Assembly (NCBI RefSeq): GCF_014652795.1
Contig: NZ_BMZM01000003.1
Coordinates: 186,001-250,000 of the forward strand
DNA length: 64,000 bases
Origin: Kushneria pakistanensis
Lineage (GTDB): Bacteria > Pseudomonadota > Gammaproteobacteria > Pseudomonadales > Halomonadaceae
Reading direction: 5' to 3'
The first letter of the stretch is position 1, and each line of letters opens with the position of its first letter. Shown in pieces: positions 1 through 64,000 of this stretch. The notes beneath the pieces are model-generated. The model ran no database searches and was not told where the DNA came from. It worked only from the letters and a program-made list of their open reading frames with translations. The translations under genes and the position numbers were made by a program.

Positions 1-1
1 G

Positions 2-433
2 TCTGCCTTTGCGCTCTGGGGCGCCAAGGGTCTGCAGGCAGCGGGTATGGATCCGGGGCAGTGGAGCTACTGGCAGCAGCCGGGCAATGCTCAGGCGCTG
101 GGCCAGAGCATCTGGCATGACATCAATAGCGTCATGAATATCGGAATTGTGCTGGGCGCCATGCTGGCGGCCGCGCTGGCGGGAAGGTTTCGGCCGAGCC
201 TGCGCATTCCGCTGCGTTCGCTGGCGGCCTGTGTACTCGGTGGATTGCTGCTGGGCTATGGCGCGCGCATCGCCTTTGGCTGCAACATCGGCGCCTATTT
301 CAGCGGCATTGCCTCCGGCAGCCTGCATGGCTGGTTATGGATGATCTTTGCCTTTGCCGGCAACATGGTCGGTGTGAAGCTTCGTCCCTTCTTTTTCAAT
401 CAGCCCGCACGTCCGGCCGTCAGCGGCTGTTGA
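2..433 (+). CDS. YeeE/YedE family sulfur-compound transport membrane protein (3' part)
   Basis: The reading frame is open from the window edge, so only the C-terminal ~143 residues are visible. They are hydrophobic, with about four membrane segments. The stretch near visible residues 91-112 contains GARIAFGCNIGAYFSGI followed by a GSLHGW turn. This Gly/Cys-rich signature is typical of the YeeE/YedE (TsuA-type) family, inner-membrane proteins linked to uptake of thiosulfate or related sulfur species. The Cys in GCNIG corresponds to the conserved pore cysteine of the family. The substrate cannot be decided here. The gene ends at TGA and is followed by a GC-rich hairpin. The family call is fairly secure; the role is inferred from the family. 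Confidence 0.75.
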   Translation, partial: SAFALWGAKGLQAAGMDPGQWSYWQQPGNAQALGQSIWHDINSVMNIGIVLGAMLAAALAGRFRPSLRIPLRSLAACVLGGLLLGYGARIAFGCNIGAYFSGIASGSLHGWLWMIFAFAGNMVGVKLRPFFFNQPARPAVSGC

Positions 434-460
434 TCCTGTCATATTGCGTAAAATGAGAGT

Positions 461-488
461 CCCGGAGATGCCGAATGGCGTCTCCGGG
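461..488 (+). terminator. Hairpin downstream of the YeeE-family gene
   Basis: A 12-bp inverted repeat (461-472 with 477-488, loop GAAT, one G-T pair) lies 28 bases after the stop codon. It is not followed by a T-run on the + strand, so it may be a weak or factor-assisted terminator or an mRNA-stabilising hairpin. Confidence 0.4.
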
Positions 489-553
489 GCCCTGCCCGGT
501 TTCTCCAGGAGACATTCCGGTAAATTTTTCATTCTGTTCCAGAAGCGGGGCAT

Positions 554-559
554 TATAAT
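554..559 (+). promoter_or_regulatory. Candidate -10 element for the 595-1245 gene
   Basis: A perfect TATAAT lies about 35 bases before the start codon at 595. The -35 region is poor; the best candidate is TTCTGT at 532-537 with a 16-base spacer. The gene has TGGAAG as a possible ribosome binding site just before the ATG. This is a sequence resemblance only. Confidence 0.4.
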
Positions 560-594
560 GACTCGTTAACACGCTTACGATTTCTGGAAGTCTC

Positions 595-1245
595 ATGTCA
601 GATCCCACCATGCTTTCCACGCCTGCTGAACGGCAGCAGACACTCAACAGCATTTATCGCTACGTTGCCTATCTCTTCTTTATTGCTCTCATCTGTCAAT
701 GCATGTACTGGGATGCACTGCCCAAAGCGCTTGATGATCAGTTCACCGAAGCCTCCTTTGCCGAAATTTCCCAGAGCGTCATGCTGGTCCTCAGTCTGGT
801 GCTGCTGTGGAAGACTCGTGCCATGGGAATCTACCGCCACGGTACCGTGCTGATGTTTGCCTTTTTGCTGGCATCACTGATTCGTGAACAGGATTTCCTG
901 TTTGACCGCGTGTTCGATGGGCTGTGGCAGTGGCTGGTGACACTGGTGCTGGTGCCGGCCATCGTATATCTGGTACGACATCGTCTGCGTGTACTGGATG
1001 AATGCTGTCGTTATATGCAGCAGATGTCCTTCGGGCTTTTTTTGAGCGGTATGCTGACGCTTTACGTCTTCTCGCGCCTGATGGGACGCGGCATCTTCTG
1101 GGAAGCCATCATGAAGGCGCAGTACATTTATGAGATCAAGTCCACGGTAGAAGAGGGTATCGAGACGCTGGGCTATGCGCTCATGCTGCTGGCCATTTTC
1201 GAGCTGTGGCTGTGGGCACGCAGACAGGTCCTGTCGCGCACCTGA
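595..1245 (+). CDS. Unrecognised polytopic membrane protein, 216 aa
   Basis: I do not recognise the family. The protein has about six hydrophobic segments (roughly residues 22-40, 55-72, 82-96, 108-127, 145-162 and 190-208), so it is very likely in the inner membrane. It has no signal peptide and no evident catalytic motif. A charged stretch (SLIREQDFLFDRVFDGLWQW) lies between helices 3 and 4, and an acidic loop (IKSTVEEGIETLG) precedes the last helix. The gene stands alone with its own -10-like element and ends before a bidirectional terminator shared with the convergent acnA. Codon use looks like its neighbours, with no sign of recent transfer. Function unknown. Confidence 0.8.
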   Translation: MSDPTMLSTPAERQQTLNSIYRYVAYLFFIALICQCMYWDALPKALDDQFTEASFAEISQSVMLVLSLVLLWKTRAMGIYRHGTVLMFAFLLASLIREQDFLFDRVFDGLWQWLVTLVLVPAIVYLVRHRLRVLDECCRYMQQMSFGLFLSGMLTLYVFSRLMGRGIFWEAIMKAQYIYEIKSTVEEGIETLGYALMLLAIFELWLWARRQVLSRT

Positions 1246-1290
1246 CCCGCCTGCTGGACTGCAGGTAACCCGTCATGGAAATTGCCATGA

Positions 1291-1320
1291 AAAAGGCCCC
1301 ATCCGAAGATGGGGCCTTTT
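1291..1320. terminator. Bidirectional intrinsic terminator between the 595-1245 gene and acnA
   Basis: A perfect 13-bp inverted repeat (1291-1303 with 1308-1320, loop CGAA) is flanked by AAAA on one side and TTTT on the other. It can therefore end transcription of both convergent genes. Confidence 0.9.
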
Positions 1321-1340
1321 GGTATGGCAGGAACTGCTGC

Positions 1341-4079
<2,739 letters not shown>

Positions 4080-4168
4080 GAGGCCTCCTCATCATCGGAT
4101 TCCGGACCCGCACCATGCAGCTTGATAACCTCCGTCAGGAGAGGCGATAACGCATGGCCGGTACGCCG

Positions 4169-4197
4169 CATCAGGAAACGTGCTGGGTTCCCTGATG
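4169..4197 (-). promoter_or_regulatory. Inverted repeat in the acnA 5' region, near a TATACT -10-like site
   Basis: CATCAGGAA (4169-4177) pairs with TTCCCTGATG (4188-4197) with one bulged base, about 90 bases before the acnA start. On the - strand, TATACT (4199-4204) lies immediately upstream. The hairpin would therefore sit at the very 5' end of the transcript, or act as an operator over the start site. No regulator can be named. Confidence 0.35.
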
Positions 4198-4322
4198 AGT
4201 ATAGTAAGCATACCTGCAATATTGCTTTGCGTCGGCCTGCCTACATTGTCGACAAACTTCGTGGCGCTAGCATAACAGTTTACCGCCTGTTTCGTTCAAG
4301 TATTTCAAGGTGAAAGCCCTTC

Positions 4323-4529
4323 ATGTGCGACCAATGGCTAATGTCATGGCAGGACAATTGCCCTTACTGCGATGCCATGAATGATATTGACATCGATACC
4401 AGTCAGGGGTCCCACAGCACCTGGATTGACTGTCAGTGGTGCTGTGCGCCCATTGCCGTCACAGTGACGATATCTCCCTTTGATGACACCCTGGAGTCGG
4501 TCATCCTCGCGCGTGATGACGAGGCCTGA
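4323..4529 (+). CDS. Small CPXCG-type cysteine-rich protein, 68 aa
   Basis: The sequence carries two CxxC pairs, Cys13-x-x-Cys16 (CPYCD) and Cys37-x-x-Cys40 followed by Cys41 (DCQWCCAPI). This matches the small CPXCG-motif cysteine-rich proteins of gammaproteobacteria, which probably bind zinc in a rubredoxin-like knuckle. The usual Gly after the first pair is Asp here. The C-terminus is acidic (ILARDDEA). AAGG sits about 12 bases before the ATG; a second ATG at 4341 would still keep both pairs. The gene is divergent from acnA. The biochemical role of the family is not established. Confidence 0.75.
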   Translation: MCDQWLMSWQDNCPYCDAMNDIDIDTSQGSHSTWIDCQWCCAPIAVTVTISPFDDTLESVILARDDEA

Positions 4530-4658
4530 ACCGACCTGGGCAATGACGGCCATTGCCATCACCGATTGGCGCCAGACCGCCTGCGCACTCACAATGATGC
4601 TCATGTCTCACGATGGCGGTTCAGGCGCTGAAGCGGGCGAGGTGCAGTGTTACACTGA

Positions 4659-5675
<1,017 letters not shown>

Positions 5676-5703
5676 GCGACCCGAACAATCATCGTGATGA
5701 CAG

Positions 5704-5732
5704 GGGGGAAGGCTCAGGCCTTCCCCCTTTTT
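5704..5732. terminator. Intrinsic terminator of trxB
   Basis: A 10-bp stem (5704-5713 with 5718-5727, loop TCAG) is followed by TTTTT. The flanks are less A-rich on the slyX side, so it may serve mostly trxB, although slyX converges on it. Confidence 0.85.
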
Positions 5733-5768
5733 ATGCTCGATTGTTGACGCTTGATATCCTGCCTGTCT

Positions 5769-6038
5769 TCAGTAATGCGGCGGCCGCTCATGGGCGCTGT
5801 CGGACTGCATGGATTCCAGGCTTTCACGCTGTTCTCCCAGACGCTGCGCCATGAGGTTGCAAAGACGCTCCAAGCGTTCAATGGTGGCGTTTTGTGCAAT
5901 CAGTGTTTCATCCAGACGCTCCAGCCAATCCTCCTGCCAGGCAAGACGGCTTTCCATATCGTTAGCGCGCTCTATCACCTGCTTAAGCGTAATGTCAATG
6001 TGCATGTTAGAATCAGCTTGTTGCGGAGGTGTTTTCAT
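5769..6038 (-). CDS. slyX: SlyX family protein
   Basis: This 89-residue protein is almost wholly helical. It has a heptad-rich coiled coil from about residue 25 to 75 (ESRLAWQEDWLERLDE, then an IERLERLC segment) and ends in ERPPHY, the typical SlyX C-terminus. SlyX proteins are small cytoplasmic coiled-coil proteins of unsettled function, often encoded near slyD in enterobacteria; no slyD is seen here. The N-terminus is about ten residues longer than in E. coli, and a start at the internal Met12 is possible. The gene converges on trxB. Confidence 0.85.
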   Translation of the reverse strand: MKTPPQQADSNMHIDITLKQVIERANDMESRLAWQEDWLERLDETLIAQNATIERLERLCNLMAQRLGEQRESLESMQSDSAHERPPHY

Positions 6039-6183
6039 GTCGTCGATCTCCGTACGTTAAACATCCGGCCTCACGGCCGGTGGCTGGGTTCGCCTGTCCG
6101 TGAATAAAGGGCATCACGGGAACACACGGGAGGCGAACGGTGCACGTAAACAATCCGATAAACGTTTAAAACAGAGTATCGTC

Positions 6184-6639
6184 ATGAGTGCAAAAACCAT
6201 CTGGCGCTGTACCATTATCAGCCTGCTGCTGGCGCTTTTGACGCCGGTACTGGCAGGTTTTCTTGTCTATCTTGCAAGCCCTGTTGCCATTGACAATATG
6301 GCCATGGAGCCGGGTCTTGTTGTCATCTGGGCGCTGTCTGCCGTGGCAGCCTTCATTGCTCTTGAGGCCGCCACATTAATGATGCATGTGCTGACACCGA
6401 CGCTGTCCAATGTGGTGGAAGTTGAAAAGGACGATCGCGAAATCGGGGTGGTCAAGTGGTTCAATGTCAACAAGGGCTACGGCTTTATTACCCGTGACGG
6501 TGGCGAGGACGTCTTCGTTCATTTTCGTGCCATTCGTGGCAAGGGACACCGTACGCTCGCCGAGGGGCAACGGGTACGTTATTACTCCATCCAGAACGAG
6601 CGTGGCCTGCAGGCCGAGGATGTGACTGTCATTACCTGA
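6184..6639 (+). CDS. Membrane-anchored cold-shock-domain protein, 151 aa
   Basis: Two hydrophobic helices (about residues 8-30 and 42-64) are followed by a short acidic linker ([11 protein letters not shown]) and a cold-shock domain from about residue 82 to the C-terminus. The RNA-binding motifs are intact: KGYGFI (RNP1) and VFVHF (RNP2), preceded by GVVKWFN. The predicted topology puts the nucleic-acid-binding domain in the cytoplasm, tethered to the inner membrane. I chose the ATG at 6184 because an upstream in-frame GTG at 6100 would add a charged tail without any ribosome binding site. The gene is monocistronic with its own terminator. Function is inferred from the domains only. Confidence 0.85.
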
Positions 6640-6678
6640 CGGGCATCATTCATTCGTGAATCCGTGCAATACACCATG

Positions 6679-6706
6679 AAAACGCCCCGCAAAACGGGGC
6701 GTTTTT
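6679..6706 (+). terminator. Intrinsic terminator of the cold-shock-domain gene
   Basis: An 11-bp stem (6679-6689 with 6695-6705, loop CAAAA) has A- and T-rich flanks. It could also end the convergent - strand gene at 6741-7145. Confidence 0.88.
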
Positions 6707-6740
6707 TATCATGCTGGATGCTTGAAACGTCAGGACGGCG

Positions 6741-7145
6741 TCATTTTTTGGTGTCCTGAAGGCCGGCGTCAGGCCAGTGGATCACGCCTTCGCTGCCATC
6801 GCACAGTACCTGGAAAAAGCGGTCGGGATCATCACCGGGCTGCCAGCCGCCCAACGAGCAGCGCACTTCACATTCAAGGGCCTGACTGGCTGCTCGGGCA
6901 CAGTCGACATCCCTGGGCCAGGGCGTGGTATCACTGTCAAGCCAGAGACTGGCCAGCCGGTCTGCAGCATTTTCCACCAGCAGAACCGGCAGGCGCTGAC
7001 CCTTGAAGACAGGGGCTGCCCGCCATTGCTGTTTGCCGGCACGTTCAAGCGTGACGTCAGTGCCCAGCGCTTCGGAAAGCCACTGCGAGATACGCCCGGC
7101 GTCATTGCAGGCAAGGTAAACCTCGATGTCTGGATAGTGCTCCAT
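6741..7145 (-). CDS. Unrecognised 134-aa protein downstream of dapE
   Basis: I do not recognise this family. The protein is soluble and mildly acidic, with no signal peptide or membrane segment. The N-terminal third (PDIEVYLACNDAGRISQWLS) looks like an alpha/beta fold. Three cysteines (in DCARAAS, ECEVRC) cluster mid-protein, and the C-terminus has FFQVLCDGSEGVIHW. The ATG at 7145 lies four bases after the dapE stop, so the gene is very probably translated from the dapE transcript. A longer frame starting inside dapE (7181) is less likely. It may be a lineage-specific partner of the dap cluster. Confidence 0.7.
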   Translation of the reverse strand: MEHYPDIEVYLACNDAGRISQWLSEALGTDVTLERAGKQQWRAAPVFKGQRLPVLLVENAADRLASLWLDSDTTPWPRDVDCARAASQALECEVRCSLGGWQPGDDPDRFFQVLCDGSEGVIHWPDAGLQDTKK

Positions 7146-7149
7146 GGGA

Positions 7150-8331
7150 TTATCGCAGCAGCCGGTCAAGGGTGGATTCAAGGGCCTGACGCATCAGGTC
7201 AAGGTCCGTGGCAAGAATGCGCTCATCGCGCTGATGGATGGTGGCATTGCGCGGACCAAACTCGATGGTCTGCGGCCCCAGTGTCGCAATAAAGCGGGCA
7301 TCGGAGGTACCACCGCCAGTGGAGAGTCGGGGATGTGTCCCCGTGATGTCAAAAAGTGCTGTACTGACAGCCTCGGTCAGCTCGCCCGGTACGGTCATGA
7401 AGGGCTCACCGGAGAGTTGCCAGTCGATGTGCCAGTCCAGTTCATGTGCGTCAAGCAGCGCCTCGATGCGCGTCTGCAGCGCCTGCGCCGTGACTTCGGT
7501 GGAAAAGCGCAGGTTGAAGGTCACCTCCAGCTCGCCTGGAATGACATTGTTGGCGCCGGTGCCGCCATGAATATTGGAAATCTGAAAGCTGGTCGGCGGG
7601 AAAAAATCGTTGCCGCTGTCCCAGTGCTCGGCGACCAGCGCATCAAGTGCCGGCATGGCCTGATGAATGGGATTGCGTGCCAGCTGGGGGTAGGCGACAT
7701 GGCCCTGTACGCCCTGAATACGCAATACGCCGTTGAGCGAGCCGCGTCGACCGTTCTTGATGACATCACCAAAGCGCGCCTCGGAGGAAGGCTCGCCGAC
7801 GATGCAGTAATCGATGGGCTCACTGCGAGCACGCAGGATTTCAACCACGGCGCGGGTGCCGTCCCGGGCCGGACCCTCTTCATCGCTGGTCAACAGAAAG
7901 GCAATCCGCCCCGGATGATCGGGACGTGCGCTCACGAAACGCTCGACAGCGGTGACCATGGCGGCCAGTGACCCCTTCATGTCGGCAGCCCCGCGCCCGC
8001 GCAGGTAGCCGTCATCATCGATACAGGGGGAGAAGGGCGGTGTCTGCCACAGATGTTCAGGACCTGTTGGCACGACATCGGTGTGGCCTGCCAGCACCAG
8101 TGTGGGCCCGCCGTGACCGCGCACGGCCCAGAGATTGCGCACCTCGCCCTGATCCATCCACTCCAGATGGAAGCCCAGCGACGCCAGACGCTCGCCGATC
8201 AGGGTCTGACAGCCGGCATCCTCGGGTGTGACCGAAGCTCTTGAAAGCAGATCAAGGGCCAGCGTCAGCGTCTCACTGGGTGTCTGAGTGTTGGCGGGGG
8301 CGTTGTCGAAAACCTTGTGCATGAATCTCAT
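7150..8331 (-). CDS. dapE: Succinyl-diaminopimelate desuccinylase
   Basis: This 393-residue M20-family metallohydrolase releases succinate from N-succinyl-LL-diaminopimelate in lysine and peptidoglycan precursor synthesis. The metal-site motifs are visible: [11 protein letters not shown] (His ligand), [10 protein letters not shown] (bridging Asp), [12 protein letters not shown] (catalytic Glu-Glu) and the C-terminal [14 protein letters not shown] with the His ligand. It follows dapD in the same direction with a gap of under 60 bases. An alternative ATG lies nine bases downstream (8322). Identity is secure. Confidence 0.96.
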
Positions 8332-8387
8332 TCGTTCAACGGGCGCTCATGAGAACGCCCGGATGTATGGACAGCGCTGGCAGCGTC

Positions 8388-9413
8388 TTAGTTATGAGCG
8401 TGCAGGGCGTCGTTGAGTGCGATGGCGCTGCGGTTGGTGCGACATTCCAGACGGCCTGTCTGCGAATTGCGCAGAAACAGCAGATCACTCTGACCGGCCA
8501 GCTGGCGTGCTGCGACAGTGTCTACCAGTTCGCCCTGGTCGTCGAGAACGGCCACCTTGGCGCCTGCGGTAATGTAGAGACCGGCTTCTACCGTGCAGCG
8601 ATCGCCCAGCGGAATGCCAATACCGGCGTTGGCACCGATCAGGCAATTTTCGCCGGTGCCGATGACGATGTTGCCACCACCGGAAAGCGTTCCCATGGTC
8701 GAGGCGCCGCCGCCCAGGTCAGAGCCACTGCCCAGCATGACGCCGGCCGAGATGCGGCCTTCCACCATGCCCGGACCTTCGGTGCCGGCATTGAAGTTGC
8801 AAAAGCCTTCATGCATGACGGTCGTGCCTTCGCCGAGATAAGCGCCCAGACGAACACGTGCCGTGTCGGCAATGCGCACACCCTTTGGCACTACGTAGTC
8901 GGTCATTTTCGGGAACTTGTCGACACAGTCGATCGAGAGAGCCCGACCTTCAAGACGCGCCTTCAGGCGACGATCGTTGAGTTCCTCGATATCGATGGCA
9001 CCTTCGCTGCTCCAGGCGATGTTTTTCAAAAGACCGAACATGCCATCCAGCTTGAGACCGTGGGGCTTCACCAGGCGATGTGACAGCAGGTGCAGCTTGA
9101 GATACACCTCGGGCACGCTTTCCGGGGCGCGATCCTCTTCCAGAAATACGGCCACCAGCGGGCGACGGCTGTCCGCCATGGCGCGGGCGATATCGGCCTG
9201 CGCTTCATTGCCGGCGTGGCTCAGGGCCTCAGCCAGGCTTTCGCAGTGCTCGGGTAGAAAGCTTACGGCCACGTTGCCTTCCGGTGCACCCAGCGTGCTG
9301 CGCACGGTGTCGACAAGTGCACGGTCCGGCGTATGAAGCGGGGCGGGGTAGTAGACTTCGAGCCAGTCGCCCTGACGGTTCTGGGTGCCGATACCCAGTG
9401 CAAAACTCAGCAT
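8388..9413 (-). CDS. dapD: 2,3,4,5-tetrahydropyridine-2,6-dicarboxylate N-succinyltransferase (long form)
   Basis: The 341-residue length matches the long DapD of Pseudomonas and relatives rather than the ~274-residue E. coli type. The C-terminal half is a left-handed beta-helix of hexapeptide repeats (about residues 165-300; for example GSGSDLGGGASTMGTLSGGG). The enzyme transfers succinate from succinyl-CoA to tetrahydrodipicolinate, the step before DapC and DapE. It lies between the ArsC-like gene and dapE, as in pseudomonads. Confidence 0.96.
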   Translation of the reverse strand: MLSFALGIGTQNRQGDWLEVYYPAPLHTPDRALVDTVRSTLGAPEGNVAVSFLPEHCESLAEALSHAGNEAQADIARAMADSRRPLVAVFLEEDRAPESVPEVYLKLHLLSHRLVKPHGLKLDGMFGLLKNIAWSSEGAIDIEELNDRRLKARLEGRALSIDCVDKFPKMTDYVVPKGVRIADTARVRLGAYLGEGTTVMHEGFCNFNAGTEGPGMVEGRISAGVMLGSGSDLGGGASTMGTLSGGGNIVIGTGENCLIGANAGIGIPLGDRCTVEAGLYITAGAKVAVLDDQGELVDTVAARQLAGQSDLLFLRNSQTGRLECRTNRSAIALNDALHAHN

Positions 9414-9443
9414 GAAAAACTCCTTGAATAAAAGGGTATGGGG

Positions 9444-9788
9444 TCAGGCCGACCAGTCATCGGCGGCCTTGCCCACCAGCACCCGGGTGCCGGTGTCGAG
9501 AATGGGACGCTGGATCAGGCTCGGATGTGCCTTGATCAAAGCCATGGCGCGCGTCTGATCCAGATCGCTGCGCTCGGCATCATCCAGGCCGCGCCAGGTG
9601 GTGCTGCGGCGGTTGAGCAGCGTGGACCATTCAACGTGTGCCAGAAAATGCTGAAGTGCCTCTTCCAGCCCGCCCTGATCGGCCAGACGTCGCAGGTCGA
9701 GCATCTCGACGCTGTGACCTTCGGCCTCGAGCCGACGGCGAGTGCGCCGGCAGCGGTCACAGTTGGAAAGGCCATAAAGCTTCAGCAT
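9444..9788 (-). CDS. ArsC/Spx-family reductase (YffB-like)
   Basis: The 114-residue thioredoxin-fold protein starts with KLYGLSNCDRCRRTRR, giving a CxxC pair at Cys10 and Cys13. The family motif near the C-terminus reads RPILDTGTRVLVG, where the Arg-Pro contacts are typical of ArsC-like proteins. It resembles YffB, a putative glutathione-dependent reductase, more than a true arsenate reductase; no ars genes are nearby. It sits between glnD and dapD, its usual place in Pseudomonas-like genomes. The biological substrate is unknown. Confidence 0.85.
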   Translation of the reverse strand: MLKLYGLSNCDRCRRTRRRLEAEGHSVEMLDLRRLADQGGLEEALQHFLAHVEWSTLLNRRSTTWRGLDDAERSDLDQTRAMALIKAHPSLIQRPILDTGTRVLVGKAADDWSA

Positions 9789-9926
9789 GAGTATTGTCTC
9801 TCGTGACGCATTGGGCGGCGATTATAGGCGCCCTGTATGGCGAGGCTCAAATCGGGAAAGGCTCTGCTATCAAAAGCCAGCGCCTATCCGTTTCCAGCAC
9901 CTGCCCGATTGTGGAAAGAACAGGGA

Positions 9927-12626
9927 CTATGGGTTGGTCGAGATGCCGGCCTCGACGTCCAATACGTCACGCAGACGCTCGCTCAGCGCCTTTTGAAGTT
10001 CGGGGTCTGTCAGCGGCGCACCCTGTGTATTGGTAATGAAGAAAACGTCCTCGACCCGCTCGCCCAGGGTGGCAATCTTGGCCCCGGACAGGGCGATATC
10101 AAAGCTCATGAAGATTTGCCCCACGCGCGCCAGCAGTCCCGGGCGGTCGGCGGCGATCAGTTCCAGCACGGTGCGCTGGTTGGTCTCGTCCTGTTCGATG
10201 AGTACCCGGGTCGGCACGCGAAAGTGCTTGAGCTGGCGCGAGGTATGGCGCTTGACGATGCGCGGGTAATCGTCAGGGTCGTCGAGCTCCTCGATCAGAT
10301 GCGCCTGGATCTCCTTGAGTCGGGCCGGGTCGCGGATGGCCTGGCCATCACTGTCGAGCAGAATGAAGGTATTGAGTGTCCAGTCATTGCTTGAAGTGGC
10401 GATACGGGCATCGTGAATGGACAGACCCAGTTGATCGATGGCGGCGGCCGTGGCAGCAAACAGATTGTTGACCGAGCGGGTGTGAATAAAGACCTTGGTG
10501 CCGCCGTCGGTCATGTCCTCGGTCGGCGCGCTGATCAGGATCAGGGGCATGAACTCGGGACCGGCCTGCAGGATGGCCTGGGTATGCCAGACGATTTCAC
10601 TGGCACTGTACTGCAGGAAGTAGTCATCCCCCAGCGTCTCCCAGAGGGCATCCACGGCCAGACATTCACCGCCCATGCACTGGGTCAGGGCGCGGGCTTC
10701 CTCGCGGGTTTCCTCGATCCACTCCTGACGGTCCAGCGGGTTTTCAAGGCCGCGTCGCAGTACTCGTCGTGTCTCGTTGTGCAGCTGACGCAACAGCGCA
10801 GCGCGCCAGCTGTTCCAGAGTGTGGGGTTGGTGGCGTTGATGTCGGCCACTGTCAACAGGTAGAGATAGTCGAGATGCACCTCATCGTGAACGATGGCGG
10901 CAAATTCGCGGATGACTTCCGGGTCACTGATGTCACGCTTTTGCGCGGTCGTGGACATCAAGAGATGATGCTCGATCAGCCAGCTGACCAGATGCGTGTC
11001 ACGGCGCGGTACACCGTGGCGACTGCAAAAGCCCTGCACGTCCCGGGCGCCCAGGGTGGAGTGATCGCCGCCACGGCCCTTGGCAATATCGTGATAAAGC
11101 CCGGCGATCCACAGGAGTTCCAGCTTGGGCACGCGCGCTATCAGCGTGGCGCACAGAGGATACTCCTCGCGCCCTTCGCGGGTGCGAAAGCGCTGGATGA
11201 CGTCCAGCACGCGCAGGGTATGGGCATCCACCGTGTAGATGTGGAAAAGATCGTGCTGCATCAGGCCAATGATGTGGCCAAAGCGCGGCAGATACTTGCC
11301 CAGAATGCCGTAGCGCGCCATGCGGCCCAGTTCGCGTGACACCATGCCCCCGCCGCGCAGAAGCTCCAGAAACAGGCCGCGGTTGCGCAGGTCAGCCCGA
11401 AAGCCGTTGTCGATCAGGTGGCGATGGTCCCGGATGGCGCGAATGGTGGCTGCCCGTACGCCTTCGATGTCAGGATGCTGAGCCAGCAGGACAAACATCT
11501 CGATCAGGGCAGAAGGGCGACGCTTGAAAACGTGAGGGCCACGAATGCGCAGATAGCGTCCGTGCAGTTCGAAACGGTTGTTGAGCGGTACGATCCCGGG
11601 CTCATGATCATGCTGGAGAACGTTTTCCTCGAAGTTCTGGATCAGCATGTCATTAAGCTCGACCAGCGCGGTCACCACGCGGTAATAGCGGCGCATGAAC
11701 TCTTCAACACCCAGTCGGCCGGGCGTGTCGTGATAGCCAAAGAGTGCTGCGATGGCGCGCTGATGATCAAACAGCAATCTGTCTTCGGCACGTTCATTGA
11801 TCATGTGCAGGGCGTAGCGCACCTGCCACAAAAAGGCGCGGCTCTGACTGGCAATGCGAAGATCGGCATCCGTCATGAAGCCGTTTTGTACCAGTACCTC
11901 GATGATATTGGTGCCGAAATGGCGCTTGGCCACCCAGGTCACGGTCTGAATGTCACGAAGCCCGCCGGGTGAGCTTTTGATATTGGGCTCAAGATGATGC
12001 TCTGAGTTGTTAAAGCGCTGATGGCGCGCCTTCTGCTCTGCAAGCTTGGCCTGAAAAAAGGCGTCACTGTTCCAGATGTCAGGCTGATCCAGCCGCTCTC
12101 GCATGCGCGCTAAAAGCCGATCGGCGCCTGCGATCGTGCGCGTTTCCAGCAGATTGGTAATGACGGTCACATCATCGCGCGCTTCGCGTTCACAGTCTGC
12201 AAGCGAGCGGACGCTATGGCCGATATCCAGCCCGATGTCCCACAGCATTGTGATAAAACCGGTCAGCGGCTCACGGTAGGGCGTGTCGTCATCACCCTCC
12301 AGCAGAATCATCAGATCAATGTCCGAGTGCGGATGCAGTTCCCCACGACCGTAACCGCCCACCGCGATCAGGGCGATGCCGTCATCACACCAGTCAAGGC
12401 GTGACCACAAAAGCGCCAGAAGCTGGTCGATACACCAGGCCCTGCCGAGCACCAGATCGCGAATGTCGGCACCGCTTTTGAAGCGCTCGTCCAGGCGGCG
12501 TCGAATATCGCCCAGCACCTCCCGTATGGCGGCGATGGGGGAGGCGTCCCGGTCAAGGCGCGCCTTCAGGGATTCGATGTCGATCAGGGTGGTGTCCGGA
12601 GTGAACCGATAGTGGTGCAGCAGCAT
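9927..12626 (-). CDS. glnD: [Protein-PII] uridylyltransferase / uridylyl-removing enzyme
   Basis: This 899-residue nitrogen sensor adds UMP to PII proteins when glutamine is low and removes it when glutamine is high. The nucleotidyltransferase motif lies at about residues 90-104 (GGYGRGELHPHSDID). A GlnE-like linker follows, then an HD hydrolase domain (LYHDIAKGRGGDHS). Two C-terminal ACT domains sense glutamine (the second contains AADRPGLLARVGQIF). All active-site motifs look intact. The gene lies between map and the ArsC-like gene, transcribed in the same direction; map is about 85 bases upstream. Confidence 0.98.
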   Translation of the reverse strand: MLLHHYRFTPDTTLIDIESLKARLDRDASPIAAIREVLGDIRRRLDERFKSGADIRDLVLGRAWCIDQLLALLWSRLDWCDDGIALIAVGGYGRGELHPHSDIDLMILLEGDDDTPYREPLTGFITMLWDIGLDIGHSVRSLADCEREARDDVTVITNLLETRTIAGADRLLARMRERLDQPDIWNSDAFFQAKLAEQKARHQRFNNSEHHLEPNIKSSPGGLRDIQTVTWVAKRHFGTNIIEVLVQNGFMTDADLRIASQSRAFLWQVRYALHMINERAEDRLLFDHQRAIAALFGYHDTPGRLGVEEFMRRYYRVVTALVELNDMLIQNFEENVLQHDHEPGIVPLNNRFELHGRYLRIRGPHVFKRRPSALIEMFVLLAQHPDIEGVRAATIRAIRDHRHLIDNGFRADLRNRGLFLELLRGGGMVSRELGRMARYGILGKYLPRFGHIIGLMQHDLFHIYTVDAHTLRVLDVIQRFRTREGREEYPLCATLIARVPKLELLWIAGLYHDIAKGRGGDHSTLGARDVQGFCSRHGVPRRDTHLVSWLIEHHLLMSTTAQKRDISDPEVIREFAAIVHDEVHLDYLYLLTVADINATNPTLWNSWRAALLRQLHNETRRVLRRGLENPLDRQEWIEETREEARALTQCMGGECLAVDALWETLGDDYFLQYSASEIVWHTQAILQAGPEFMPLILISAPTEDMTDGGTKVFIHTRSVNNLFAATAAAIDQLGLSIHDARIATSSNDWTLNTFILLDSDGQAIRDPARLKEIQAHLIEELDDPDDYPRIVKRHTSRQLKHFRVPTRVLIEQDETNQRTVLELIAADRPGLLARVGQIFMSFDIALSGAKIATLGERVEDVFFITNTQGAPLTDPELQKALSERLRDVLDVEAGISTNP

Positions 12627-12711
12627 GGGCCATTACCCTGGTGGCAGTGAGCGGCAGCATTCGCCATGGGCCTGCCGGTGGCAGGCCGGAGAGAGCATGA
12701 AGACGCCCGGG

Positions 12712-13500
12712 TCAGCCTTTCAGAAACCCGAGGTCCTCATCGTGGCGTACCGTGGTGGCTTCCACCCCATCCGCCGTGATGATCAGGGTGTGCTCCCACT
12801 GGGCAGAGAGGCTCTTGTCACGAGTGACGGCGGTCCAGCCATCCTTGAGTACCCGGGTCTGCCAGTCGCCGGCATTGATCATCGGCTCAACGGTCAGGCA
12901 CATGCCTTCCTTGAGCTCGGCATCGTTGTGCTCATTGTAGCCATCGTAATGCAGCACCTGCGGGTCTTCATGGAAGCTGCGGCCGATGCCGTGGCCGCAG
13001 AAATCACGTACCACGCTGTAGCCGTTGTCATTGGCATGTCTTTCAATAACGCGGCCGATATTGGACAGCCACACGCCCGGGCGCATGATTTTCATGGCCT
13101 CATACAGGCACTCCTGTGCCACGCGGGACAGGCGTTCGCCCTTGATGTTGTCTCCCACCACAAACATGCGGCTGGTATCGCCGTAGTAGCCATCCTTGAT
13201 GATAGTGACATCGATATTGAAGATGTCGCCCTTCTTGAGCTTCTTGCCAAAATCGGGAATGCCGTGGCAGACCACATGGTTGAGCGAGATACAGGTGGCG
13301 TGCTGATAGCCGTGATAGCCGATGGTGGCCGAGATCGATGCGATGTCGTTTTCAATGTAGTGCTGACACAGGCGATCGATTTCACCGGTGGAAATGCCCG
13401 GGCGGATGTGGTCCTCGATCATCTCCAGTACGCTGGCGGCCAGGCGGCCCGCGATGCGCAGCTTGTCGATATCTTCGGCACTATGGATGGGGATGTTCAT
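12712..13500 (-). CDS. map: Type I methionine aminopeptidase
   Basis: This 262-residue metalloprotease removes the N-terminal Met from nascent proteins. The metal ligands appear in FNIDVTIIKDGYYGDTSRMF (two Asp), the CGHGIGRSFHEDP His motif, and Glu residues in TVEPMI and QWEHT. The ATG at 13500 gives the usual N-terminus (NIPIHSAEDIDKLRIAGR); a 14-residue extension to 13542 is unlikely. It is divergent from rpsB, the arrangement found widely in gammaproteobacteria, and leads the glnD-dapD-dapE cluster. Confidence 0.97.
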   Translation of the reverse strand: MNIPIHSAEDIDKLRIAGRLAASVLEMIEDHIRPGISTGEIDRLCQHYIENDIASISATIGYHGYQHATCISLNHVVCHGIPDFGKKLKKGDIFNIDVTIIKDGYYGDTSRMFVVGDNIKGERLSRVAQECLYEAMKIMRPGVWLSNIGRVIERHANDNGYSVVRDFCGHGIGRSFHEDPQVLHYDGYNEHNDAELKEGMCLTVEPMINAGDWQTRVLKDGWTAVTRDKSLSAQWEHTLIITADGVEATTVRHDEDLGFLKG

Positions 13501-13596
13501 GGCGACTCGTGGTAAGCGAAATGGGAAGCCGTACGCACACATGGGATCAACATCGGCGCGCAGACGGGGCAGTGATCAGCAAGGTTCGGCTTCATC

Positions 13597-13803
13597 TTGA
13601 CAGCGTTATATGGTATAAAGCCGCGCGTTTTCCTGCAATCCATGTCCCGGTATGACAGACTTGTATCGTGGATGGGCGATACCGGAAAGCGTTTGAACCA
13701 TCACAGAGACCACACATGTACCGACACATGGTCCCGGGTGCCGTGAAAACGGTCGGACCCATGGGGTACGTGGAGGCTTAACCCGATACTCAGGAGAGTC
13801 ATC
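13597..13803 (+). promoter_or_regulatory. rpsB promoter region and leader (t44-type candidate)
   Basis: The 303 bases between map and rpsB hold no gene. On the + strand TTGACA (13597-13602) and TATAAA (13614-13619) are present, but only 11 bases apart, so the exact promoter assignment is uncertain. The following ~170 bases are G-rich and structured, with GTGCCGTGAAAACGGTC (13739-13755) and a GTGGAGGCTTAACCC block (13769-13783) before the AGGAGAG ribosome binding site. From memory, this block resembles the conserved S2 leader (t44 RNA) through which ribosomal protein S2 represses rpsB. The assignment rests on that resemblance and position. Confidence 0.55.
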
Positions 13804-14535
13804 ATGTCAGTCAATATGCGTGACCTGCTCAAGGCAGGTGCCCACTTCGGTCACCAGACCCGTTACTGGAACCCGAAGATGAGCAAATACATCTTCGGTG
13901 CTCGTAACAAGATTCACATCATCAACCTCGAACATACGCTGCCGGCACTCAACGAAGCCGTCTCCGTGGTCGAGCGTCTGTCTGCCAACAACAACAAGAT
14001 CATGTTTGTTGGCACCAAGCGCGCTGCAGCCAAGATCATCGCCGAAGAAGCGACTCGCGTGGGTCAGCCCTTCGTGAATCATCGCTGGCTGGGTGGCATG
14101 CTGACGAACTTCAAGACCATTCGTCAGTCCATCAAGCGCCTGCGCGAACTCGAAGCCATGCATGAAGATGGCACCTTCGAGAAGCTGACCAAGAAGGAAG
14201 TCCTGATGGCCACGCGCGAGCAGGAAAAGCTCGAGCGCTCCATCGGTGGTATCAAGGACATGGGCGGCCTGCCGGACGTTTTGTTCGTGGTTGACGTTGA
14301 TCACGAGCGTATCGCGATCAACGAAGCCAACAAGCTGGGTATCCCGGTCATCGGTGTTGTGGATTCCAACTCCGATCCGGACGGTGTCGACTACATCATC
14401 CCCGGCAACGACGACTCCATTCGCGCCATCCAGATTTATGTACAGGCGATCGCCAATGCCTGTGCCAAGTCGAAGGAAGGCAGCGGCGACGAGTTCGTTG
14501 AAGTCGACGAAGCGGCTGAAGCTGCTTCCGAGTAA
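13804..14535 (+). CDS. rpsB: 30S ribosomal protein S2
   Basis: This 243-residue protein begins [26 protein letters not shown], the near-invariant S2 N-terminus, and contains [14 protein letters not shown] and the [19 protein letters not shown] motif. It binds the 30S head and platform and is needed for S1 assembly. The C-terminal tail is acidic, as often in halophiles. The gene leads the rpsB-tsf-pyrH-frr cluster, with an intrinsic terminator before tsf that probably lowers downstream expression. Confidence 0.99.
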
Positions 14536-14587
14536 TGTCACCAGTACCGGCAGTCGAGTTCGCTGCCGGTGTCTGTGAATGACAGTG

Positions 14588-14617
14588 CAAAAGGGGGCTC
14601 AAGGGCCCCTTTTTTTG
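14588..14617 (+). terminator. Terminator or attenuating hairpin between rpsB and tsf
   Basis: A GC-rich stem (AAGGGG at 14591-14596 with CCCCTT at 14606-14611, extended by flanking A and T) is followed by a run of eight T. A partial terminator between rpsB and tsf is common and separates the S2 and EF-Ts output. Confidence 0.8.
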
Positions 14618-14745
14618 AGGCAGCAGAACGTGGCGGTAACGCTTCGACCGTCTGTCTTGCTACTGTCATTGAGTAATGCTACCGATTTTTCTTCTCGTTC
14701 CGGCGTGTCCGGAACCGAATACATGATTCAACAGAGGTTCATGAC

Positions 14746-15615
14746 ATGGCAGCTATCAGCGCATCTCTGGTCAAGGAACTACGCGATCGCACCGGGCTTG
14801 GCATGATGGAGTGCAAGAAGGCACTCTCCGAGTCCGGCGGCGATATCGAAGCCGCGATCGACAATCTGCGCAAGAATGCAGGTCTGAAGTCCGCCAAGAA
14901 GGCAGGCCGTGTGGCTGCGGAAGGCGCTGTTCTGACTCGCGTTTCCGACGATGGCAAGCTGGGCGTCATGCTTGAAGTCAACTCCGAGACCGATTTCGTG
15001 TCGCGTGATGACAACTTCAAGAATTTCGCCAACGAAGTCATCAACAAGGCGCTTACCGTGCGCTCTGATGACGTTGCCGTCATCATGGAAGGCGAGCTGG
15101 AAGATGCCCGTGCACAGCTGGTTCAAAAGATCGGCGAGAACATCTCCGTGCGTCGCGCCATTCTGGTCGAAGCACCGGAAGGCGGCAGTCTGGGTGCCTA
15201 CGTCCATGGCGATCGTATCGGCGCCATCACGCTGCTCAACGGCGGCAATCAGGACGTCGCGCGCGACATCGCCATGCACGTGGCCGCGATCAACCCGTCT
15301 GTTTCCCATCCGGAAAAGATGGCTCAGGAAGAACTGGATCGTGAAAAGGCCGTGATTCTGGCGCAGCCTGACATGGCCGGCAAGCCTGCCGAAATCGCCG
15401 AAAAGATGGTGCAGGGTCGTCTGAAGAAGTACCTTTCCGAAAACAGTCTGATCAACCAGCCTTTCGTCAAGGATCAGAATGTGACCGTGGCCGAATACGC
15501 CAAGCAGGCGGGCGCTGAAGTTGTTAGCTTTGTGCGCTTTGAAGTCGGCGAAGGTATCGAGAAGGAAGAAGTCGACTTCGCCAAGGAAGTCATGGAGCAG
15601 GCGCGCCGCAGCTGA
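14746..15615 (+). CDS. tsf: Elongation factor Ts
   Basis: This 289-residue protein catalyses GDP release from EF-Tu. It opens with a UBA-like N-domain ([20 protein letters not shown]) and contains the EF-Tu-contacting motif ([14 protein letters not shown], residues ~78-91) followed by the core and coiled-coil subdomains. The length is close to the 283 residues of E. coli EF-Ts. An AGAGG-type ribosome binding site precedes the ATG. Confidence 0.99.
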
Positions 15616-15635
15616 TCGGGCGTGTCGCTTCCCCG

Positions 15636-15693
15636 TCTGCCGTCGCCATCGGCGGCAGGCGTTTTGAAGGCGTGCGTTCGCGCACGCCTTCGC
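15636..15693 (+). terminator. Two hairpins between tsf and pyrH
   Basis: A first stem (CTGCCG at about 15637 with CGGCAG, followed by GCGTTTT) and a second, longer stem (GAAGGCGTGCG / CGCACGCCTTC, 15667-15692) lie directly after the tsf stop. The first has the short T-run of a weak terminator; the second may protect mRNA ends. pyrH has no strong T-rich terminator before it, so readthrough is likely. Confidence 0.5.
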
Positions 15694-15777
15694 GTATCTG
15701 CTCAGGTCTGGCGACTGCCGTCATGACCGGCAATACACATCACGTTTTCTCCCCTCGGGCCATCAGGAGGATGTCAC

Positions 15778-16530
15778 ATGCCCCCCAATACTGAACGTAG
15801 CGCCAAGTACAAGCGTATTCTGCTCAAGCTCTCAGGTGAGGCGCTGACAGGCGAACAGGACTTCGGTATTGATCCAAAGGTACTGGATCGCATGGCGCTC
15901 GAGATCGGCCAGCTGGTGGGCATTGGTGTCCAGGTGGGTATCGTGATCGGCGGTGGTAACCTGTTTCGCGGTGCAGCACTGCATGAAGCCGGCATGGACC
16001 GGGTCACCGGTGACCACATGGGCATGCTGGCCACGGTCATGAATGCGTTGGCCATGCGTGACGCGCTGGAGCGCGCCAACATCCGTTCGCGTGTCATGTC
16101 TGCCATCCCCATGAGCGGTGTGGTCGAGCATTATGATCGCCGTACGGCCATTCGCTACCTGACCTCCGGTGATGTCGTCATTTTCTCGGCAGGTACCGGT
16201 AATCCCTTCTTTACGACTGATAGTGCTGCCTGCCTGCGCGGTATCGAGATCGATGCCAACGTGGTCATCAAGGCCACCAAGGTTGATGGTGTCTACGACA
16301 AGGACCCCGTCAAGCATCCCGAAGCCGCCAAGTACGAGCGACTCAGCTACGATGATGTTCTCGATCAGAAGCTTGGCGTCATGGATTTGACCGCCATCTG
16401 CCTGGTGCGTGACCATGACATGCCGGTTCGCGTCTTTGACATGACGCGCCATGGCGCACTATTGAATCTTGTCATGGGTGGTCGTGAAGGCACTATCGTC
16501 GATAACGGCCCGGTGGAACAAAAAGGCTGA
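15778..16530 (+). CDS. pyrH: Uridylate kinase
   Basis: This 250-residue hexameric kinase of the amino-acid-kinase superfamily phosphorylates UMP to UDP. Motifs visible are [14 protein letters not shown] (P-loop-like N-terminus), [27 protein letters not shown] and [13 protein letters not shown]. The start is set by an AGGAGG ribosome binding site seven bases before the ATG. frr begins 16 bases after the stop. Confidence 0.98.
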
Positions 16531-16546
16531 GCAGAGGATTTATAAA

Positions 16547-17104
16547 GTGATCAACGAGATCCAGAAAGACGCCGAAAGCCGCATGCAGAAAAGCGTTGAA
16601 TCGCTGCAGTCGACCTTTGGCAAGATTCGTACCGGACGTGCACATCCCAGTATTCTCGATGCCGTGCGCGTTGAGTATTACGGTTCGGAAATGCCGCTGT
16701 CCCAGGTGGCCAATGTCAATGTCGAGGATGCCCGGACACTGGCAGTGGTGCCGTGGGAAAAGACCATGGTGCCCAAGGTGGAAAAGGCCATCATGACGGC
16801 AGATCTGGGCCTGAATCCCTCCACGGCAGGCTCTGTCATTCGCGTGCCGATGCCCGCGCTGACCGAAGAAACCCGCAAGGGCTATACGAAGCAGGCTCGC
16901 GCCGAGGCCGAGCATGCACGTGTTGCCGTGCGCAATATTCGTCGCGATGCCAATGGCGATCTGAAATCCCTTCTCAAGCAGAAGGAAATTTCGGAAGATG
17001 AAGAGCGCCAGGCGCAGGATGGCATTCAGAAGCTGACAGACCGCTTCATTGCCGAGATCGACAAGTCGCTTGAGCAAAAGGAAAGCGATCTGATGCAGGT
17101 CTGA
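16547..17104 (+). CDS. frr: Ribosome recycling factor
   Basis: Starting at the GTG at 16547 gives exactly 185 residues, the length of E. coli RRF, and the expected N-terminus ([19 protein letters not shown]). A GAGG ribosome binding site lies at 16534-16537. A longer open frame from 16469 overlaps pyrH and is not used. The protein has the three-helix bundle with the inserted beta domain; the conserved LRTGRA-type segment reads [13 protein letters not shown]. It splits post-termination ribosomes together with EF-G. Confidence 0.97.
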
Positions 17105-17132
17105 GGTCCGGGCCCGAAACCATCCGACTCAG

Positions 17133-17154
17133 GGCACGGCGCTTTTGCCGTGCC
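17133..17154 (+). repeat. Hairpin between frr and uppS
   Basis: GGCACGGC (17133-17140) pairs with GCCGTGCC (17147-17154) over a six-base loop. There is no T-run, so it is more likely an mRNA processing or stability element than a terminator. Confidence 0.5.
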
Positions 17155-17168
17155 TGCAGTGAGAAGTC

Positions 17169-17912
17169 ATGACGCCTGACAAGTTTTCAAACATGCCTCG
17201 GCATGTGGCTATCATCATGGACGGCAATAATCGCTGGGCCAAGGCCCGGGGGCTGTCCGGCGTACGCGGTCACCATGCCGGGGTAGAGTCGGTCAGGGCC
17301 GTGATCAAGCGTGCGGCCGAGCATCATCTGGAGGCCGTGACGCTGTTTGCCTTTTCCAGTGAGAACTGGAAGCGTCCGGCGCAGGAGGTCAGCGCCCTGA
17401 TGGAGCTTTTCATCATGGCGCTCAAGCGTGAAGTATCCCGGCTGCACAAGAACGGTATTCGTCTGTGTATCATCGGTGACCGTTCAAGGCTCTCGTCATC
17501 GCTTAATCGTGCCATTGAGCGTGCCGAGCATCTCACGCGTCACAACCAGGGTCTGAGATTGATCATTGCGGTCAACTATGGCGGTCGCTGGGATATTACC
17601 TGCGCCGCGCAGCGATTGGCGCGTCAGGTGGAAGCCGGTCAGCTGGCAGCGGATGATATCGACGAGACGCTTTTTGATCGCGAGATGGCCGCCACCGAAG
17701 TGCCGGAAGTGGATCTTTGTATTCGCACCAGCGGTGAGCAGCGCATCAGTAATTTTCTTCTCTGGCAGATGGCCTATGCAGAATTTTACTTTTCACCGCT
17801 TTACTGGCCCGATTTTGATGCCGATGCCTTTGATGAGGCGCTGGGCGTTTATTCGGGTCGCAAGCGACGTTTCGGCATGACCGACGAACAGATCGAGGTT
17901 CAGGGTGCTTAA
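17169..17912 (+). CDS. uppS: (2E,6E)-farnesyl-diphosphate-specific ditrans,polycis-undecaprenyl-diphosphate synthase
   Basis: This 247-residue cis-prenyltransferase makes the C55 carrier for peptidoglycan and O-antigen. Motifs are HVAIIMDGNNRWAKARG (catalytic Asp), FAFSSENWKRP, IAVNYGGRWD, and near the C-terminus DLCIRTSGEQRISNFLLWQ. The first motif has Asn-Asn where many homologues have Asn-Gly, which is a common variant. It overlaps cdsA by eight bases, so translation is probably coupled. Confidence 0.97.
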   Translation: MTPDKFSNMPRHVAIIMDGNNRWAKARGLSGVRGHHAGVESVRAVIKRAAEHHLEAVTLFAFSSENWKRPAQEVSALMELFIMALKREVSRLHKNGIRLCIIGDRSRLSSSLNRAIERAEHLTRHNQGLRLIIAVNYGGRWDITCAAQRLARQVEAGQLAADDIDETLFDREMAATEVPEVDLCIRTSGEQRISNFLLWQMAYAEFYFSPLYWPDFDADAFDEALGVYSGRKRRFGMTDEQIEVQGA

Positions 17913-18702
17913 ACAACGGGTGTTGACAGCGCTGGCCATTGGGCCCACGTCACTGATACTGCTTTTTGTGCTGGGCGGCGGCTGGTTTGCCACTTTCGTG
18001 GGGCTGCTGGTCGCAGGCTCTGCCTGGGAGTGGTCCAATCTTTCCGGTGGCGAGAGTCTCAAGGACCGAGCCCTGTTTACGATCACGGTGATCGCCCTGA
18101 TGGCGCTGGGCTGGTCGTCCGGTCTGGCCCTGCAGACCTGGCCGCTCTGGATTGCACTGGCAGGCTGGCTGCTCTGTCTGTACTGGGTGGTCAGCTATCC
18201 TCAACAGGTTGATCAATGGCAGAGCCGTGGTGTGCGCTATGCCATGGGGCTCTGGGCACTGCTGCCTTGCTGGGTGGGTCTGCTGCTGCTGCGGGAGTCG
18301 CCGATCTGGCTCCTGTACGTGTTGTTTGTAGTCTGGGGTGCTGATATTGCAGCCTATTTTGCCGGACGTGCCTTTGGCAATCGCAAGCTGGCGCCCAACG
18401 TTAGCCCGGGCAAATCATGGGCAGGCGTTTATGGGGCGCTGGCAGGCACGGCCTTTCTGGCGCTGCTCATGGCGCTGTGGCAGGGCATGGGTCCGGGGCA
18501 GGTCCTGCTGCTGATCATTATTACTGCCATCGTGACGGCCGCCTCGGTGCTGGGCGATCTCAATGAGAGCATGCTCAAGCGCTATCGCGGTATCAAGGAC
18601 TCCGGCAATCTGCTGCCGGGTCACGGCGGGCTGCTGGACAGGATCGACAGCCTGACGGCCGCCATTCCTCTTTTTGCCCTGCTGGCGCCCTGGATCGGTT
18701 AA
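17905..18702 (+). CDS. cdsA: Phosphatidate cytidylyltransferase
   Basis: This 265-residue integral membrane enzyme makes CDP-diacylglycerol from phosphatidate and CTP. It has about seven or eight membrane helices. The family signature near residues 215-245 reads SMLKRYRGIKDSGNLLPGHG followed by GLLDRIDSL, with the metal-binding Asp residues. The start is a GTG inside the end of uppS. Identity is secure. Confidence 0.95.
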   Translation: MLKQRVLTALAIGPTSLILLFVLGGGWFATFVGLLVAGSAWEWSNLSGGESLKDRALFTITVIALMALGWSSGLALQTWPLWIALAGWLLCLYWVVSYPQQVDQWQSRGVRYAMGLWALLPCWVGLLLLRESPIWLLYVLFVVWGADIAAYFAGRAFGNRKLAPNVSPGKSWAGVYGALAGTAFLALLMALWQGMGPGQVLLLIIITAIVTAASVLGDLNESMLKRYRGIKDSGNLLPGHGGLLDRIDSLTAAIPLFALLAPWIG

Positions 18703-18720
18703 ACGGCGCCAGACCTGCCC

Positions 18721-18746
18721 GCTGCTGTCTGTCCTGAGACAGCAGC
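18721..18746 (+). repeat. Hairpin between cdsA and dxr
   Basis: A perfect 10-bp stem (18721-18730 with 18737-18746, loop GTCCTG) lies just after cdsA, without a T-run. It is a possible mRNA stability or processing site. Confidence 0.5.
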
Positions 18747-18789
18747 CTTGAATTTACTTCACATCCTGTTCGCTTTCGGGGAAACCGCC

Positions 18790-19980
18790 ATGCAGACCAT
18801 AACCCTTCTGGGCGCTACCGGTTCAGTAGGGGCCAGCACGCTCGATATCGTCGCACGCCACCCTGATCGCTACCGTTTTCATGCCCTGACGGCACACTCA
18901 AGCATTGAAAGTCTGCTGTCGCTATGCCTGCAGCATCGTCCGGCCTTTGCAGTCGTCGGCTACGAAAATGATGCCCTTCATCTGGCTGAGCAGCTGCGCG
19001 AGCACGGTGTTGACACCCAGGTTCGCTGGGGTGAGGCAGCGCTGTGTGATGTGGCTGCCGAGGCCGAGGTTGTTGTCGCAGCCATCGTGGGGGCTGCTGG
19101 TCTGTTGCCCACGCTTGCAGCGGTTCGTGCAGGACGACGCATTCTGTTGGCCAACAAGGAAGCGCTGGTCATGAGCGGGGCGCTGTTCATGCGTGAGGTG
19201 GCGCGTTCCGGTGCTGTACTTTTACCGCTGGATTCCGAGCACAATGCCATCTTTCAGTGTCTGCCGCGTGAGCATCGCGGCGGACTTGAGCGTCATGGCA
19301 TTACCCGACTGCTGCTGACTGCCTCCGGCGGCCCCTTTCGTGAGCATGATGTTCAGGCCCTGGCTCAGGTGACGCCAGAGCAGGCCTGCGCCCACCCCAA
19401 CTGGTCCATGGGGCGCAAGATATCGGTTGATAGTGCCACGCTGATGAACAAGGGACTTGAGCTGATTGAAGCCTGCTGGCTGTTTGATGCCACACCCGAT
19501 CAGATCGATGTGGTCGTCCATCCACAAAGTGTGATTCATTCGATGGCGGCCTACAGCGATGGTTCGGTACTGGCGCAGCTGGGTAATCCGGACATGCGTA
19601 CACCGATTGCACACGCCCTGGCGTGGCCCGAGCGTATCGATGCCGGCGTGGCACCGCTGGACCTTTTCGCCGTGGCGCGCCTTGATTTTCAAACACCTGA
19701 TACCGAACGCTTCCCCTGTCTGCGTCTGGCACGAGAGGCGATGGTGGCTGGTGGGACGGCGCCGGCCGTGCTCAATGCGGCCAATGAGATTGCCGTGGAG
19801 GCCTTCCTGGCAGGCAACATCGGGTTTACCGATATCGCGGTGGTGGTAGAAACCGTCATGGGACGCATTGAAACCCGCAGCGCCGATGAGCTTGAGATCA
19901 TCTGGGCCCATGACCGTCTGGCCCGTCATGAGGCACAGAACGTTATCAATGCAATGTCCATGACGGCAGCCGGAGGATAA
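18790..19980 (+). CDS. dxr: 1-deoxy-D-xylulose-5-phosphate reductoisomerase
   Basis: This 396-residue enzyme of the MEP pathway makes 2-C-methyl-D-erythritol 4-phosphate with NADPH. The N-terminus is the NADPH-binding [15 protein letters not shown]. The catalytic region shows [21 protein letters not shown] and [19 protein letters not shown]. The ATG at 18790 is chosen over an upstream TTG because it gives the standard N-terminus and has GGGG just upstream. rseP begins two bases after the stop. Fosmidomycin-sensitive enzymes belong to this family. Confidence 0.97.
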
Positions 19981-19982
19981 CC

Positions 19983-21332
19983 ATGGGTATCCTGCAAAAT
20001 ATTCTGGCAGTGATCGTGGTTCTGGGGCTTTTGATCACGATTCATGAGTTCGGTCATTTCTGGGTGGCACGGCGCTGCGGCATTCGTGTGCTGCGCTTTT
20101 CGGTAGGGTTTGGCAAGCCGCTGATCTCTCGGGTGGATCGCCACGGTACTGAATTTGCCCTGGCAGCCATTCCGTTGGGTGGCTACGTCAGGATGCTCGA
20201 TGAACGTGAAGGTCCCGTGGCAGCGTCCGAGCAGCATCTGGCATTCAATCGTCAGCATGTCCTCAAGCGCATTGCCGTGGTAGCTGCAGGGCCGCTGGCC
20301 AATTTCATTCTGGCGGTGGCGGCCTACTGGCTCATGTTCATGGTCGGCACCACCGCCATTGTGCCCATGGTGGGTGAGGTCAGTCCGGACTCACCGGCAG
20401 CGCGCGGCGGTCTGCAAAGTGGTCAGGAGATCGTGTCCATTCAGGGGCGTCAGACGCCGGACTGGAGTGGGGTCAACCTGGCGCTGGTGGCCGAAATCGG
20501 TACCAGCGGCTACCTGAAGGTGTCGACACGAGACGCACAGGGACGACTTGAGGAGCATCAGCTGCCGGTTGAGCGTTTCATGGCGCGCCAGGATCCGCCC
20601 GAACCGCTGGGAACGCTTGGATTTACGCCCTGGCGCCCGGCGGTTGCCCCTGTCATCGGGCAGGTCCTTGACGATAGCCCGGCCGCAAGAGGCGGGCTCC
20701 AGTCAGGGGATCGCATCAAGGCAGTCGATGGACAGCCGGTATCACAGTGGGAGGCGCTGGTCTCCCGGGTACAGCAATCTGCCGGTACACCGCTTGAAAT
20801 GCGCATAGAGCGCGACGGTCGCGACATGATGCTGACGATTACGCCCGAGACACGCCAGCAGGATGGGGTTGCGACCGGCTTCATGGGCGCCGGCGTGGGC
20901 AGCGTCAGCTGGCCATCCGAGTATCAGCGCACGCTGTCATGGGGGCCGCTGGGCGCCATGGGGCAGGCGTTTTCGCGTACCGGTGAGATGACATCGCTGA
21001 CCATTGGCTCCATTGGCAAGATGATTACCGGCCTGATTTCACCTTCCAATCTTTCCGGACCTATCACGATTGCCCGCGTGGCAGGTGATTCGGCGCGCTC
21101 AGGGTTTGAAACCTTTATCAGTTTTCTGGCCTACCTCTCCATCAGTCTCGGGGTGTTGAACCTGTTGCCAGTGCCGGTGCTGGATGGCGGCCATCTGGTG
21201 TATTACATCATTGAACTTGTGCGCGGACGTCCGGTCTCTGATCGGGTGCAGGCGTTTGGGTTACGCATCGGCATGGCCCTGGTTGCCTCGCTGATGCTGA
21301 TGGCGTTTTATTTTGACATCATGCGTCTTTGA
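19983..21332 (+). CDS. rseP: RIP metalloprotease RseP (site-2 protease)
   Basis: This 449-residue inner-membrane zinc protease makes the second cut in the anti-sigma-E factor RseA. The HExxH site is His21-Glu22-x-x-His25 (HEFGHF) in the first membrane helix. Two tandem PDZ domains span about residues 115-195 and 210-290. The third metal ligand lies in NLLPVPVLDGG near residue 395. Four membrane helices are expected. It sits directly upstream of bamA, fitting its role in envelope-stress signalling. Confidence 0.97.
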   Translation: MGILQNILAVIVVLGLLITIHEFGHFWVARRCGIRVLRFSVGFGKPLISRVDRHGTEFALAAIPLGGYVRMLDEREGPVAASEQHLAFNRQHVLKRIAVVAAGPLANFILAVAAYWLMFMVGTTAIVPMVGEVSPDSPAARGGLQSGQEIVSIQGRQTPDWSGVNLALVAEIGTSGYLKVSTRDAQGRLEEHQLPVERFMARQDPPEPLGTLGFTPWRPAVAPVIGQVLDDSPAARGGLQSGDRIKAVDGQPVSQWEALVSRVQQSAGTPLEMRIERDGRDMMLTITPETRQQDGVATGFMGAGVGSVSWPSEYQRTLSWGPLGAMGQAFSRTGEMTSLTIGSIGKMITGLISPSNLSGPITIARVAGDSARSGFETFISFLAYLSISLGVLNLLPVPVLDGGHLVYYIIELVRGRPVSDRVQAFGLRIGMALVASLMLMAFYFDIMRL

Positions 21333-21348
21333 CAGCCTCGTGGCTGTC
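21331..21348 (+). repeat. Short hairpin after rseP
   Basis: GACAGCC (21331-21337) pairs with GGCTGTC (21342-21348), overlapping the rseP stop codon. There is no T-run. The remaining ~270 bases up to bamA show no convincing gene, and I could not place a sigma-E promoter there. Confidence 0.4.
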
Positions 21349-21619
21349 AGGGAGCATTCATTACAAATTCTGTACCGAGCCCGGGACGTCCGTGCTTGTC
21401 AGGGTGGTGGGGTTGTGTATAAGGTGCCTGTTCCCGTCAGGGTGGTTGACGACTACTGCTGGCGTCCATGGAGTGTCATACTTGCCTTCCCGCTCGGAGC
21501 ATCAATGTCGGTAAACGAAACGGTTTCCCTTTTGTCTGACCATACCAGGGCATTGGCATGAACCTCGAGCACAAGCGGGCCCCGAGTGGGCGGAATTCTG
21601 TAACAAGCGAAATGACGGC

Positions 21620-23953
21620 ATGAAGATTAGAACTACAGGTTGGGCGGTGTTGTTACTGGGCGCCTCCCAGGCGGCGTTTGCCGTGTCTTTCGAGGTTTCC
21701 GATATTCGCGTGGAAGGGTTGCAGCGTGTTTCTGCGGGGACCGTATTCAATGCGTTGCCCATTTCCGCTCACGATACTGTCGACGATGCATCGATCTCCA
21801 ATGCCGGCAGAGCGCTTTTCAGCACGGGTCTTTTTGATGATGTGCAATTGGGCCGGGACGGCGACGTTCTGGTCATTGATGTTGATGAACGGCCTTCCAT
21901 CGCCACCATCAACATCAAAGGTAACTCCAAGATTCCCGAAGATCAGCTCAGAAAGGGCTTGAGTGATGCAGGCCTGGCCGAAGGTCAGGTGCTTCAGCGC
22001 TCAACGCTTGAAGAAATGCAGCGAGAGCTGGAGCGGGTCTATCAGGGGCAGGGGCGTTACAGCGCCAGTATTTCGACCTCGGTTCACGAGCGTGACCAGA
22101 ACCGCGTGCAGGTTGATATCGATATCAACGAAGGCAACGTGGCGCGCATTAAGCAGATCAATATCGTGGGTAACCATGACTTTGACGACGAAACCCTGCA
22201 GGGACAGTTTGAGCTCGAGGATCGCCCGGGCTGGTTCTTTGGCTGGTTCTCGTCCGATCAGTATTCCCGAGAGCAGCTGCAGGGGGATCTGGACCGGTTG
22301 CGCTCATGGTATCTGGATCGTGGCTACGTCAATTTCTCCATCGACTCCACCCAGGTATCGATCAGCCCTGACAAGTCCTCCATCTATGTCACGGTCAATA
22401 TCGATGAAGGCCAGCGCTACCGCTTTGGCGATATCAACTTCGCCGGCAACATCGAAATGTCCGATGAGGAGGCGCGTAGTCTGGTTCAGGCCAAAAGCGG
22501 CGAGATATTCTCCCAGTCGGACCTGACGGCCTCTTCAGAGGCGCTTCGCAAGGCGCTCGGTGCGCAGGGTTTTGCCTTTGCCCGTATCGAAGCCGTACCC
22601 AATATTCATGAAAACGACGATCGGGTCGACGTGACCTTCAACGTTGATCCGGGTCGGCGTGCCTATGTCCGTCGCGTCAACTTCCGTGGTAATACCACCA
22701 CCGCCGATGAAGTGCTGCGTCGTGAAATGACCCAGCTGGAAGGGGCGCCGGCCTCCACTGACGCCATCAGCGACTCTCAGGCACGTCTTGAGCGTCTGGG
22801 CTTTTTCCGTCAGGTCGAGGTCAATACCCAGCCGGTCGCCGATACGCCCGACCAGCTGGATGTGACCTATAACGTTGAAGAGCAGCCCTCGGGCAGTATT
22901 TCGGCAAGCCTTGGTTTCGCCCAGTCCGAAGGTATTATCTATGGTGCCTCGCTGTCCCAGCGCAACTTCCTGGGTACGGGCAACCGCGTGGATATCGGCG
23001 CACAAACCAGCAAGTACTACAAGAACCTGCGTTTCAGCTATACCGACCCCTACTGGACGCTGGATGGTATTTCACGCGGCTACAACCTGTATTACCGCTC
23101 GACGGACTATAAGGATTCCGATATTTCAACCTACTCGACCGATGCCATCGGTGGTGGGGTGAACTTTGGTTATCCGATCAGTGACCTGTCTCGTCTGAAC
23201 TTTGGCCTTAATCTTGAGACGCTCAAGGTCAAGGATTATGACGACTCTCCTTCTGAGATCGTTCAGTTCGTCAACGATGAAGGCAAGGATTTCAACACCT
23301 ACAGCCTGACGGCCGGCTGGACACGCAACAATCTCAACCGTGGCGTATTGCCTACGGCGGGCAGCTATCAGAACGCTTCCGTCGAAACGGCCGGTGGCGA
23401 TGCGCAGTTCTACAAGCTGCGCTATCAGGGCCAGAAACTCTTCCCGATCAAGACCGAAGAGTGGGCGCTCAAGTTCCGCTCGGAGCTGGGGTATGCCGAC
23501 AGCTTTGGCGGTACCGACAATCTGCCGTTTTACGAGAACTTCTACTCGGGCGGTCTGGGTTCCGTGCGCGGTTTCCGCAGCAACACGCTGGGTCAGCGTA
23601 CGACCGAACGCAATCGGGGTGATGATGATACGCTGGGCGGGAACATTCTGGTGGAAGGGTCAGCCGAGCTGATCTTCCCAACGCCCTTTATCGAGGATCA
23701 TCGTCAGGTACAGACCTCGTTTTTCATCGATGCCGGTAATACCTTCCTGAGTGATTGCTACCCCGTTGAGTCGGGTCGTACTTCCCAGTGCAGCTCCGGT
23801 GTTGACCTGGGTGATCTTCGTTATAGCGCTGGCCTTGGGCTTTCCTGGCTGACACCGGTGGGCCCGCTGACCTTCTCGGTAGCACGTCCCATCAATAAAA
23901 AGGATGACGACGATACCCAGTTCTTCCAGTTTTCGCTGGGCCAGACCTTCTGA
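21620..23953 (+). CDS. bamA: Outer membrane protein assembly factor BamA
   Basis: This 777-residue protein has a signal peptide (about residues 1-21, ending in QAAFA) and five POTRA domains (about residues 22-420) with repeated EG.R..I..I...GN motifs. A C-terminal 16-strand Omp85 barrel ends in FSLGQTF. The barrel contains GLGSVRGFRSNTLG, the conserved VRGF loop that reaches into the pore. BamA inserts beta-barrel proteins into the outer membrane. The next gene, skp, encodes a chaperone for the same clients. Confidence 0.98.
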   Translation: MKIRTTGWAVLLLGASQAAFAVSFEVSDIRVEGLQRVSAGTVFNALPISAHDTVDDASISNAGRALFSTGLFDDVQLGRDGDVLVIDVDERPSIATINIKGNSKIPEDQLRKGLSDAGLAEGQVLQRSTLEEMQRELERVYQGQGRYSASISTSVHERDQNRVQVDIDINEGNVARIKQINIVGNHDFDDETLQGQFELEDRPGWFFGWFSSDQYSREQLQGDLDRLRSWYLDRGYVNFSIDSTQVSISPDKSSIYVTVNIDEGQRYRFGDINFAGNIEMSDEEARSLVQAKSGEIFSQSDLTASSEALRKALGAQGFAFARIEAVPNIHENDDRVDVTFNVDPGRRAYVRRVNFRGNTTTADEVLRREMTQLEGAPASTDAISDSQARLERLGFFRQVEVNTQPVADTPDQLDVTYNVEEQPSGSISASLGFAQSEGIIYGASLSQRNFLGTGNRVDIGAQTSKYYKNLRFSYTDPYWTLDGISRGYNLYYRSTDYKDSDISTYSTDAIGGGVNFGYPISDLSRLNFGLNLETLKVKDYDDSPSEIVQFVNDEGKDFNTYSLTAGWTRNNLNRGVLPTAGSYQNASVETAGGDAQFYKLRYQGQKLFPIKTEEWALKFRSELGYADSFGGTDNLPFYENFYSGGLGSVRGFRSNTLGQRTTERNRGDDDTLGGNILVEGSAELIFPTPFIEDHRQVQTSFFIDAGNTFLSDCYPVESGRTSQCSSGVDLGDLRYSAGLGLSWLTPVGPLTFSVARPINKKDDDDTQFFQFSLGQTF

Positions 23954-23999
23954 TCATTGGCCATTGCGTTACAATGATACGAATTTCAGGAGTTGAGTA

Positions 24000-24506
24000 A
24001 TGCGTAAGTGGATGCTGGCTCTGGCGATGACCGGGGCGATGGGAACGGCTGCGGGAGCTGCGCAGGCCAACGAAGTGGCAGTACTGGACTGGCAGCAGGC
24101 CCTGCTGGAAACCAATTCGGCCCAGCAGTCGATGAATCAGCTCAAGAATCAGCTGGGTAGTCAGCAGCAGCAGGTCAGGGCGCTGGGCGAGGAAGTTCAG
24201 AAGCTCCAGCAGCGCCTGCAAAGCGATGGCGACGTCATGTCCGACAGCGAGCGGCAAAACGTCATGCAACAGCTGCGTCAGAAGGGCGGTCAGTTCCAGC
24301 AACAGCGCGGTCAGCTTGAACAAAAGCGTGCCGAGCAGGAGCAGGCCTTCCTGAAGCAGGCGCGTCCCAAGCTCGATCGCGCCATCGAACAGGTGGTCAA
24401 GCGTCACAACGTGGATGTGCTGGTCGATCGTAACAGCGTGATTTATGCAGGTGATGCGCTGGATCTGACCCAGGAAGTGACCAAAACCTTCAACTCGCTC
24501 AACTGA
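24000..24506 (+). CDS. skp: Periplasmic chaperone Skp (OmpH family)
   Basis: This 168-residue protein has a clear signal peptide (MRKWMLALAMTGAMG..., cleaved near AQA at residues 21-23). A long Gln- and Lys-rich coiled coil runs from about residue 45 to 120. A C-terminal strand segment (VDVLVDRNSVIYAGDALDLTQEV) belongs to the trimerisation body. Skp holds unfolded outer-membrane proteins in the periplasm. Its place between bamA and lpxD is the usual one. Confidence 0.93.
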   Translation: MRKWMLALAMTGAMGTAAGAAQANEVAVLDWQQALLETNSAQQSMNQLKNQLGSQQQQVRALGEEVQKLQQRLQSDGDVMSDSERQNVMQQLRQKGGQFQQQRGQLEQKRAEQEQAFLKQARPKLDRAIEQVVKRHNVDVLVDRNSVIYAGDALDLTQEVTKTFNSLN

Positions 24507-24528
24507 AGGCGCGCGTCGCTCCACCAAG

Positions 24529-25569
24529 ATGACAAGATATTCAAGTCAAGGTTATACACTCGCCGATCTGGCCCAGCGTCTGGGCGCCACTCTTCATGGG
24601 GATGGCAATGTGCGTGTTGAGGGGCTGTCGACGCTGATCGATGCCGGGCCCACGGATATTGCCTTTCTGGCCAACCGTGCCTATTTGAAGGATCTGGCGA
24701 GCACGCATGCCGCTGCTGTCATGCTGCATCCGGATCTGGTATCCCAGTGTCCCGTACCAGCACTGGCCATCGATAACCCCTATCTGGGGTATGCGCATCT
24801 CTCACGCTGCTTTGCACCGTTGCTGCCCAGCCAGAGCGGTGGCATCCATCCTACGGCCGTGATCGATGACAGTGCACAGCTGGGCAGCGATGTTACCGTG
24901 GCGGCGCATGCCGTGATCGGTGCCGGTGTTACGCTGGGTGATCGGGTAACGATCGGCGCTAATAGCGTTATCGGTGAGTACTGTGCGGTCGGGGATGACA
25001 GCCTGATCCATTCAGGCGTCACGCTCTATCACGGTGTCATTGTCGGTGCGCGCGCCATTATTCACGGTGGCGCCGTTATCGGTGGCGATGGCTTTGGCTT
25101 TGCCCATGATGGCAGTCGCTGGCACAAGATCGAACAGCTCGGCGGCGTGATCCTGGGCGATGACGTTGAGGTCGGCAGCTGCACCAGCATTGATCGCGGC
25201 GCGCTTGATGACACCGTCATCGGCAACGATGTCAAGATCGACTCACAGGTACAGATTGCCCATAACGTGCATATCGGCGATCACAGTGCACTGGCAGGCT
25301 GTGTCGGCATCGCCGGCTCCACGCATGTCGGTCGTCATTGTCAGCTCGGTGGCGGGGTTGGTCTCGCCGGTCATCTGACGCTCTGCGATGGTGTGAATGT
25401 GACCGGCATGAGTCTTGTCACCAATTCCATCGATGAGCCCGGCGTCTATTCCTCGGGTACCGGCTCAATGCCCAACGCGCTGTGGCGCAAGAATGCCGTG
25501 CGCTTTAAACAGCTCGATCAGCTGGCCAGAAGAATTACCCGTCTTGAACGCCAGAGCGAGGGTGAATAA
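24529..25569 (+). CDS. lpxD: UDP-3-O-(3-hydroxyacyl)glucosamine N-acyltransferase
   Basis: This 346-residue enzyme carries out the third step of lipid A synthesis, adding a second 3-hydroxyacyl chain. It has the N-terminal uridine-binding domain ([17 protein letters not shown]) and a left-handed beta-helix of hexapeptide repeats (about residues 105-300). The catalytic His segment reads [18 protein letters not shown], and the C-terminus is a helical extension. It starts 22 bases after skp. Confidence 0.96.
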
Positions 25570-25656
25570 GCGCTCTCAAACCGCTGGCACAAGTGGTTTT
25601 CCATTGCTGTCGAGGCAGCAAACATCATCATGGTCGGCCATGCGGCCGCCAGTCAT

Positions 25657-25679
25657 ATGCCTGCCGGATTGGCAGGCAT
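25657..25679 (+). repeat. Hairpin upstream of fabZ
   Basis: ATGCCTGCC (25657-25665) pairs with GGCAGGCAT (25671-25679), followed by TTCGTTATT. It could be a weak terminator or an RNA hairpin in the lpxD-fabZ gap. Confidence 0.4.
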
Positions 25680-25706
25680 TTCGTTATTGTCAGAGGTTGT
25701 GAGCCC

Positions 25707-26150
25707 ATGGTCATGGATATCAACGAGATCCAGGAATATCTCCCCCATCGTTACCCGTTTTTGCTCGTGGATCGCGTTACTGCGCTGGAGCTGGGCGAGT
25801 GTATTACGGCCTGCAAGAATGTCAGCTACAACGAGCCCTTCTTTCAGGGGCATTTCCCTGGCCATCCCATCATGCCGGGCGTTCTGATCATTGAGGCACT
25901 GGCACAGGCAGCCGGTATTCTCGGCTTCAAGACCGTCGACAAACGCCCTGCCGATGGCTACATCTATTATTATGTTGGCAGTGATAATGTTCGTCTCAAG
26001 CGCCCGGTCTTTCCGGGAGATCAGTTGACGCTGGAAGCACGCATGCTCAAGGCGCGCCGCGGCATCTGGAAGTTCGCCTGTCGCGCGCACGTCAATGGTG
26101 AAGTGGTTTGTGAAGCCGATATCATCTGTGCCGAGAGGAAAGTCTCTTGA
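25707..26150 (+). CDS. fabZ: 3-hydroxyacyl-[acyl-carrier-protein] dehydratase FabZ
   Basis: This 147-residue hot-dog-fold dehydratase makes trans-2-enoyl-ACP. The catalytic His lies in [16 protein letters not shown] and the Glu in [12 protein letters not shown]; the N-terminus reads [16 protein letters not shown]. The ATG at 25707 fits AGAGG at 25692-25696; a second ATG six bases later would also work. Its TGA overlaps the lpxA TTG start, so the two are translationally coupled. FabZ and LpxA/LpxD share the 3-hydroxyacyl-ACP pool. Confidence 0.96.
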
Positions 26151-26917
26151 TCCATCCATCTGCCATCATCGATCCTGCCGCACGGCTGGCTGACGATGTC
26201 GAGGTCGGCCCGTTCAGTGTGATCGGTGCTGATGTCGAGATCGGCGCCGGCAGTGTCATCGGGCCGCATGTGGTGGTCAGAGGGCCCACCACCATGGGAC
26301 GCAATAATCGCGTCTACCAGTTTGCGACCATCGGTGAAGACTGTCAGGACAAGAAGTATCGTGGTGAACCCACACGCCTTGAAATTGGCGATAACAATAT
26401 CTTTCGTGAAGGCGTGACCGTTCACCGGGGGACCGTGCAGGACCAGGGCGTTACCCGTATCGGCAGTGGCGGACTGTTCATGGCTTACGCCCATGTTGCC
26501 CATGACTGCGTATTGGGTGACAACGTGATCCTTGCCAACCAGGCGACTCTGGGTGGGCACGTTCATATTGGTGACAATGTGATTCTGGGTGGCCTGTCTG
26601 CCGTTCACCAGTTCTGTCATGTGGGCACCTACGCCATGTGCGGAGGCGGTTCCATCATTACCAAGGATATTGCCGCCTTTGTCATGGTGACCGGCAATCC
26701 GGCAGCCACGCATGGACTCAATGCCGAGGGCATCAAGCGCCGTGGCTTTGACAGTGACGTGATCAGTGAGCTGCGTCGTGCCTACAAGCTGGTGTTTCGC
26801 AGTCAGCAGACCCTGGCTCAGGCGCTTGAAGCGCTGGATCAGCAGGAAAATCGCAGTGCCTGGCTCAATGTCTTTATCGATTCGCTGAAAAGCTCATCGC
26901 GTGGCCTGACGCGCTGA
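26147..26917 (+). CDS. lpxA: Acyl-ACP--UDP-N-acetylglucosamine O-acyltransferase
   Basis: This 256-residue enzyme commits UDP-GlcNAc to lipid A by 3-O-acylation. It starts [20 protein letters not shown] and is built from hexapeptide repeats to about residue 185. The catalytic His is in [16 protein letters not shown]. The start codon is TTG, embedded in the fabZ stop (TTGA, four-base overlap). No better start is available without losing the conserved N-terminus. Confidence 0.96.
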
Positions 26918-26948
26918 TGGCGAAGGCTTCTCGCTGGAGATAACCACG

Positions 26949-28079
26949 ATGCGCGTTTTTCTGGTAGCCGGTGAGCTCTCGGGTGATATCCTGGGGGCGA
27001 CACTGATGCGCGAGCTCAAGCGCCGCCATGAGAATGTGAGCTTTCGTGGCATTGGTGGGCCCCGAATGATCGAGGAGGGGCTTGATAGCCTCTACCCGCT
27101 GGAAACCCTTTCCATCATGGGGCTTGTCGAGGTGCTCAAACACCTCCCCAGACTCGTGGGCGTGCGTCGACATTTAAGGCGCGAAGCGCTTGCGTGGCCT
27201 GCCGATATCATGATCGGCATCGACGCGCCGGACTTCAATCTGGGCCTTGAAGCACAGCTCAGGGCGCAGGGCATGACCACGGCACACTACGTCAGCCCTT
27301 CGGTCTGGGCCTGGCGTCAGGGGCGAGTCAAAAAGATTCGTCGCGCCGTCGACATGATGCTGACCTTTCTGCCCTTTGAGGCCGAGTTTTACGAGCATCA
27401 CGATGTGCCCGTCCGTTTTGTGGGGCATCCGCTGGCCGAAGAGTTACCGCTGGACAATGACCGCCACCAGGCGCGGCGCGCGCTGGGCCTTGATGACAGT
27501 GCCCGTGTACTGGCCGTGCTGCCGGGTTCACGCGGCAGTGAAATCGGCTTCATGACACCCGTGTTTCTCGAGGCCATCCGACTTTTGAGACAGCGCCTGC
27601 CCGACCTGGCGGTGGTCATGCCTGCCGCCACGCCCGCGCGACGCCAGGAATTGCTGGCCCACGGGGTGGCGGAGCAGAACATTACGGTGGTAGACGGTCG
27701 CGCGTGGGAGGTCATGACGGCGTCCAACGCCGTGCTTCTGACCTCGGGCACTTCTGCGCTGGAAGCCATGCTCTGTCACCGTCCCATGGTGGTGGCCTAT
27801 CGCATGGCCCCCGTGACCTGGCAGATTGCGCGACGTATGGTCAAGACACGCTGGATTTCCCTGCCCAATCTGATTGCGCAGGAGAGTCTGGTACCCGAAT
27901 TGATTCAGGATGACGCCACTGGCGAGGCCATTGCGGCAGCCCTGACCCCCATGCTTGAAAACGATATTGAGGCCCGCGCGCTGACCGAGCGTTTTGTTGC
28001 CATGCACCGAACGCTTCAACGTGGCGCCAGCGCGCGAGCCGCCCAGGCCATCAGTGAGCTGATGGCCCGGCCACACTGA
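26949..28079 (+). CDS. lpxB: Lipid-A-disaccharide synthase
   Basis: This 376-residue GT-B glycosyltransferase (family GT19) joins UDP-diacylglucosamine and lipid X. It begins [15 protein letters not shown] and contains [35 protein letters not shown] and [13 protein letters not shown], all characteristic. It lies between lpxA and rnhB in the standard order. Confidence 0.96.
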
Positions 28080-28099
28080 AACAGCACCTCCCTGGACCC

Positions 28100-28732
28100 A
28101 TGAACTTTATTCCCGAAATCATGACCCCGAATGCCGAGCATCCGCCGCTCGTCATTCCCTATCAGGGCTGGCGCCTGGCGGGCGTTGATGAGGTGGGTCG
28201 CGGCCCGCTGATTGGCACGGTGGTCGCCTGTGCCGTCATACTCGACCCCGAGCGCCCCATTGAAGGATTGATGGATTCGAAAAAGCTGACACCTGCACGT
28301 CGCGAACACCTGGCGCGCCAGATTCGTGACCTGGCGCTGGCGGTGTCGCTGGGGGAGGCCACCTCCGGTGAAATCGATACGCTCAATATTCATCACGCCA
28401 CGCACCTGGCCATGCGTCGTGCCATTGATGGCCTCTCAATCACGCCTGAATATCTGCTCGTCGATGGCAACCGTCTGCCCGGTCATCACCTGCCGGGTCA
28501 GGCCGTCGTCAAGGGCGATGGCCGGGTCGCGGCCATTGCTGCGGCCTCGATCGTGGCCAAAGTCGCGCGCGATGCCCAGATGCAGGCCCTTGATGCCCGC
28601 CATCCCGAATACGGCTTTGCCGCCCACAAGGGATATCCGACCCGGGCACATCTGGACGCGCTGGCACGGCTGGGCCCGCTGCCCGAGCATCGACGCTCCT
28701 TTCGGCCTGTCAGGGCGCTGCTGCAGGACTGA
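28100..28732 (+). CDS. rnhB: Ribonuclease HII
   Basis: This 210-residue endonuclease removes ribonucleotides from DNA. The active-site motif [13 protein letters not shown] carries the first Asp-Glu pair; further acidic residues appear in [11 protein letters not shown] and LLVDGNRLP. The C-terminus has the usual [14 protein letters not shown] segment. The start could also be the ATG at 28121. It lies 20 bases after lpxB. Confidence 0.95.
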
Positions 28733-28759
28733 GTCCTGTAGCAAGTATCTACCTCTTCC

Positions 28760-28780
28760 TGCCGGACTACTGGTCCGGCA
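28760..28780 (+). repeat. Hairpin between rnhB and dnaE
   Basis: TGCCGGAC (28760-28767) pairs with GTCCGGCA (28773-28780). There is no T-run. The rnhB-dnaE gap (143 bases) shows no gene. Confidence 0.45.
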
Positions 28781-28875
28781 ATGGTTCTCATCGGTACCAT
28801 GGCGTTGCCAGTCCGGTGTTCCCTGAAGTCATTCGTTGACTGATGTTATTAGTTGACTAGAGCGAGCCTGCACCC

Positions 28876-31800
28876 ATGACCACGCCCTTTGTACATTTGC
28901 GCCTGCACAGTGAATATTCGCTGACCGATGGGCTGATCCGGCTCAAGGCGTTGACCCAGAAGGCGGTCGACGTTGGTCAGCCTGCGCTGGCGGTTACCGA
29001 TGAAACCAATCTGTTCGGGCTGGTCAAGGTCTACAAGCAGGCCCAGGCGGCGGGACTCAAGGCGATCGTGGGCAGCGATGTCTGGATCTACAATGCCCAG
29101 GACCCCGCGCATCCGTATCGTCTGACCCTGCTGGCCATGAACCAGACGGGCTATCTCAATCTGACCGAGCTGATTTCACGGGCGTGGCAGCATGGTCAGC
29201 AACAGGGGCGCGCCTATCTCCACAAGGAGTGGATCTTTGAGCAGAGCGACGGGCTGATTGCGCTCTCCGGCGCCCGCGAAGGCGAGATCGGCCGTTACCT
29301 GCTGCACGGGCATCTTGAGACAGCCCGCGAGCTACTCACCGAATGGCAGCGCTTTTTCCCGGATCGTTTCTATCTGGAGCTGCAGCGCACGGCGCGTGAA
29401 AACGACGAAGAGTGCCTGCATCTCTCCGTGCAGCTTGCCATGGACACCGGCACGCCGGTGGTGGCTACCAATGATGTTCGCTTTCTGTCGCGCGAGGAAT
29501 ACTGGGCGCATGAGACCCGGGTATCGATTGCCGAGGGCAAGGCGCTGGATGATCCCCGGCGTGAGACGCGTTACACCGAAGAGCAGTATTTCAAGACGCC
29601 CGAGGAGATGGCAGAGCTTTTTGCCGACATTCCCGAAGCGCTGGAAAACAGTGTCCATATCGCCGCGCGCTGCAGCGTCGAGATGCGTCTGGGCGAGATC
29701 TTTCTGCCCGAGTATCCGGTACCGGAAGGCCAGACCATGGAGGAGTTCTTCTGTGAGCTTTCCCATGATGGTCTGAGCCGGCGTCTGGACCTGCTGTTTG
29801 GCGGCGAGCGACCCATCTATCCCGGGCGCTCGCGTGAAGAGCACGAGCCCGAGTATCGCAAGCGGCTGGATTTCGAGCTCAGAATCATCAATCAGATGGG
29901 TTTTCCCGGCTACTTTCTGATCGTCATGGACTTCATTCGCTGGGCCAAGCAGAACGACGTGCCCGTTGGACCGGGGCGTGGTTCCGGTGCCGGCTCGCTG
30001 GTGGCCTACGCGCTCGAGATCACCGATCTCGACCCGCTGGAATATGATCTGCTGTTCGAGCGCTTTCTTAACCCCGAACGTGTCTCGATGCCCGACTTTG
30101 ACGTCGACTTCTGCATGGAAAAGCGCGACCGGGTCATCGATTACGTGGCCGACCGCTATGGGCGTAATGCCGTATCGCAGATCGTGACCTTTGGCACCAT
30201 GGCCGCCAAGGCCGTGGTGCGTGATGTGGCGCGTGCCCAGGGCAAGCCCTATTCGCTGGGTGACAAGCTCTCCAAGCTCATTCCCTTTGAAGTCGGGATG
30301 ACGCTTGCCAAGGCGCACGAGCAGGAAAGCGCGCTGCGCGAATTTCTGGAAGTCGATGAAGATGCCCAGGAAATCTGGGATATGGCGCGCCGACTGGAAG
30401 GCATTACCCGCGGTACGGGCAAGCATGCCGGGGGTGTCGTGATTGCCCCCACCAGCCTGACGGATTTCTCGCCGCTCTTGTGCGACGAGGATGGCAGCGG
30501 GCTGATGGTGCAGTATGACAAGAACGACATCGAGGAGGCCGGGCTGGTCAAGTTCGACTTCCTGGGGCTTCGTACGCTGACCATCATCGACTGGGCGCTC
30601 GAGATGGTCGATACGGTCCGGGCGCGAAAGGGGCAGGGAGCGCTGGATATCGCCACCATCCCGCTTGATGACAAACCGACCTTTGACATGCTGAAAAAGG
30701 CCGAGACCACGGCCGTGTTCCAGCTGGAATCACGCGGCATGAAGGAGCTGATCAAGCGCCTTCAGCCCGATTCGCTGGAGGACATGATCGCTCTGGTGGC
30801 CCTGTTTCGTCCGGGGCCGCTGCAGTCGGGTATGGTGGACGACTTCATCAATCGAAAGCACGGTCGGGCGGAGCTTGCCTATCCCCATCCGGATTACCAG
30901 CATGAGTGGCTCAAGAGTGTGCTGGAGCCCACCTACGGCATCATCCTCTATCAGGAACAGGTGATGCAGATCGCTCAGGTGCTGGCCGGCTACAGCCTGG
31001 GTCAGGCCGACATGTTGCGTCGTGCCATGGGCAAGAAAAAGCCCGAGGAGATGGCCAAGCAGCGCGCCGGTTTCATGGACGGCTGTGCCAACAACGGCAT
31101 CGATGCCGATCTGGCCGGCAACCTCTTTGATCTGGTAGAGAAATTTGCCGGCTACGGCTTTAACAAGTCGCACTCGGCGGCCTATGGCCTGGTCTCCTAT
31201 CAGACCGCCTGGCTCAAGGCGCACTATCCGGCACCCTTCATGGCGGCGGTGCTCTCGACCGAAATGGACAACCTGGACAAGGTGGTGCCGTTGATCGAGG
31301 AGTGCCGACGCATGGGACTGACCGTGACGCCGCCCGACGTCAACATTGGCAGCTACCGCTTCAGCGTCAACGAACAGGGACAGGTCGTCTACGGGCTGGG
31401 CGCCATTCGCGGTGTGGGTGAAGGCCCGATCGGTGCCATTGTCGAGGCGCGTGAAGCTGACGGTCCCTTCCAGGACCTCTTTGACTTCTGCCGGCGCATT
31501 GATGGCAAGCGCATGAACAAGCGTACCCTGGAAGCGCTGATTCGCTCCGGGGCACTGGATCATCTGGGCCCGTCGCGCGCGGTATTGTTCTCGGCGCTGG
31601 AAGATGCGCTGCGGGCGGCATCACAGAGTCAGAACAACGCCAGCATCGGCATGATGGACATGTTCGGCGAGGCATTCGTCTGCGAAGAAGAAGACGGGGT
31701 CGATGTCTACAGCGATCATCGTGGCGCGCGCAACTGGAGTGACCGGGATCGTCTGGCTGGTGAAAAGGACACCCTGGGGCTCTATCTGACCGGCCATCCG

Positions 31801-32385
31801 ATCGATGAGTATGAAGCCGAGCTCAAGCGCTTTGTCTCGACCCGTATTGTTGATCTCAAGCCCTCGCGCGAGCCCCAGCGTGTGGCCGGACTGATCGTGG
31901 CCATGCGTACCATGAAGTCAAAGCGTGGCGATACCATTGCCTTTGTCACCCTTGATGACCGTACCAGTCGTATCGAGGCCTCCCTGTTTGGCGAGCTTTA
32001 TGATCAGGTACGCCAGCACCTGGCGGCGGACCGGGTGGTGATTCTCGAAGGTGAGGTCAGTCTGGACGACTATTCTGGCGGGCTGCGTCTGCGGGCAAAG
32101 GAAGTCACCCCCATGGTCGAGGCGCGTGCGCGCTTTGGTGAGGCGCTCGAGATCAGCATTGATGCTACGCGCATCAATGGACGTTTCAGCCGTACGCTCA
32201 TGGACCGGCTGACGCCACACCTGAATCAGGAGGGGCTGCCCATTCGGCTTCAGTATCGCAATAGTCAGGCCGGCGGTTGCCTCGAGTTTGATCCGCAGTG
32301 GCGAGTATCGCCCTGTGATGAGTTGATCACCGGGCTGCAGGAGGGCGTGGAAGGCCATCCCGAGGTCAGACTCTGCTATCGCTGA
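28876..32385 (+). CDS. dnaE: DNA polymerase III subunit alpha
   Basis: This 1169-residue catalytic subunit of the replicative polymerase belongs to the C family. It has an N-terminal PHP domain (FVHLRLHSEYSLTDGLIRL), a palm domain with the catalytic PDFDVDFC (Asp407 and Asp409), and fingers with helix-hairpin-helix elements (PDVNIGSYRF, YGLGAIRGVGEGP). A C-terminal OB fold follows (RVAGLIVAMRTMKSKRGDTI). Its length is close to the 1160 of E. coli DnaE. It lies between rnhB and accA in conserved synteny. Confidence 0.98.
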   Translation: MTTPFVHLRLHSEYSLTDGLIRLKALTQKAVDVGQPALAVTDETNLFGLVKVYKQAQAAGLKAIVGSDVWIYNAQDPAHPYRLTLLAMNQTGYLNLTELISRAWQHGQQQGRAYLHKEWIFEQSDGLIALSGAREGEIGRYLLHGHLETARELLTEWQRFFPDRFYLELQRTARENDEECLHLSVQLAMDTGTPVVATNDVRFLSREEYWAHETRVSIAEGKALDDPRRETRYTEEQYFKTPEEMAELFADIPEALENSVHIAARCSVEMRLGEIFLPEYPVPEGQTMEEFFCELSHDGLSRRLDLLFGGERPIYPGRSREEHEPEYRKRLDFELRIINQMGFPGYFLIVMDFIRWAKQNDVPVGPGRGSGAGSLVAYALEITDLDPLEYDLLFERFLNPERVSMPDFDVDFCMEKRDRVIDYVADRYGRNAVSQIVTFGTMAAKAVVRDVARAQGKPYSLGDKLSKLIPFEVGMTLAKAHEQESALREFLEVDEDAQEIWDMARRLEGITRGTGKHAGGVVIAPTSLTDFSPLLCDEDGSGLMVQYDKNDIEEAGLVKFDFLGLRTLTIIDWALEMVDTVRARKGQGALDIATIPLDDKPTFDMLKKAETTAVFQLESRGMKELIKRLQPDSLEDMIALVALFRPGPLQSGMVDDFINRKHGRAELAYPHPDYQHEWLKSVLEPTYGIILYQEQVMQIAQVLAGYSLGQADMLRRAMGKKKPEEMAKQRAGFMDGCANNGIDADLAGNLFDLVEKFAGYGFNKSHSAAYGLVSYQTAWLKAHYPAPFMAAVLSTEMDNLDKVVPLIEECRRMGLTVTPPDVNIGSYRFSVNEQGQVVYGLGAIRGVGEGPIGAIVEAREADGPFQDLFDFCRRIDGKRMNKRTLEALIRSGALDHLGPSRAVLFSALEDALRAASQSQNNASIGMMDMFGEAFVCEEEDGVDVYSDHRGARNWSDRDRLAGEKDTLGLYLTGHPIDEYEAELKRFVSTRIVDLKPSREPQRVAGLIVAMRTMKSKRGDTIAFVTLDDRTSRIEASLFGELYDQVRQHLAADRVVILEGEVSLDDYSGGLRLRAKEVTPMVEARARFGEALEISIDATRINGRFSRTLMDRLTPHLNQEGLPIRLQYRNSQAGGCLEFDPQWRVSPCDELITGLQEGVEGHPEVRLCYR

Positions 32386-32403
32386 GGCTCTTGAAACATG
32401 GTG

Positions 32404-32436
32404 GAGACGACATCGCAGAACAAAGGATGTCGTCTC
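32404..32436 (+). repeat. 11-bp inverted repeat in the dnaE-accA gap
   Basis: GAGACGACATC (32404-32414) and GATGTCGTCTC (32426-32436) form a perfect 11-bp stem with an 11-base loop, 18 bases after the dnaE stop. There is no T-run, so it is not a standard terminator. It could be an mRNA-end hairpin or a binding site for a dimeric protein ahead of accA. Confidence 0.55.
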
Positions 32437-32573
32437 ATGGTTGCACCCAACGCCCACAATGGGATAATGGCCCACCGATTCACCGACGCCGTGCGCTGCC
32501 TGCCTGTGCCGCGACGGTCCAGGCCGATACTGTCGTGCATGCCCTGCGCTGCTCGCGTTGATGAAAGAGCTCT

Positions 32574-33539
32574 GTGACGACCCCTATGAATCCCAATTAT
32601 CTCGACTTTGAACAGCCGATTGCCGAACTGCAGGCCAAGATCGAAGAACTGCGGCTGGTGGGCAACGACAGCAAGATCAACATCAGTGACGAGATTGCCA
32701 AGCTTGAGGACAAGAGCCGCAAGCTGACCGAGCAGATCTTTCGCGATCTGACCTCGTGGCAGGTCTCTCAGCTGTCCCGTCATCCCCAGCGTCCCTATAC
32801 GCTGGACTATCTTGCTGAAATCTTTACTGAATTTGATGAGCTGCATGGTGATCGCAGCTTTGCCGATGATGCCGCCCTGGTCGGTGGTGTCGCGCGTCTT
32901 GATGATCGCCCCGTGATGGTCATCGGTCATCAGAAGGGCCGCACGGTCAAGGACAAGGTGCGCCGCAACTTCGGCATGCCGCGCCCGGAAGGCTATCGCA
33001 AGGCCTGCCGCCTGATGGAAATGGCCGAGCGCTTTCACATGCCCATCCTGACCTTCATCGACACCCCCGGGGCCTATCCGGGCATCGATGCCGAGGAGCG
33101 TGGTCAGAGTGAGGCGATTGCGCGTAATCTGGCGGTCATGTCGCGTCTGAAAACCCCCATCATCTCGACCGTCATCGGTGAGGGTGGCTCCGGTGGTGCG
33201 CTGGCGATTGGCGTATGTGATTCGCTGGCCATGCTGCAGTTTTCGACCTACTCGGTCATCTCGCCGGAAGGATGCGCCTCGATTCTCTGGAAAAGTGCCG
33301 ACCGTGCCTCGGATGCCGCTCAGGCGATGGGCATTACGGCAACCCGGCTCAAGGAGCTGGGCTTTGTCGACACACTGATCGAGGAGCCGCTGGGTGGCGC
33401 GCATCGTCACATGGCCGAAATGGGCCGCCGCCTCAAGAGCTCTCTTTTGCACCAGCTTGATGTGCTCCAGGCCATGGATACCCAGTCCCTGCTCGAGCGT
33501 CGTTACGAGCGCCTGATGAGCTACGGTGCTCTCGATTGA
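32574..33539 (+). CDS. accA: Acetyl-CoA carboxylase carboxyltransferase subunit alpha
   Basis: This 321-residue subunit pairs with AccD to transfer CO2 from biotin to acetyl-CoA, the first step of fatty-acid synthesis. The N-terminus has [18 protein letters not shown], and the crotonase-like core has [19 protein letters not shown] and [12 protein letters not shown]. The GTG at 32574 has AAAGAG at a good distance; the ATG at 32586 would give 317 residues, closer to E. coli, but lacks a ribosome binding site. A strong terminator follows. Confidence 0.94.
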
Positions 33540-33565
33540 TCGAGGCTGTCATCAAGGGTGCATGC

Positions 33566-33595
33566 AAAACGGGAAGGCTCTGCCTTCCCGTTTTT
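33566..33595 (+). terminator. Intrinsic terminator of accA
   Basis: A perfect 13-bp stem (33566-33578 with 33582-33594, loop TCT) ends in TTTTT. It ends the rpsB-to-accA superoperon and separates tilS. Confidence 0.9.
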
Positions 33596-33668
33596 GATGG
33601 TGAATATTGCCGTGGGTGTCAGTGATCTGCGTGCCTTGTCAAAACCGCCGAGCAGAGAGTGTCCGGTC

Positions 33669-34985
33669 ATGAGGCCATCGCTTGAGGAACGCATTGAGGA
33701 GGCCATGGCGGCGCTGCATGCCCGTGCGGCGTCATCCGTGCTCTGGGTGGCACTCTCGGGCGGCCGTGACAGTACCTGTCTCCTGCTGCTGGCTGCACGC
33801 GTGGTGCAACGCTACCCCGATATTATCCTGCGAGCCGTTCATATCCATCATGGGCTGCAACCGGCGGCCGATGCCTTTGTGGATACGGCGCGGTGTGTCT
33901 GCGAGCAGCTGAATGTCCCCCTTCATGTCGAGCGTGTGTCGCTGGAGGGTTGTGGGGGGCTTGAAGCCGATGCCCGGCGTGCGCGCTACGGTGCGTTTGA
34001 AGCGCTGTTGGCACCGGGCGATACCCTCTGGATGGCACATCATCAGGAAGATCAGGCCGAAACACTGCTGTATCGCCTGATGCGGGGCAGCGGCGTGCGC
34101 GGACTGGCCGGCATGCCCGCACGCCGGGCGCTGGGCAAGGGCTGGCTTGAGCGGCCGCTGCTTGACGCATCGCGTCACGAGATCGATGCCTGTCTGGCCG
34201 GGGAGGCCATCGTCTGGTGTGACGATCCCACCAATGATGAGGACATTCAGGACCGCAACTATCTGCGACATCAAATCATGACGCCATTGGCCAAGCGCTG
34301 GCCGGCTGCCGCCGAGCAGATGGCGCGCAGCGCAACCTATCTGCGCGAGGCCGATGAGCTCTTGCAGGTGCTGGCGGAGATGGATCTGGCGGCCCTGGGT
34401 GGGGCACCGCATCGTCTGCCACGCGCACCGCTGTGTCATTTGAGTCGGCCCAGACAGCGTCTGGTCATTGATACTGCCCTGAAGCGTCTGGGCCTGGTAT
34501 CGCCGCCGCGTAACCGGCTGGATACCCTGCTGGATCAGCTGGCCCGTGCCGGCGTAGATCGTCAGATGCAGGTGGTCTGGCCCGGCGCTCAGGCCCGCCT
34601 CTGGCGAGAAACGCTTTTTCTGCTGGCTGACAGCGAGCTCCATTCCTCCGATCAGGTATGGTCAATTGAATGGAAGGGTAAAACGCCGGTTGAGACGCCG
34701 CTGGGCACTATCAGTGATCGGTTGCAGCCATTGGCAGGTCATGAGGACGTACTGATTCTTGCGCCTCGGGCAGGGGGGGAGAAGCTGCGGTTGAACGGGC
34801 AGCACCGCCCGCTCAAAAAGCTGTTGCAGGAGCATGGCATACCGCCATGGCAACGCGGTCGGATCGTGGTTGCGTGGCATGGCAATAGCCTGGCAGGCGT
34901 GCTGGGGCCGTTGCCGCTGGCGGCCGATGGCTGGACGCTGGAAAGGGGGGATGCTCACGCCGACTCAGGGTGTGTTGATCAATAG
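33669..34985 (+). CDS. tilS: tRNA(Ile)-lysidine synthetase
   Basis: This 438-residue enzyme attaches lysine to C34 of the tRNA-Ile that reads AUA, using ATP. The PP-loop motif is SGGRDSTCLLLL near residue 34, where most homologues read SGGxDS. The downstream HHQEDQAETLLYRLMRGSGVRGLAGM motif region and a C-terminal substrate-binding domain are present. An open frame from 33558 runs through the accA terminator hairpin and is not the real start; the ATG at 33669 has GAGAG upstream. The last 21 bases overlap the end of ppx on the other strand. Confidence 0.94.
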   Translation: MRPSLEERIEEAMAALHARAASSVLWVALSGGRDSTCLLLLAARVVQRYPDIILRAVHIHHGLQPAADAFVDTARCVCEQLNVPLHVERVSLEGCGGLEADARRARYGAFEALLAPGDTLWMAHHQEDQAETLLYRLMRGSGVRGLAGMPARRALGKGWLERPLLDASRHEIDACLAGEAIVWCDDPTNDEDIQDRNYLRHQIMTPLAKRWPAAAEQMARSATYLREADELLQVLAEMDLAALGGAPHRLPRAPLCHLSRPRQRLVIDTALKRLGLVSPPRNRLDTLLDQLARAGVDRQMQVVWPGAQARLWRETLFLLADSELHSSDQVWSIEWKGKTPVETPLGTISDRLQPLAGHEDVLILAPRAGGEKLRLNGQHRPLKKLLQEHGIPPWQRGRIVVAWHGNSLAGVLGPLPLAADGWTLERGDAHADSGCVDQ

Positions 34986-36479
34986 CGCCAGCCCGGCGCT
35001 TTGTTGCCACTGCTGCTCCAGCGCCAGATCCTCGCGCAGTAGTTCCGGTATCGGCTGTGGGAAGGTCAGTGACAGGCTTTCATCGTCGGCGTGCAGCTGT
35101 GGCTGCCAGTCATTGGCCGGGTCGCGCGTTCGACAGAGCACGACGGCCAGACGCAACAGGCGGGCCAGGCGCACGAGCTCGTTTGAGGGCAGCGCTGCTC
35201 GATGTTCCTGAAGCGGTTCGGGCAGCTGGCGACGATGCGCCTGTACCAGCCAGGCAAGTGCCAGCTGATCAGGCAATGAAAAGCCCGGCATGTCGCTGTG
35301 GGTAAGCAGGTAGCTGCCATGCTGGTGATAGCGGTTATGGGCCACTCCCAGACCGATTTCATGGACCATGGCGGCCTGTTCCAGCAGCTGGCGGGACTCG
35401 CTATCCGGCGCCCATGAAGTGTCCAGCTGATCAAACAGTGCCAGCGCCGTGGCCGCCACGTGCTCGGCGTGCTGACTATCTACCTGATACTGACGCTGCA
35501 TGTCGCCCAGAGTGGTATAGCGCACGTCATGACGGGTATCGCGCGCCAGCAGATCCAGCAGAACACCATCGCGAAGCGCGCCATTGGTGTGCTGCATGTG
35601 CTTCAGATTCATTGCCTGAAAGATCGCGCTTAAAATGGCAATGCCTGCCGGAAACACCCGTGCGCGGTTGCTCTTGAGTCCGGCCATGCTGACCCGATCA
35701 AGATGGCCCAGCGCGATCAGGTGCTGGCGTAGCTCGGCCAGACCCTCCCGGGTGATCTCGCCCTTTTTGAGGCGCGGATGGATCGCCCTGAGCGTGGCGG
35801 CGGCGGCCTTGATGGTGCCGGAGGTGCCGATGGCCCGCTGCCAGCCCAGCCGACGATAGTGGGTGGTGATATTGGCCAGCTCCAGCAGCGCGGCCTGTTC
35901 GGCGCGCTGCATGGTGGTTTCGGTAATGTCGCCGCTTTCAAAGAAGCGCCGGGTGTAGGATACGCAGCCCATTTCCAGACTTTCCAGTGCCAGGGCACGC
36001 GTACCGGTCCCTACGATCAGCTCGGTGGACCCGCCGCCGATATCGGCGACCAGGCAATTGTCTGTCTCGTCCTGCCACGCGGTCGAGGCGCCCTGATAGA
36101 TCAGGCGTGCTTCTTCACGGCCTGAAATGGTCTCGATGCGCTGGCCCAGACACTGCTCGGCGCGAATGACAAAGTCGATGCTGTTGGCTGCCGAGCGCAG
36201 GGCATTGGTGCCGACCACCCGCAACCGGTCGACCCGGTGTTCATCGATGATGGTGCCAAACTCTTTCAGGCATGCCAGGGCGCGCATCATGACCTGCTCG
36301 TCAAGCTGTCCCTGATCATCAAGCCCGGCGGCCAGCTGTACCTTGCGGCTGCACTTTTCAAGCTCGGTAAAATAGCCGTTTTCGGCATCCACGATCAGCA
36401 GGTGGAAGCTGTTGGAACCCAGATCCACGGCGGCCAGGCGCAGGGGGCCGGAGGAAGGGATTGTCTGAAAATGCGTCAT
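34965..36479 (-). CDS. ppx: Exopolyphosphatase
   Basis: This 504-residue Ppx/GppA-family enzyme releases phosphate processively from polyphosphate. It begins AAVDLGSNSFHLLIVDAENG, the actin-like ATPase phosphate-1 motif, and has VADIGGGSTELIVG (phosphate-2) and an HD-like C-terminal domain (MVHEIGLGVAHNRYHQHG). It is divergent from the thioredoxin gene and overlaps the tilS end by 21 bases tail-to-tail. No close terminator separates it from tilS. ppk1, its usual neighbour, is about 7 kb away. Confidence 0.95.
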   Translation of the reverse strand: MTHFQTIPSSGPLRLAAVDLGSNSFHLLIVDAENGYFTELEKCSRKVQLAAGLDDQGQLDEQVMMRALACLKEFGTIIDEHRVDRLRVVGTNALRSAANSIDFVIRAEQCLGQRIETISGREEARLIYQGASTAWQDETDNCLVADIGGGSTELIVGTGTRALALESLEMGCVSYTRRFFESGDITETTMQRAEQAALLELANITTHYRRLGWQRAIGTSGTIKAAAATLRAIHPRLKKGEITREGLAELRQHLIALGHLDRVSMAGLKSNRARVFPAGIAILSAIFQAMNLKHMQHTNGALRDGVLLDLLARDTRHDVRYTTLGDMQRQYQVDSQHAEHVAATALALFDQLDTSWAPDSESRQLLEQAAMVHEIGLGVAHNRYHQHGSYLLTHSDMPGFSLPDQLALAWLVQAHRRQLPEPLQEHRAALPSNELVRLARLLRLAVVLCRTRDPANDWQPQLHADDESLSLTFPQPIPELLREDLALEQQWQQSAGLALLINTP

Positions 36480-36646
36480 GTGCCGATATCCATGGCGTTG
36501 CTGGCCTCGCAGGGCTTGCGGGACAGGACCATCCGGTCAGGTAGTGGTTCGCCAAAGAGTGATGTCAGGCTGATATCATGTCAATTGCTTAAACGGGTGC
36601 GCCTGCCTGCAATGCAGGCCAGGGCACGCGCCAACGAGGGAAAGGC

Positions 36647-36970
36647 ATGAGCACGATCATTGATCTGGATGAAAACCGTTTTGAGCAGGACATTGCCGAC
36701 AGACATGAGCCGGCACTGGTGGTGGTGACGGCCGAGTGGTGTCGTCCGTGTCGTACGCTGATGCCGGTACTGGAAGAGGCGGCGGGGCACTACGCCGATC
36801 GCGTGAAGGTCTACCGTGTCGATATCAATGCCTCGCCGGCGCTGGCGGTACGTCTGGGCGCCAGAGGGGTGCCGACACTGTGTCTATTCATTGATGGCTC
36901 GCTTGAGACCACGCGCGTCGGTGCGCTTTCCCGGGCTCAGCTACGACAGCTCCTTGATGAGCACCTGTAG
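36647..36970 (+). CDS. Thioredoxin-like protein with CRPC active site
   Basis: The 107-residue protein has the full thioredoxin fold and length. The active site reads AEWCRPC with Cys32 and Cys35, and cis-Pro76 is present in GVPT, at the same positions as in E. coli Trx1. However, the canonical Gly33 is Arg, and the buried Asp26 and Trp28 are Val and Thr. These changes should shift its redox potential and proton transfer. The gene sits between ppx and rho, where trxA lies in Pseudomonas, so it occupies the trxA position but may not be the general thioredoxin. It is probably cytoplasmic (no signal peptide). Confidence 0.85.
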   Translation: MSTIIDLDENRFEQDIADRHEPALVVVTAEWCRPCRTLMPVLEEAAGHYADRVKVYRVDINASPALAVRLGARGVPTLCLFIDGSLETTRVGALSRAQLRQLLDEHL

Positions 36971-37386
36971 AATACGACGTCGACCCGAGTCGCCAGAGCC
37001 GGCGATTCCCGAGGCAACGAAAGGGCTTGCGTCGACGATCAGCGTTGTCTAACATCGGTGCGTTCGCCTGATTTCAGCTGCTTTCCAGCCGCCGAGCGAG
37101 CCACCAGGGTCATATTGCTTTTCTCCCAGTCTGCCACGCCATTTCTCAAGCAGACGAACGGACCCTGATGCTATCGGTGCTGAACTCGGGTTTTACCGTC
37201 ATATTACTTCTTTCCTTCGAACGAGGCGCTTTTCGGGTCCATCTCCATTGCCGGGTTTTCAATAACTCTCTGGCGTCGAGACCCCGCGGGCTCTGACTAC
37301 AATCAGGCGGTGTTCAAAATACCGTTTCCTGTCCCGGCCGCATCTCTTACAGCCATGCTGACTAAAGCGATTTCCGAAACAAGCCG
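36971..37386 (+). promoter_or_regulatory. Long rho leader, C-rich and G-poor in part
   Basis: The 416 bases between the thioredoxin gene and rho hold no convincing gene. Several stretches (for example 37071-37160 and 37195-37250) are rich in C and T and poor in G, as expected of a Rho-utilisation region. rho is autoregulated by Rho-dependent termination in its own leader in E. coli. A TACAAT -10-like element lies at 37298-37303 with a poor -35. The autoregulation here is an inference. Confidence 0.45.
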
Positions 37387-38646
37387 ATGAATCTAACCGA
37401 ACTCAAGCAAAAGACTGTTCCCGAGCTGTTGGAAGTTGCCCAAGAAATGGGCATCGACAATCTGGCTCGTTCGCGCAAGCAGGACATCATCTTCGCCATC
37501 CTCAAAAAGCACGCCAAAAGCGGTGAGGACATTTATGGCGATGGCGTACTCGAAATCCTTCAGGATGGCTTTGGTTTCCTGCGCAGCGCCGACTCTTCCT
37601 ATCTGGCCGGCCCCGATGACATTTATGTCTCGCCCTCCCAGATCCGCCGCTTCAATCTTCGCAAGGGCGACTCGATCGCCGGCAAGATTCGTCCGCCCAA
37701 GGAAGGCGAGCGCTACTTCGCGCTGCTCAAGGTCAATCAGATCAACTTTGATCGACCCGAGAACGCCAAGCACAAGATCCTGTTTGAAAACCTGACGCCG
37801 CTGTTTCCTCAGGAGCGTCTGGTCATGGAGATCGGCAACGGCTCCACGGAAGACATTACCTCGCGCGTCATTGATCTGACCTCGCCGATCGGCAAGGGCC
37901 AGCGTGGCCTGATCGTCTCGCCGCCCAAGGCGGGCAAGACAATGATGCTGCAAAACATCGCCAACTCGATCACCCGTAACAATCCCGAATGTCACATGAT
38001 TGTGCTGTTGATCGATGAGCGCCCGGAGGAAGTCACCGAGATGTCGCGTACCGTACGCGGCGAAGTCGTGGCTTCAACGTTTGACGAGCCGCCGGCCCGT
38101 CACGTGCAGGTCGCCGAAATGGTGATCGAAAAGGCCAAGCGTCTGGTCGAGCACAAGAAGGATGTGGTGATTCTGCTCGACTCCATTACGCGTCTGGCCC
38201 GTGCCTACAACACGGTTGTGCCGTCTTCCGGCAAGGTATTGACCGGTGGTGTGGATGCCCACGCCCTTGAAAAGCCCAAGCGCTTTTTTGGTGCGGCCCG
38301 TAATATCGAAGAGGGCGGCAGTCTGACCATTCTGGCCACTGCGCTGGTGGATACCGGCTCCAAGATGGACGAAGTCATCTTCGAGGAGTTCAAGGGTACC
38401 GGCAACATGGAAGCGCATCTGGACCGCAAGCTGGCCGAGAAGCGCGTCTACCCAGCGCTCAATATCCGCCGCTCCGGTACACGTCGTGAAGATCTGATTG
38501 CCTCCGAGGATGAAATGCAGCGCATGTGGATCCTGCGCAAGCTGCTCAATCCGATGGAAGATGTGGCGGCCACCGAGTTTCTGATCGACCGCCTGAAGGA
38601 TACCAAGACCAATCTGGAATTCTTCGAGGCCATGAAGCGCCGCTAA
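37387..38646 (+). CDS. rho: Transcription termination factor Rho
   Basis: This 419-residue hexameric RNA helicase ends transcription of untranslated RNA. It has the N-terminal helical domain ([22 protein letters not shown]) and an OB-fold RNA-binding domain with GFGFLRS and [15 protein letters not shown]. Walker A is [10 protein letters not shown] near residue 178-187, Walker B is [11 protein letters not shown], and the R-loop [12 protein letters not shown] follows. Its length equals E. coli Rho. It has a long leader and its own terminator. Confidence 0.99.
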
Positions 38647-38692
38647 GGCGCTGCAGGGTGTGACGGGCGTGCGATGAGGACGCCTTCATGAG

Positions 38693-38720
38693 AGGGGCAG
38701 CATGCTATGCTGCCCCTTTG
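38693..38720 (+). terminator. Terminator of rho
   Basis: A perfect 11-bp stem (38693-38703 with 38707-38717, loop GCT) is followed by TTTGCTTT. The T-run is interrupted, so termination may be partial and allow ubiD expression. Confidence 0.75.
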
Positions 38721-38745
38721 CTTTATTACGGGAGCAGGACCGGGC

Positions 38746-40215
38746 ATGAAGTATCGCGATCTGCGGGAGTTTATCCAGAAGCTTGAACAGATGGGGGAAC
38801 TCAAGCGTGTCACCGTTGAAGTGGATCCCTATCTGGAAATGACCGAGATATGTGATCGCGTGCTGCGCGATGAAGGGCCGGCCCTGCTGTTTGAAAACGT
38901 ACGCGGCAGTCGCATGCCGGTACTGGCCAATCTGTTTGGCACGCCGCGCCGTGTCGCGCTGGGTATGGGACAGGACAGCGTCAGTGCCCTGCGTGAGGTC
39001 GGTGAGCTTCTGGCCTTTTTGAAGGAGCCTGAACCGCCCAAGGGCTTTCGTGACGCCTGGCAGAAGGTGCCCATCTTCAAGCAGGTGATGAGCATGGGGC
39101 CGCGACACGTTAAAAAGGCGCCCTGTCAGGAAGTCGTGCTCGAAGGGGACGACGTGGATCTGGACGCCATCCCCATTCAGCACTGCTGGCCGGGCGATGC
39201 CGCGCCGTTGGTGACCTGGCCCCTGGTCATCACGAAGGGACCGCACAAGGAACGTCAGAATCTGGGGATCTATCGTCAGCAGAAGCTTTCGAAAAATCGC
39301 CTGATCATGCGCTGGCTGTCTCATCGTGGTGGGGCGCTGGATTTTCGTGACTGGCAGCAGACCCATCCGGGCGAGCCCTTCCCCGTGGCGGTGGCGCTGG
39401 GCGCTGATCCGGCCACCATCCTCGGCGCAGTGACGCCGGTTCCCGACTCGCTTTCCGAATACGCCTTTGCCGGGCTTTTGCGCGGTTCAAGGACCGAGCT
39501 GGTCAAGTGTCATCACGCCGATCTCAGCGTGCCGGCGAGTGCCGAAATCGTGCTGGAGGGCCATATCTACCCCGATGACATGGCACCGGAAGGCCCCTTT
39601 GGCGACCACACCGGTTATTACAACGAAGTCGATACCTTCCCGGTCTTCACCGTTGAGCGCATTACCCATCGCCGCGATCCCATCTATCATTCCACCTATA
39701 CCGGCCGCCCGCCGGATGAGCCGGCTGTGCTGGGCGTGGCGCTCAATGAGGTCTTTGTGCCCATCCTGCGTCGCCAGTTCCCGGAAATCGTGGATTTCTA
39801 CCTGCCACCCGAAGGGTGCTCGTATCGCCTGGCCGTGGTGTCGATGAAAAAGCAGTATCCTGGACATGCCAAGCGCGTGATGATGGGCGTCTGGAGCTTT
39901 CTGCGTCAGTTCATGTACACCAAGTTCGTGATCGTGGTGGACGATGACGTCAATACCCGTGACTGGAAGGATGTGATCTGGGCCATCACCACCCGCATGG
40001 ACCCGGCGCGTGATACGGTCATGGTGGAGAATACGCCGATCGACTATCTCGACTTTGCCTCACCGGTCAGCGGTCTGGGCTCCAAGATGGGCCTTGATGC
40101 GACCTCCAAGTGGCCGGGCGAAACCCAGCGCGAGTGGGGCACGCCCATTGTCATGAGCGATGAAATCAAGACCCGCGTCGATGAGCGCTGGGACGCCTAC
40201 GGCATCAATACCTGA
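38746..40215 (+). CDS. ubiD: 3-octaprenyl-4-hydroxybenzoate carboxy-lyase
   Basis: This 489-residue decarboxylase of ubiquinone synthesis uses the prenylated FMN made by UbiX. It begins [21 protein letters not shown] in the standard way and shows the [11 protein letters not shown] motif and the conserved Glu-rich active-site region. The ATG at 38746 is preferred over an upstream frame that crosses the rho terminator. No ubiX is visible in this window. The fre-like flavin reductase follows 67 bases later, a common neighbour that may supply reduced FMN. Confidence 0.96.
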
Positions 40216-40282
40216 GCGCCCGGCGCCTCGGGAGTTACTGACATAATGCATTGCTGCATTGCTATCGATTGAAGGAAGCACC

Positions 40283-41020
40283 ATGCCTGCCAGGACGCTG
40301 ACCTGTAGGGTCGAGACCATGGAAACGCTATCGGCCGATGTCTATCGCCTTTTTTTGCGTGGCGACCCCCAGCAGATTCTGTTTGCCCCGGGTCAATACC
40401 TGACGCTGGTGGTACAGGGAAACCATCTGCCGTTTTCAATTGCCAATGCGCCCAATGGCGAGGGCATTCTGGAGCTGCACGTGCAGTATATTGCCAGCAG
40501 CGATAATGCCCGGGCGCTGTTTGAACAGCTTCACGTGGGCGCCGAGATCGAGGTATCGCTGGCCGGGGGGGAATCCGTACTGGAACTGGATGATCCACGC
40601 CCGTTGCTGTTGATTGCCGCCGGTACCGGTTTTGCGCAGATGAAGTCGATCATCGAGGCCTCGCTTGCCGTCCATCCCGAGCGGCCCATTCATCTGTGGT
40701 GGGCGGCGCGTGCCCGTAGTGAGCTTTATATGGAGTCGCAGGCGCGCCACTGGGCCGAGCAGTTTGAGCATTTCAGCTTTACGCCGGTGGTCGAGCTGCC
40801 GGGTGAAGAGGATTTTGATGGCGTGGTCGAGCGTATCGACAATGCGCTGCATGATCGGGTCCAGCGCGCTGATGAGGCCAGTATCTTCATTGCAGGCTCT
40901 CCCGGCATGGTATACGCCGTGGTGGATACGCTGGCGCGCATCGAGCCCATGGCCAAGCGGATCTTTTCGGATGTCTTCAGCTACGCGCCCCGAACGCAGG
41001 GGCAGGGCGACGTGTCATGA
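40283..41020 (+). CDS. fre: NAD(P)H-flavin reductase (Fre/LuxG type)
   Basis: This 245-residue ferredoxin-reductase-fold enzyme reduces free FMN, FAD or riboflavin. It has the flavin-binding LPFSIANAPN motif, where E. coli Fre has RPFS. The NAD(P)H-binding IAAGTGFAQMKSI and a C-terminal IAGSPGMVYAV segment follow. There is no 2Fe-2S domain. GAAGGA lies before the ATG at 40283; an upstream frame from 40259 is not needed. It overlaps folM by four bases (ATGA). Confidence 0.9.
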   Translation: MPARTLTCRVETMETLSADVYRLFLRGDPQQILFAPGQYLTLVVQGNHLPFSIANAPNGEGILELHVQYIASSDNARALFEQLHVGAEIEVSLAGGESVLELDDPRPLLLIAAGTGFAQMKSIIEASLAVHPERPIHLWWAARARSELYMESQARHWAEQFEHFSFTPVVELPGEEDFDGVVERIDNALHDRVQRADEASIFIAGSPGMVYAVVDTLARIEPMAKRIFSDVFSYAPRTQGQGDVS

Positions 41021-41730
41021 GCCAGGCCCCCATCCTGGTCACCGGGGGCGGTCAGCGGCTGGGTCGCTACTGTGCCGAACGCCTTCATGATGATGGGCAT
41101 CCGGTCATTATCACCTACCGGCGCGAGCGTCCCGCCATCGAGGCACTGCGGGCCCGGGGCATTACTGCGCTGTATGCCGATTTCTCCAGTGAAGCGGGCA
41201 TTCTGGATTTCATTGCTCGTCTGAAGGCCCACACCGGTGCCCTCAGAGCCATTATCCACAATGCGTCGCACTGGCAGCGTGATGAGGACAGTGCCTCATG
41301 TGGGAGTGATTTTGCCCTGATGTTTCAGGTCCACATGCAGGCGCCCTATCTCATCAATCTGCATGCCCATGCACTGCTGATGGCCTGCCCGGAGCCGATG
41401 CGCGACATTATTCACATCACGGACTACAGCGCCGCTCACGGATCAAAAAAGCATATGGCCTATGCGGCCACCAAGGCCGGTCTCGAGAATCTGACCCTGT
41501 CGATGGCCGGGCGCTTTGCCCCCGATATCAAGGTCAACGCCATCGCACCGGCAGGTATCATGCTCAACGCCGATGATGGAGATGACTATCTGGCGCATCT
41601 CAACAGCCGCTCGGCACTGCCGGCCGTGCCGGGGCCCGGCGTGATCTGGCAGGGCGTGCGCTACCTGCTGGATAGTCCTTTTGTCACAGGCGCCACATTG
41701 CCTGTTGACGGCGGGCGTCATGTGAAGTGA
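41017..41730 (+). CDS. folM: Dihydromonapterin reductase (FolM-like SDR)
   Basis: This 237-residue short-chain dehydrogenase has the Rossmann motif LVTGGGQRLGRY, the structural IIHNASHW (NAS instead of NAG) and the catalytic Tyr and Lys in HMAYAATKAGLENL. The protein as a whole, down to the C-terminal LPVDGGRHVK, closely resembles E. coli FolM, which reduces dihydromonapterin and dihydrofolate. In pseudomonads, tetrahydromonapterin serves phenylalanine hydroxylase; no phhA is visible here. It is translationally coupled to fre. Confidence 0.87.
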   Translation: MSQAPILVTGGGQRLGRYCAERLHDDGHPVIITYRRERPAIEALRARGITALYADFSSEAGILDFIARLKAHTGALRAIIHNASHWQRDEDSASCGSDFALMFQVHMQAPYLINLHAHALLMACPEPMRDIIHITDYSAAHGSKKHMAYAATKAGLENLTLSMAGRFAPDIKVNAIAPAGIMLNADDGDDYLAHLNSRSALPAVPGPGVIWQGVRYLLDSPFVTGATLPVDGGRHVK

Positions 41731-41825
41731 ACTGGCTGTGGCGATCGATTCGCCAGGCAACAATTGCCAGACAACAATCACATGCTCAAACATCGGTGTT
41801 TCAACGACCGTGACAGGTGGCCCTC

Positions 41826-41951
41826 ATGACATCGCCGTCGACGCTATTGAAGGATCGTGCATTGCTGGTCGGTATCGTGGCAGGTATCGTCATCATATCG
41901 CTGGCGGCAGCGCTACCGGCGCTGTTTATATGGAAGGAGTTTCTCATCTGA
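41826..41951 (+). CDS. Small single-helix membrane protein, 41 aa
   Basis: An ATG with an excellent ribosome binding site (AGGTGG at 41815-41820, five bases before) opens a 41-codon frame. A charged N-terminal stretch (LLKDR) is followed by a ~22-residue hydrophobic helix (LLVGIVAGIVIISLAAALPA) and a short tail ending KEFLI. This is the shape of many small bacterial inner-membrane proteins. I do not recognise the family. It lies about 95 bases after folM and about 54 bases before the aro leader promoter. It is called from start site and composition only. Confidence 0.6.
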   Translation: MTSPSTLLKDRALLVGIVAGIVIISLAAALPALFIWKEFLI

Positions 41952-42094
41952 GCGCGGCATGCTAGTCTCGGATGATCGAGTGCGGCGCCGCTGATGCCGC
42001 AGTATTGAACCAGAACGTGTTCTCAGGATAACTTGGCATGTTGCAGCTCATGTTCAATGACACACTGACACCGCTGGCCCAAAGGGCTGCAGCG

Positions 42095-42163
42095 ATGTCT
42101 TCGTGTGTCTCGAACATGTCCGGTTATCCCGTGGGTTATTGGTTTAGAGACAGGCACGCCTGA
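42095..42163 (+). CDS. Predicted aromatic leader peptide (22 aa)
   Basis: The ATG at 42095 has AAGGG at 42082-42086. The peptide ends with GYPVGYWFRDRHA: Tyr11, then Tyr15-Trp16-Phe17, with the stop codon at the top of the first hairpin. Four aromatic residues in the last twelve, including all three kinds in consecutive codons, would be highly unlikely by chance at this position. A start at 42038 (41 codons) is possible but would lie at or before the predicted transcription start; a start at 42116 would give 15 residues. The peptide probably has no function apart from ribosome positioning. Confidence 0.72.
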   Translation: MSSCVSNMSGYPVGYWFRDRHA

Positions 42164-42203
42164 GCATCAGGGCGTGCCGGTGTCTACCGTGCTGCCCACC
42201 CAG

Positions 42204-42247
42204 AAAACCCCCGGTCGGCAGTACGCCACCGGGGGTTTTTTGTTTTT
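42204..42247 (+). terminator. Attenuator terminator upstream of the DAHP synthase gene
   Basis: A 12-bp stem (42204-42215 with 42228-42239, loop 42216-42227) is followed by TTTTTTGTTTTT. It is a strong intrinsic terminator located about 190 bases before the enzyme gene and after the leader peptide. Confidence 0.92.
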
Positions 42248-42289
42248 CATGTGACGGGCGAATGATCCAGTCGCCATCAGGAGAGCAGC

Positions 42290-42418
42290 ATGACCATGAC
42301 TTATAACAACTATTTGACCAGTGACTGGCGATTTAATCATGCGCTGGCGGCGTTTCGAGCGCTAACCGCCGGCCTGGCGATACAGGGCGCTCTACATCCC
42401 CCCTTGTTACGCTGTTAA
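42290..42418 (+). CDS. Small ORF (42 aa) between the attenuator and the DAHP synthase gene
   Basis: An ATG with a strong AGGAGAG ribosome binding site (42279-42285) opens a 42-codon frame ending 17 bases before the DAHP synthase start. The N-terminal part is rich in aromatics and Asn (TYNNYLTSDWRFNH), followed by a mildly hydrophobic Ala/Leu-rich stretch. It could be a second leader peptide, a coupling peptide or a small protein. It matches no family I know. A hairpin (GAGCGC at 42357-42362 with GCGCTC at 42387-42392) lies inside it. Confidence 0.5.
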   Translation: MTMTYNNYLTSDWRFNHALAAFRALTAGLAIQGALHPPLLRC

Positions 42419-42435
42419 AGGAAAGAAAAGAGATC

Positions 42436-43539
42436 ATGAACGCCTCACTGCATACCAATGTTGCCCCGATGGATGCCCGCTCAGCCGATGCCAGCGGCAA
42501 GGTCAGCACTGCAAGAACGCTGCCCACTGCGCAGGCTCTCAAGAACGCCATTGCCCTGGATCGTACCTTGACGGATCAGATCACGGCCCAGCGTGATGCG
42601 ATCAGGGCCATTCTGGACGGACGTGATTCCCGGTTGCTGGTCGTGACGGGACCCTGTTCCATCCATGATCGCGACAGTGCGCTGGAATATGCCCGGCGCC
42701 TGAAGGGACTGGCCGATGAGGTGGCTGACACCATGCTGCTGGTCATGCGGGTGTATGTGGAAAAGCCACGGACGACCGTCGGCTGGAAGGGGCTGGTGTA
42801 TGACCCCTGCCTTGATGGCAGCGACAATATGGCAGAAGGGCTTGCCACCACGCGCAGGCTCATGCGTGATATCACGGCATTGGGACTGCCGATTGCCTGC
42901 GAACTGCTTCAGCCCATGTTGAGCGCCTACATGGATGATCTCATTAGCTGGGCCGCTGTCGGGGCGCGTACCACCGAATCACAGATTCACCGCGAAATGG
43001 TCAGTGCCCTGCCCATGCCCACCGGGTTCAAGAACGGCACTGATGGCGGCATTCAGGTCGCCATCGATGCCATGGGCGCCAGCCGGCACGGGCACCGCTA
43101 CCCGGGACTGGATGAGAACGGTCTTCCGGCGCTGCTGCACTCCAGTGGCAATGCGCATACCCATCTGGTGCTGCGCGGTGGTCATGGTGGCCCCAACTAC
43201 GATGAACAAAGTGTTGAAAGGGCCAGCCGTGCGTTGCAGGCGGCCGGCGTTTCGACGGCCATCATGGTGGACTGCTCCCACGCCAACAGTCACAAGGATC
43301 CCGCCCGACAGCCTCTGGTACTCGATGAGGTCATTCGCCAGCGACTGGCGGGCGCGACATCGCTGGTCGGGGTGATGCTTGAAAGCCATCTGGAAACCGG
43401 CAATCAGCCCATCAGCGACACCCTGCGCTACGGCGTCTCCGTGACCGATGGCTGTCTGGGCTGGACGGACAGCGAGCATCACCTGCGCCTGGCCGCGCGG
43501 CGCCTGTCCGAGCGACTTCTGGTAGAACAATACGCCTGA
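42436..43539 (+). CDS. 3-deoxy-7-phosphoheptulonate synthase (type I DAHP synthase)
   Basis: This 367-residue enzyme condenses phosphoenolpyruvate with erythrose 4-phosphate, the entry to the shikimate pathway. Motifs are VVTGPCSIHDRDSALEYA, MRVYVEKPRTTVGWKGL, GARTTESQIHREM, GFKNGTDGG and MVDCSHANSHKDPARQP, all typical of AroF/AroG/AroH. The C-terminus (DGCLGWTDSEHHL) is most like the Trp-sensitive AroH, but the feedback type cannot be fixed from sequence alone, so no symbol is given. The leader reads all three aromatic amino acids. The ribosome binding site is AAGGAAAGAAAAGAG. A bidirectional terminator follows. Confidence 0.95.
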   Translation: MNASLHTNVAPMDARSADASGKVSTARTLPTAQALKNAIALDRTLTDQITAQRDAIRAILDGRDSRLLVVTGPCSIHDRDSALEYARRLKGLADEVADTMLLVMRVYVEKPRTTVGWKGLVYDPCLDGSDNMAEGLATTRRLMRDITALGLPIACELLQPMLSAYMDDLISWAAVGARTTESQIHREMVSALPMPTGFKNGTDGGIQVAIDAMGASRHGHRYPGLDENGLPALLHSSGNAHTHLVLRGGHGGPNYDEQSVERASRALQAAGVSTAIMVDCSHANSHKDPARQPLVLDEVIRQRLAGATSLVGVMLESHLETGNQPISDTLRYGVSVTDGCLGWTDSEHHLRLAARRLSERLLVEQYA

Positions 43540-43567
43540 GTCTTTCGGCGCTCTTGAGTGAAGGTGA

Positions 43568-43600
43568 AAACGCCCGGGCACTGCAGGTGCCCGGGCGTTT
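43568..43600. terminator. Bidirectional terminator between the DAHP synthase gene and ppk1
   Basis: A perfect 14-bp stem (43568-43581 with 43587-43600, loop TGCAG) has A-rich and T-rich ends. It serves both convergent genes. Confidence 0.85.
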
Positions 43601-43642
43601 CGATGGTCCTGCAGCTTGATTCCGTTCGGTTGCCGACTTGAT

Positions 43643-45838
43643 TCAGGGCCTTGCGGCATAGGCGTACAGCAGGGTTTCCTGGGCGCTGATGGCGGCTTCA
43701 TCCTTGCCCGGGCAGCGCTTTTCATAATGGCCGTCCGATTGAAGCGTCCAGCTCTGGCAGTTGTCCAGCATATAGGTATCGAGATCCTTTCTGACCCGCT
43801 GGGCAAGCTTTCGATCCAGCAGGGGAAAGCAGGTCTCTACCCGATGGAACATGTTGCGCTCCATGAAGTCGGCGCTGGAGCACCAGGTCTCGGCCTTGCC
43901 GGCATTGTGAAAATGAAAGACACGGGTGTGTTCCAGAAAGCGTCCCACCACCGATCGCACCGTGATGTTATCGGACACCCCTGGTACCCCCGGGCGCAGA
44001 CAGCAGGTGCTGCGAATGATCAGCTGGCAGATAACGCCGGCCTGGGAGGCCCGATACAGTGCCTGAATCAGTTTGGGCTCTGTCAGGGCATTGCACTTGA
44101 TGGTCAGCATGGCCTTGCGTCCCTTGCGGGCGTGCGCGGTTTCGCGATCAATCAGCTCCATCAGTCGACGATGCAGCGTAAAGGGAGCGTGCAAAAGGTG
44201 TTCGGTGTGGCGCGGCTCGCCCATGCCCGACAGCTGCTGGAAGACATGATGCACGTCTTCGCACAGCATCTCGCGCGCCGTCAGCAGGCTGTAGTCGGTA
44301 TAAAGCTTTGCCGTTTTTGAATGATAGTTGCCGGTGCCCATATGGGCGTAGTGACGAATGCGGCCTGCTTCGCGGCGCACGATATGCAGCATCTTGGCAT
44401 GGGTCTTGTAGGCCATGACGCCATAGATCACGTTGGCGCCGGCCTCCTGAAGCCGGGAGGCCAGAGCAATATTGTCGGCCTCGTCAAAGCGGGCACGCAG
44501 CTCGATCACCACCGTGACCTCCTTGCCGCTGCGCGCTGCATCGATCAGCGCACTGACCACGCCGGACTCGACACCGGTGCGATAGAGCGTCTGTTTGATG
44601 GCCAGCACGCTCGGATCACGGGCGGCCTCGGCCAGCCAGTTTTCGATAACCCCGAACGACTCCCACGGATGCAGCAGCAAAATATCCTGCCGACTGATCA
44701 GATCAAACAGGCTCTCGTCCTTGCGAAGCGCCTTTGGCAGGCCCGGCACGAACGGCGTATAGCGCAGATCGGCGCGTTCGCTGTCACCGATCATGGCCAT
44801 CAAACGGCTCAGATTGACCGGACCATCAACCAGATACAGATCCTCATGCTCGAGCCGGAACTGCCTGAGCAGAAAGTCGCTCAGGTGCGCAGGGCAGTTG
44901 TTGGCCACTTCAAGACGTACGCCGTCTCCATAGCGTCTGGCCAGCAGCTCGCTCTTGAGGGCGGAGGCAAGGTCCGAGACATCCTCGGTATCCATGGCAA
45001 GGTCGGCATTGCGGGTCAGGCGAAACTGATAGCAGCCCCGCACTGTCATGCCGGGGAAAAGCTTTTCGGCATGGGCATGAATCATCGAGGAGAGAAAGAC
45101 ATATTCCTGATGGCCCTCGCGCTCCAGTTCCTTCGGCAGCCTTATCAGGCGGGGCAGGGACCGGGGCGCCGGAATAATGGCCATGCCGCCTTCACGCCCG
45201 AAAGCGTCGCGCCCCTCCAACTCGACAATGAAGTTGAGACTCTTGTTGACCAGCCGGGGGAAGGGGTGAGAAGGGTCCAGGCCGATGGGGCTGATGACCG
45301 GCATGATCTCGTCATCGAAATAGGCGCCGACCCACTCCTTTTGCGCCTTGCTCCAGGTGTTGCGCCGCAGAAAGTGAATGCCACGCTCGGCCAGTGCCGG
45401 AATGAGCTGGGTGTTGAGAATATGGTACTGGCGCTCGACCTGTTCGTGTGCGCTTGTGGCGATCTCGTGGAAGACGCTGGAGGTCGAGTGGCCATCCATG
45501 CCGGCCTCTTCATTGCCATAGGCCATGCGCCGCTTGAGCCCTGCGACACGGATCTCGAAGAATTCATCCAGGTTGGAAGAAAAGATCAGCAGGAACTTGA
45601 GCCTTTCCAACAGGGGATGGGTCTCATCAAGCGCCTGTTCCAGAACGCGAATATGGAATCTCAGGGTCGATAGTTCGCGATTGAAATAAAGCCCTGCGTC
45701 ATCCAGGTCGCGCGCGGCGTTGGCCGCGGCTCTGGCGCGAATGCCGGCATGTGTGTGATTGATTCTCAGCGCGGCAGTCGGGTCATTTTCGGGTGAGGCT
45801 GGCGTTTCAGACGCCGGAACAGGGGATATCGATGACAT
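43643..45838 (-). CDS. ppk: Polyphosphate kinase 1
   Basis: This 731-residue enzyme polymerises the gamma-phosphate of ATP into polyphosphate. It has the N-domain (LYFNRELSTLRFHIRVLEQA), the head domain, and two phospholipase-D-like catalytic domains. The phosphorylated His lies in the RHYAHMGTGNYHSKTAK region. The ATG at 45838 (GGAGAG upstream) fits best; a frame to 45964 adds 42 residues of low similarity. The N-terminal tail to about residue 40 is Pro/Ser/Ala-rich and probably disordered. ppk1 is 80 bases downstream of hemB, as in Pseudomonas. Confidence 0.96.
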   Translation of the reverse strand: MSSISPVPASETPASPENDPTAALRINHTHAGIRARAAANAARDLDDAGLYFNRELSTLRFHIRVLEQALDETHPLLERLKFLLIFSSNLDEFFEIRVAGLKRRMAYGNEEAGMDGHSTSSVFHEIATSAHEQVERQYHILNTQLIPALAERGIHFLRRNTWSKAQKEWVGAYFDDEIMPVISPIGLDPSHPFPRLVNKSLNFIVELEGRDAFGREGGMAIIPAPRSLPRLIRLPKELEREGHQEYVFLSSMIHAHAEKLFPGMTVRGCYQFRLTRNADLAMDTEDVSDLASALKSELLARRYGDGVRLEVANNCPAHLSDFLLRQFRLEHEDLYLVDGPVNLSRLMAMIGDSERADLRYTPFVPGLPKALRKDESLFDLISRQDILLLHPWESFGVIENWLAEAARDPSVLAIKQTLYRTGVESGVVSALIDAARSGKEVTVVIELRARFDEADNIALASRLQEAGANVIYGVMAYKTHAKMLHIVRREAGRIRHYAHMGTGNYHSKTAKLYTDYSLLTAREMLCEDVHHVFQQLSGMGEPRHTEHLLHAPFTLHRRLMELIDRETAHARKGRKAMLTIKCNALTEPKLIQALYRASQAGVICQLIIRSTCCLRPGVPGVSDNITVRSVVGRFLEHTRVFHFHNAGKAETWCSSADFMERNMFHRVETCFPLLDRKLAQRVRKDLDTYMLDNCQSWTLQSDGHYEKRCPGKDEAAISAQETLLYAYAARP

Positions 45839-45917
45839 CAGAAACTCTCCGGGAAATGACATGTGGCCCTGCAGGAAGGGACCGCATCCACCAGTGTGAG
45901 AAACTCTCATGACGTTT

Positions 45918-46979
<1,062 letters not shown>

Positions 46980-47104
46980 TTATAATAGCTGGCCTGTCCG
47001 GCAGCGGTGACGATTATCGTCGCACCCGATCAGGCCCTGTTTGTTGCCTGTCGCCACTGTCTGCCCGGGAAGGCGGATGTCATGTATCTCATGGGAGCAG
47101 CAGC

Positions 47105-47773
47105 ATGAAAAAGCGTGTAGCAGTCGTTATTTCCGGATGCGGATGGCTGGATGGTACCGATGTACAGGAACTGACCATGGTGCTGTTGCGCCTGGATCAG
47201 CTCGGGCTTGAATGGAGCTGCTTTGCCCCGGATGTGGCACAACACCATGTCATTGACCATACCAGTGGCGAGGCCATGGAAGATAAGGGCCGCCATGCCA
47301 TGGTGGAGTCGTGTCGCATGGTGCATGAGCGCGTCTATCCGCTGGAGAAGCTGAAGGCAAAAGAGTTTGGCGCCATCATCATTCCCGGCGGGCATGGCGC
47401 CATCAATCAGCTGAGTGATTTTGCTGTCAGCGGTTCCTCCATGCAGGTGCTGGAGCAGCTTGTTTCCCGGCTTCACGAGTTTCATGAATCACGCAAGCCC
47501 ATCGCCCTGGTCGGCATGGCCGCGCTACTGGTCCCGCGACTCTTTGAACAGGCCATACCGGTGACGCTGGGACAGAGTGCCGAGCTTTCCGGCACCATCA
47601 GTGCCATGGGGGGGCTGCACAAGAGCGCTGGCGTGGGCGAGATCGTGGTGGATATCGAGCATCGCGTCCTTACCACGCCTGGCTGGCTCATGGGCAAGCG
47701 GCCTTCAGACGTGGCTCAGGGGCTTTTCAAGTTGGTGGAACGGATGCATACGCTGATGGGGCAGCCGCGCTGA
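47105..47773 (+). CDS. ElbB-like DJ-1/PfpI superfamily protein lacking the nucleophilic Cys
   Basis: The 222-residue protein matches E. coli ElbB (isoprenoid biosynthesis-associated protein, glyoxalase-like) along its whole length: VVISGCGWLDGTD, CFAPD, HTSGEAM, IIPGGHGAI and VVDIEHRVLTTPGW. However, the nucleophile-elbow position, Cys in ElbB (KPLGFMCIAP), is Gly137 here (KPIALVGMAA). The IPGGHG loop also has His for Phe. The glyoxalase activity ascribed to ElbB should therefore be lost or changed. The gene stands alone, divergent from hemB, with a clear ATG. Confidence 0.85.
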   Translation: MKKRVAVVISGCGWLDGTDVQELTMVLLRLDQLGLEWSCFAPDVAQHHVIDHTSGEAMEDKGRHAMVESCRMVHERVYPLEKLKAKEFGAIIIPGGHGAINQLSDFAVSGSSMQVLEQLVSRLHEFHESRKPIALVGMAALLVPRLFEQAIPVTLGQSAELSGTISAMGGLHKSAGVGEIVVDIEHRVLTTPGWLMGKRPSDVAQGLFKLVERMHTLMGQPR

Positions 47774-47780
47774 TGCGCGG
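47765..47780. repeat. Small hairpin at the elbB/tatC junction
   Basis: CCGCGC (47765-47770) pairs with GCGCGG (47775-47780) over the elbB-like stop codon, in the 15-base gap between convergent genes. There is no T-run, so these two genes lack a clear intrinsic terminator. Confidence 0.4.
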
Positions 47781-47788
47781 CCTGACGC

Positions 47789-48562
47789 TCAGGTACTGGT
47801 GTCATTCATCTCGACATCGTCACGGCCACCGCGTGGGCGGCGAATGAGACGGGCGAAGAGAATGCCCACTTCAAACAGTAACCACATCGGCCCGGCCAGC
47901 AGTGTCTGCGAAATGACATCGGGCGGGGTCAGGACCATGCCCACGATAAAGCAGCCAATGACCACATAGGGGCGTTTGGCCGATAGGGCCTGTACCGTGG
48001 TGGCGCCGGTCAGGACCAGCAGAAAGGTGGCTACCGGAATCTCAAAGGCCAGTCCAAATGCCATAAAGAGTTTGAGCACGAAGGAAAGGTAGGCATTGAT
48101 GTCGGTCATGATCTGAACATCAGCCGGCCCGGCCGTGGTGAAAAACTGAAACAGCAACGGGAATACCACGTAGTAGGCAAAGGCCGCCCCGCCATAAAAC
48201 AGCAGCACGCTTGAGCCCAGAATGGGCAGGGCCAGTTTCTTCTCATGGGCATATAGACCCGGCGCGATAAAGGCCCAGGCCTGATAGAGCACAAAGGGAA
48301 TGGCCAGAAACAGCGAGACAATCAGTGTCAGCTTGAAAGGGGCCAGAAAGGGTGAGGCGACTTCCGTGGCGATCATCTGTGAGCCGGGCGGCAACAGCGC
48401 CATGAGCGGCTCGGCCACAAAGGTATAGATCTGGTTGGAAAAGGCGTACAGCGCCGCAAAGGCGACCACGATGACGATCATGGCGCGCAGCAGGCGTGAA
48501 CGCAGCTCAATAAGGTGATCGATCAGCGGTGTCTGCGGCTGATTATCGTCCTGTGGGCTCAT
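47789..48562 (-). CDS. tatC: Sec-independent protein translocase TatC
   Basis: This 257-residue six-helix protein is the substrate receptor of the twin-arginine translocase. It contains the N-terminal LIDHLIELRSRLLRA, FLAPFKLTL with the conserved periplasmic Pro, FALAF-type helix 4 (FMAFGLAFEIPV), and the C-terminal helices. It overlaps tatB by four bases. The tatA-tatB-tatC order is conserved. Confidence 0.96.
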   Translation of the reverse strand: MSPQDDNQPQTPLIDHLIELRSRLLRAMIVIVVAFAALYAFSNQIYTFVAEPLMALLPPGSQMIATEVASPFLAPFKLTLIVSLFLAIPFVLYQAWAFIAPGLYAHEKKLALPILGSSVLLFYGGAAFAYYVVFPLLFQFFTTAGPADVQIMTDINAYLSFVLKLFMAFGLAFEIPVATFLLVLTGATTVQALSAKRPYVVIGCFIVGMVLTPPDVISQTLLAGPMWLLFEVGILFARLIRRPRGGRDDVEMNDTST

Positions 48563-49104
48563 CGATCGTGGTTATCCCTGTCATGGCTGTCCGAGGCGGC
48601 GGGCCGGGAAGGGACCGTATCGGACTTTTTCTGCTCTCTGGCGGTGGCCTCGGAGGCCGGCGCCGGGGCGGTCGCGGGGTCAGCGGTATGCGCGTGACGA
48701 TCCGGCGCCGGTGCTGTCGATGGATCGGCACCAGGCGCGTGATGGTCCTGCGTTGGCCCGGGATCGGGCACCTCGCTTTGCCGGTCTGACGCCCCATCCC
48801 TGGAAAGCGCCCTGTCCGACAGCTTTTTGCTGCTGGCGGAAGGGTCATCTCCCACACTTTCGATATCGTCCCTGGCCTTTTTCAGGCCCTGCTCGAAGCG
48901 GTCCTGCTGACTTTTCATCTTGCGCTGCAGCTCTTCGGTCTCGAGCTGCGAGGTGATTTCCTGCTGAACATTGGCCACCGTGCGCTTGATCTTTCCCAGC
49001 CACAGGCCGGCCGTGCGCGCTGCCGTTGGCAGACGCTCGGGGCCCAGAACCACCAGCGCAATGGCACCCACGACGATCAGCTCAGGGAAACTGATATCAA
49101 ACAT
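48559..49104 (-). CDS. tatB: Sec-independent protein translocase TatB
   Basis: This 181-residue protein starts MFDISFPELIVVGAIALVVLG with the TatB membrane helix, Glu8 and the FGPxxLP-type hinge (VVLGPERLPTAART). An amphipathic helix and a charged coiled stretch run to about residue 80. The C-terminal ~90 residues are low complexity, rich in Asp, Ala, Pro, Ser and His, with an imperfect repeat (ADPSTAPAPDRHAHT / ADPATAPAPASEAT). TatB with TatC binds twin-arginine signal peptides. It lies six bases from tatA. Confidence 0.94.
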   Translation of the reverse strand: MFDISFPELIVVGAIALVVLGPERLPTAARTAGLWLGKIKRTVANVQQEITSQLETEELQRKMKSQQDRFEQGLKKARDDIESVGDDPSASSKKLSDRALSRDGASDRQSEVPDPGPTQDHHAPGADPSTAPAPDRHAHTADPATAPAPASEATAREQKKSDTVPSRPAASDSHDRDNHDR

Positions 49105-49110
49105 GTAGGA

Positions 49111-49362
49111 TTATTTCCGGGTGTCTTCTTTTTCGCGCGTGTCCGTATGGCTATCGATGGTCTCGTGGCCCGCGGTGTCGTCATGCTTGACGCGCTGCTG
49201 TGGTTTGCTGGTCGTCTCGTCATCATCGTTGACGGCCTGCTTGAAGCCCTTGATGGCGCCACCGAGATCACCGCCCAGATTACGAAGCTTCTTCGTGCCG
49301 AAAATCAGGATAATGATGCCCAGAACGATCAGAAGCTGCCAGATACTGATACCACCCAACAT
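49111..49362 (-). CDS. tatA: Sec-independent protein translocase TatA
   Basis: This 83-residue protein has the TatA N-terminus ([20 protein letters not shown]), the [14 protein letters not shown] hinge and amphipathic helix, and a charged, His/Asp-rich tail. It forms the pore-like assembly of the Tat system. An open frame ten codons longer is not supported, as the Met at 49362 matches the family start. It lies about 105 bases after hisE. Confidence 0.95.
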
Positions 49363-49467
49363 GGCGTTTCTCCATTGTGTCCGACAGGACACTGTCTTTG
49401 ATAAATCCGGCGCTGTTTGATACAGCGCCCATCATTGTAATGGTAGGACAGGTAAAAGGGGCAAATG

Positions 49468-49806
49468 TTAGCCGCCGGTGCGTGATGCCTTTTCCGTCAG
49501 TCCCGAGATGCCCTGACGACGTGCCAGCTCTTCAAGCACGTCGCGATGGTCCAGACCCAGATGCGACAGCATCACCAGCGAATGAAACCAGAGATCGGCC
49601 GTCTCATTGATCAGTGCCTGGCGGGTTCTTTCATCACCATGCTCGGCGTCGCGGGCGGCCAGGATGGCTTCGACCGCTTCTTCGCCCACCTTTTCCAGAA
49701 TCTTGTTCAGACCGCGCTGGTGCAGGCCAGCGACATAGGACGTATCAGCGTCACCGTGGCGCCGGTCGGCCAGGCTTTGATCGAGCTGATCGAGAATAGT
49801 GCTCAT
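49468..49806 (-). CDS. hisE: Phosphoribosyl-ATP pyrophosphatase
   Basis: This 112-residue all-alpha MazG-like enzyme hydrolyses PR-ATP to PR-AMP in histidine synthesis. The motifs are KILEKVGEEAVEAILAA and NETADLWFHSLVMLSHLG, with the metal-binding Glu and Asp residues. In Pseudomonas hisE follows hisI between ubiB and tatA; no hisI or fusion is found here, only a 95-base gap before ubiB. The ATG at 49806 gives the standard length. Confidence 0.95.
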   Translation of the reverse strand: MSTILDQLDQSLADRRHGDADTSYVAGLHQRGLNKILEKVGEEAVEAILAARDAEHGDERTRQALINETADLWFHSLVMLSHLGLDHRDVLEELARRQGISGLTEKASRTGG

Positions 49807-49901
49807 TGAGATGTGTTCCTGAGTCATCATGGCTAAGCGTGTTCAGGACGATGGGACTTATACCATCACCGTCCGTAATCTGTCGACGTCATCTGCCGTA
49901 C

Positions 49902-51533
49902 TCAGCGCCAGATCACCAATGCCAGGCCGATGCCGGCGGCCGCCAGCACGCTCCAGTGCTGCTGCATCGCCCACTGCGAGATGGGCTGCCAGGCCAGTGC
50001 TCCGGCGATCAGCACCAGCCCGATCCTGATGCGCCTTGCTCCCTTGCGCACGCCCGAGAAGGAGTGCTGAAGGGTGACGAAGGCCGCGGTCTGCTGCTCG
50101 CGGTGCTTGCGCTCGTTTTCGACCTGAGATAGTGCCTGGTGTGCCAGTACCGGGATCTGCGGTATGCGCTGGGCGAGATCCGGCGCCTGGCGCTTGAGCT
50201 CTTCCCAGAACCCCTTGGGGCCGGCGCGTTCATGCATCCAGCGCTCCAGAAAGGGCTTGGCGGTATGCCACAGATCAAGCTCGGGATACAGGGTGCGCCC
50301 CAGCCCCTCGATGTTCAGCAGGGTTTTCTGCAGCAGCACCAGCTGCGGCTGTACTTCCATGTGAAAGCGCTGCGCCGTCTGAAAAAGCCCCATCAATACC
50401 TGCCCAAAGGAGATGTCCTTGAGCGGCTTTTCAAGAATGGGCTCACAGACCGAGCGAATAGCGGCGGCAAATTCGTTGGCGCGGGTATGTTCACCGACCC
50501 AGCCGGACTCGATGTGGAGCATGGCCACTTCATAATAGTCCTGGCGGAAAAATGCGATGATGTTGCGCGCCAGATAATCCTGATCCTCGCGGGTCAGGCT
50601 GCCCACGATACCGCAGTCGATGGCAATGTAGCTGGGGTCGCGCGGGTTGCTGATATCAACGAAGATATTGCCCGGGTGCATGTCGGCATGAAAGAAGTTG
50701 TCGCGAAACACCTGGGTAAAAAAGATTTCCACACCCCGCTCGGCAAGCAGGCGCATATCAACGCCCTGTGCCTCGAGTGTGTCGATATCGGCGACCGGTA
50801 CACCATTGACCCGCTCCTGGGTCATGACCCGCTTGCGGGTCAGCGGCCAGTAAATGGTCGGCACATGCAACAGCGGGGAGTGCTGAAAATTGCGCTTGAG
50901 CTGGGAGGTGTTGGCCGCCTCCTTTTGCAGATCAAGCTCATCAAAAAGGGTGGACTCATAATCCTTGACCACTTCCACCGGGCGCAGACGCCGCGCTTCC
51001 GGCCAGACCTTCAAAAGCACCCGGGCAAAGGTGTACAGCAGCGCCATGTCGTTGCGCATGACACTGTCGATGCCGGGGCGGATGACCTTGACCACCACTT
51101 CTTCGCCGGTATGCAGGCGCGCGGCATGGACCTGAGCGATGGAGGCCGAGGCCATCGAATCGGGCTCGAAATGATCAAAAAGTTCACCGACCGGCGCGCC
51201 CAGCTCCTCTTCGATGATGGTGCGCGCCGTGTCGCTGTGAAAGGGCGGTACCTGATCCTGCAGCCGCTTGAGCTCGACGGCGATATCCGGCGGCATCAGA
51301 TCACGCCGGGTAGACAGCATCTGGCCGAACTTGATGAAAATGGGGCCCAGATCCTCCAGCGCCAGACGCAGGCGCTCACCGCGTGTTTTATTGCCCTTCG
51401 GGAACAGTCGAATGGGCGCGATGGCCATCAGAAAGCGGGCATAGCCGGGCAGGCGTTCGGCAGGAATCAGACTGTCGAGCCGATAACGGGTGACCACCCA
51501 GGCAATACGGATCAGGCGCCATAGCGTCATCAA
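49902..51533 (-). CDS. ubiB: Ubiquinone biosynthesis regulatory protein kinase UbiB
   Basis: This 543-residue ABC1/ADCK-family atypical kinase has the KxGQ motif ([17 protein letters not shown]), the [10 protein letters not shown]-site motif ([14 protein letters not shown]), the [11 protein letters not shown] catalytic loop and IDCGIVG in place of the DFG motif. Two C-terminal membrane helices (about residues 495-540) anchor it. It promotes coenzyme Q synthesis, probably by extracting intermediates from the membrane. It overlaps ubiJ by four bases. Confidence 0.97.
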
Positions 51534-52165
51534 GAGTGATGCCCTCGCAGACGACGGTTGAGCCGTTCAAGTCGGGCTTCAAGCCGGTCGGTCGCAATTT
51601 CAAGTTCGGTCAGGTGCTCGCGGGCCACGTCAAAGCGCGCGCGGCCGGCCAGCCACTGGCCTTCTTCGAGAATGTACTCACGCAGGTCCTGCTCAAGGCT
51701 TTTTGAAGAGTGCACGCCAAAGCGCCCCAGGCGTCGCAGCCCGGTCGCCAGACTATGGGCCGGTGCCTCGCCAAACCATTCGGCAAAGGCGCCTTCCCAG
51801 TTGATATCGAGATCCATCAGCAGTTCGCGTGCCTGCATCAAAAGCCCGAGCTGGCCACGCACCACCAGCTTGTGCTGGGTCATGAGTGACTGAATCGGCA
51901 TGCCGCCCAGCAAAGCACCCAGCGTATCGGCATCGATTTCAATGGTCGTATCAGCATCCCGGTCCTCACCATCGGGCAGTGAGGCAAGTGTCAGGCCGTG
52001 GATGTGAAAGATGACCAGGACTTCAATCCGTGGGGCTTCCAGTCTCAGCAAAAGGCGCTGACCGGCCATGGCCGCCAGACGGGACGGCGCCGCCGGATCA
52101 CGTGCCAGCAGGCGGTTGACGGTTTTTTCGATACCGGTCAGCAGCACGGGAGTTATGAAGGACAT
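51530..52165 (-). CDS. ubiJ: Ubiquinone biosynthesis accessory factor UbiJ
   Basis: This 211-residue protein has an N-terminal SCP2 sterol-carrier-like lipid-binding domain (about residues 15-115, with [17 protein letters not shown]) and a C-terminal coiled coil ([19 protein letters not shown]). UbiJ and UbiK organise the soluble Ubi complex that holds ubiquinone intermediates. The ATG at 52165 is preferred; a frame to 52198 adds 11 residues. It lies between ubiE and ubiB in the standard order. Confidence 0.92.
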
Positions 52166-52294
52166 CAGCAGGACTGTCCTTGAGGTATGCGATGACAAAA
52201 AGTCATGAAATACACGTGTGTCATGCCATTAACCCTGTCGGGAAAGCGGCCCGACGGATGATGGCCAATGAAGGGCATCACCCGCACGGGACGT

Positions 52295-53041
52295 TCAGAA
52301 CTTGATACCGCGGTGCAGTGCCACGACACCGCCGGTCATGTTGGTGTACTCGACGCGCTCAAGGCCTGCATTTTCCATCATGGCCTTGAGGGTCGGCTGA
52401 TCGGGATGCATGCGGATCGATTCGGCCAGGTAACGGTAGGAGTCGGCATCGTTGGCCACCCATTTGCCAATGCGCGGCAGAACATGAAAGGAGTACTGAT
52501 CATAGACCTTCTCAAAGACAGCATTGACCGGCTTTGAGAACTCCAGGATCAGCAGTCGGCCGCCCGGCTTGAGCACGCGTGTCATGGAAGCAATCGCTGC
52601 ATCCTTGTCGGTGACGTTGCGAAGGCCAAAGGCAATGGTAATGCAGTCAAAGGTGTTATCGGGGAAGGGCAGTGCCTGGGCGTCGGCCTGCACGATTTCC
52701 ACCTGAGCACCCACGCCACGATCAAGCAGCCGGTCACGTCCGACCTGCAGCATGGAGGCATTGATGTCGGCCAGTACCACTCGACCGGTAGGGCCCACAC
52801 GCTCCACAAACTTCGCGGTCAGATCGCCGGTGCCGCCGGCAATGTCGAGCACGGCATGACCGCGGCGTACGCCCGAGCGTTCCAGCGCCACGCGCTTCCA
52901 GAAGCGATGAACGCCCATCGACATCAGGTCATTCATGACGTCATAGCGGCGCGCCACGCTATCGAAGACCTGCTCGACACGGCCGGCCTTCTCCTCGACA
53001 GGGACTTCCTCATAGCCGAAGTGCGTTGTCTGCTTGTCCAT
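52295..53041 (-). CDS. ubiE: Ubiquinone/menaquinone C-methyltransferase UbiE
   Basis: This 248-residue SAM-dependent methyltransferase carries the [16 protein letters not shown]-binding motif I, the [20 protein letters not shown] family signature and [15 protein letters not shown]. It methylates the quinone ring carbon in ubiquinone synthesis. It heads ubiE-ubiJ-ubiB. A gap of about 130 bases before ubiJ is unusual for this normally tight cluster. Confidence 0.97.
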
Positions 53042-53208
53042 GGCGTTCCCCTGTCAGCGTTTGCAAATCATGTGTTCTGGTATCGTCAGTAGCGCTACCT
53101 GCCCTGGGGGCATCGGTGCATCGTCACTCCGGTCGGGAGGGTCGCGCTTGTCGAGAGCCATTGTAGCTTTCAGGACATCATTTGTCCTGACGGCCATACG
53201 GTCTTCGC

Positions 53209-53601
53209 TTATTGGCGCTGCAGCGGTATGCCCAGCGGCTCGCGTGAGGCATTGGCCTTCTTGAGCTCGTGAAGATAGTCATCCCACCACAGTTCGCGGT
53301 GTTCGATCATTTCCCAGAGATAGGCGTAGGTATAAAGGCCACTGTCGTGGCCATCATCAAAGTGCAGCTTGAGGGCGTAGTTGCCCACTGCCGTGATGTT
53401 TTTAAGACCGATATATTTCATGCCGGTCTGCAGCACTGCCTGCTCCGGGCTGTGGCCGCGGACCTCGGCCGAGGGGGAATACACTCGAAGCATTTCGGCA
53501 CTGAGTCGAAAGCTTTGCTGTTCACCGTCAATATCATAGGTCAGCGCCAGCTCGCGACTGCGCTGGTGATAGTGGACGCCGGTGGGCATGGGGGCACTCA
53601 T
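53209..53601 (-). CDS. DUF971 / gamma-butyrobetaine hydroxylase-like N-terminal domain protein
   Basis: The 130-residue protein has the DUF971 features: an N-terminal beta-rich segment (RSRELALTYDIDGEQQSFRLS), AEMLRVYSPSAEVRGH, and HFDDGHDSGLYTYAYLWEM, where the DGHDSGLY turn and the Tyr-Leu segment are conserved. The function is unknown; the domain occurs fused to gamma-butyrobetaine hydroxylase and in Fe-S-related proteins. It lies directly downstream of hslU, the same place as in Pseudomonas, but a terminator separates them. Confidence 0.87.
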   Translation of the reverse strand: MSAPMPTGVHYHQRSRELALTYDIDGEQQSFRLSAEMLRVYSPSAEVRGHSPEQAVLQTGMKYIGLKNITAVGNYALKLHFDDGHDSGLYTYAYLWEMIEHRELWWDDYLHELKKANASREPLGIPLQRQ

Positions 53602-53667
53602 GGGATATCTCCATGATGTTGAGGAGTACCGGATGATGCGCCTTTGTCAAAAGGATGGGCATCATGC

Positions 53668-53699
53668 AAAAAAGCGGGCGGCCCATGAACGGGCCGCCC
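53668..53699 (-). terminator. Intrinsic terminator of hslVU
   Basis: GGGCGGCCC (53676-53684) pairs with GGGCCGCCC (53691-53699). On the - strand the stem is followed by GCTTTTTT, so it ends hslU transcription before the DUF971 gene. Confidence 0.85.
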
Positions 53700-53738
53700 T
53701 CACAAGATACGCTGTTGGCGTTAAACGATAAAGATGCC

Positions 53739-55103
53739 TTAGAGGATGTAGCGCGACAGATCCTCGTCGCGGGCCAGTGCGCCCAGACGCTCATCGACAT
53801 AGGGGCCATCGATGACCAGCGGACCTTTCATGTCACTGCCTTCAAAGAGCGCCTCTTCCAGCAGACGTTCCATCACCGTATGCAGGCGTCGCGCACCGAT
53901 GTTTTCGGTGCCCTCGTTGACCTGCCAGGCGATCTGGGCGATGCGCTCGATGCCGTCATCGGTAAACTCGACGTCAAGGCCTTCGGTCTTCATCAACGCC
54001 TCGTACTGACGCGTCAGGGAAGCAGAAGGCTCGGTCAGGATGCGCTTGAACTCGTCCGGCGACAGGGCCGACAGCTCGACACGGATCGGCAGACGTCCCT
54101 GCAGCTCCGGAATCAGATCCGAGGGCTTGGAGAGGTGGAATGCGCCCGAGGCGATAAAGAGAATGTGATCGGTATGCACCATGCCGTGCTTGGTGGACAC
54201 CGTCGACCCCTCGATCAGCGGCAGCAGGTCACGCTGCACACCTTCGCGGGAGACATCACCACCGCTGCCGGATTCGGCGCGCTTGGCCACCTTGTCGATC
54301 TCGTCAAGGAACACGATACCGTTTTGCTCGACGGCCTCGATGGCGCGGGCCTTGAGGTCTTCATCGTTGACCAGCCTGGAAGCCTCTTCATCACGTACCA
54401 GCTTGAGCGCTTCCTTCACGGTGATGCGACGCGTTTCCTTGTTCTGCTTGCCCATGCTGGAGAACATGCTGGACAGCTGATTGGCCATGTCTTCCATGCC
54501 CGGAGGGGCCTGAAAGTCCATGCCCTGACCGGCCGGTGACAGCTCGATGTCAATTTCCTTGTCATCGAGCTTGCCTTCGCGCAGCTGCTTGCGAAAGGTC
54601 TGACGCGTAGCGCTGTCACGGCTCTTGCCGCTGTCGTACTCACTGCCACGGGCAGGCGGCAGCAGGGCGTCAAGAATGCGCTCTTCGGCGGCATCATCAG
54701 CCTTGTGACCCACCTGCGACTTGGCCTGCTCACGGACCAGCTTGATGGCGGCTTCCACCAGGTCACGAATGATCGACTCCACATCGCGCCCGACATAACC
54801 GACTTCGGTGAACTTGGTCGCCTCGATCTTGATAAAGGGCGCGTTGGCAAGCTTGGCCAGACGGCGGGCGATTTCGGTCTTGCCCACACCGGTCGGGCCG
54901 ATCATCAGAATGTTCTTGGGTGTGACCTCGGGGCGCAGCGTGTCATCGAGCTGCATGCGACGCCAGCGGTTACGCAGGGCAATGGCCACGGCGCGCTTGG
55001 CGTCGGCCTGACCGATGATGTATTGATCCAGCGCGTGCACGATCTCGCGCGGGGTCATGTGATTGCTGTTGGCGTTCTGAGAGGGCATGGAAGTCTCTGT
55101 CAT
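53739..55103 (-). CDS. hslU: ATP-dependent protease ATPase subunit HslU
   Basis: This 454-residue AAA+ unfoldase feeds substrates to HslV. Walker A is [15 protein letters not shown], Walker B is [14 protein letters not shown], and the pore loop is GYVG ([12 protein letters not shown]). The I-domain lies about residues 115-240. The C-terminus LSRYIL inserts between HslV subunits and is intact. The initiation codon at 55103 or Met6 are both possible. It follows hslV by two bases. Confidence 0.97.
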
Positions 55104-55105
55104 GA

Positions 55106-55627
55106 TCAGTCCAGTGATTCGAGCGTCACGTTGTGGTTGGTGTACACACAGATGTCTGCCGCAATCGCGAGGCTCTTTTCAGTGATTTCACGCGCTGAGA
55201 GGTCGGTGTTCTGTACCAGGGCACGTGCCGCGGCATTGGCAAACTGACCGCCCGAGCCGATGGTGATGATGCCGTGTTCCGGCTCCAGGACATCACCCGT
55301 ACCCGTGATGATCAGTGAGGCATTGCGATCGGCCACGGCCAGCATCGCCTCGAGCTTGCGCAGGGCCCGGTCGGTGCGCCATTCCTTGGCAAGCTCCACG
55401 GCCGCCTTGGTCAGGTGGCCCTGATACTTCTCAAGCTGCGCTTCAAAGCGTTCAAACAGCGTAAAGGCATCGGCCGTACCGCCGGCAAAACCGGCCAGTA
55501 CCTGGCCACGGTAAAAACGGCGGACCTTGCTGGCATTACCCTTCATGACCGTATTGCCCAGCGATACCTGACCGTCGCCACCCAGGGCGACCTGCTCGCC
55601 GCGGCGAACGGAAACAATCGTGGTCAT
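55106..55627 (-). CDS. hslV: ATP-dependent protease subunit HslV
   Basis: This 173-residue proteasome-beta-like peptidase starts [20 protein letters not shown]; the Thr after Met is the catalytic nucleophile once Met is removed. The ATG at 55627 gives this N-terminus, while a frame to 55750 would block it. The [15 protein letters not shown] segment is the substrate-facing region. It forms the HslVU protease, heat-induced in many bacteria. Confidence 0.97.
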
Positions 55628-55801
55628 CGGCGCTACTCCAATTCGTTGGTGACATGCACCTGGTGACTTGAACACAGACAGCGCCCGGAGCGCGTAAAGT
55701 CGTCTGCGTTTTGAAAACTTTCCCCTGAAGTGCGGGCTTTGATCCGCCAAATCAAGCCATGACCTGCAGGGAAATTGTCCTGAATGGGCCGTGCGGCCCC
55801 G

Positions 55802-55829
55802 TCATGGCCTGCTTTCGACCCTTTTCAGG
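55802..55829 (-). promoter_or_regulatory. Candidate heat-shock (sigma-32) promoter of hslVU
   Basis: Read on the - strand, CCTGAA (55829-55824) resembles the sigma-32 -35 CTTGAA, and GGCCATGA (55809-55802) resembles CCCCATnT, with a 14-base spacer. It lies about 175 bases before hslV. The -10 match is only partial. Confidence 0.35.
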
Positions 55830-55854
55830 GCGCAAAGAGCCACTCTGGCACATG

Positions 55855-55888
55855 AAAAAGGGCGCCTGTTGCATGGCAACAGGCGCCC
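55855..55888 (-). terminator. Intrinsic terminator of the SPOR-domain gene
   Basis: A perfect 13-bp stem (55860-55872 with 55876-55888, loop ATG) is followed on the - strand by CTTTTTCAT. It separates the argS/SPOR genes from hslVU. Confidence 0.88.
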
Positions 55889-55910
55889 TGATATCAGCAA
55901 ACGCCGCGTC

Positions 55911-56792
55911 TCAGCGCTGCTGAATCTGCATCGGATCGATGCCGCGGGTCTGCATCAGTCCCTTGGCACGCGACAGCTCTCCGGCATCCCGATAGGGTCC
56001 GGCCTGGACGCGATACCAGGTCGTGTTGTCCGCCGTTTTGACCTGACTGACCTGGGTCACCAGGCCCAGATCACGCAGCTTGCCGGCCATGGTGTTGGCA
56101 TCGCTTTGTGACTTGAACGACGCTGCCTGCAGCATATAACTGGGGCCTGAACTGCTGCTGGAACCGGAACTGCTGCTGCCCGAGCTGCTGCCTGAATTTG
56201 AAGAAGCCCGCTGACTCTTGTCGGCCGCTTCGTGGCGGGACGCCAGCTGCTGAATGGCGTCATTACTGCCGGCATTGCCTTTCGGCTCAGGCGCAGGTTC
56301 GGGCTTGCGCGCCGGGGCACTCTGCTGTGACGAGGCAGCCTTGTTACCGTCGGGATTGCTGACCGAGGCGCTACTGCTGCTGCCGGCGATACGGCGGGCA
56401 TGCTGTTCCAGGACGGCGCCCTCGGTGCCCGGTCGCGGGGACGAGCTGTAGTCTTCCACGTTCGGTGCAATCACTTCCGACTCGGGCAGCAGGGTGTAGA
56501 ACTCGAAGGTCGGCATCTGGCCTTCTTCGGCGTCCTGCGGTGACGACTCGCTTCCCTGCTGTTGATCGCCACCATCGGCGCGCTTTTTGGCAACCACGGC
56601 GGCCACCTGGTCGCGCTTGGGTGGTGCATCGTTGTGGAAGTACTGCGCAATGGCGAAGCCTGCAATGATGCCTACCAGCGCCCACAGCCAGCCGGGCACA
56701 TGAAAGCCGTCGCCGCCACCGCCACGTTTGGCCTTGTTGCGTGATGTGGCGCCCTTGCTCGAGGGCGCACTCTTGTTCTGGCGCTGTGCCAT
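55911..56792 (-). CDS. SPOR-domain cell-envelope protein (FtsN-like)
   Basis: The 293-residue protein has a short basic N-terminus, one membrane helix (about residues 34-50, GWLWALVGIIAGFAIAQYF) and a long low-complexity region (Glu/Ala/Pro, then a Ser/Gly tract near 195-218). The C-terminal SPOR domain (about residues 218-293) contains YMLQAASFKSQSDANTMAGK and TWYRVQAGPYRDAGE. SPOR domains bind denuded septal peptidoglycan, so a cell-division role is likely. It resembles the FtsN-like gene next to argS in Pseudomonas. The gene lies immediately downstream of argS with no gap. Confidence 0.87.
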   Translation of the reverse strand: MAQRQNKSAPSSKGATSRNKAKRGGGGDGFHVPGWLWALVGIIAGFAIAQYFHNDAPPKRDQVAAVVAKKRADGGDQQQGSESSPQDAEEGQMPTFEFYTLLPESEVIAPNVEDYSSSPRPGTEGAVLEQHARRIAGSSSSASVSNPDGNKAASSQQSAPARKPEPAPEPKGNAGSNDAIQQLASRHEAADKSQRASSNSGSSSGSSSSGSSSSSGPSYMLQAASFKSQSDANTMAGKLRDLGLVTQVSQVKTADNTTWYRVQAGPYRDAGELSRAKGLMQTRGIDPMQIQQR

Positions 56793-58478
56793 TTACATCT
56801 CCCTGGGAGCCGAGACGCCAAGCAGGTCAAGCCCGTTGCGCATGACCTGGCGTACGGCCATGCCGAGCGCCAGCCTCGCGTTGCGCAGGTTGGCGTCATC
56901 GACCATGACCTTGACGGCGTTGTAACAGGTATGAAATTCGCTGGCGAGTTCCTGCAGATACAGGGCGATCTGCTGTGGCTCACGCTGCTCGGCGGCGCGG
57001 CGCACGGCCTCGGGCCAGCTGCCCAGACGGTTGATGAGATCGCGCTCGCGGGCATCTTCGAGCAGATGCAGTGACTCGCGTGCCAGACCTGCGTCAAAGG
57101 CCCAGCCGTTGTCGGCCGCCTTCGCCTCGACACTGCAGACGCGTGCGTGCGCGTACTGGGCGTAGTAGACGGGGTTGTCGCTGGACTGGGAGCGGGCCAG
57201 ATCGATATCAAAGGTCATCTGCGAGGTCGCCGCGCGCGACACCAGGAAGTAGCGCGTGGCGTCACGGCCGACTTCGTCAATGAGATCGCGCAGGGTGACG
57301 TAGCTGCCGGCCCGCTTGGAAAGCTTGACCTCCTGACCCGAACGGGTGACCAGCACCATCTGGTGCAGGACATAGTCCGGCCAGCCCTGCGGGATATCGG
57401 CATCGAGTGCCTGAAGGCCTGCTCGGACGCGAGTCACCGTGGAGTGGTGATCGGCGCCCTGTTCGTTGATGACGGTGGTGAAACCGCGCTGCCACTTGTC
57501 CAGGTGATAGGCGACGTCAGGCAGGAAGTAGGTGTAACCGCCTTCGCGCTTTCGCATCACGCGGTCCTTGTCATCCCCGAAATCGGTCGTCTTGAGCCAC
57601 AGGGCTCCGTCGGACTCATAGGTATGTCCGCCCTGAATCAGGCGCTCGACGGTCGCTTCGACCTTGCCGCTTTCATACAGTGAAGATTCCAGGAAAAAGA
57701 CATCGAACCCGACGCCGAAGGCCTTGAGATCGAGATCCTGCTCATGGCGCAGCCAGGCCACCGCAAAGGCACGAATGGCGTCCATGTCGTCGGGGTTGGC
57801 TGCCGCCGTGACCTGACGGTCGTCCGCCGTGACGGTCTCGCCCTGCATGTAGGCACGCGCCACGTCCTGAATGTACTCGCCGCGATAGCCATCGGCCGGC
57901 CAGGCCGGATCGTTGGGCTCGATGCCCTTGATGCGGGCAGCGACCGACAGGGCCAGATTATCGATCTGGGCGCCGGCATCGTTGTAATAGAACTCGCGGG
58001 TGACACTGTAACCGTTGGCTTCCAGCAGACGACAGAGGCTGTCGCCCACTGCCGCGCCCCGGCCATGACCCACGTGCAGCGGGCCGGTCGGGTTGGCCGA
58101 GACAAACTCGACCTGCACCTTCTGACCGGCACCGTCATTGTTGCGGCCGAAGTCGTCACCGGCCTCAAGAATGTCGAACAGGACTTCACCGGCGGCGCTG
58201 GTGTTGACGAAGAAGTTGATGAAGCCGGGGCCGGCAATCTCGACACGCGAGACAGCGTTGGAAGCCGGCAGCGCTGCAATCAGGCGTTCCGCCAGATCAC
58301 GCGGCTTCATGCCGGCAGGCTTGGCCAGCATCATGGCCAGATTGCTGGCGTAGTCGCCGTGGGCGCGGTCGCGCGCGGCATCGACACGGATGTCGGGCTG
58401 GGTGCCAACGGGCAGGGCGCCTTCGGCCTTGAGGGCTTCGAGCGCCGTATTGAGCAGTAGGGTAATCGTCTCTTTCAT
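56793..58478 (-). CDS. argS: Arginine--tRNA ligase
   Basis: This 561-residue class I synthetase has the N-terminal Add-1 domain, the HIGH-type motif ([19 protein letters not shown]), a KLSKRAG segment in the KMSK position and a C-terminal anticodon-binding domain with DALR-type features. Length and motifs match the family. It is upstream of the SPOR gene, and about 210 bases separate it from priA. That gap shows no gene. Confidence 0.97.
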
Positions 58479-58689
58479 GCTGGCATCTATGGTCGTGGAT
58501 GGCTGGCCCGACGCATTCGGCCAGGTCTTGAACTGTGCGCCCGGTGATAACGCGCTTGTGTTGACGCTGTCGACGTATCAAGCGGGACAGGCGCTTTGGC
58601 GCCCGCCATTATCGTTCAACCGTGGACAGTGTCAAAACCGGTATTGTGTCCGACATGTATCGAACATGTGTGGGCCCGCCCGGGTCGGC

Positions 58690-60924
<2,235 letters not shown>

Positions 60925-61154
60925 GATCGACTTGCTCCAGAGGTATAGAGGAATATCAGGCCCGCATTTTAAGGGTGATATCGCGGGCCGCGGCAGGGTA
61001 GCACGTTCTGCAGGCCGTTCGTGACGGCGATCCTCAAGTGTATTCCTGTAGTGCCCTTGTACCCTTGCGCGGCCGGGGCTGTCAGCTTGTAGGCAGGGGG
61101 CTTTTTCGTTACGCTGCGCCGGATTGATAGTTGATTTTCAATCGGATAACAGAC

Positions 61155-62426
61155 ATGTCCCAGGACAAAAGACAGGCAGCACTGGATTATCACGCCGACC
61201 CGATTCCGGGGAAGCTGAGCATCGAAATTACCAAGCCCACGACCTCTTCAAGACATCTTGCCATGGCCTACAGCCCGGGCGTGGCCGAGCCGGTGCGTGA
61301 GATCGCCCGTGATCCGGAAACTGCCTATCGCTATACCGGCAAGGGCAATCTGGTCGCGGTCATTTCCAACGGCAGCGCCATTCTGGGCCTTGGAAATCTG
61401 GGCGCACTGGCCAGCAAGCCGGTCATGGAAGGCAAGGGTGTGCTGTTCAAGCGCTTTGCCGGCATCAATGCCATCGACATCGAAGTCGATACGGCAGACC
61501 CCAGCGCCTTTATCGACACCGTGGCCAATATTGCCCTGACCTGGGGCGGCATCAATCTGGAAGACATCAAGGCGCCCGAGTGCTTCCGGATCGAGCGTGA
61601 GCTCAAGGCGCGCTGCGATATTCCGGTCTTTCATGATGACCAGCACGGTACGGCCATTGTCACCGCGGCGGGCCTGCTCAACGCCCTCGACATCGCCGGC
61701 AAGACGCTGGAAGACGCCCGCATCGTCTGTCTGGGCGCCGGATCGGCGGCCATTGCCTGCATGGACCTGCTGATCGCCTGTGGTGCTACGCGTGACAACA
61801 TCCGCATGCTCGACAGCAAGGGCGTCATTCACGATGGTCGTGATGATCTCAACGAGTTCAAGGCACGCTACGCGGCCACTACCGAACAGCGCAGTCTGGA
61901 TGATGCCATTGATGGCGCCGATGTCTTTATCGGGCTGTCCGGTCCTGATCTGTTTGCCGCCGAGCAGCTCAAAAGGATGGCGGCCAACCCGGTGGTGTTT
62001 GCCTGCTCCAACCCGGACCCGGAGATTCATCCCGACACCGCGCATGCGACCCGCGATGATGTGATCATGGCGACCGGTCGCTCGGACTATCCCAACCAGG
62101 TCAACAACGTGCTGGGCTTCCCCTTCATTTTCCGCGGCGCACTGGACGTACGCGCCCGCGACATCAATGAAGAGATGAAGGTCGCGGCCGTCCACGCCCT
62201 CAAGGACCTTGCCCGCGAGCCGGTCACCCATGAAGTGCTGGAAGCCTACGAGCTCGAGTCGCTCGAGTTCGGGCGCGGCTACATCATCCCCACGCCGATG
62301 GACTCGCGTCTGCTGGATCGGGTCTCCTCGGCCGTAGCCCGCGCTGCGGTGGATTCCGGTGTGGCCACGAAGGCCTATCCGTCCCACTATCCGCTGACCA
62401 GCGTCGAAGACGTGTACGGCAGCTGA
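61155..62426 (+). CDS. maeB: Malic enzyme, short form (malate dehydrogenase, oxaloacetate-decarboxylating)
   Basis: This 423-residue enzyme has the malic-enzyme core only and lacks the phosphotransacetylase-like domain of the ~760-residue E. coli MaeB. It contains MAYSPGVAEPV, GKGNLVAVISNGSAILGLG (with the catalytic Lys at GKGVLFKRFAG), VFHDDQHGTAIV and the Rossmann motif CLGAGSAAIACMD. It produces pyruvate and NAD(P)H from malate. The ATG at 61155 is preferred to 61131. A strong bidirectional terminator follows. Cofactor preference cannot be settled from the sequence. Confidence 0.93.
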   Translation: MSQDKRQAALDYHADPIPGKLSIEITKPTTSSRHLAMAYSPGVAEPVREIARDPETAYRYTGKGNLVAVISNGSAILGLGNLGALASKPVMEGKGVLFKRFAGINAIDIEVDTADPSAFIDTVANIALTWGGINLEDIKAPECFRIERELKARCDIPVFHDDQHGTAIVTAAGLLNALDIAGKTLEDARIVCLGAGSAAIACMDLLIACGATRDNIRMLDSKGVIHDGRDDLNEFKARYAATTEQRSLDDAIDGADVFIGLSGPDLFAAEQLKRMAANPVVFACSNPDPEIHPDTAHATRDDVIMATGRSDYPNQVNNVLGFPFIFRGALDVRARDINEEMKVAAVHALKDLAREPVTHEVLEAYELESLEFGRGYIIPTPMDSRLLDRVSSAVARAAVDSGVATKAYPSHYPLTSVEDVYGS

Positions 62427-62447
62427 TCGCTTAACGCAGGCAACACG

Positions 62448-62484
62448 AAAAACCCCGCCACCCAAAAGGGTGGCGGGGTTTTTT
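62448..62484. terminator. Bidirectional terminator between maeB and the DUF481 gene
   Basis: A perfect 16-bp stem (62448-62463 with 62468-62483, loop AAAA) has A-rich and T-rich ends. It serves both convergent genes. Confidence 0.93.
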
Positions 62485-62502
62485 CATGCCGGCCGGACCG
62501 TA

Positions 62503-63282
62503 TCAGAAGTTGTAGACCACCGAGACTGCGGTGGTGGTATCGGTCTTGTGCTCGGCGTCTTCCGGCGGATCGTCGTTGAAATCGACATCGTAGGCCAGGC
62601 GCATCGCCAGGGCGTCGTTGATGGCGACCGTCAGTGAGGTCTGCGAGCGCATGATGAGGTTGAGCCCGGTGGCCTCCAGTACCAGATCCTGCCCGAAGGT
62701 CGCCGTGTCCGAGACGTGCCAGCGATAGTTCAGTCCGCTATAGGCCAGCGCACGATACTTCTCGCCGCCATCGGTATAGCTGTCGCGACGCACGCCGGGA
62801 CCTGCCTCCACCGACAATGACTGTGGTGGTCCACTGAGCAGCTGGCGGCCATAACCGCCGGCCAGGGTGCTCTGGGAGTTGTAGCCGGCAAAGCGGTCCT
62901 TGCGCCAGCGTGCCAGCCCGAAGAGATAGTTCTCATCGCTCAGGTTGTAGCGGGTACGTCCGCCGAGATTATAGTTCTCGGCCGAGGTTTCGTTGTCATC
63001 ACTGGCGCTATTGATGGCGCCATAGAGATTCCATGACCAGGGACCGTCATACCAGGTCAGGTTGGTGCTGGTGCGCAGACTCGAGCTGTTGCTGTTGCCT
63101 GACAGTTTCGTGTAGCCCAGCGAATACTCCCCATCAAAGTAATCCTCGGCCTGACTGGCACTTTCAAGCGTTGAATAATTGGCAAAGTTTTCATTGTCGG
63201 CCGCCAGACTCTGGCCGGCCGACAGCAACCCGGCCAGCAGCGGCAGGGCAGGAACAAAAAAACGTAGATGGCGTGAACCCAT
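62503..63282 (-). CDS. DUF481 outer-membrane beta-barrel protein
   Basis: The 259-residue protein has a signal peptide (about residues 1-29, LLAGLLSAGQSLAA) and the DUF481 pattern of amphipathic strands, with GEYSLGYTKLSGNSNSSSL, YLFGLARWRKDRFAGYNSQ and EAGPGVRRDSYTDGG. It ends SVVYNF, the aromatic C-terminus recognised by BamA. DUF481 proteins (YdiY-like) are salt- or acid-responsive in some bacteria, but the function is not settled. The ATG at 63282 fits the signal peptide. A paralogue lies just upstream. Confidence 0.87.
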   Translation of the reverse strand: MGSRHLRFFVPALPLLAGLLSAGQSLAADNENFANYSTLESASQAEDYFDGEYSLGYTKLSGNSNSSSLRTSTNLTWYDGPWSWNLYGAINSASDDNETSAENYNLGGRTRYNLSDENYLFGLARWRKDRFAGYNSQSTLAGGYGRQLLSGPPQSLSVEAGPGVRRDSYTDGGEKYRALAYSGLNYRWHVSDTATFGQDLVLEATGLNLIMRSQTSLTVAINDALAMRLAYDVDFNDDPPEDAEHKTDTTTAVSVVYNF

Positions 63283-63402
63283 GATGACGAAAATCTCTTG
63301 AATCAAGTGCGCTGCAGGGCAGCTGTAGTGGTCATGGCCTGTGTGGTGCTATTGGCAGCGCCCCATGACGCTGGCGCTGCGCGACAGCAGTGTGCCTACA
63401 AG

Positions 63403-63420
63403 GCCTGTGGGCCACACAGG
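63403..63420 (-). repeat. Short hairpin between the two DUF481 genes
   Basis: CCTGTG (63403-63408) pairs with CACAGG (63415-63420). It is weak and has no T-run, so it does not clearly separate the two genes. Confidence 0.35.
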
Positions 63421-63478
63421 GATTAGGGTCATGTTTTGTGAGGATCGATATCTTCGTGGGCGAGAACGTTGAAAGGCG

Positions 63479-64000
63479 TTAGAAGTTGTAAACCACCGAG
63501 GCCGCCGTGGTGCGATCGGTGTTGGCATCTGCCTCATGGGGCGGATTGCTGTTGCTTTTGATGTCGTGGGACACGCGAAGCGCAAGGCTTGCGTTAATGG
63601 CCACTGAAATGGCCGAGTAGGAACGAAGCGTCACGTTGTCATCGGCCCCTTCGACGGAAAACTGCTGGATGAAACTGGCCGTATCCGACAGGGACAGGGC
63701 GTAGTCGGCAGCCAGATAGCCGAGCAACATGTGTCGGTTGCCGCCGTTTTCATAGTCGTCATAGCGATAGCCCGGGCCTGCCTCCAGCGACAGGGCCTGA
63801 AGGTCGGTATCGAAGATCTGACGGCCATAGCCGGTAATGGCCGTGAACTGATTGTCGTAGCCCGAGAAGCGCTCCTTTTCATAGCGTGCCAGCCCAAAAA
63901 GGTAGTTGGGGGAGTCGCCCAGCGAGTAGCGTTCACGCTGACTGAGCAGATACTGCTCGGCAGTGGTGTTTTCGCTGTCACTGACGTTTTTGACTTCGGC
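63479..64000 (-). CDS. Second DUF481 outer-membrane protein (3' part)
   Basis: The frame is open to the window edge, so the N-terminus and signal peptide are outside; about 173 residues are visible. It aligns along its length with the neighbouring DUF481 protein: YLFGLARYEKERFSGYDNQ and EAGPGYRYDDYENGG, then TDRTTAASVVYNF at the C-terminus. The pair arose by tandem duplication and has diverged clearly. Both keep the C-terminal Phe for barrel assembly. Confidence 0.85.
   Translation of the reverse strand, partial: AEVKNVSDSENTTAEQYLLSQRERYSLGDSPNYLFGLARYEKERFSGYDNQFTAITGYGRQIFDTDLQALSLEAGPGYRYDDYENGGNRHMLLGYLAADYALSLSDTASFIQQFSVEGADDNVTLRSYSAISVAINASLALRVSHDIKSNSNPPHEADANTDRTTAASVVYNF

Follow-up and report, generated by a model that had tools for sequence, protein, structure and literature searches.

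A predicted Tyr-Trp-Phe leader attenuator and a second upstream reading frame with a predicted pseudoknot in front of the DAHP synthase gene of Halomonadaceae and Pseudomonas

The attenuators trpL, pheL and hisL combine control codons in a short leader with alternative stems and a terminator, features which they share with the leader analyzed here. In trpL the control codons are located inside segment 1, and a stalled ribosome masks this segment. A different arrangement, a leader ORF together with a pseudoknot acting on the downstream gene, is found in RepY-RepZ of IncI plasmids. Attenuation of a DAHP synthase gene as such is already known from C. glutamicum. There, the aroF leader AroR is an experimentally studied ribosome-mediated attenuator with aromatic codons before DAHP synthase (described in the accessible parts of PMC4046766 and PMC11802643). 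Its codons are Phe-Tyr-Phe, and according to the accessible part of PMC11802643 limitation of Phe acts on the leader while limitation of Tyr does not. In Acholeplasma such an attenuator is predicted: the uORFC-13-1 motif of aroF consists of a predicted uORF with one or more Phe codons and a terminator before DAHP synthase (PMC8632094, accessible part). The same paper describes the odc1 motif, in which, similar to the second ORF reported below, a leader ORF and a pseudoknot act on the downstream gene (PMC8632094). For Pseudomonas and the Halomonadaceae we found no description of a DAHP-synthase leader peptide in the open-licence PMC literature.

We analyzed a stretch of 64,000 nucleotides from Kushneria pakistanensis, in the following called the window; positions refer to the window, and all features are located on the forward strand. 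A preceding sequence-only reading had proposed that a type I DAHP synthase gene is preceded by a leader which carries codons for Tyr, Trp and Phe and is followed by alternative stems and a terminator. The gene at 42436–43539 was indeed assigned to this enzyme (3-deoxy-7-phosphoheptulonate synthase, aroF/G/H family; here “aroG”) by family matches to PRK12755 (491 bits) and TIGR00034 (418 bits, cut-off 173). The short frame noticed upstream may be taken as a complete ORF of 41 aa (ORF1, 42038–42163, MLQLMFNDTLTPLAQRAAAMSSCVSNMSGYPVGYWFRDRHA) with the C-terminal end GYPVGYWFRDRHA, and the adjacent Tyr, Trp and Phe codons, the putative control codons, are present as TAT TGG TTT at 42137–42145. A Shine-Dalgarno sequence, AGGATAA (42025–42031), precedes ORF1 in the window and likewise in the related loci L002–L007. 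The predicted leader hence has the short ORF with Shine-Dalgarno sequence and the codons for the product amino acids that characterize an attenuator.

Upstream of ORF1 in the window a generic promoter scan found no match to the sigma-70 consensus. By eye a weak candidate promoter can be located at 41940–41968, with a -35-like TTTCTC (41940–41945) and a -10-like TAGTCT (41963–41968) at a spacing of 17 nt. Among 14 relatives viewed, five carry a promoter-like TTG(C/T)CA-16-TAGGAT before ORF1 (TTGCCA in L011, L022, L037 and L052, TTGTCA in L020), which compares favourably with the candidate seen in the genus of the window. Just upstream of the leader, a small ORF (41827–41952, MTSPSTLLKDRALLVGIVAGIVIISLAAALPALFIWKEFLI) likely encodes a one-helix membrane peptide; ORFs resembling it were found by a single regular expression in 13 of 104 loci. 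The sole match in the window at Rfam gathering scores is a t44 RNA (RF00127) at 13693–13782 with 76.2 bits.

The RNA following the control codons can be divided into five segments: a GGCGTGCC-like segment 1, a GGCACGCCC-like segment 2, a GGGTTGCC-like segment 3, a GGCAACCC-like segment 4 in the terminator loop, and segment 5, the 3’ arm of the terminator. In the window, segment 1 (GGCACGCCT, 42153–42161) overlaps the stop codon and starts 7 nt past the Phe codon. Segment 2 (GGGCGTGCC, 42170–42178) has two possible partners, either segment 1 or, in a hairpin 42170–42180 : 42187–42197, segment 3 (CGTGCTGCC, 42188–42196). Segment 4 (GGCAGTACG, 42217–42225) comprises the terminator loop and its shoulder and can pair with segment 3, including one G-U pair, to give the putative antiterminator 3:4. 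The perfect 8-bp hairpin described before is found between GGCACGCC (42153–42160) and GGCGTGCC (42171–42178). The intrinsic terminator (42204–42247) was also recovered, with a 12-bp stem of AAAACCCCCGGT (42204–42215) and ACCGGGGGTTTT (42228–42239) followed by a T-rich run to 42247. A nested alternative pairing, which had been thought to exclude the hairpin, can be drawn as proposed; however, its inner helix (42188–42196/42217–42225) does not exclude the hairpin, and only the outer helix (42177–42182/42227–42232) overlaps with it, by 2 nt. The fold of 42122–42247 has an energy of -71.3 kcal/mol compared to -42.8 ± 3.9 for shuffled sequences (z = -7.3, 0 of 200 as good). A generic terminator scan did not list the terminator at 42204–42247, probably because its loop exceeds the 8-nt limit of the tool.

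To assess conservation, the sequence upstream of the most similar DAHP synthase gene was drawn from 58 genomes and from 201 genomes of the family. From more than 200 genomes we assembled 103 loci (30 + 13 + 60), chosen roughly by enzyme similarity; 102 of them belong to the Halomonadaceae and one (L012, genome G056) to another family of the same order. A further locus, L109, was picked by similarity of its ORF2 and is excluded from both counts made on the 103 loci. An ORF1 with a Tyr-Trp-Phe-like run was detected in 96 of the 103 upstream regions, while in seven it is absent by the pattern used. When also taking into account L109, Tyr, Trp and Phe all occur within the last 22 residues in 96 of 97 ORF1s. 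As a control, 20 upstream regions of other DAHP synthases from the same or related genomes contained no aromatic uORF, and one of them a terminator-like site.

Covariation of the stems was analyzed in an alignment of 37 of 41 prepared sequences, pre-filtered for a recognisable terminator end (L012, L053, L086 and L102 were dropped). The antiterminator 3:4 is paired in 91.6% of the cells with a covariation of 0.206 versus 0.097 in shuffled alignments, and the terminator in 96.5% with 0.243 versus 0.109. For 1:2 the values are 92.0% and 0.104 versus 0.055, with 14 of the 37 rows gapped and one slid control as high (0.110); since the rows of the window's genus are gapped in these columns, this covariation was counted on the other loci. 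Segments 2 and 3 are paired in 91.4% of the cells compared to 29–60% when slid, with a modest covariation of 0.215 versus 0.166 shuffled and 0.204 at slide +1. At the level of single loci, 3:4 lies above the 95th percentile of the locus's own shuffles in 59% and 1:2 in only 15% of 97 loci, and the own 2:3 duplexes exceed the 5% shuffle limit in just 44% of 91 loci. The comparison thus shows conservation of ORF1, its aromatic codons and the predicted stems 1:2, 3:4 and terminator 4:5, accompanied by compensatory changes, with 2:3 as a conserved fourth helix. Taken as an attenuator, the leader has conserved, mutually exclusive predicted stems ending in an intrinsic terminator, for which 3:4 and the terminator give clearer support than 1:2 and 2:3. 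The sequence-only reading had named conservation of the Tyr-Trp-Phe codons and covarying stems among relatives as the point on which it could fail, and its core, a Tyr/Trp/Phe-codon leader with alternative stems and a terminator before type I DAHP synthase, came through this comparison. We regard it as very likely, irrespective of the phase discussed below, that ORF1 and the RNA following it act as an attenuator.

The order of events within this predicted attenuator is less simple than a hairpin excluded by an alternative pairing. As written, that logic has to be given up since there are five segments and the control codons are located upstream of segment 1. In trpL-type leaders the control codons overlap with segment 1; here a median of 6 nt separates the end of the last aromatic codon from the segment 1 that follows (91 of the 97 ORF1 loci), and segment 2 starts a median of 15 nt downstream of the stop codon's first base (91 loci). 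Because the aromatic codons end 6–7 nt before segment 1, the phase looks inverted in relation to trpL. We computed pairing probabilities with segment 1 either masked or free in 64 of the 91 loci. When RNA polymerase has just cleared segment 3, masking of segment 1 gives a P(2:3) of 0.88, compared to 0.10 when segment 1 is free and P(1:2) reaches 0.93. From this we infer that a terminating ribosome would lead to 2:3 and termination, and a stalled ribosome or no ribosome to 1:2, 3:4 and read-through. With the polymerase at the end of segment 4, the equilibrium P(3:4) is 0.94 in the free and 0.75 in the masked state and is lower when masked in just 24 of the 64 loci; for the window, 3:4 is still present at this stage when a ribosome is placed at the stop codon. 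Since after synthesis of segment 4 both states favour 3:4, the choice in an inverted phase would have to be kinetic.

In a fed cell, a ribosome at the stop codon would accordingly cover segment 1 or part it from segment 2; 2:3 would then pair and the terminator could form. With too little Tyr-, Trp- or Phe-tRNA, the ribosome would halt at least 6–7 nt before segment 1, so that 1:2 may form, 3 may pair with 4 and transcription would go on. Shortage of any single one of the three amino acids could lift termination, although for AroR, the closest case studied by experiment, an effect is reported for limitation of Phe and not of Tyr. We consider this inverted phase moderately probable, with the folding calculations arguing for it on kinetic grounds only. 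It leads to a prediction opposite to the trp textbook case: with a five-segment ladder, an untranslated leader should read through.

Under the classical trpL phase, segment 1 would instead be disturbed by the ribosome stalling at Tyr-Trp-Phe; an extended antiterminator including the pairing 42177–42182/42227–42232 would then form, with 1:2 serving as a protector that favours termination. At a distance of 6–7 nt, a ribosome with Phe in its A site would extend a few nt into segment 1, and the outer antiterminator helix of the window shares 2 nt with segment 2, both of which would suit this phase. However, in the alignment of the relatives 1:2 and 3:4 fall into separate columns and can coexist, masking of segment 1 promotes 2:3 and leaves the terminator free to form, and the control codons are located 5’ of segment 1 and not inside it. 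We therefore consider the classical phase unlikely, although it keeps some weight.

Between the terminator and aroG we noticed a second ORF (ORF2), which is absent from the earlier reading. In the window it is located at 42290–42418 and encodes a putative second leader peptide of 42 aa (MTMTYNNYLTSDWRFNHALAAFRALTAGLAIQGALHPPLLRC), preceded by the Shine-Dalgarno sequence AGGAGA (42279–42284); its stop codon adjoins the Shine-Dalgarno sequence of aroG (AGGAAAG, 42419–42425). Relatives of ORF2 are present in 77 of the 103 loci when filtering for TGG CGA T, a filter that presumes CGA; the 50 ORF2s obtained with the looser pattern W[RK][FY] also all read TGG CGA. All 50 listed ORF2s have an SD-like sequence, their starts having been chosen with a Shine-Dalgarno sequence preferred. 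Neither the ORF1 nor the ORF2 peptide matched an NCBIfam family up to E 0.1 in the window or E 1 in five relatives, or a Pfam family up to E 1.

ORF2 contains a Trp-Arg-Phe motif, encoded by TGG CGA TTT at 42326–42334 in the window. These codons are nearly invariant, with TTT in 77 of 78 cases. Aromatic residues make up 31% of the ORF2 peptides up to Trp-Arg-Phe and 0.37% after it (139 distinct peptides). Tyr, Trp and Phe all occur within the 15 residues ending at this Phe in 157 of 158 loci, about half of which were chosen by pattern.

The Trp-Arg-Phe codons are followed after 6–9 nt by a predicted H-type pseudoknot made of two crossing helices, A:C and B:D. In the window, stem 1 is formed by arm A (GCTGGCGG, 42343–42350, 8 nt past the Phe codon) and arm C (CCGCCGGC, 42366–42373), and stem 2 by arm B (GAGCGCT, 42357–42363) and arm D (GGCGCTC, 42386–42392). 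Of 130 cores, 60% score above the 99th percentile of shuffles. Since 56 of them were found with a pattern including parts of the stems, just the other 74 distinct cores were counted as evidence; these, which had been selected with TGGCGAT and a permissive peptide pattern, exceed the 95th percentile of shuffles (32.9) in 72 cases, the two below it being L012 and L090. In an alignment of 51 sequences, 92.5% of the cells are paired with a covariation of 0.301 compared to 0.126 shuffled and 0.113 for the best slide; left out of this alignment were L012, which has no pseudoknot, as well as L017, L051, L090 and near-duplicates (at least 60 identical bases in 66). Stem 1 covaries clearly and stem 2 modestly in one register, the register of stem 2 being shifted in the window's genus. 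This genus uses other bases in both stems (GCTGGCGG/CCGCCGGC and GAGCGCT/GGCGCTC), and a third solution is seen in L056 and L077. The crossing helices A-B-C-D are hence predicted with covariation in support. As the peptide after Trp-Arg-Phe is not kept between the groups, it appears to be the RNA that is conserved.

A pattern scan for ORF2 with one genome per species returned at least 119 stretches. Among the 80 matches listed, all come by name from Pseudomonas or genera of the Halomonadaceae except for one metagenome-assembled genome named Paucimonas. The element was found in 63 of 79 genomes of the genus of G343, a genome whose match coordinates equal those of Pseudomonas sp. GM50 (L156). 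In another genus of the Pseudomonadaceae, 5 of 6 loci keep ORF2 with TGG CGA TTT without a comparable pseudoknot. The Arg codon CGA is kept in L302–L306 even where the pseudoknot is missing. CGAACAC or CGATGT recurs near the 3’ end of ORF2 in many listed sequences, e.g. L156 and L078. When searching 16 loci for a partner of the invariant GGCGATTTAGC at the aroG start or elsewhere, we found none that is conserved. An ORF2-like match elsewhere in the genome of the window (C1:81814) reads as chance, as do weak R1 matches in seven distant genomes (E 0.0027 or worse).

Once transcription has read through the terminator, ORF2 could serve as a second sensor. A ribosome halted at any aromatic codon of ORF2 would reach no further than the edge of the pseudoknot and leave it intact, while a running ribosome would have to unfold it. 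The effect would probably be on aroG translation or on the fate of the mRNA, and a second gate on the read-through mRNA is the likeliest reading of ORF2. Several routes for such an effect were considered. The accessibility of the aroG Shine-Dalgarno sequence and start showed no consistent shift with the state of the pseudoknot (0.41, 0.47, 0.48), and sequestration of this Shine-Dalgarno sequence by the pseudoknot region (CCTCCG/CGGAG) was discarded as inconsistent across 154 loci. Programmed frameshifting at CGA TTT was rejected on inspection because no slippery heptamer was seen and the relation of the ORF2 and aroG frames is not conserved. The C-over-G skew after the pseudoknot, as an indicator of a Rho site, is moderate (0.245 versus 0.341 within aroG).

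ORF2 might also encode a functional or arrest peptide or serve plain translational coupling, with the RNA fold being incidental. Several Halomonas loci have the ORF2 stop codon 2–8 nt away from the aroG start, and most of the aligned sequences share a well conserved peptide motif, RSAQxATSDR. Against this, the distance from the ORF2 stop to the aroG start ranges from -4 to 50 nt (156 loci), and the peptide past Trp-Arg-Phe is lost in the window's genus as well as in L056, L071 and L077 while the pairing is kept. This makes a role of the peptide or of coupling alone rather improbable. Overall, we consider it likely that ORF1 and the RNA following it form a ribosome-mediated transcription attenuator of DAHP synthase sensing Tyr, Trp and Phe, and that ORF2 is a second sensor.

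By covariance-model similarity the window leader is a divergent relative of Rfam family RF00627, “P15”, which is filed as a Pseudomonas sRNA. The accessible part of PMC2375449 lists P15 with the RNAs that Livny et al. detected in P. aeruginosa. The window scores 27.0 bits (E 0.0012 in a search of 501 bases), which is below the gathering score of 70 bits; the similarity is detectable and lies at the orthologous position, and no other P15 match was found in its genome at E up to 0.01. On Halomonadaceae loci 8 of 12 tried gave a match at E up to 0.05 (best 48 bits), and the ORF1 region of all four Pseudomonas loci tested matched with 93–128 bits. In one genus of the Pseudomonadaceae, P15 was found above the gathering score in 25 of 25 genomes. 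The P15 consensus GGGuauuGGcUUAGCC and the match in Pseudomonas sp. GM50 (GGGUAUUGGUUUAGCC) carry the leader codons followed by the stems and the terminator. We inspected 13 matches of at least 43 bits (L156, L160, L163, L230, L285–L287 and L301–L306), and in all of them the next gene is a DAHP synthase above the NCBIfam cut-offs. Five further matches below 30 bits (L288, L290, L293, L294 and L295) were set aside as chance, with no DAHP synthase seen by eye. Two loci from another order of the same class (L286 in G556 with 69.8 bits, L287 in G663 with 43.5 bits) have P15-like leaders, GYWFSRYGV and GYWFIRYGF, with a terminator before DAHP synthase; short ORFs downstream of them are possible counterparts of ORF2.

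The classification of P15 as an RNA gene, together with the relationship of the window leader to it, would be in line with a terminated leader that is in the first place a trans-acting small RNA with the leader ORF being secondary. With a DAHP synthase behind all 13 inspected matches and with the conserved features being those of an attenuator, this is very improbable; the terminated leader may have a trans role in addition. A metabolite riboswitch, which the cis position before a biosynthetic gene would allow, is hardly credible, since the alignment reveals, besides the coding codons, no conspicuous conserved unpaired core resembling an aptamer, the segments pair among themselves as a ladder, and the conserved coding feature is Tyr-Trp-Phe. 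P15 has been suggested as a possible riboswitch owing to shared synteny with a TPP riboswitch (PMC2527527, accessible part). Searches with Rfam found no riboswitch or T-box in the window at gathering scores, and none among the matches below threshold in 41950–42450.

Combining both elements, we tentatively propose that DAHP synthase of Halomonadaceae and Pseudomonas could be under two stacked ribosome-sensing switches for Tyr, Trp and Phe, an inverted-phase five-segment attenuator and, behind it, a uORF whose stalled ribosome would guard a pseudoknot licensing expression; as a whole, this proposal falls somewhat short of probable. If true, it would amount to an AND gate of two RNA mechanisms for one signal, and the “sRNA” P15 would be a by-product of the first. 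The tandem layout raises the question why one signal should be read twice. The attenuator would tie the common entry step of aromatic synthesis to its three end products via one leader and would give the long-listed Pseudomonas RNA P15 a specific, testable regulatory function. If Pseudomonas or Halomonas are used for making aromatics, the leaders would be direct engineering targets.

In comparison to trpL, pheL and hisL the window leader has three amino acids to read, a five-segment ladder, control codons 5’ of segment 1 and a second uORF downstream. In RepY-RepZ and the odc1 motif the arrangement differs from ORF2, whose predicted pseudoknot is located inside the uORF, 6–9 nt past the Phe codon, and in Pseudomonas not beside the Shine-Dalgarno sequence of the gene. 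AroR belongs to a different phylum; the accessible parts of its descriptions name Phe and Tyr codons only and mention no second uORF or pseudoknot. The uORFC-13-1 motif likewise comes from a different phylum and is a different RNA, known from 24 sequences and with only Phe described in the accessible part of PMC8632094. P15 differs in being labelled a gene in Rfam and not a leader. As far as searched within the open-licence literature, a three-amino-acid leader in Halomonadaceae and Pseudomonas, its identity with P15, the five-segment ladder and a second uORF with a predicted pseudoknot are new.
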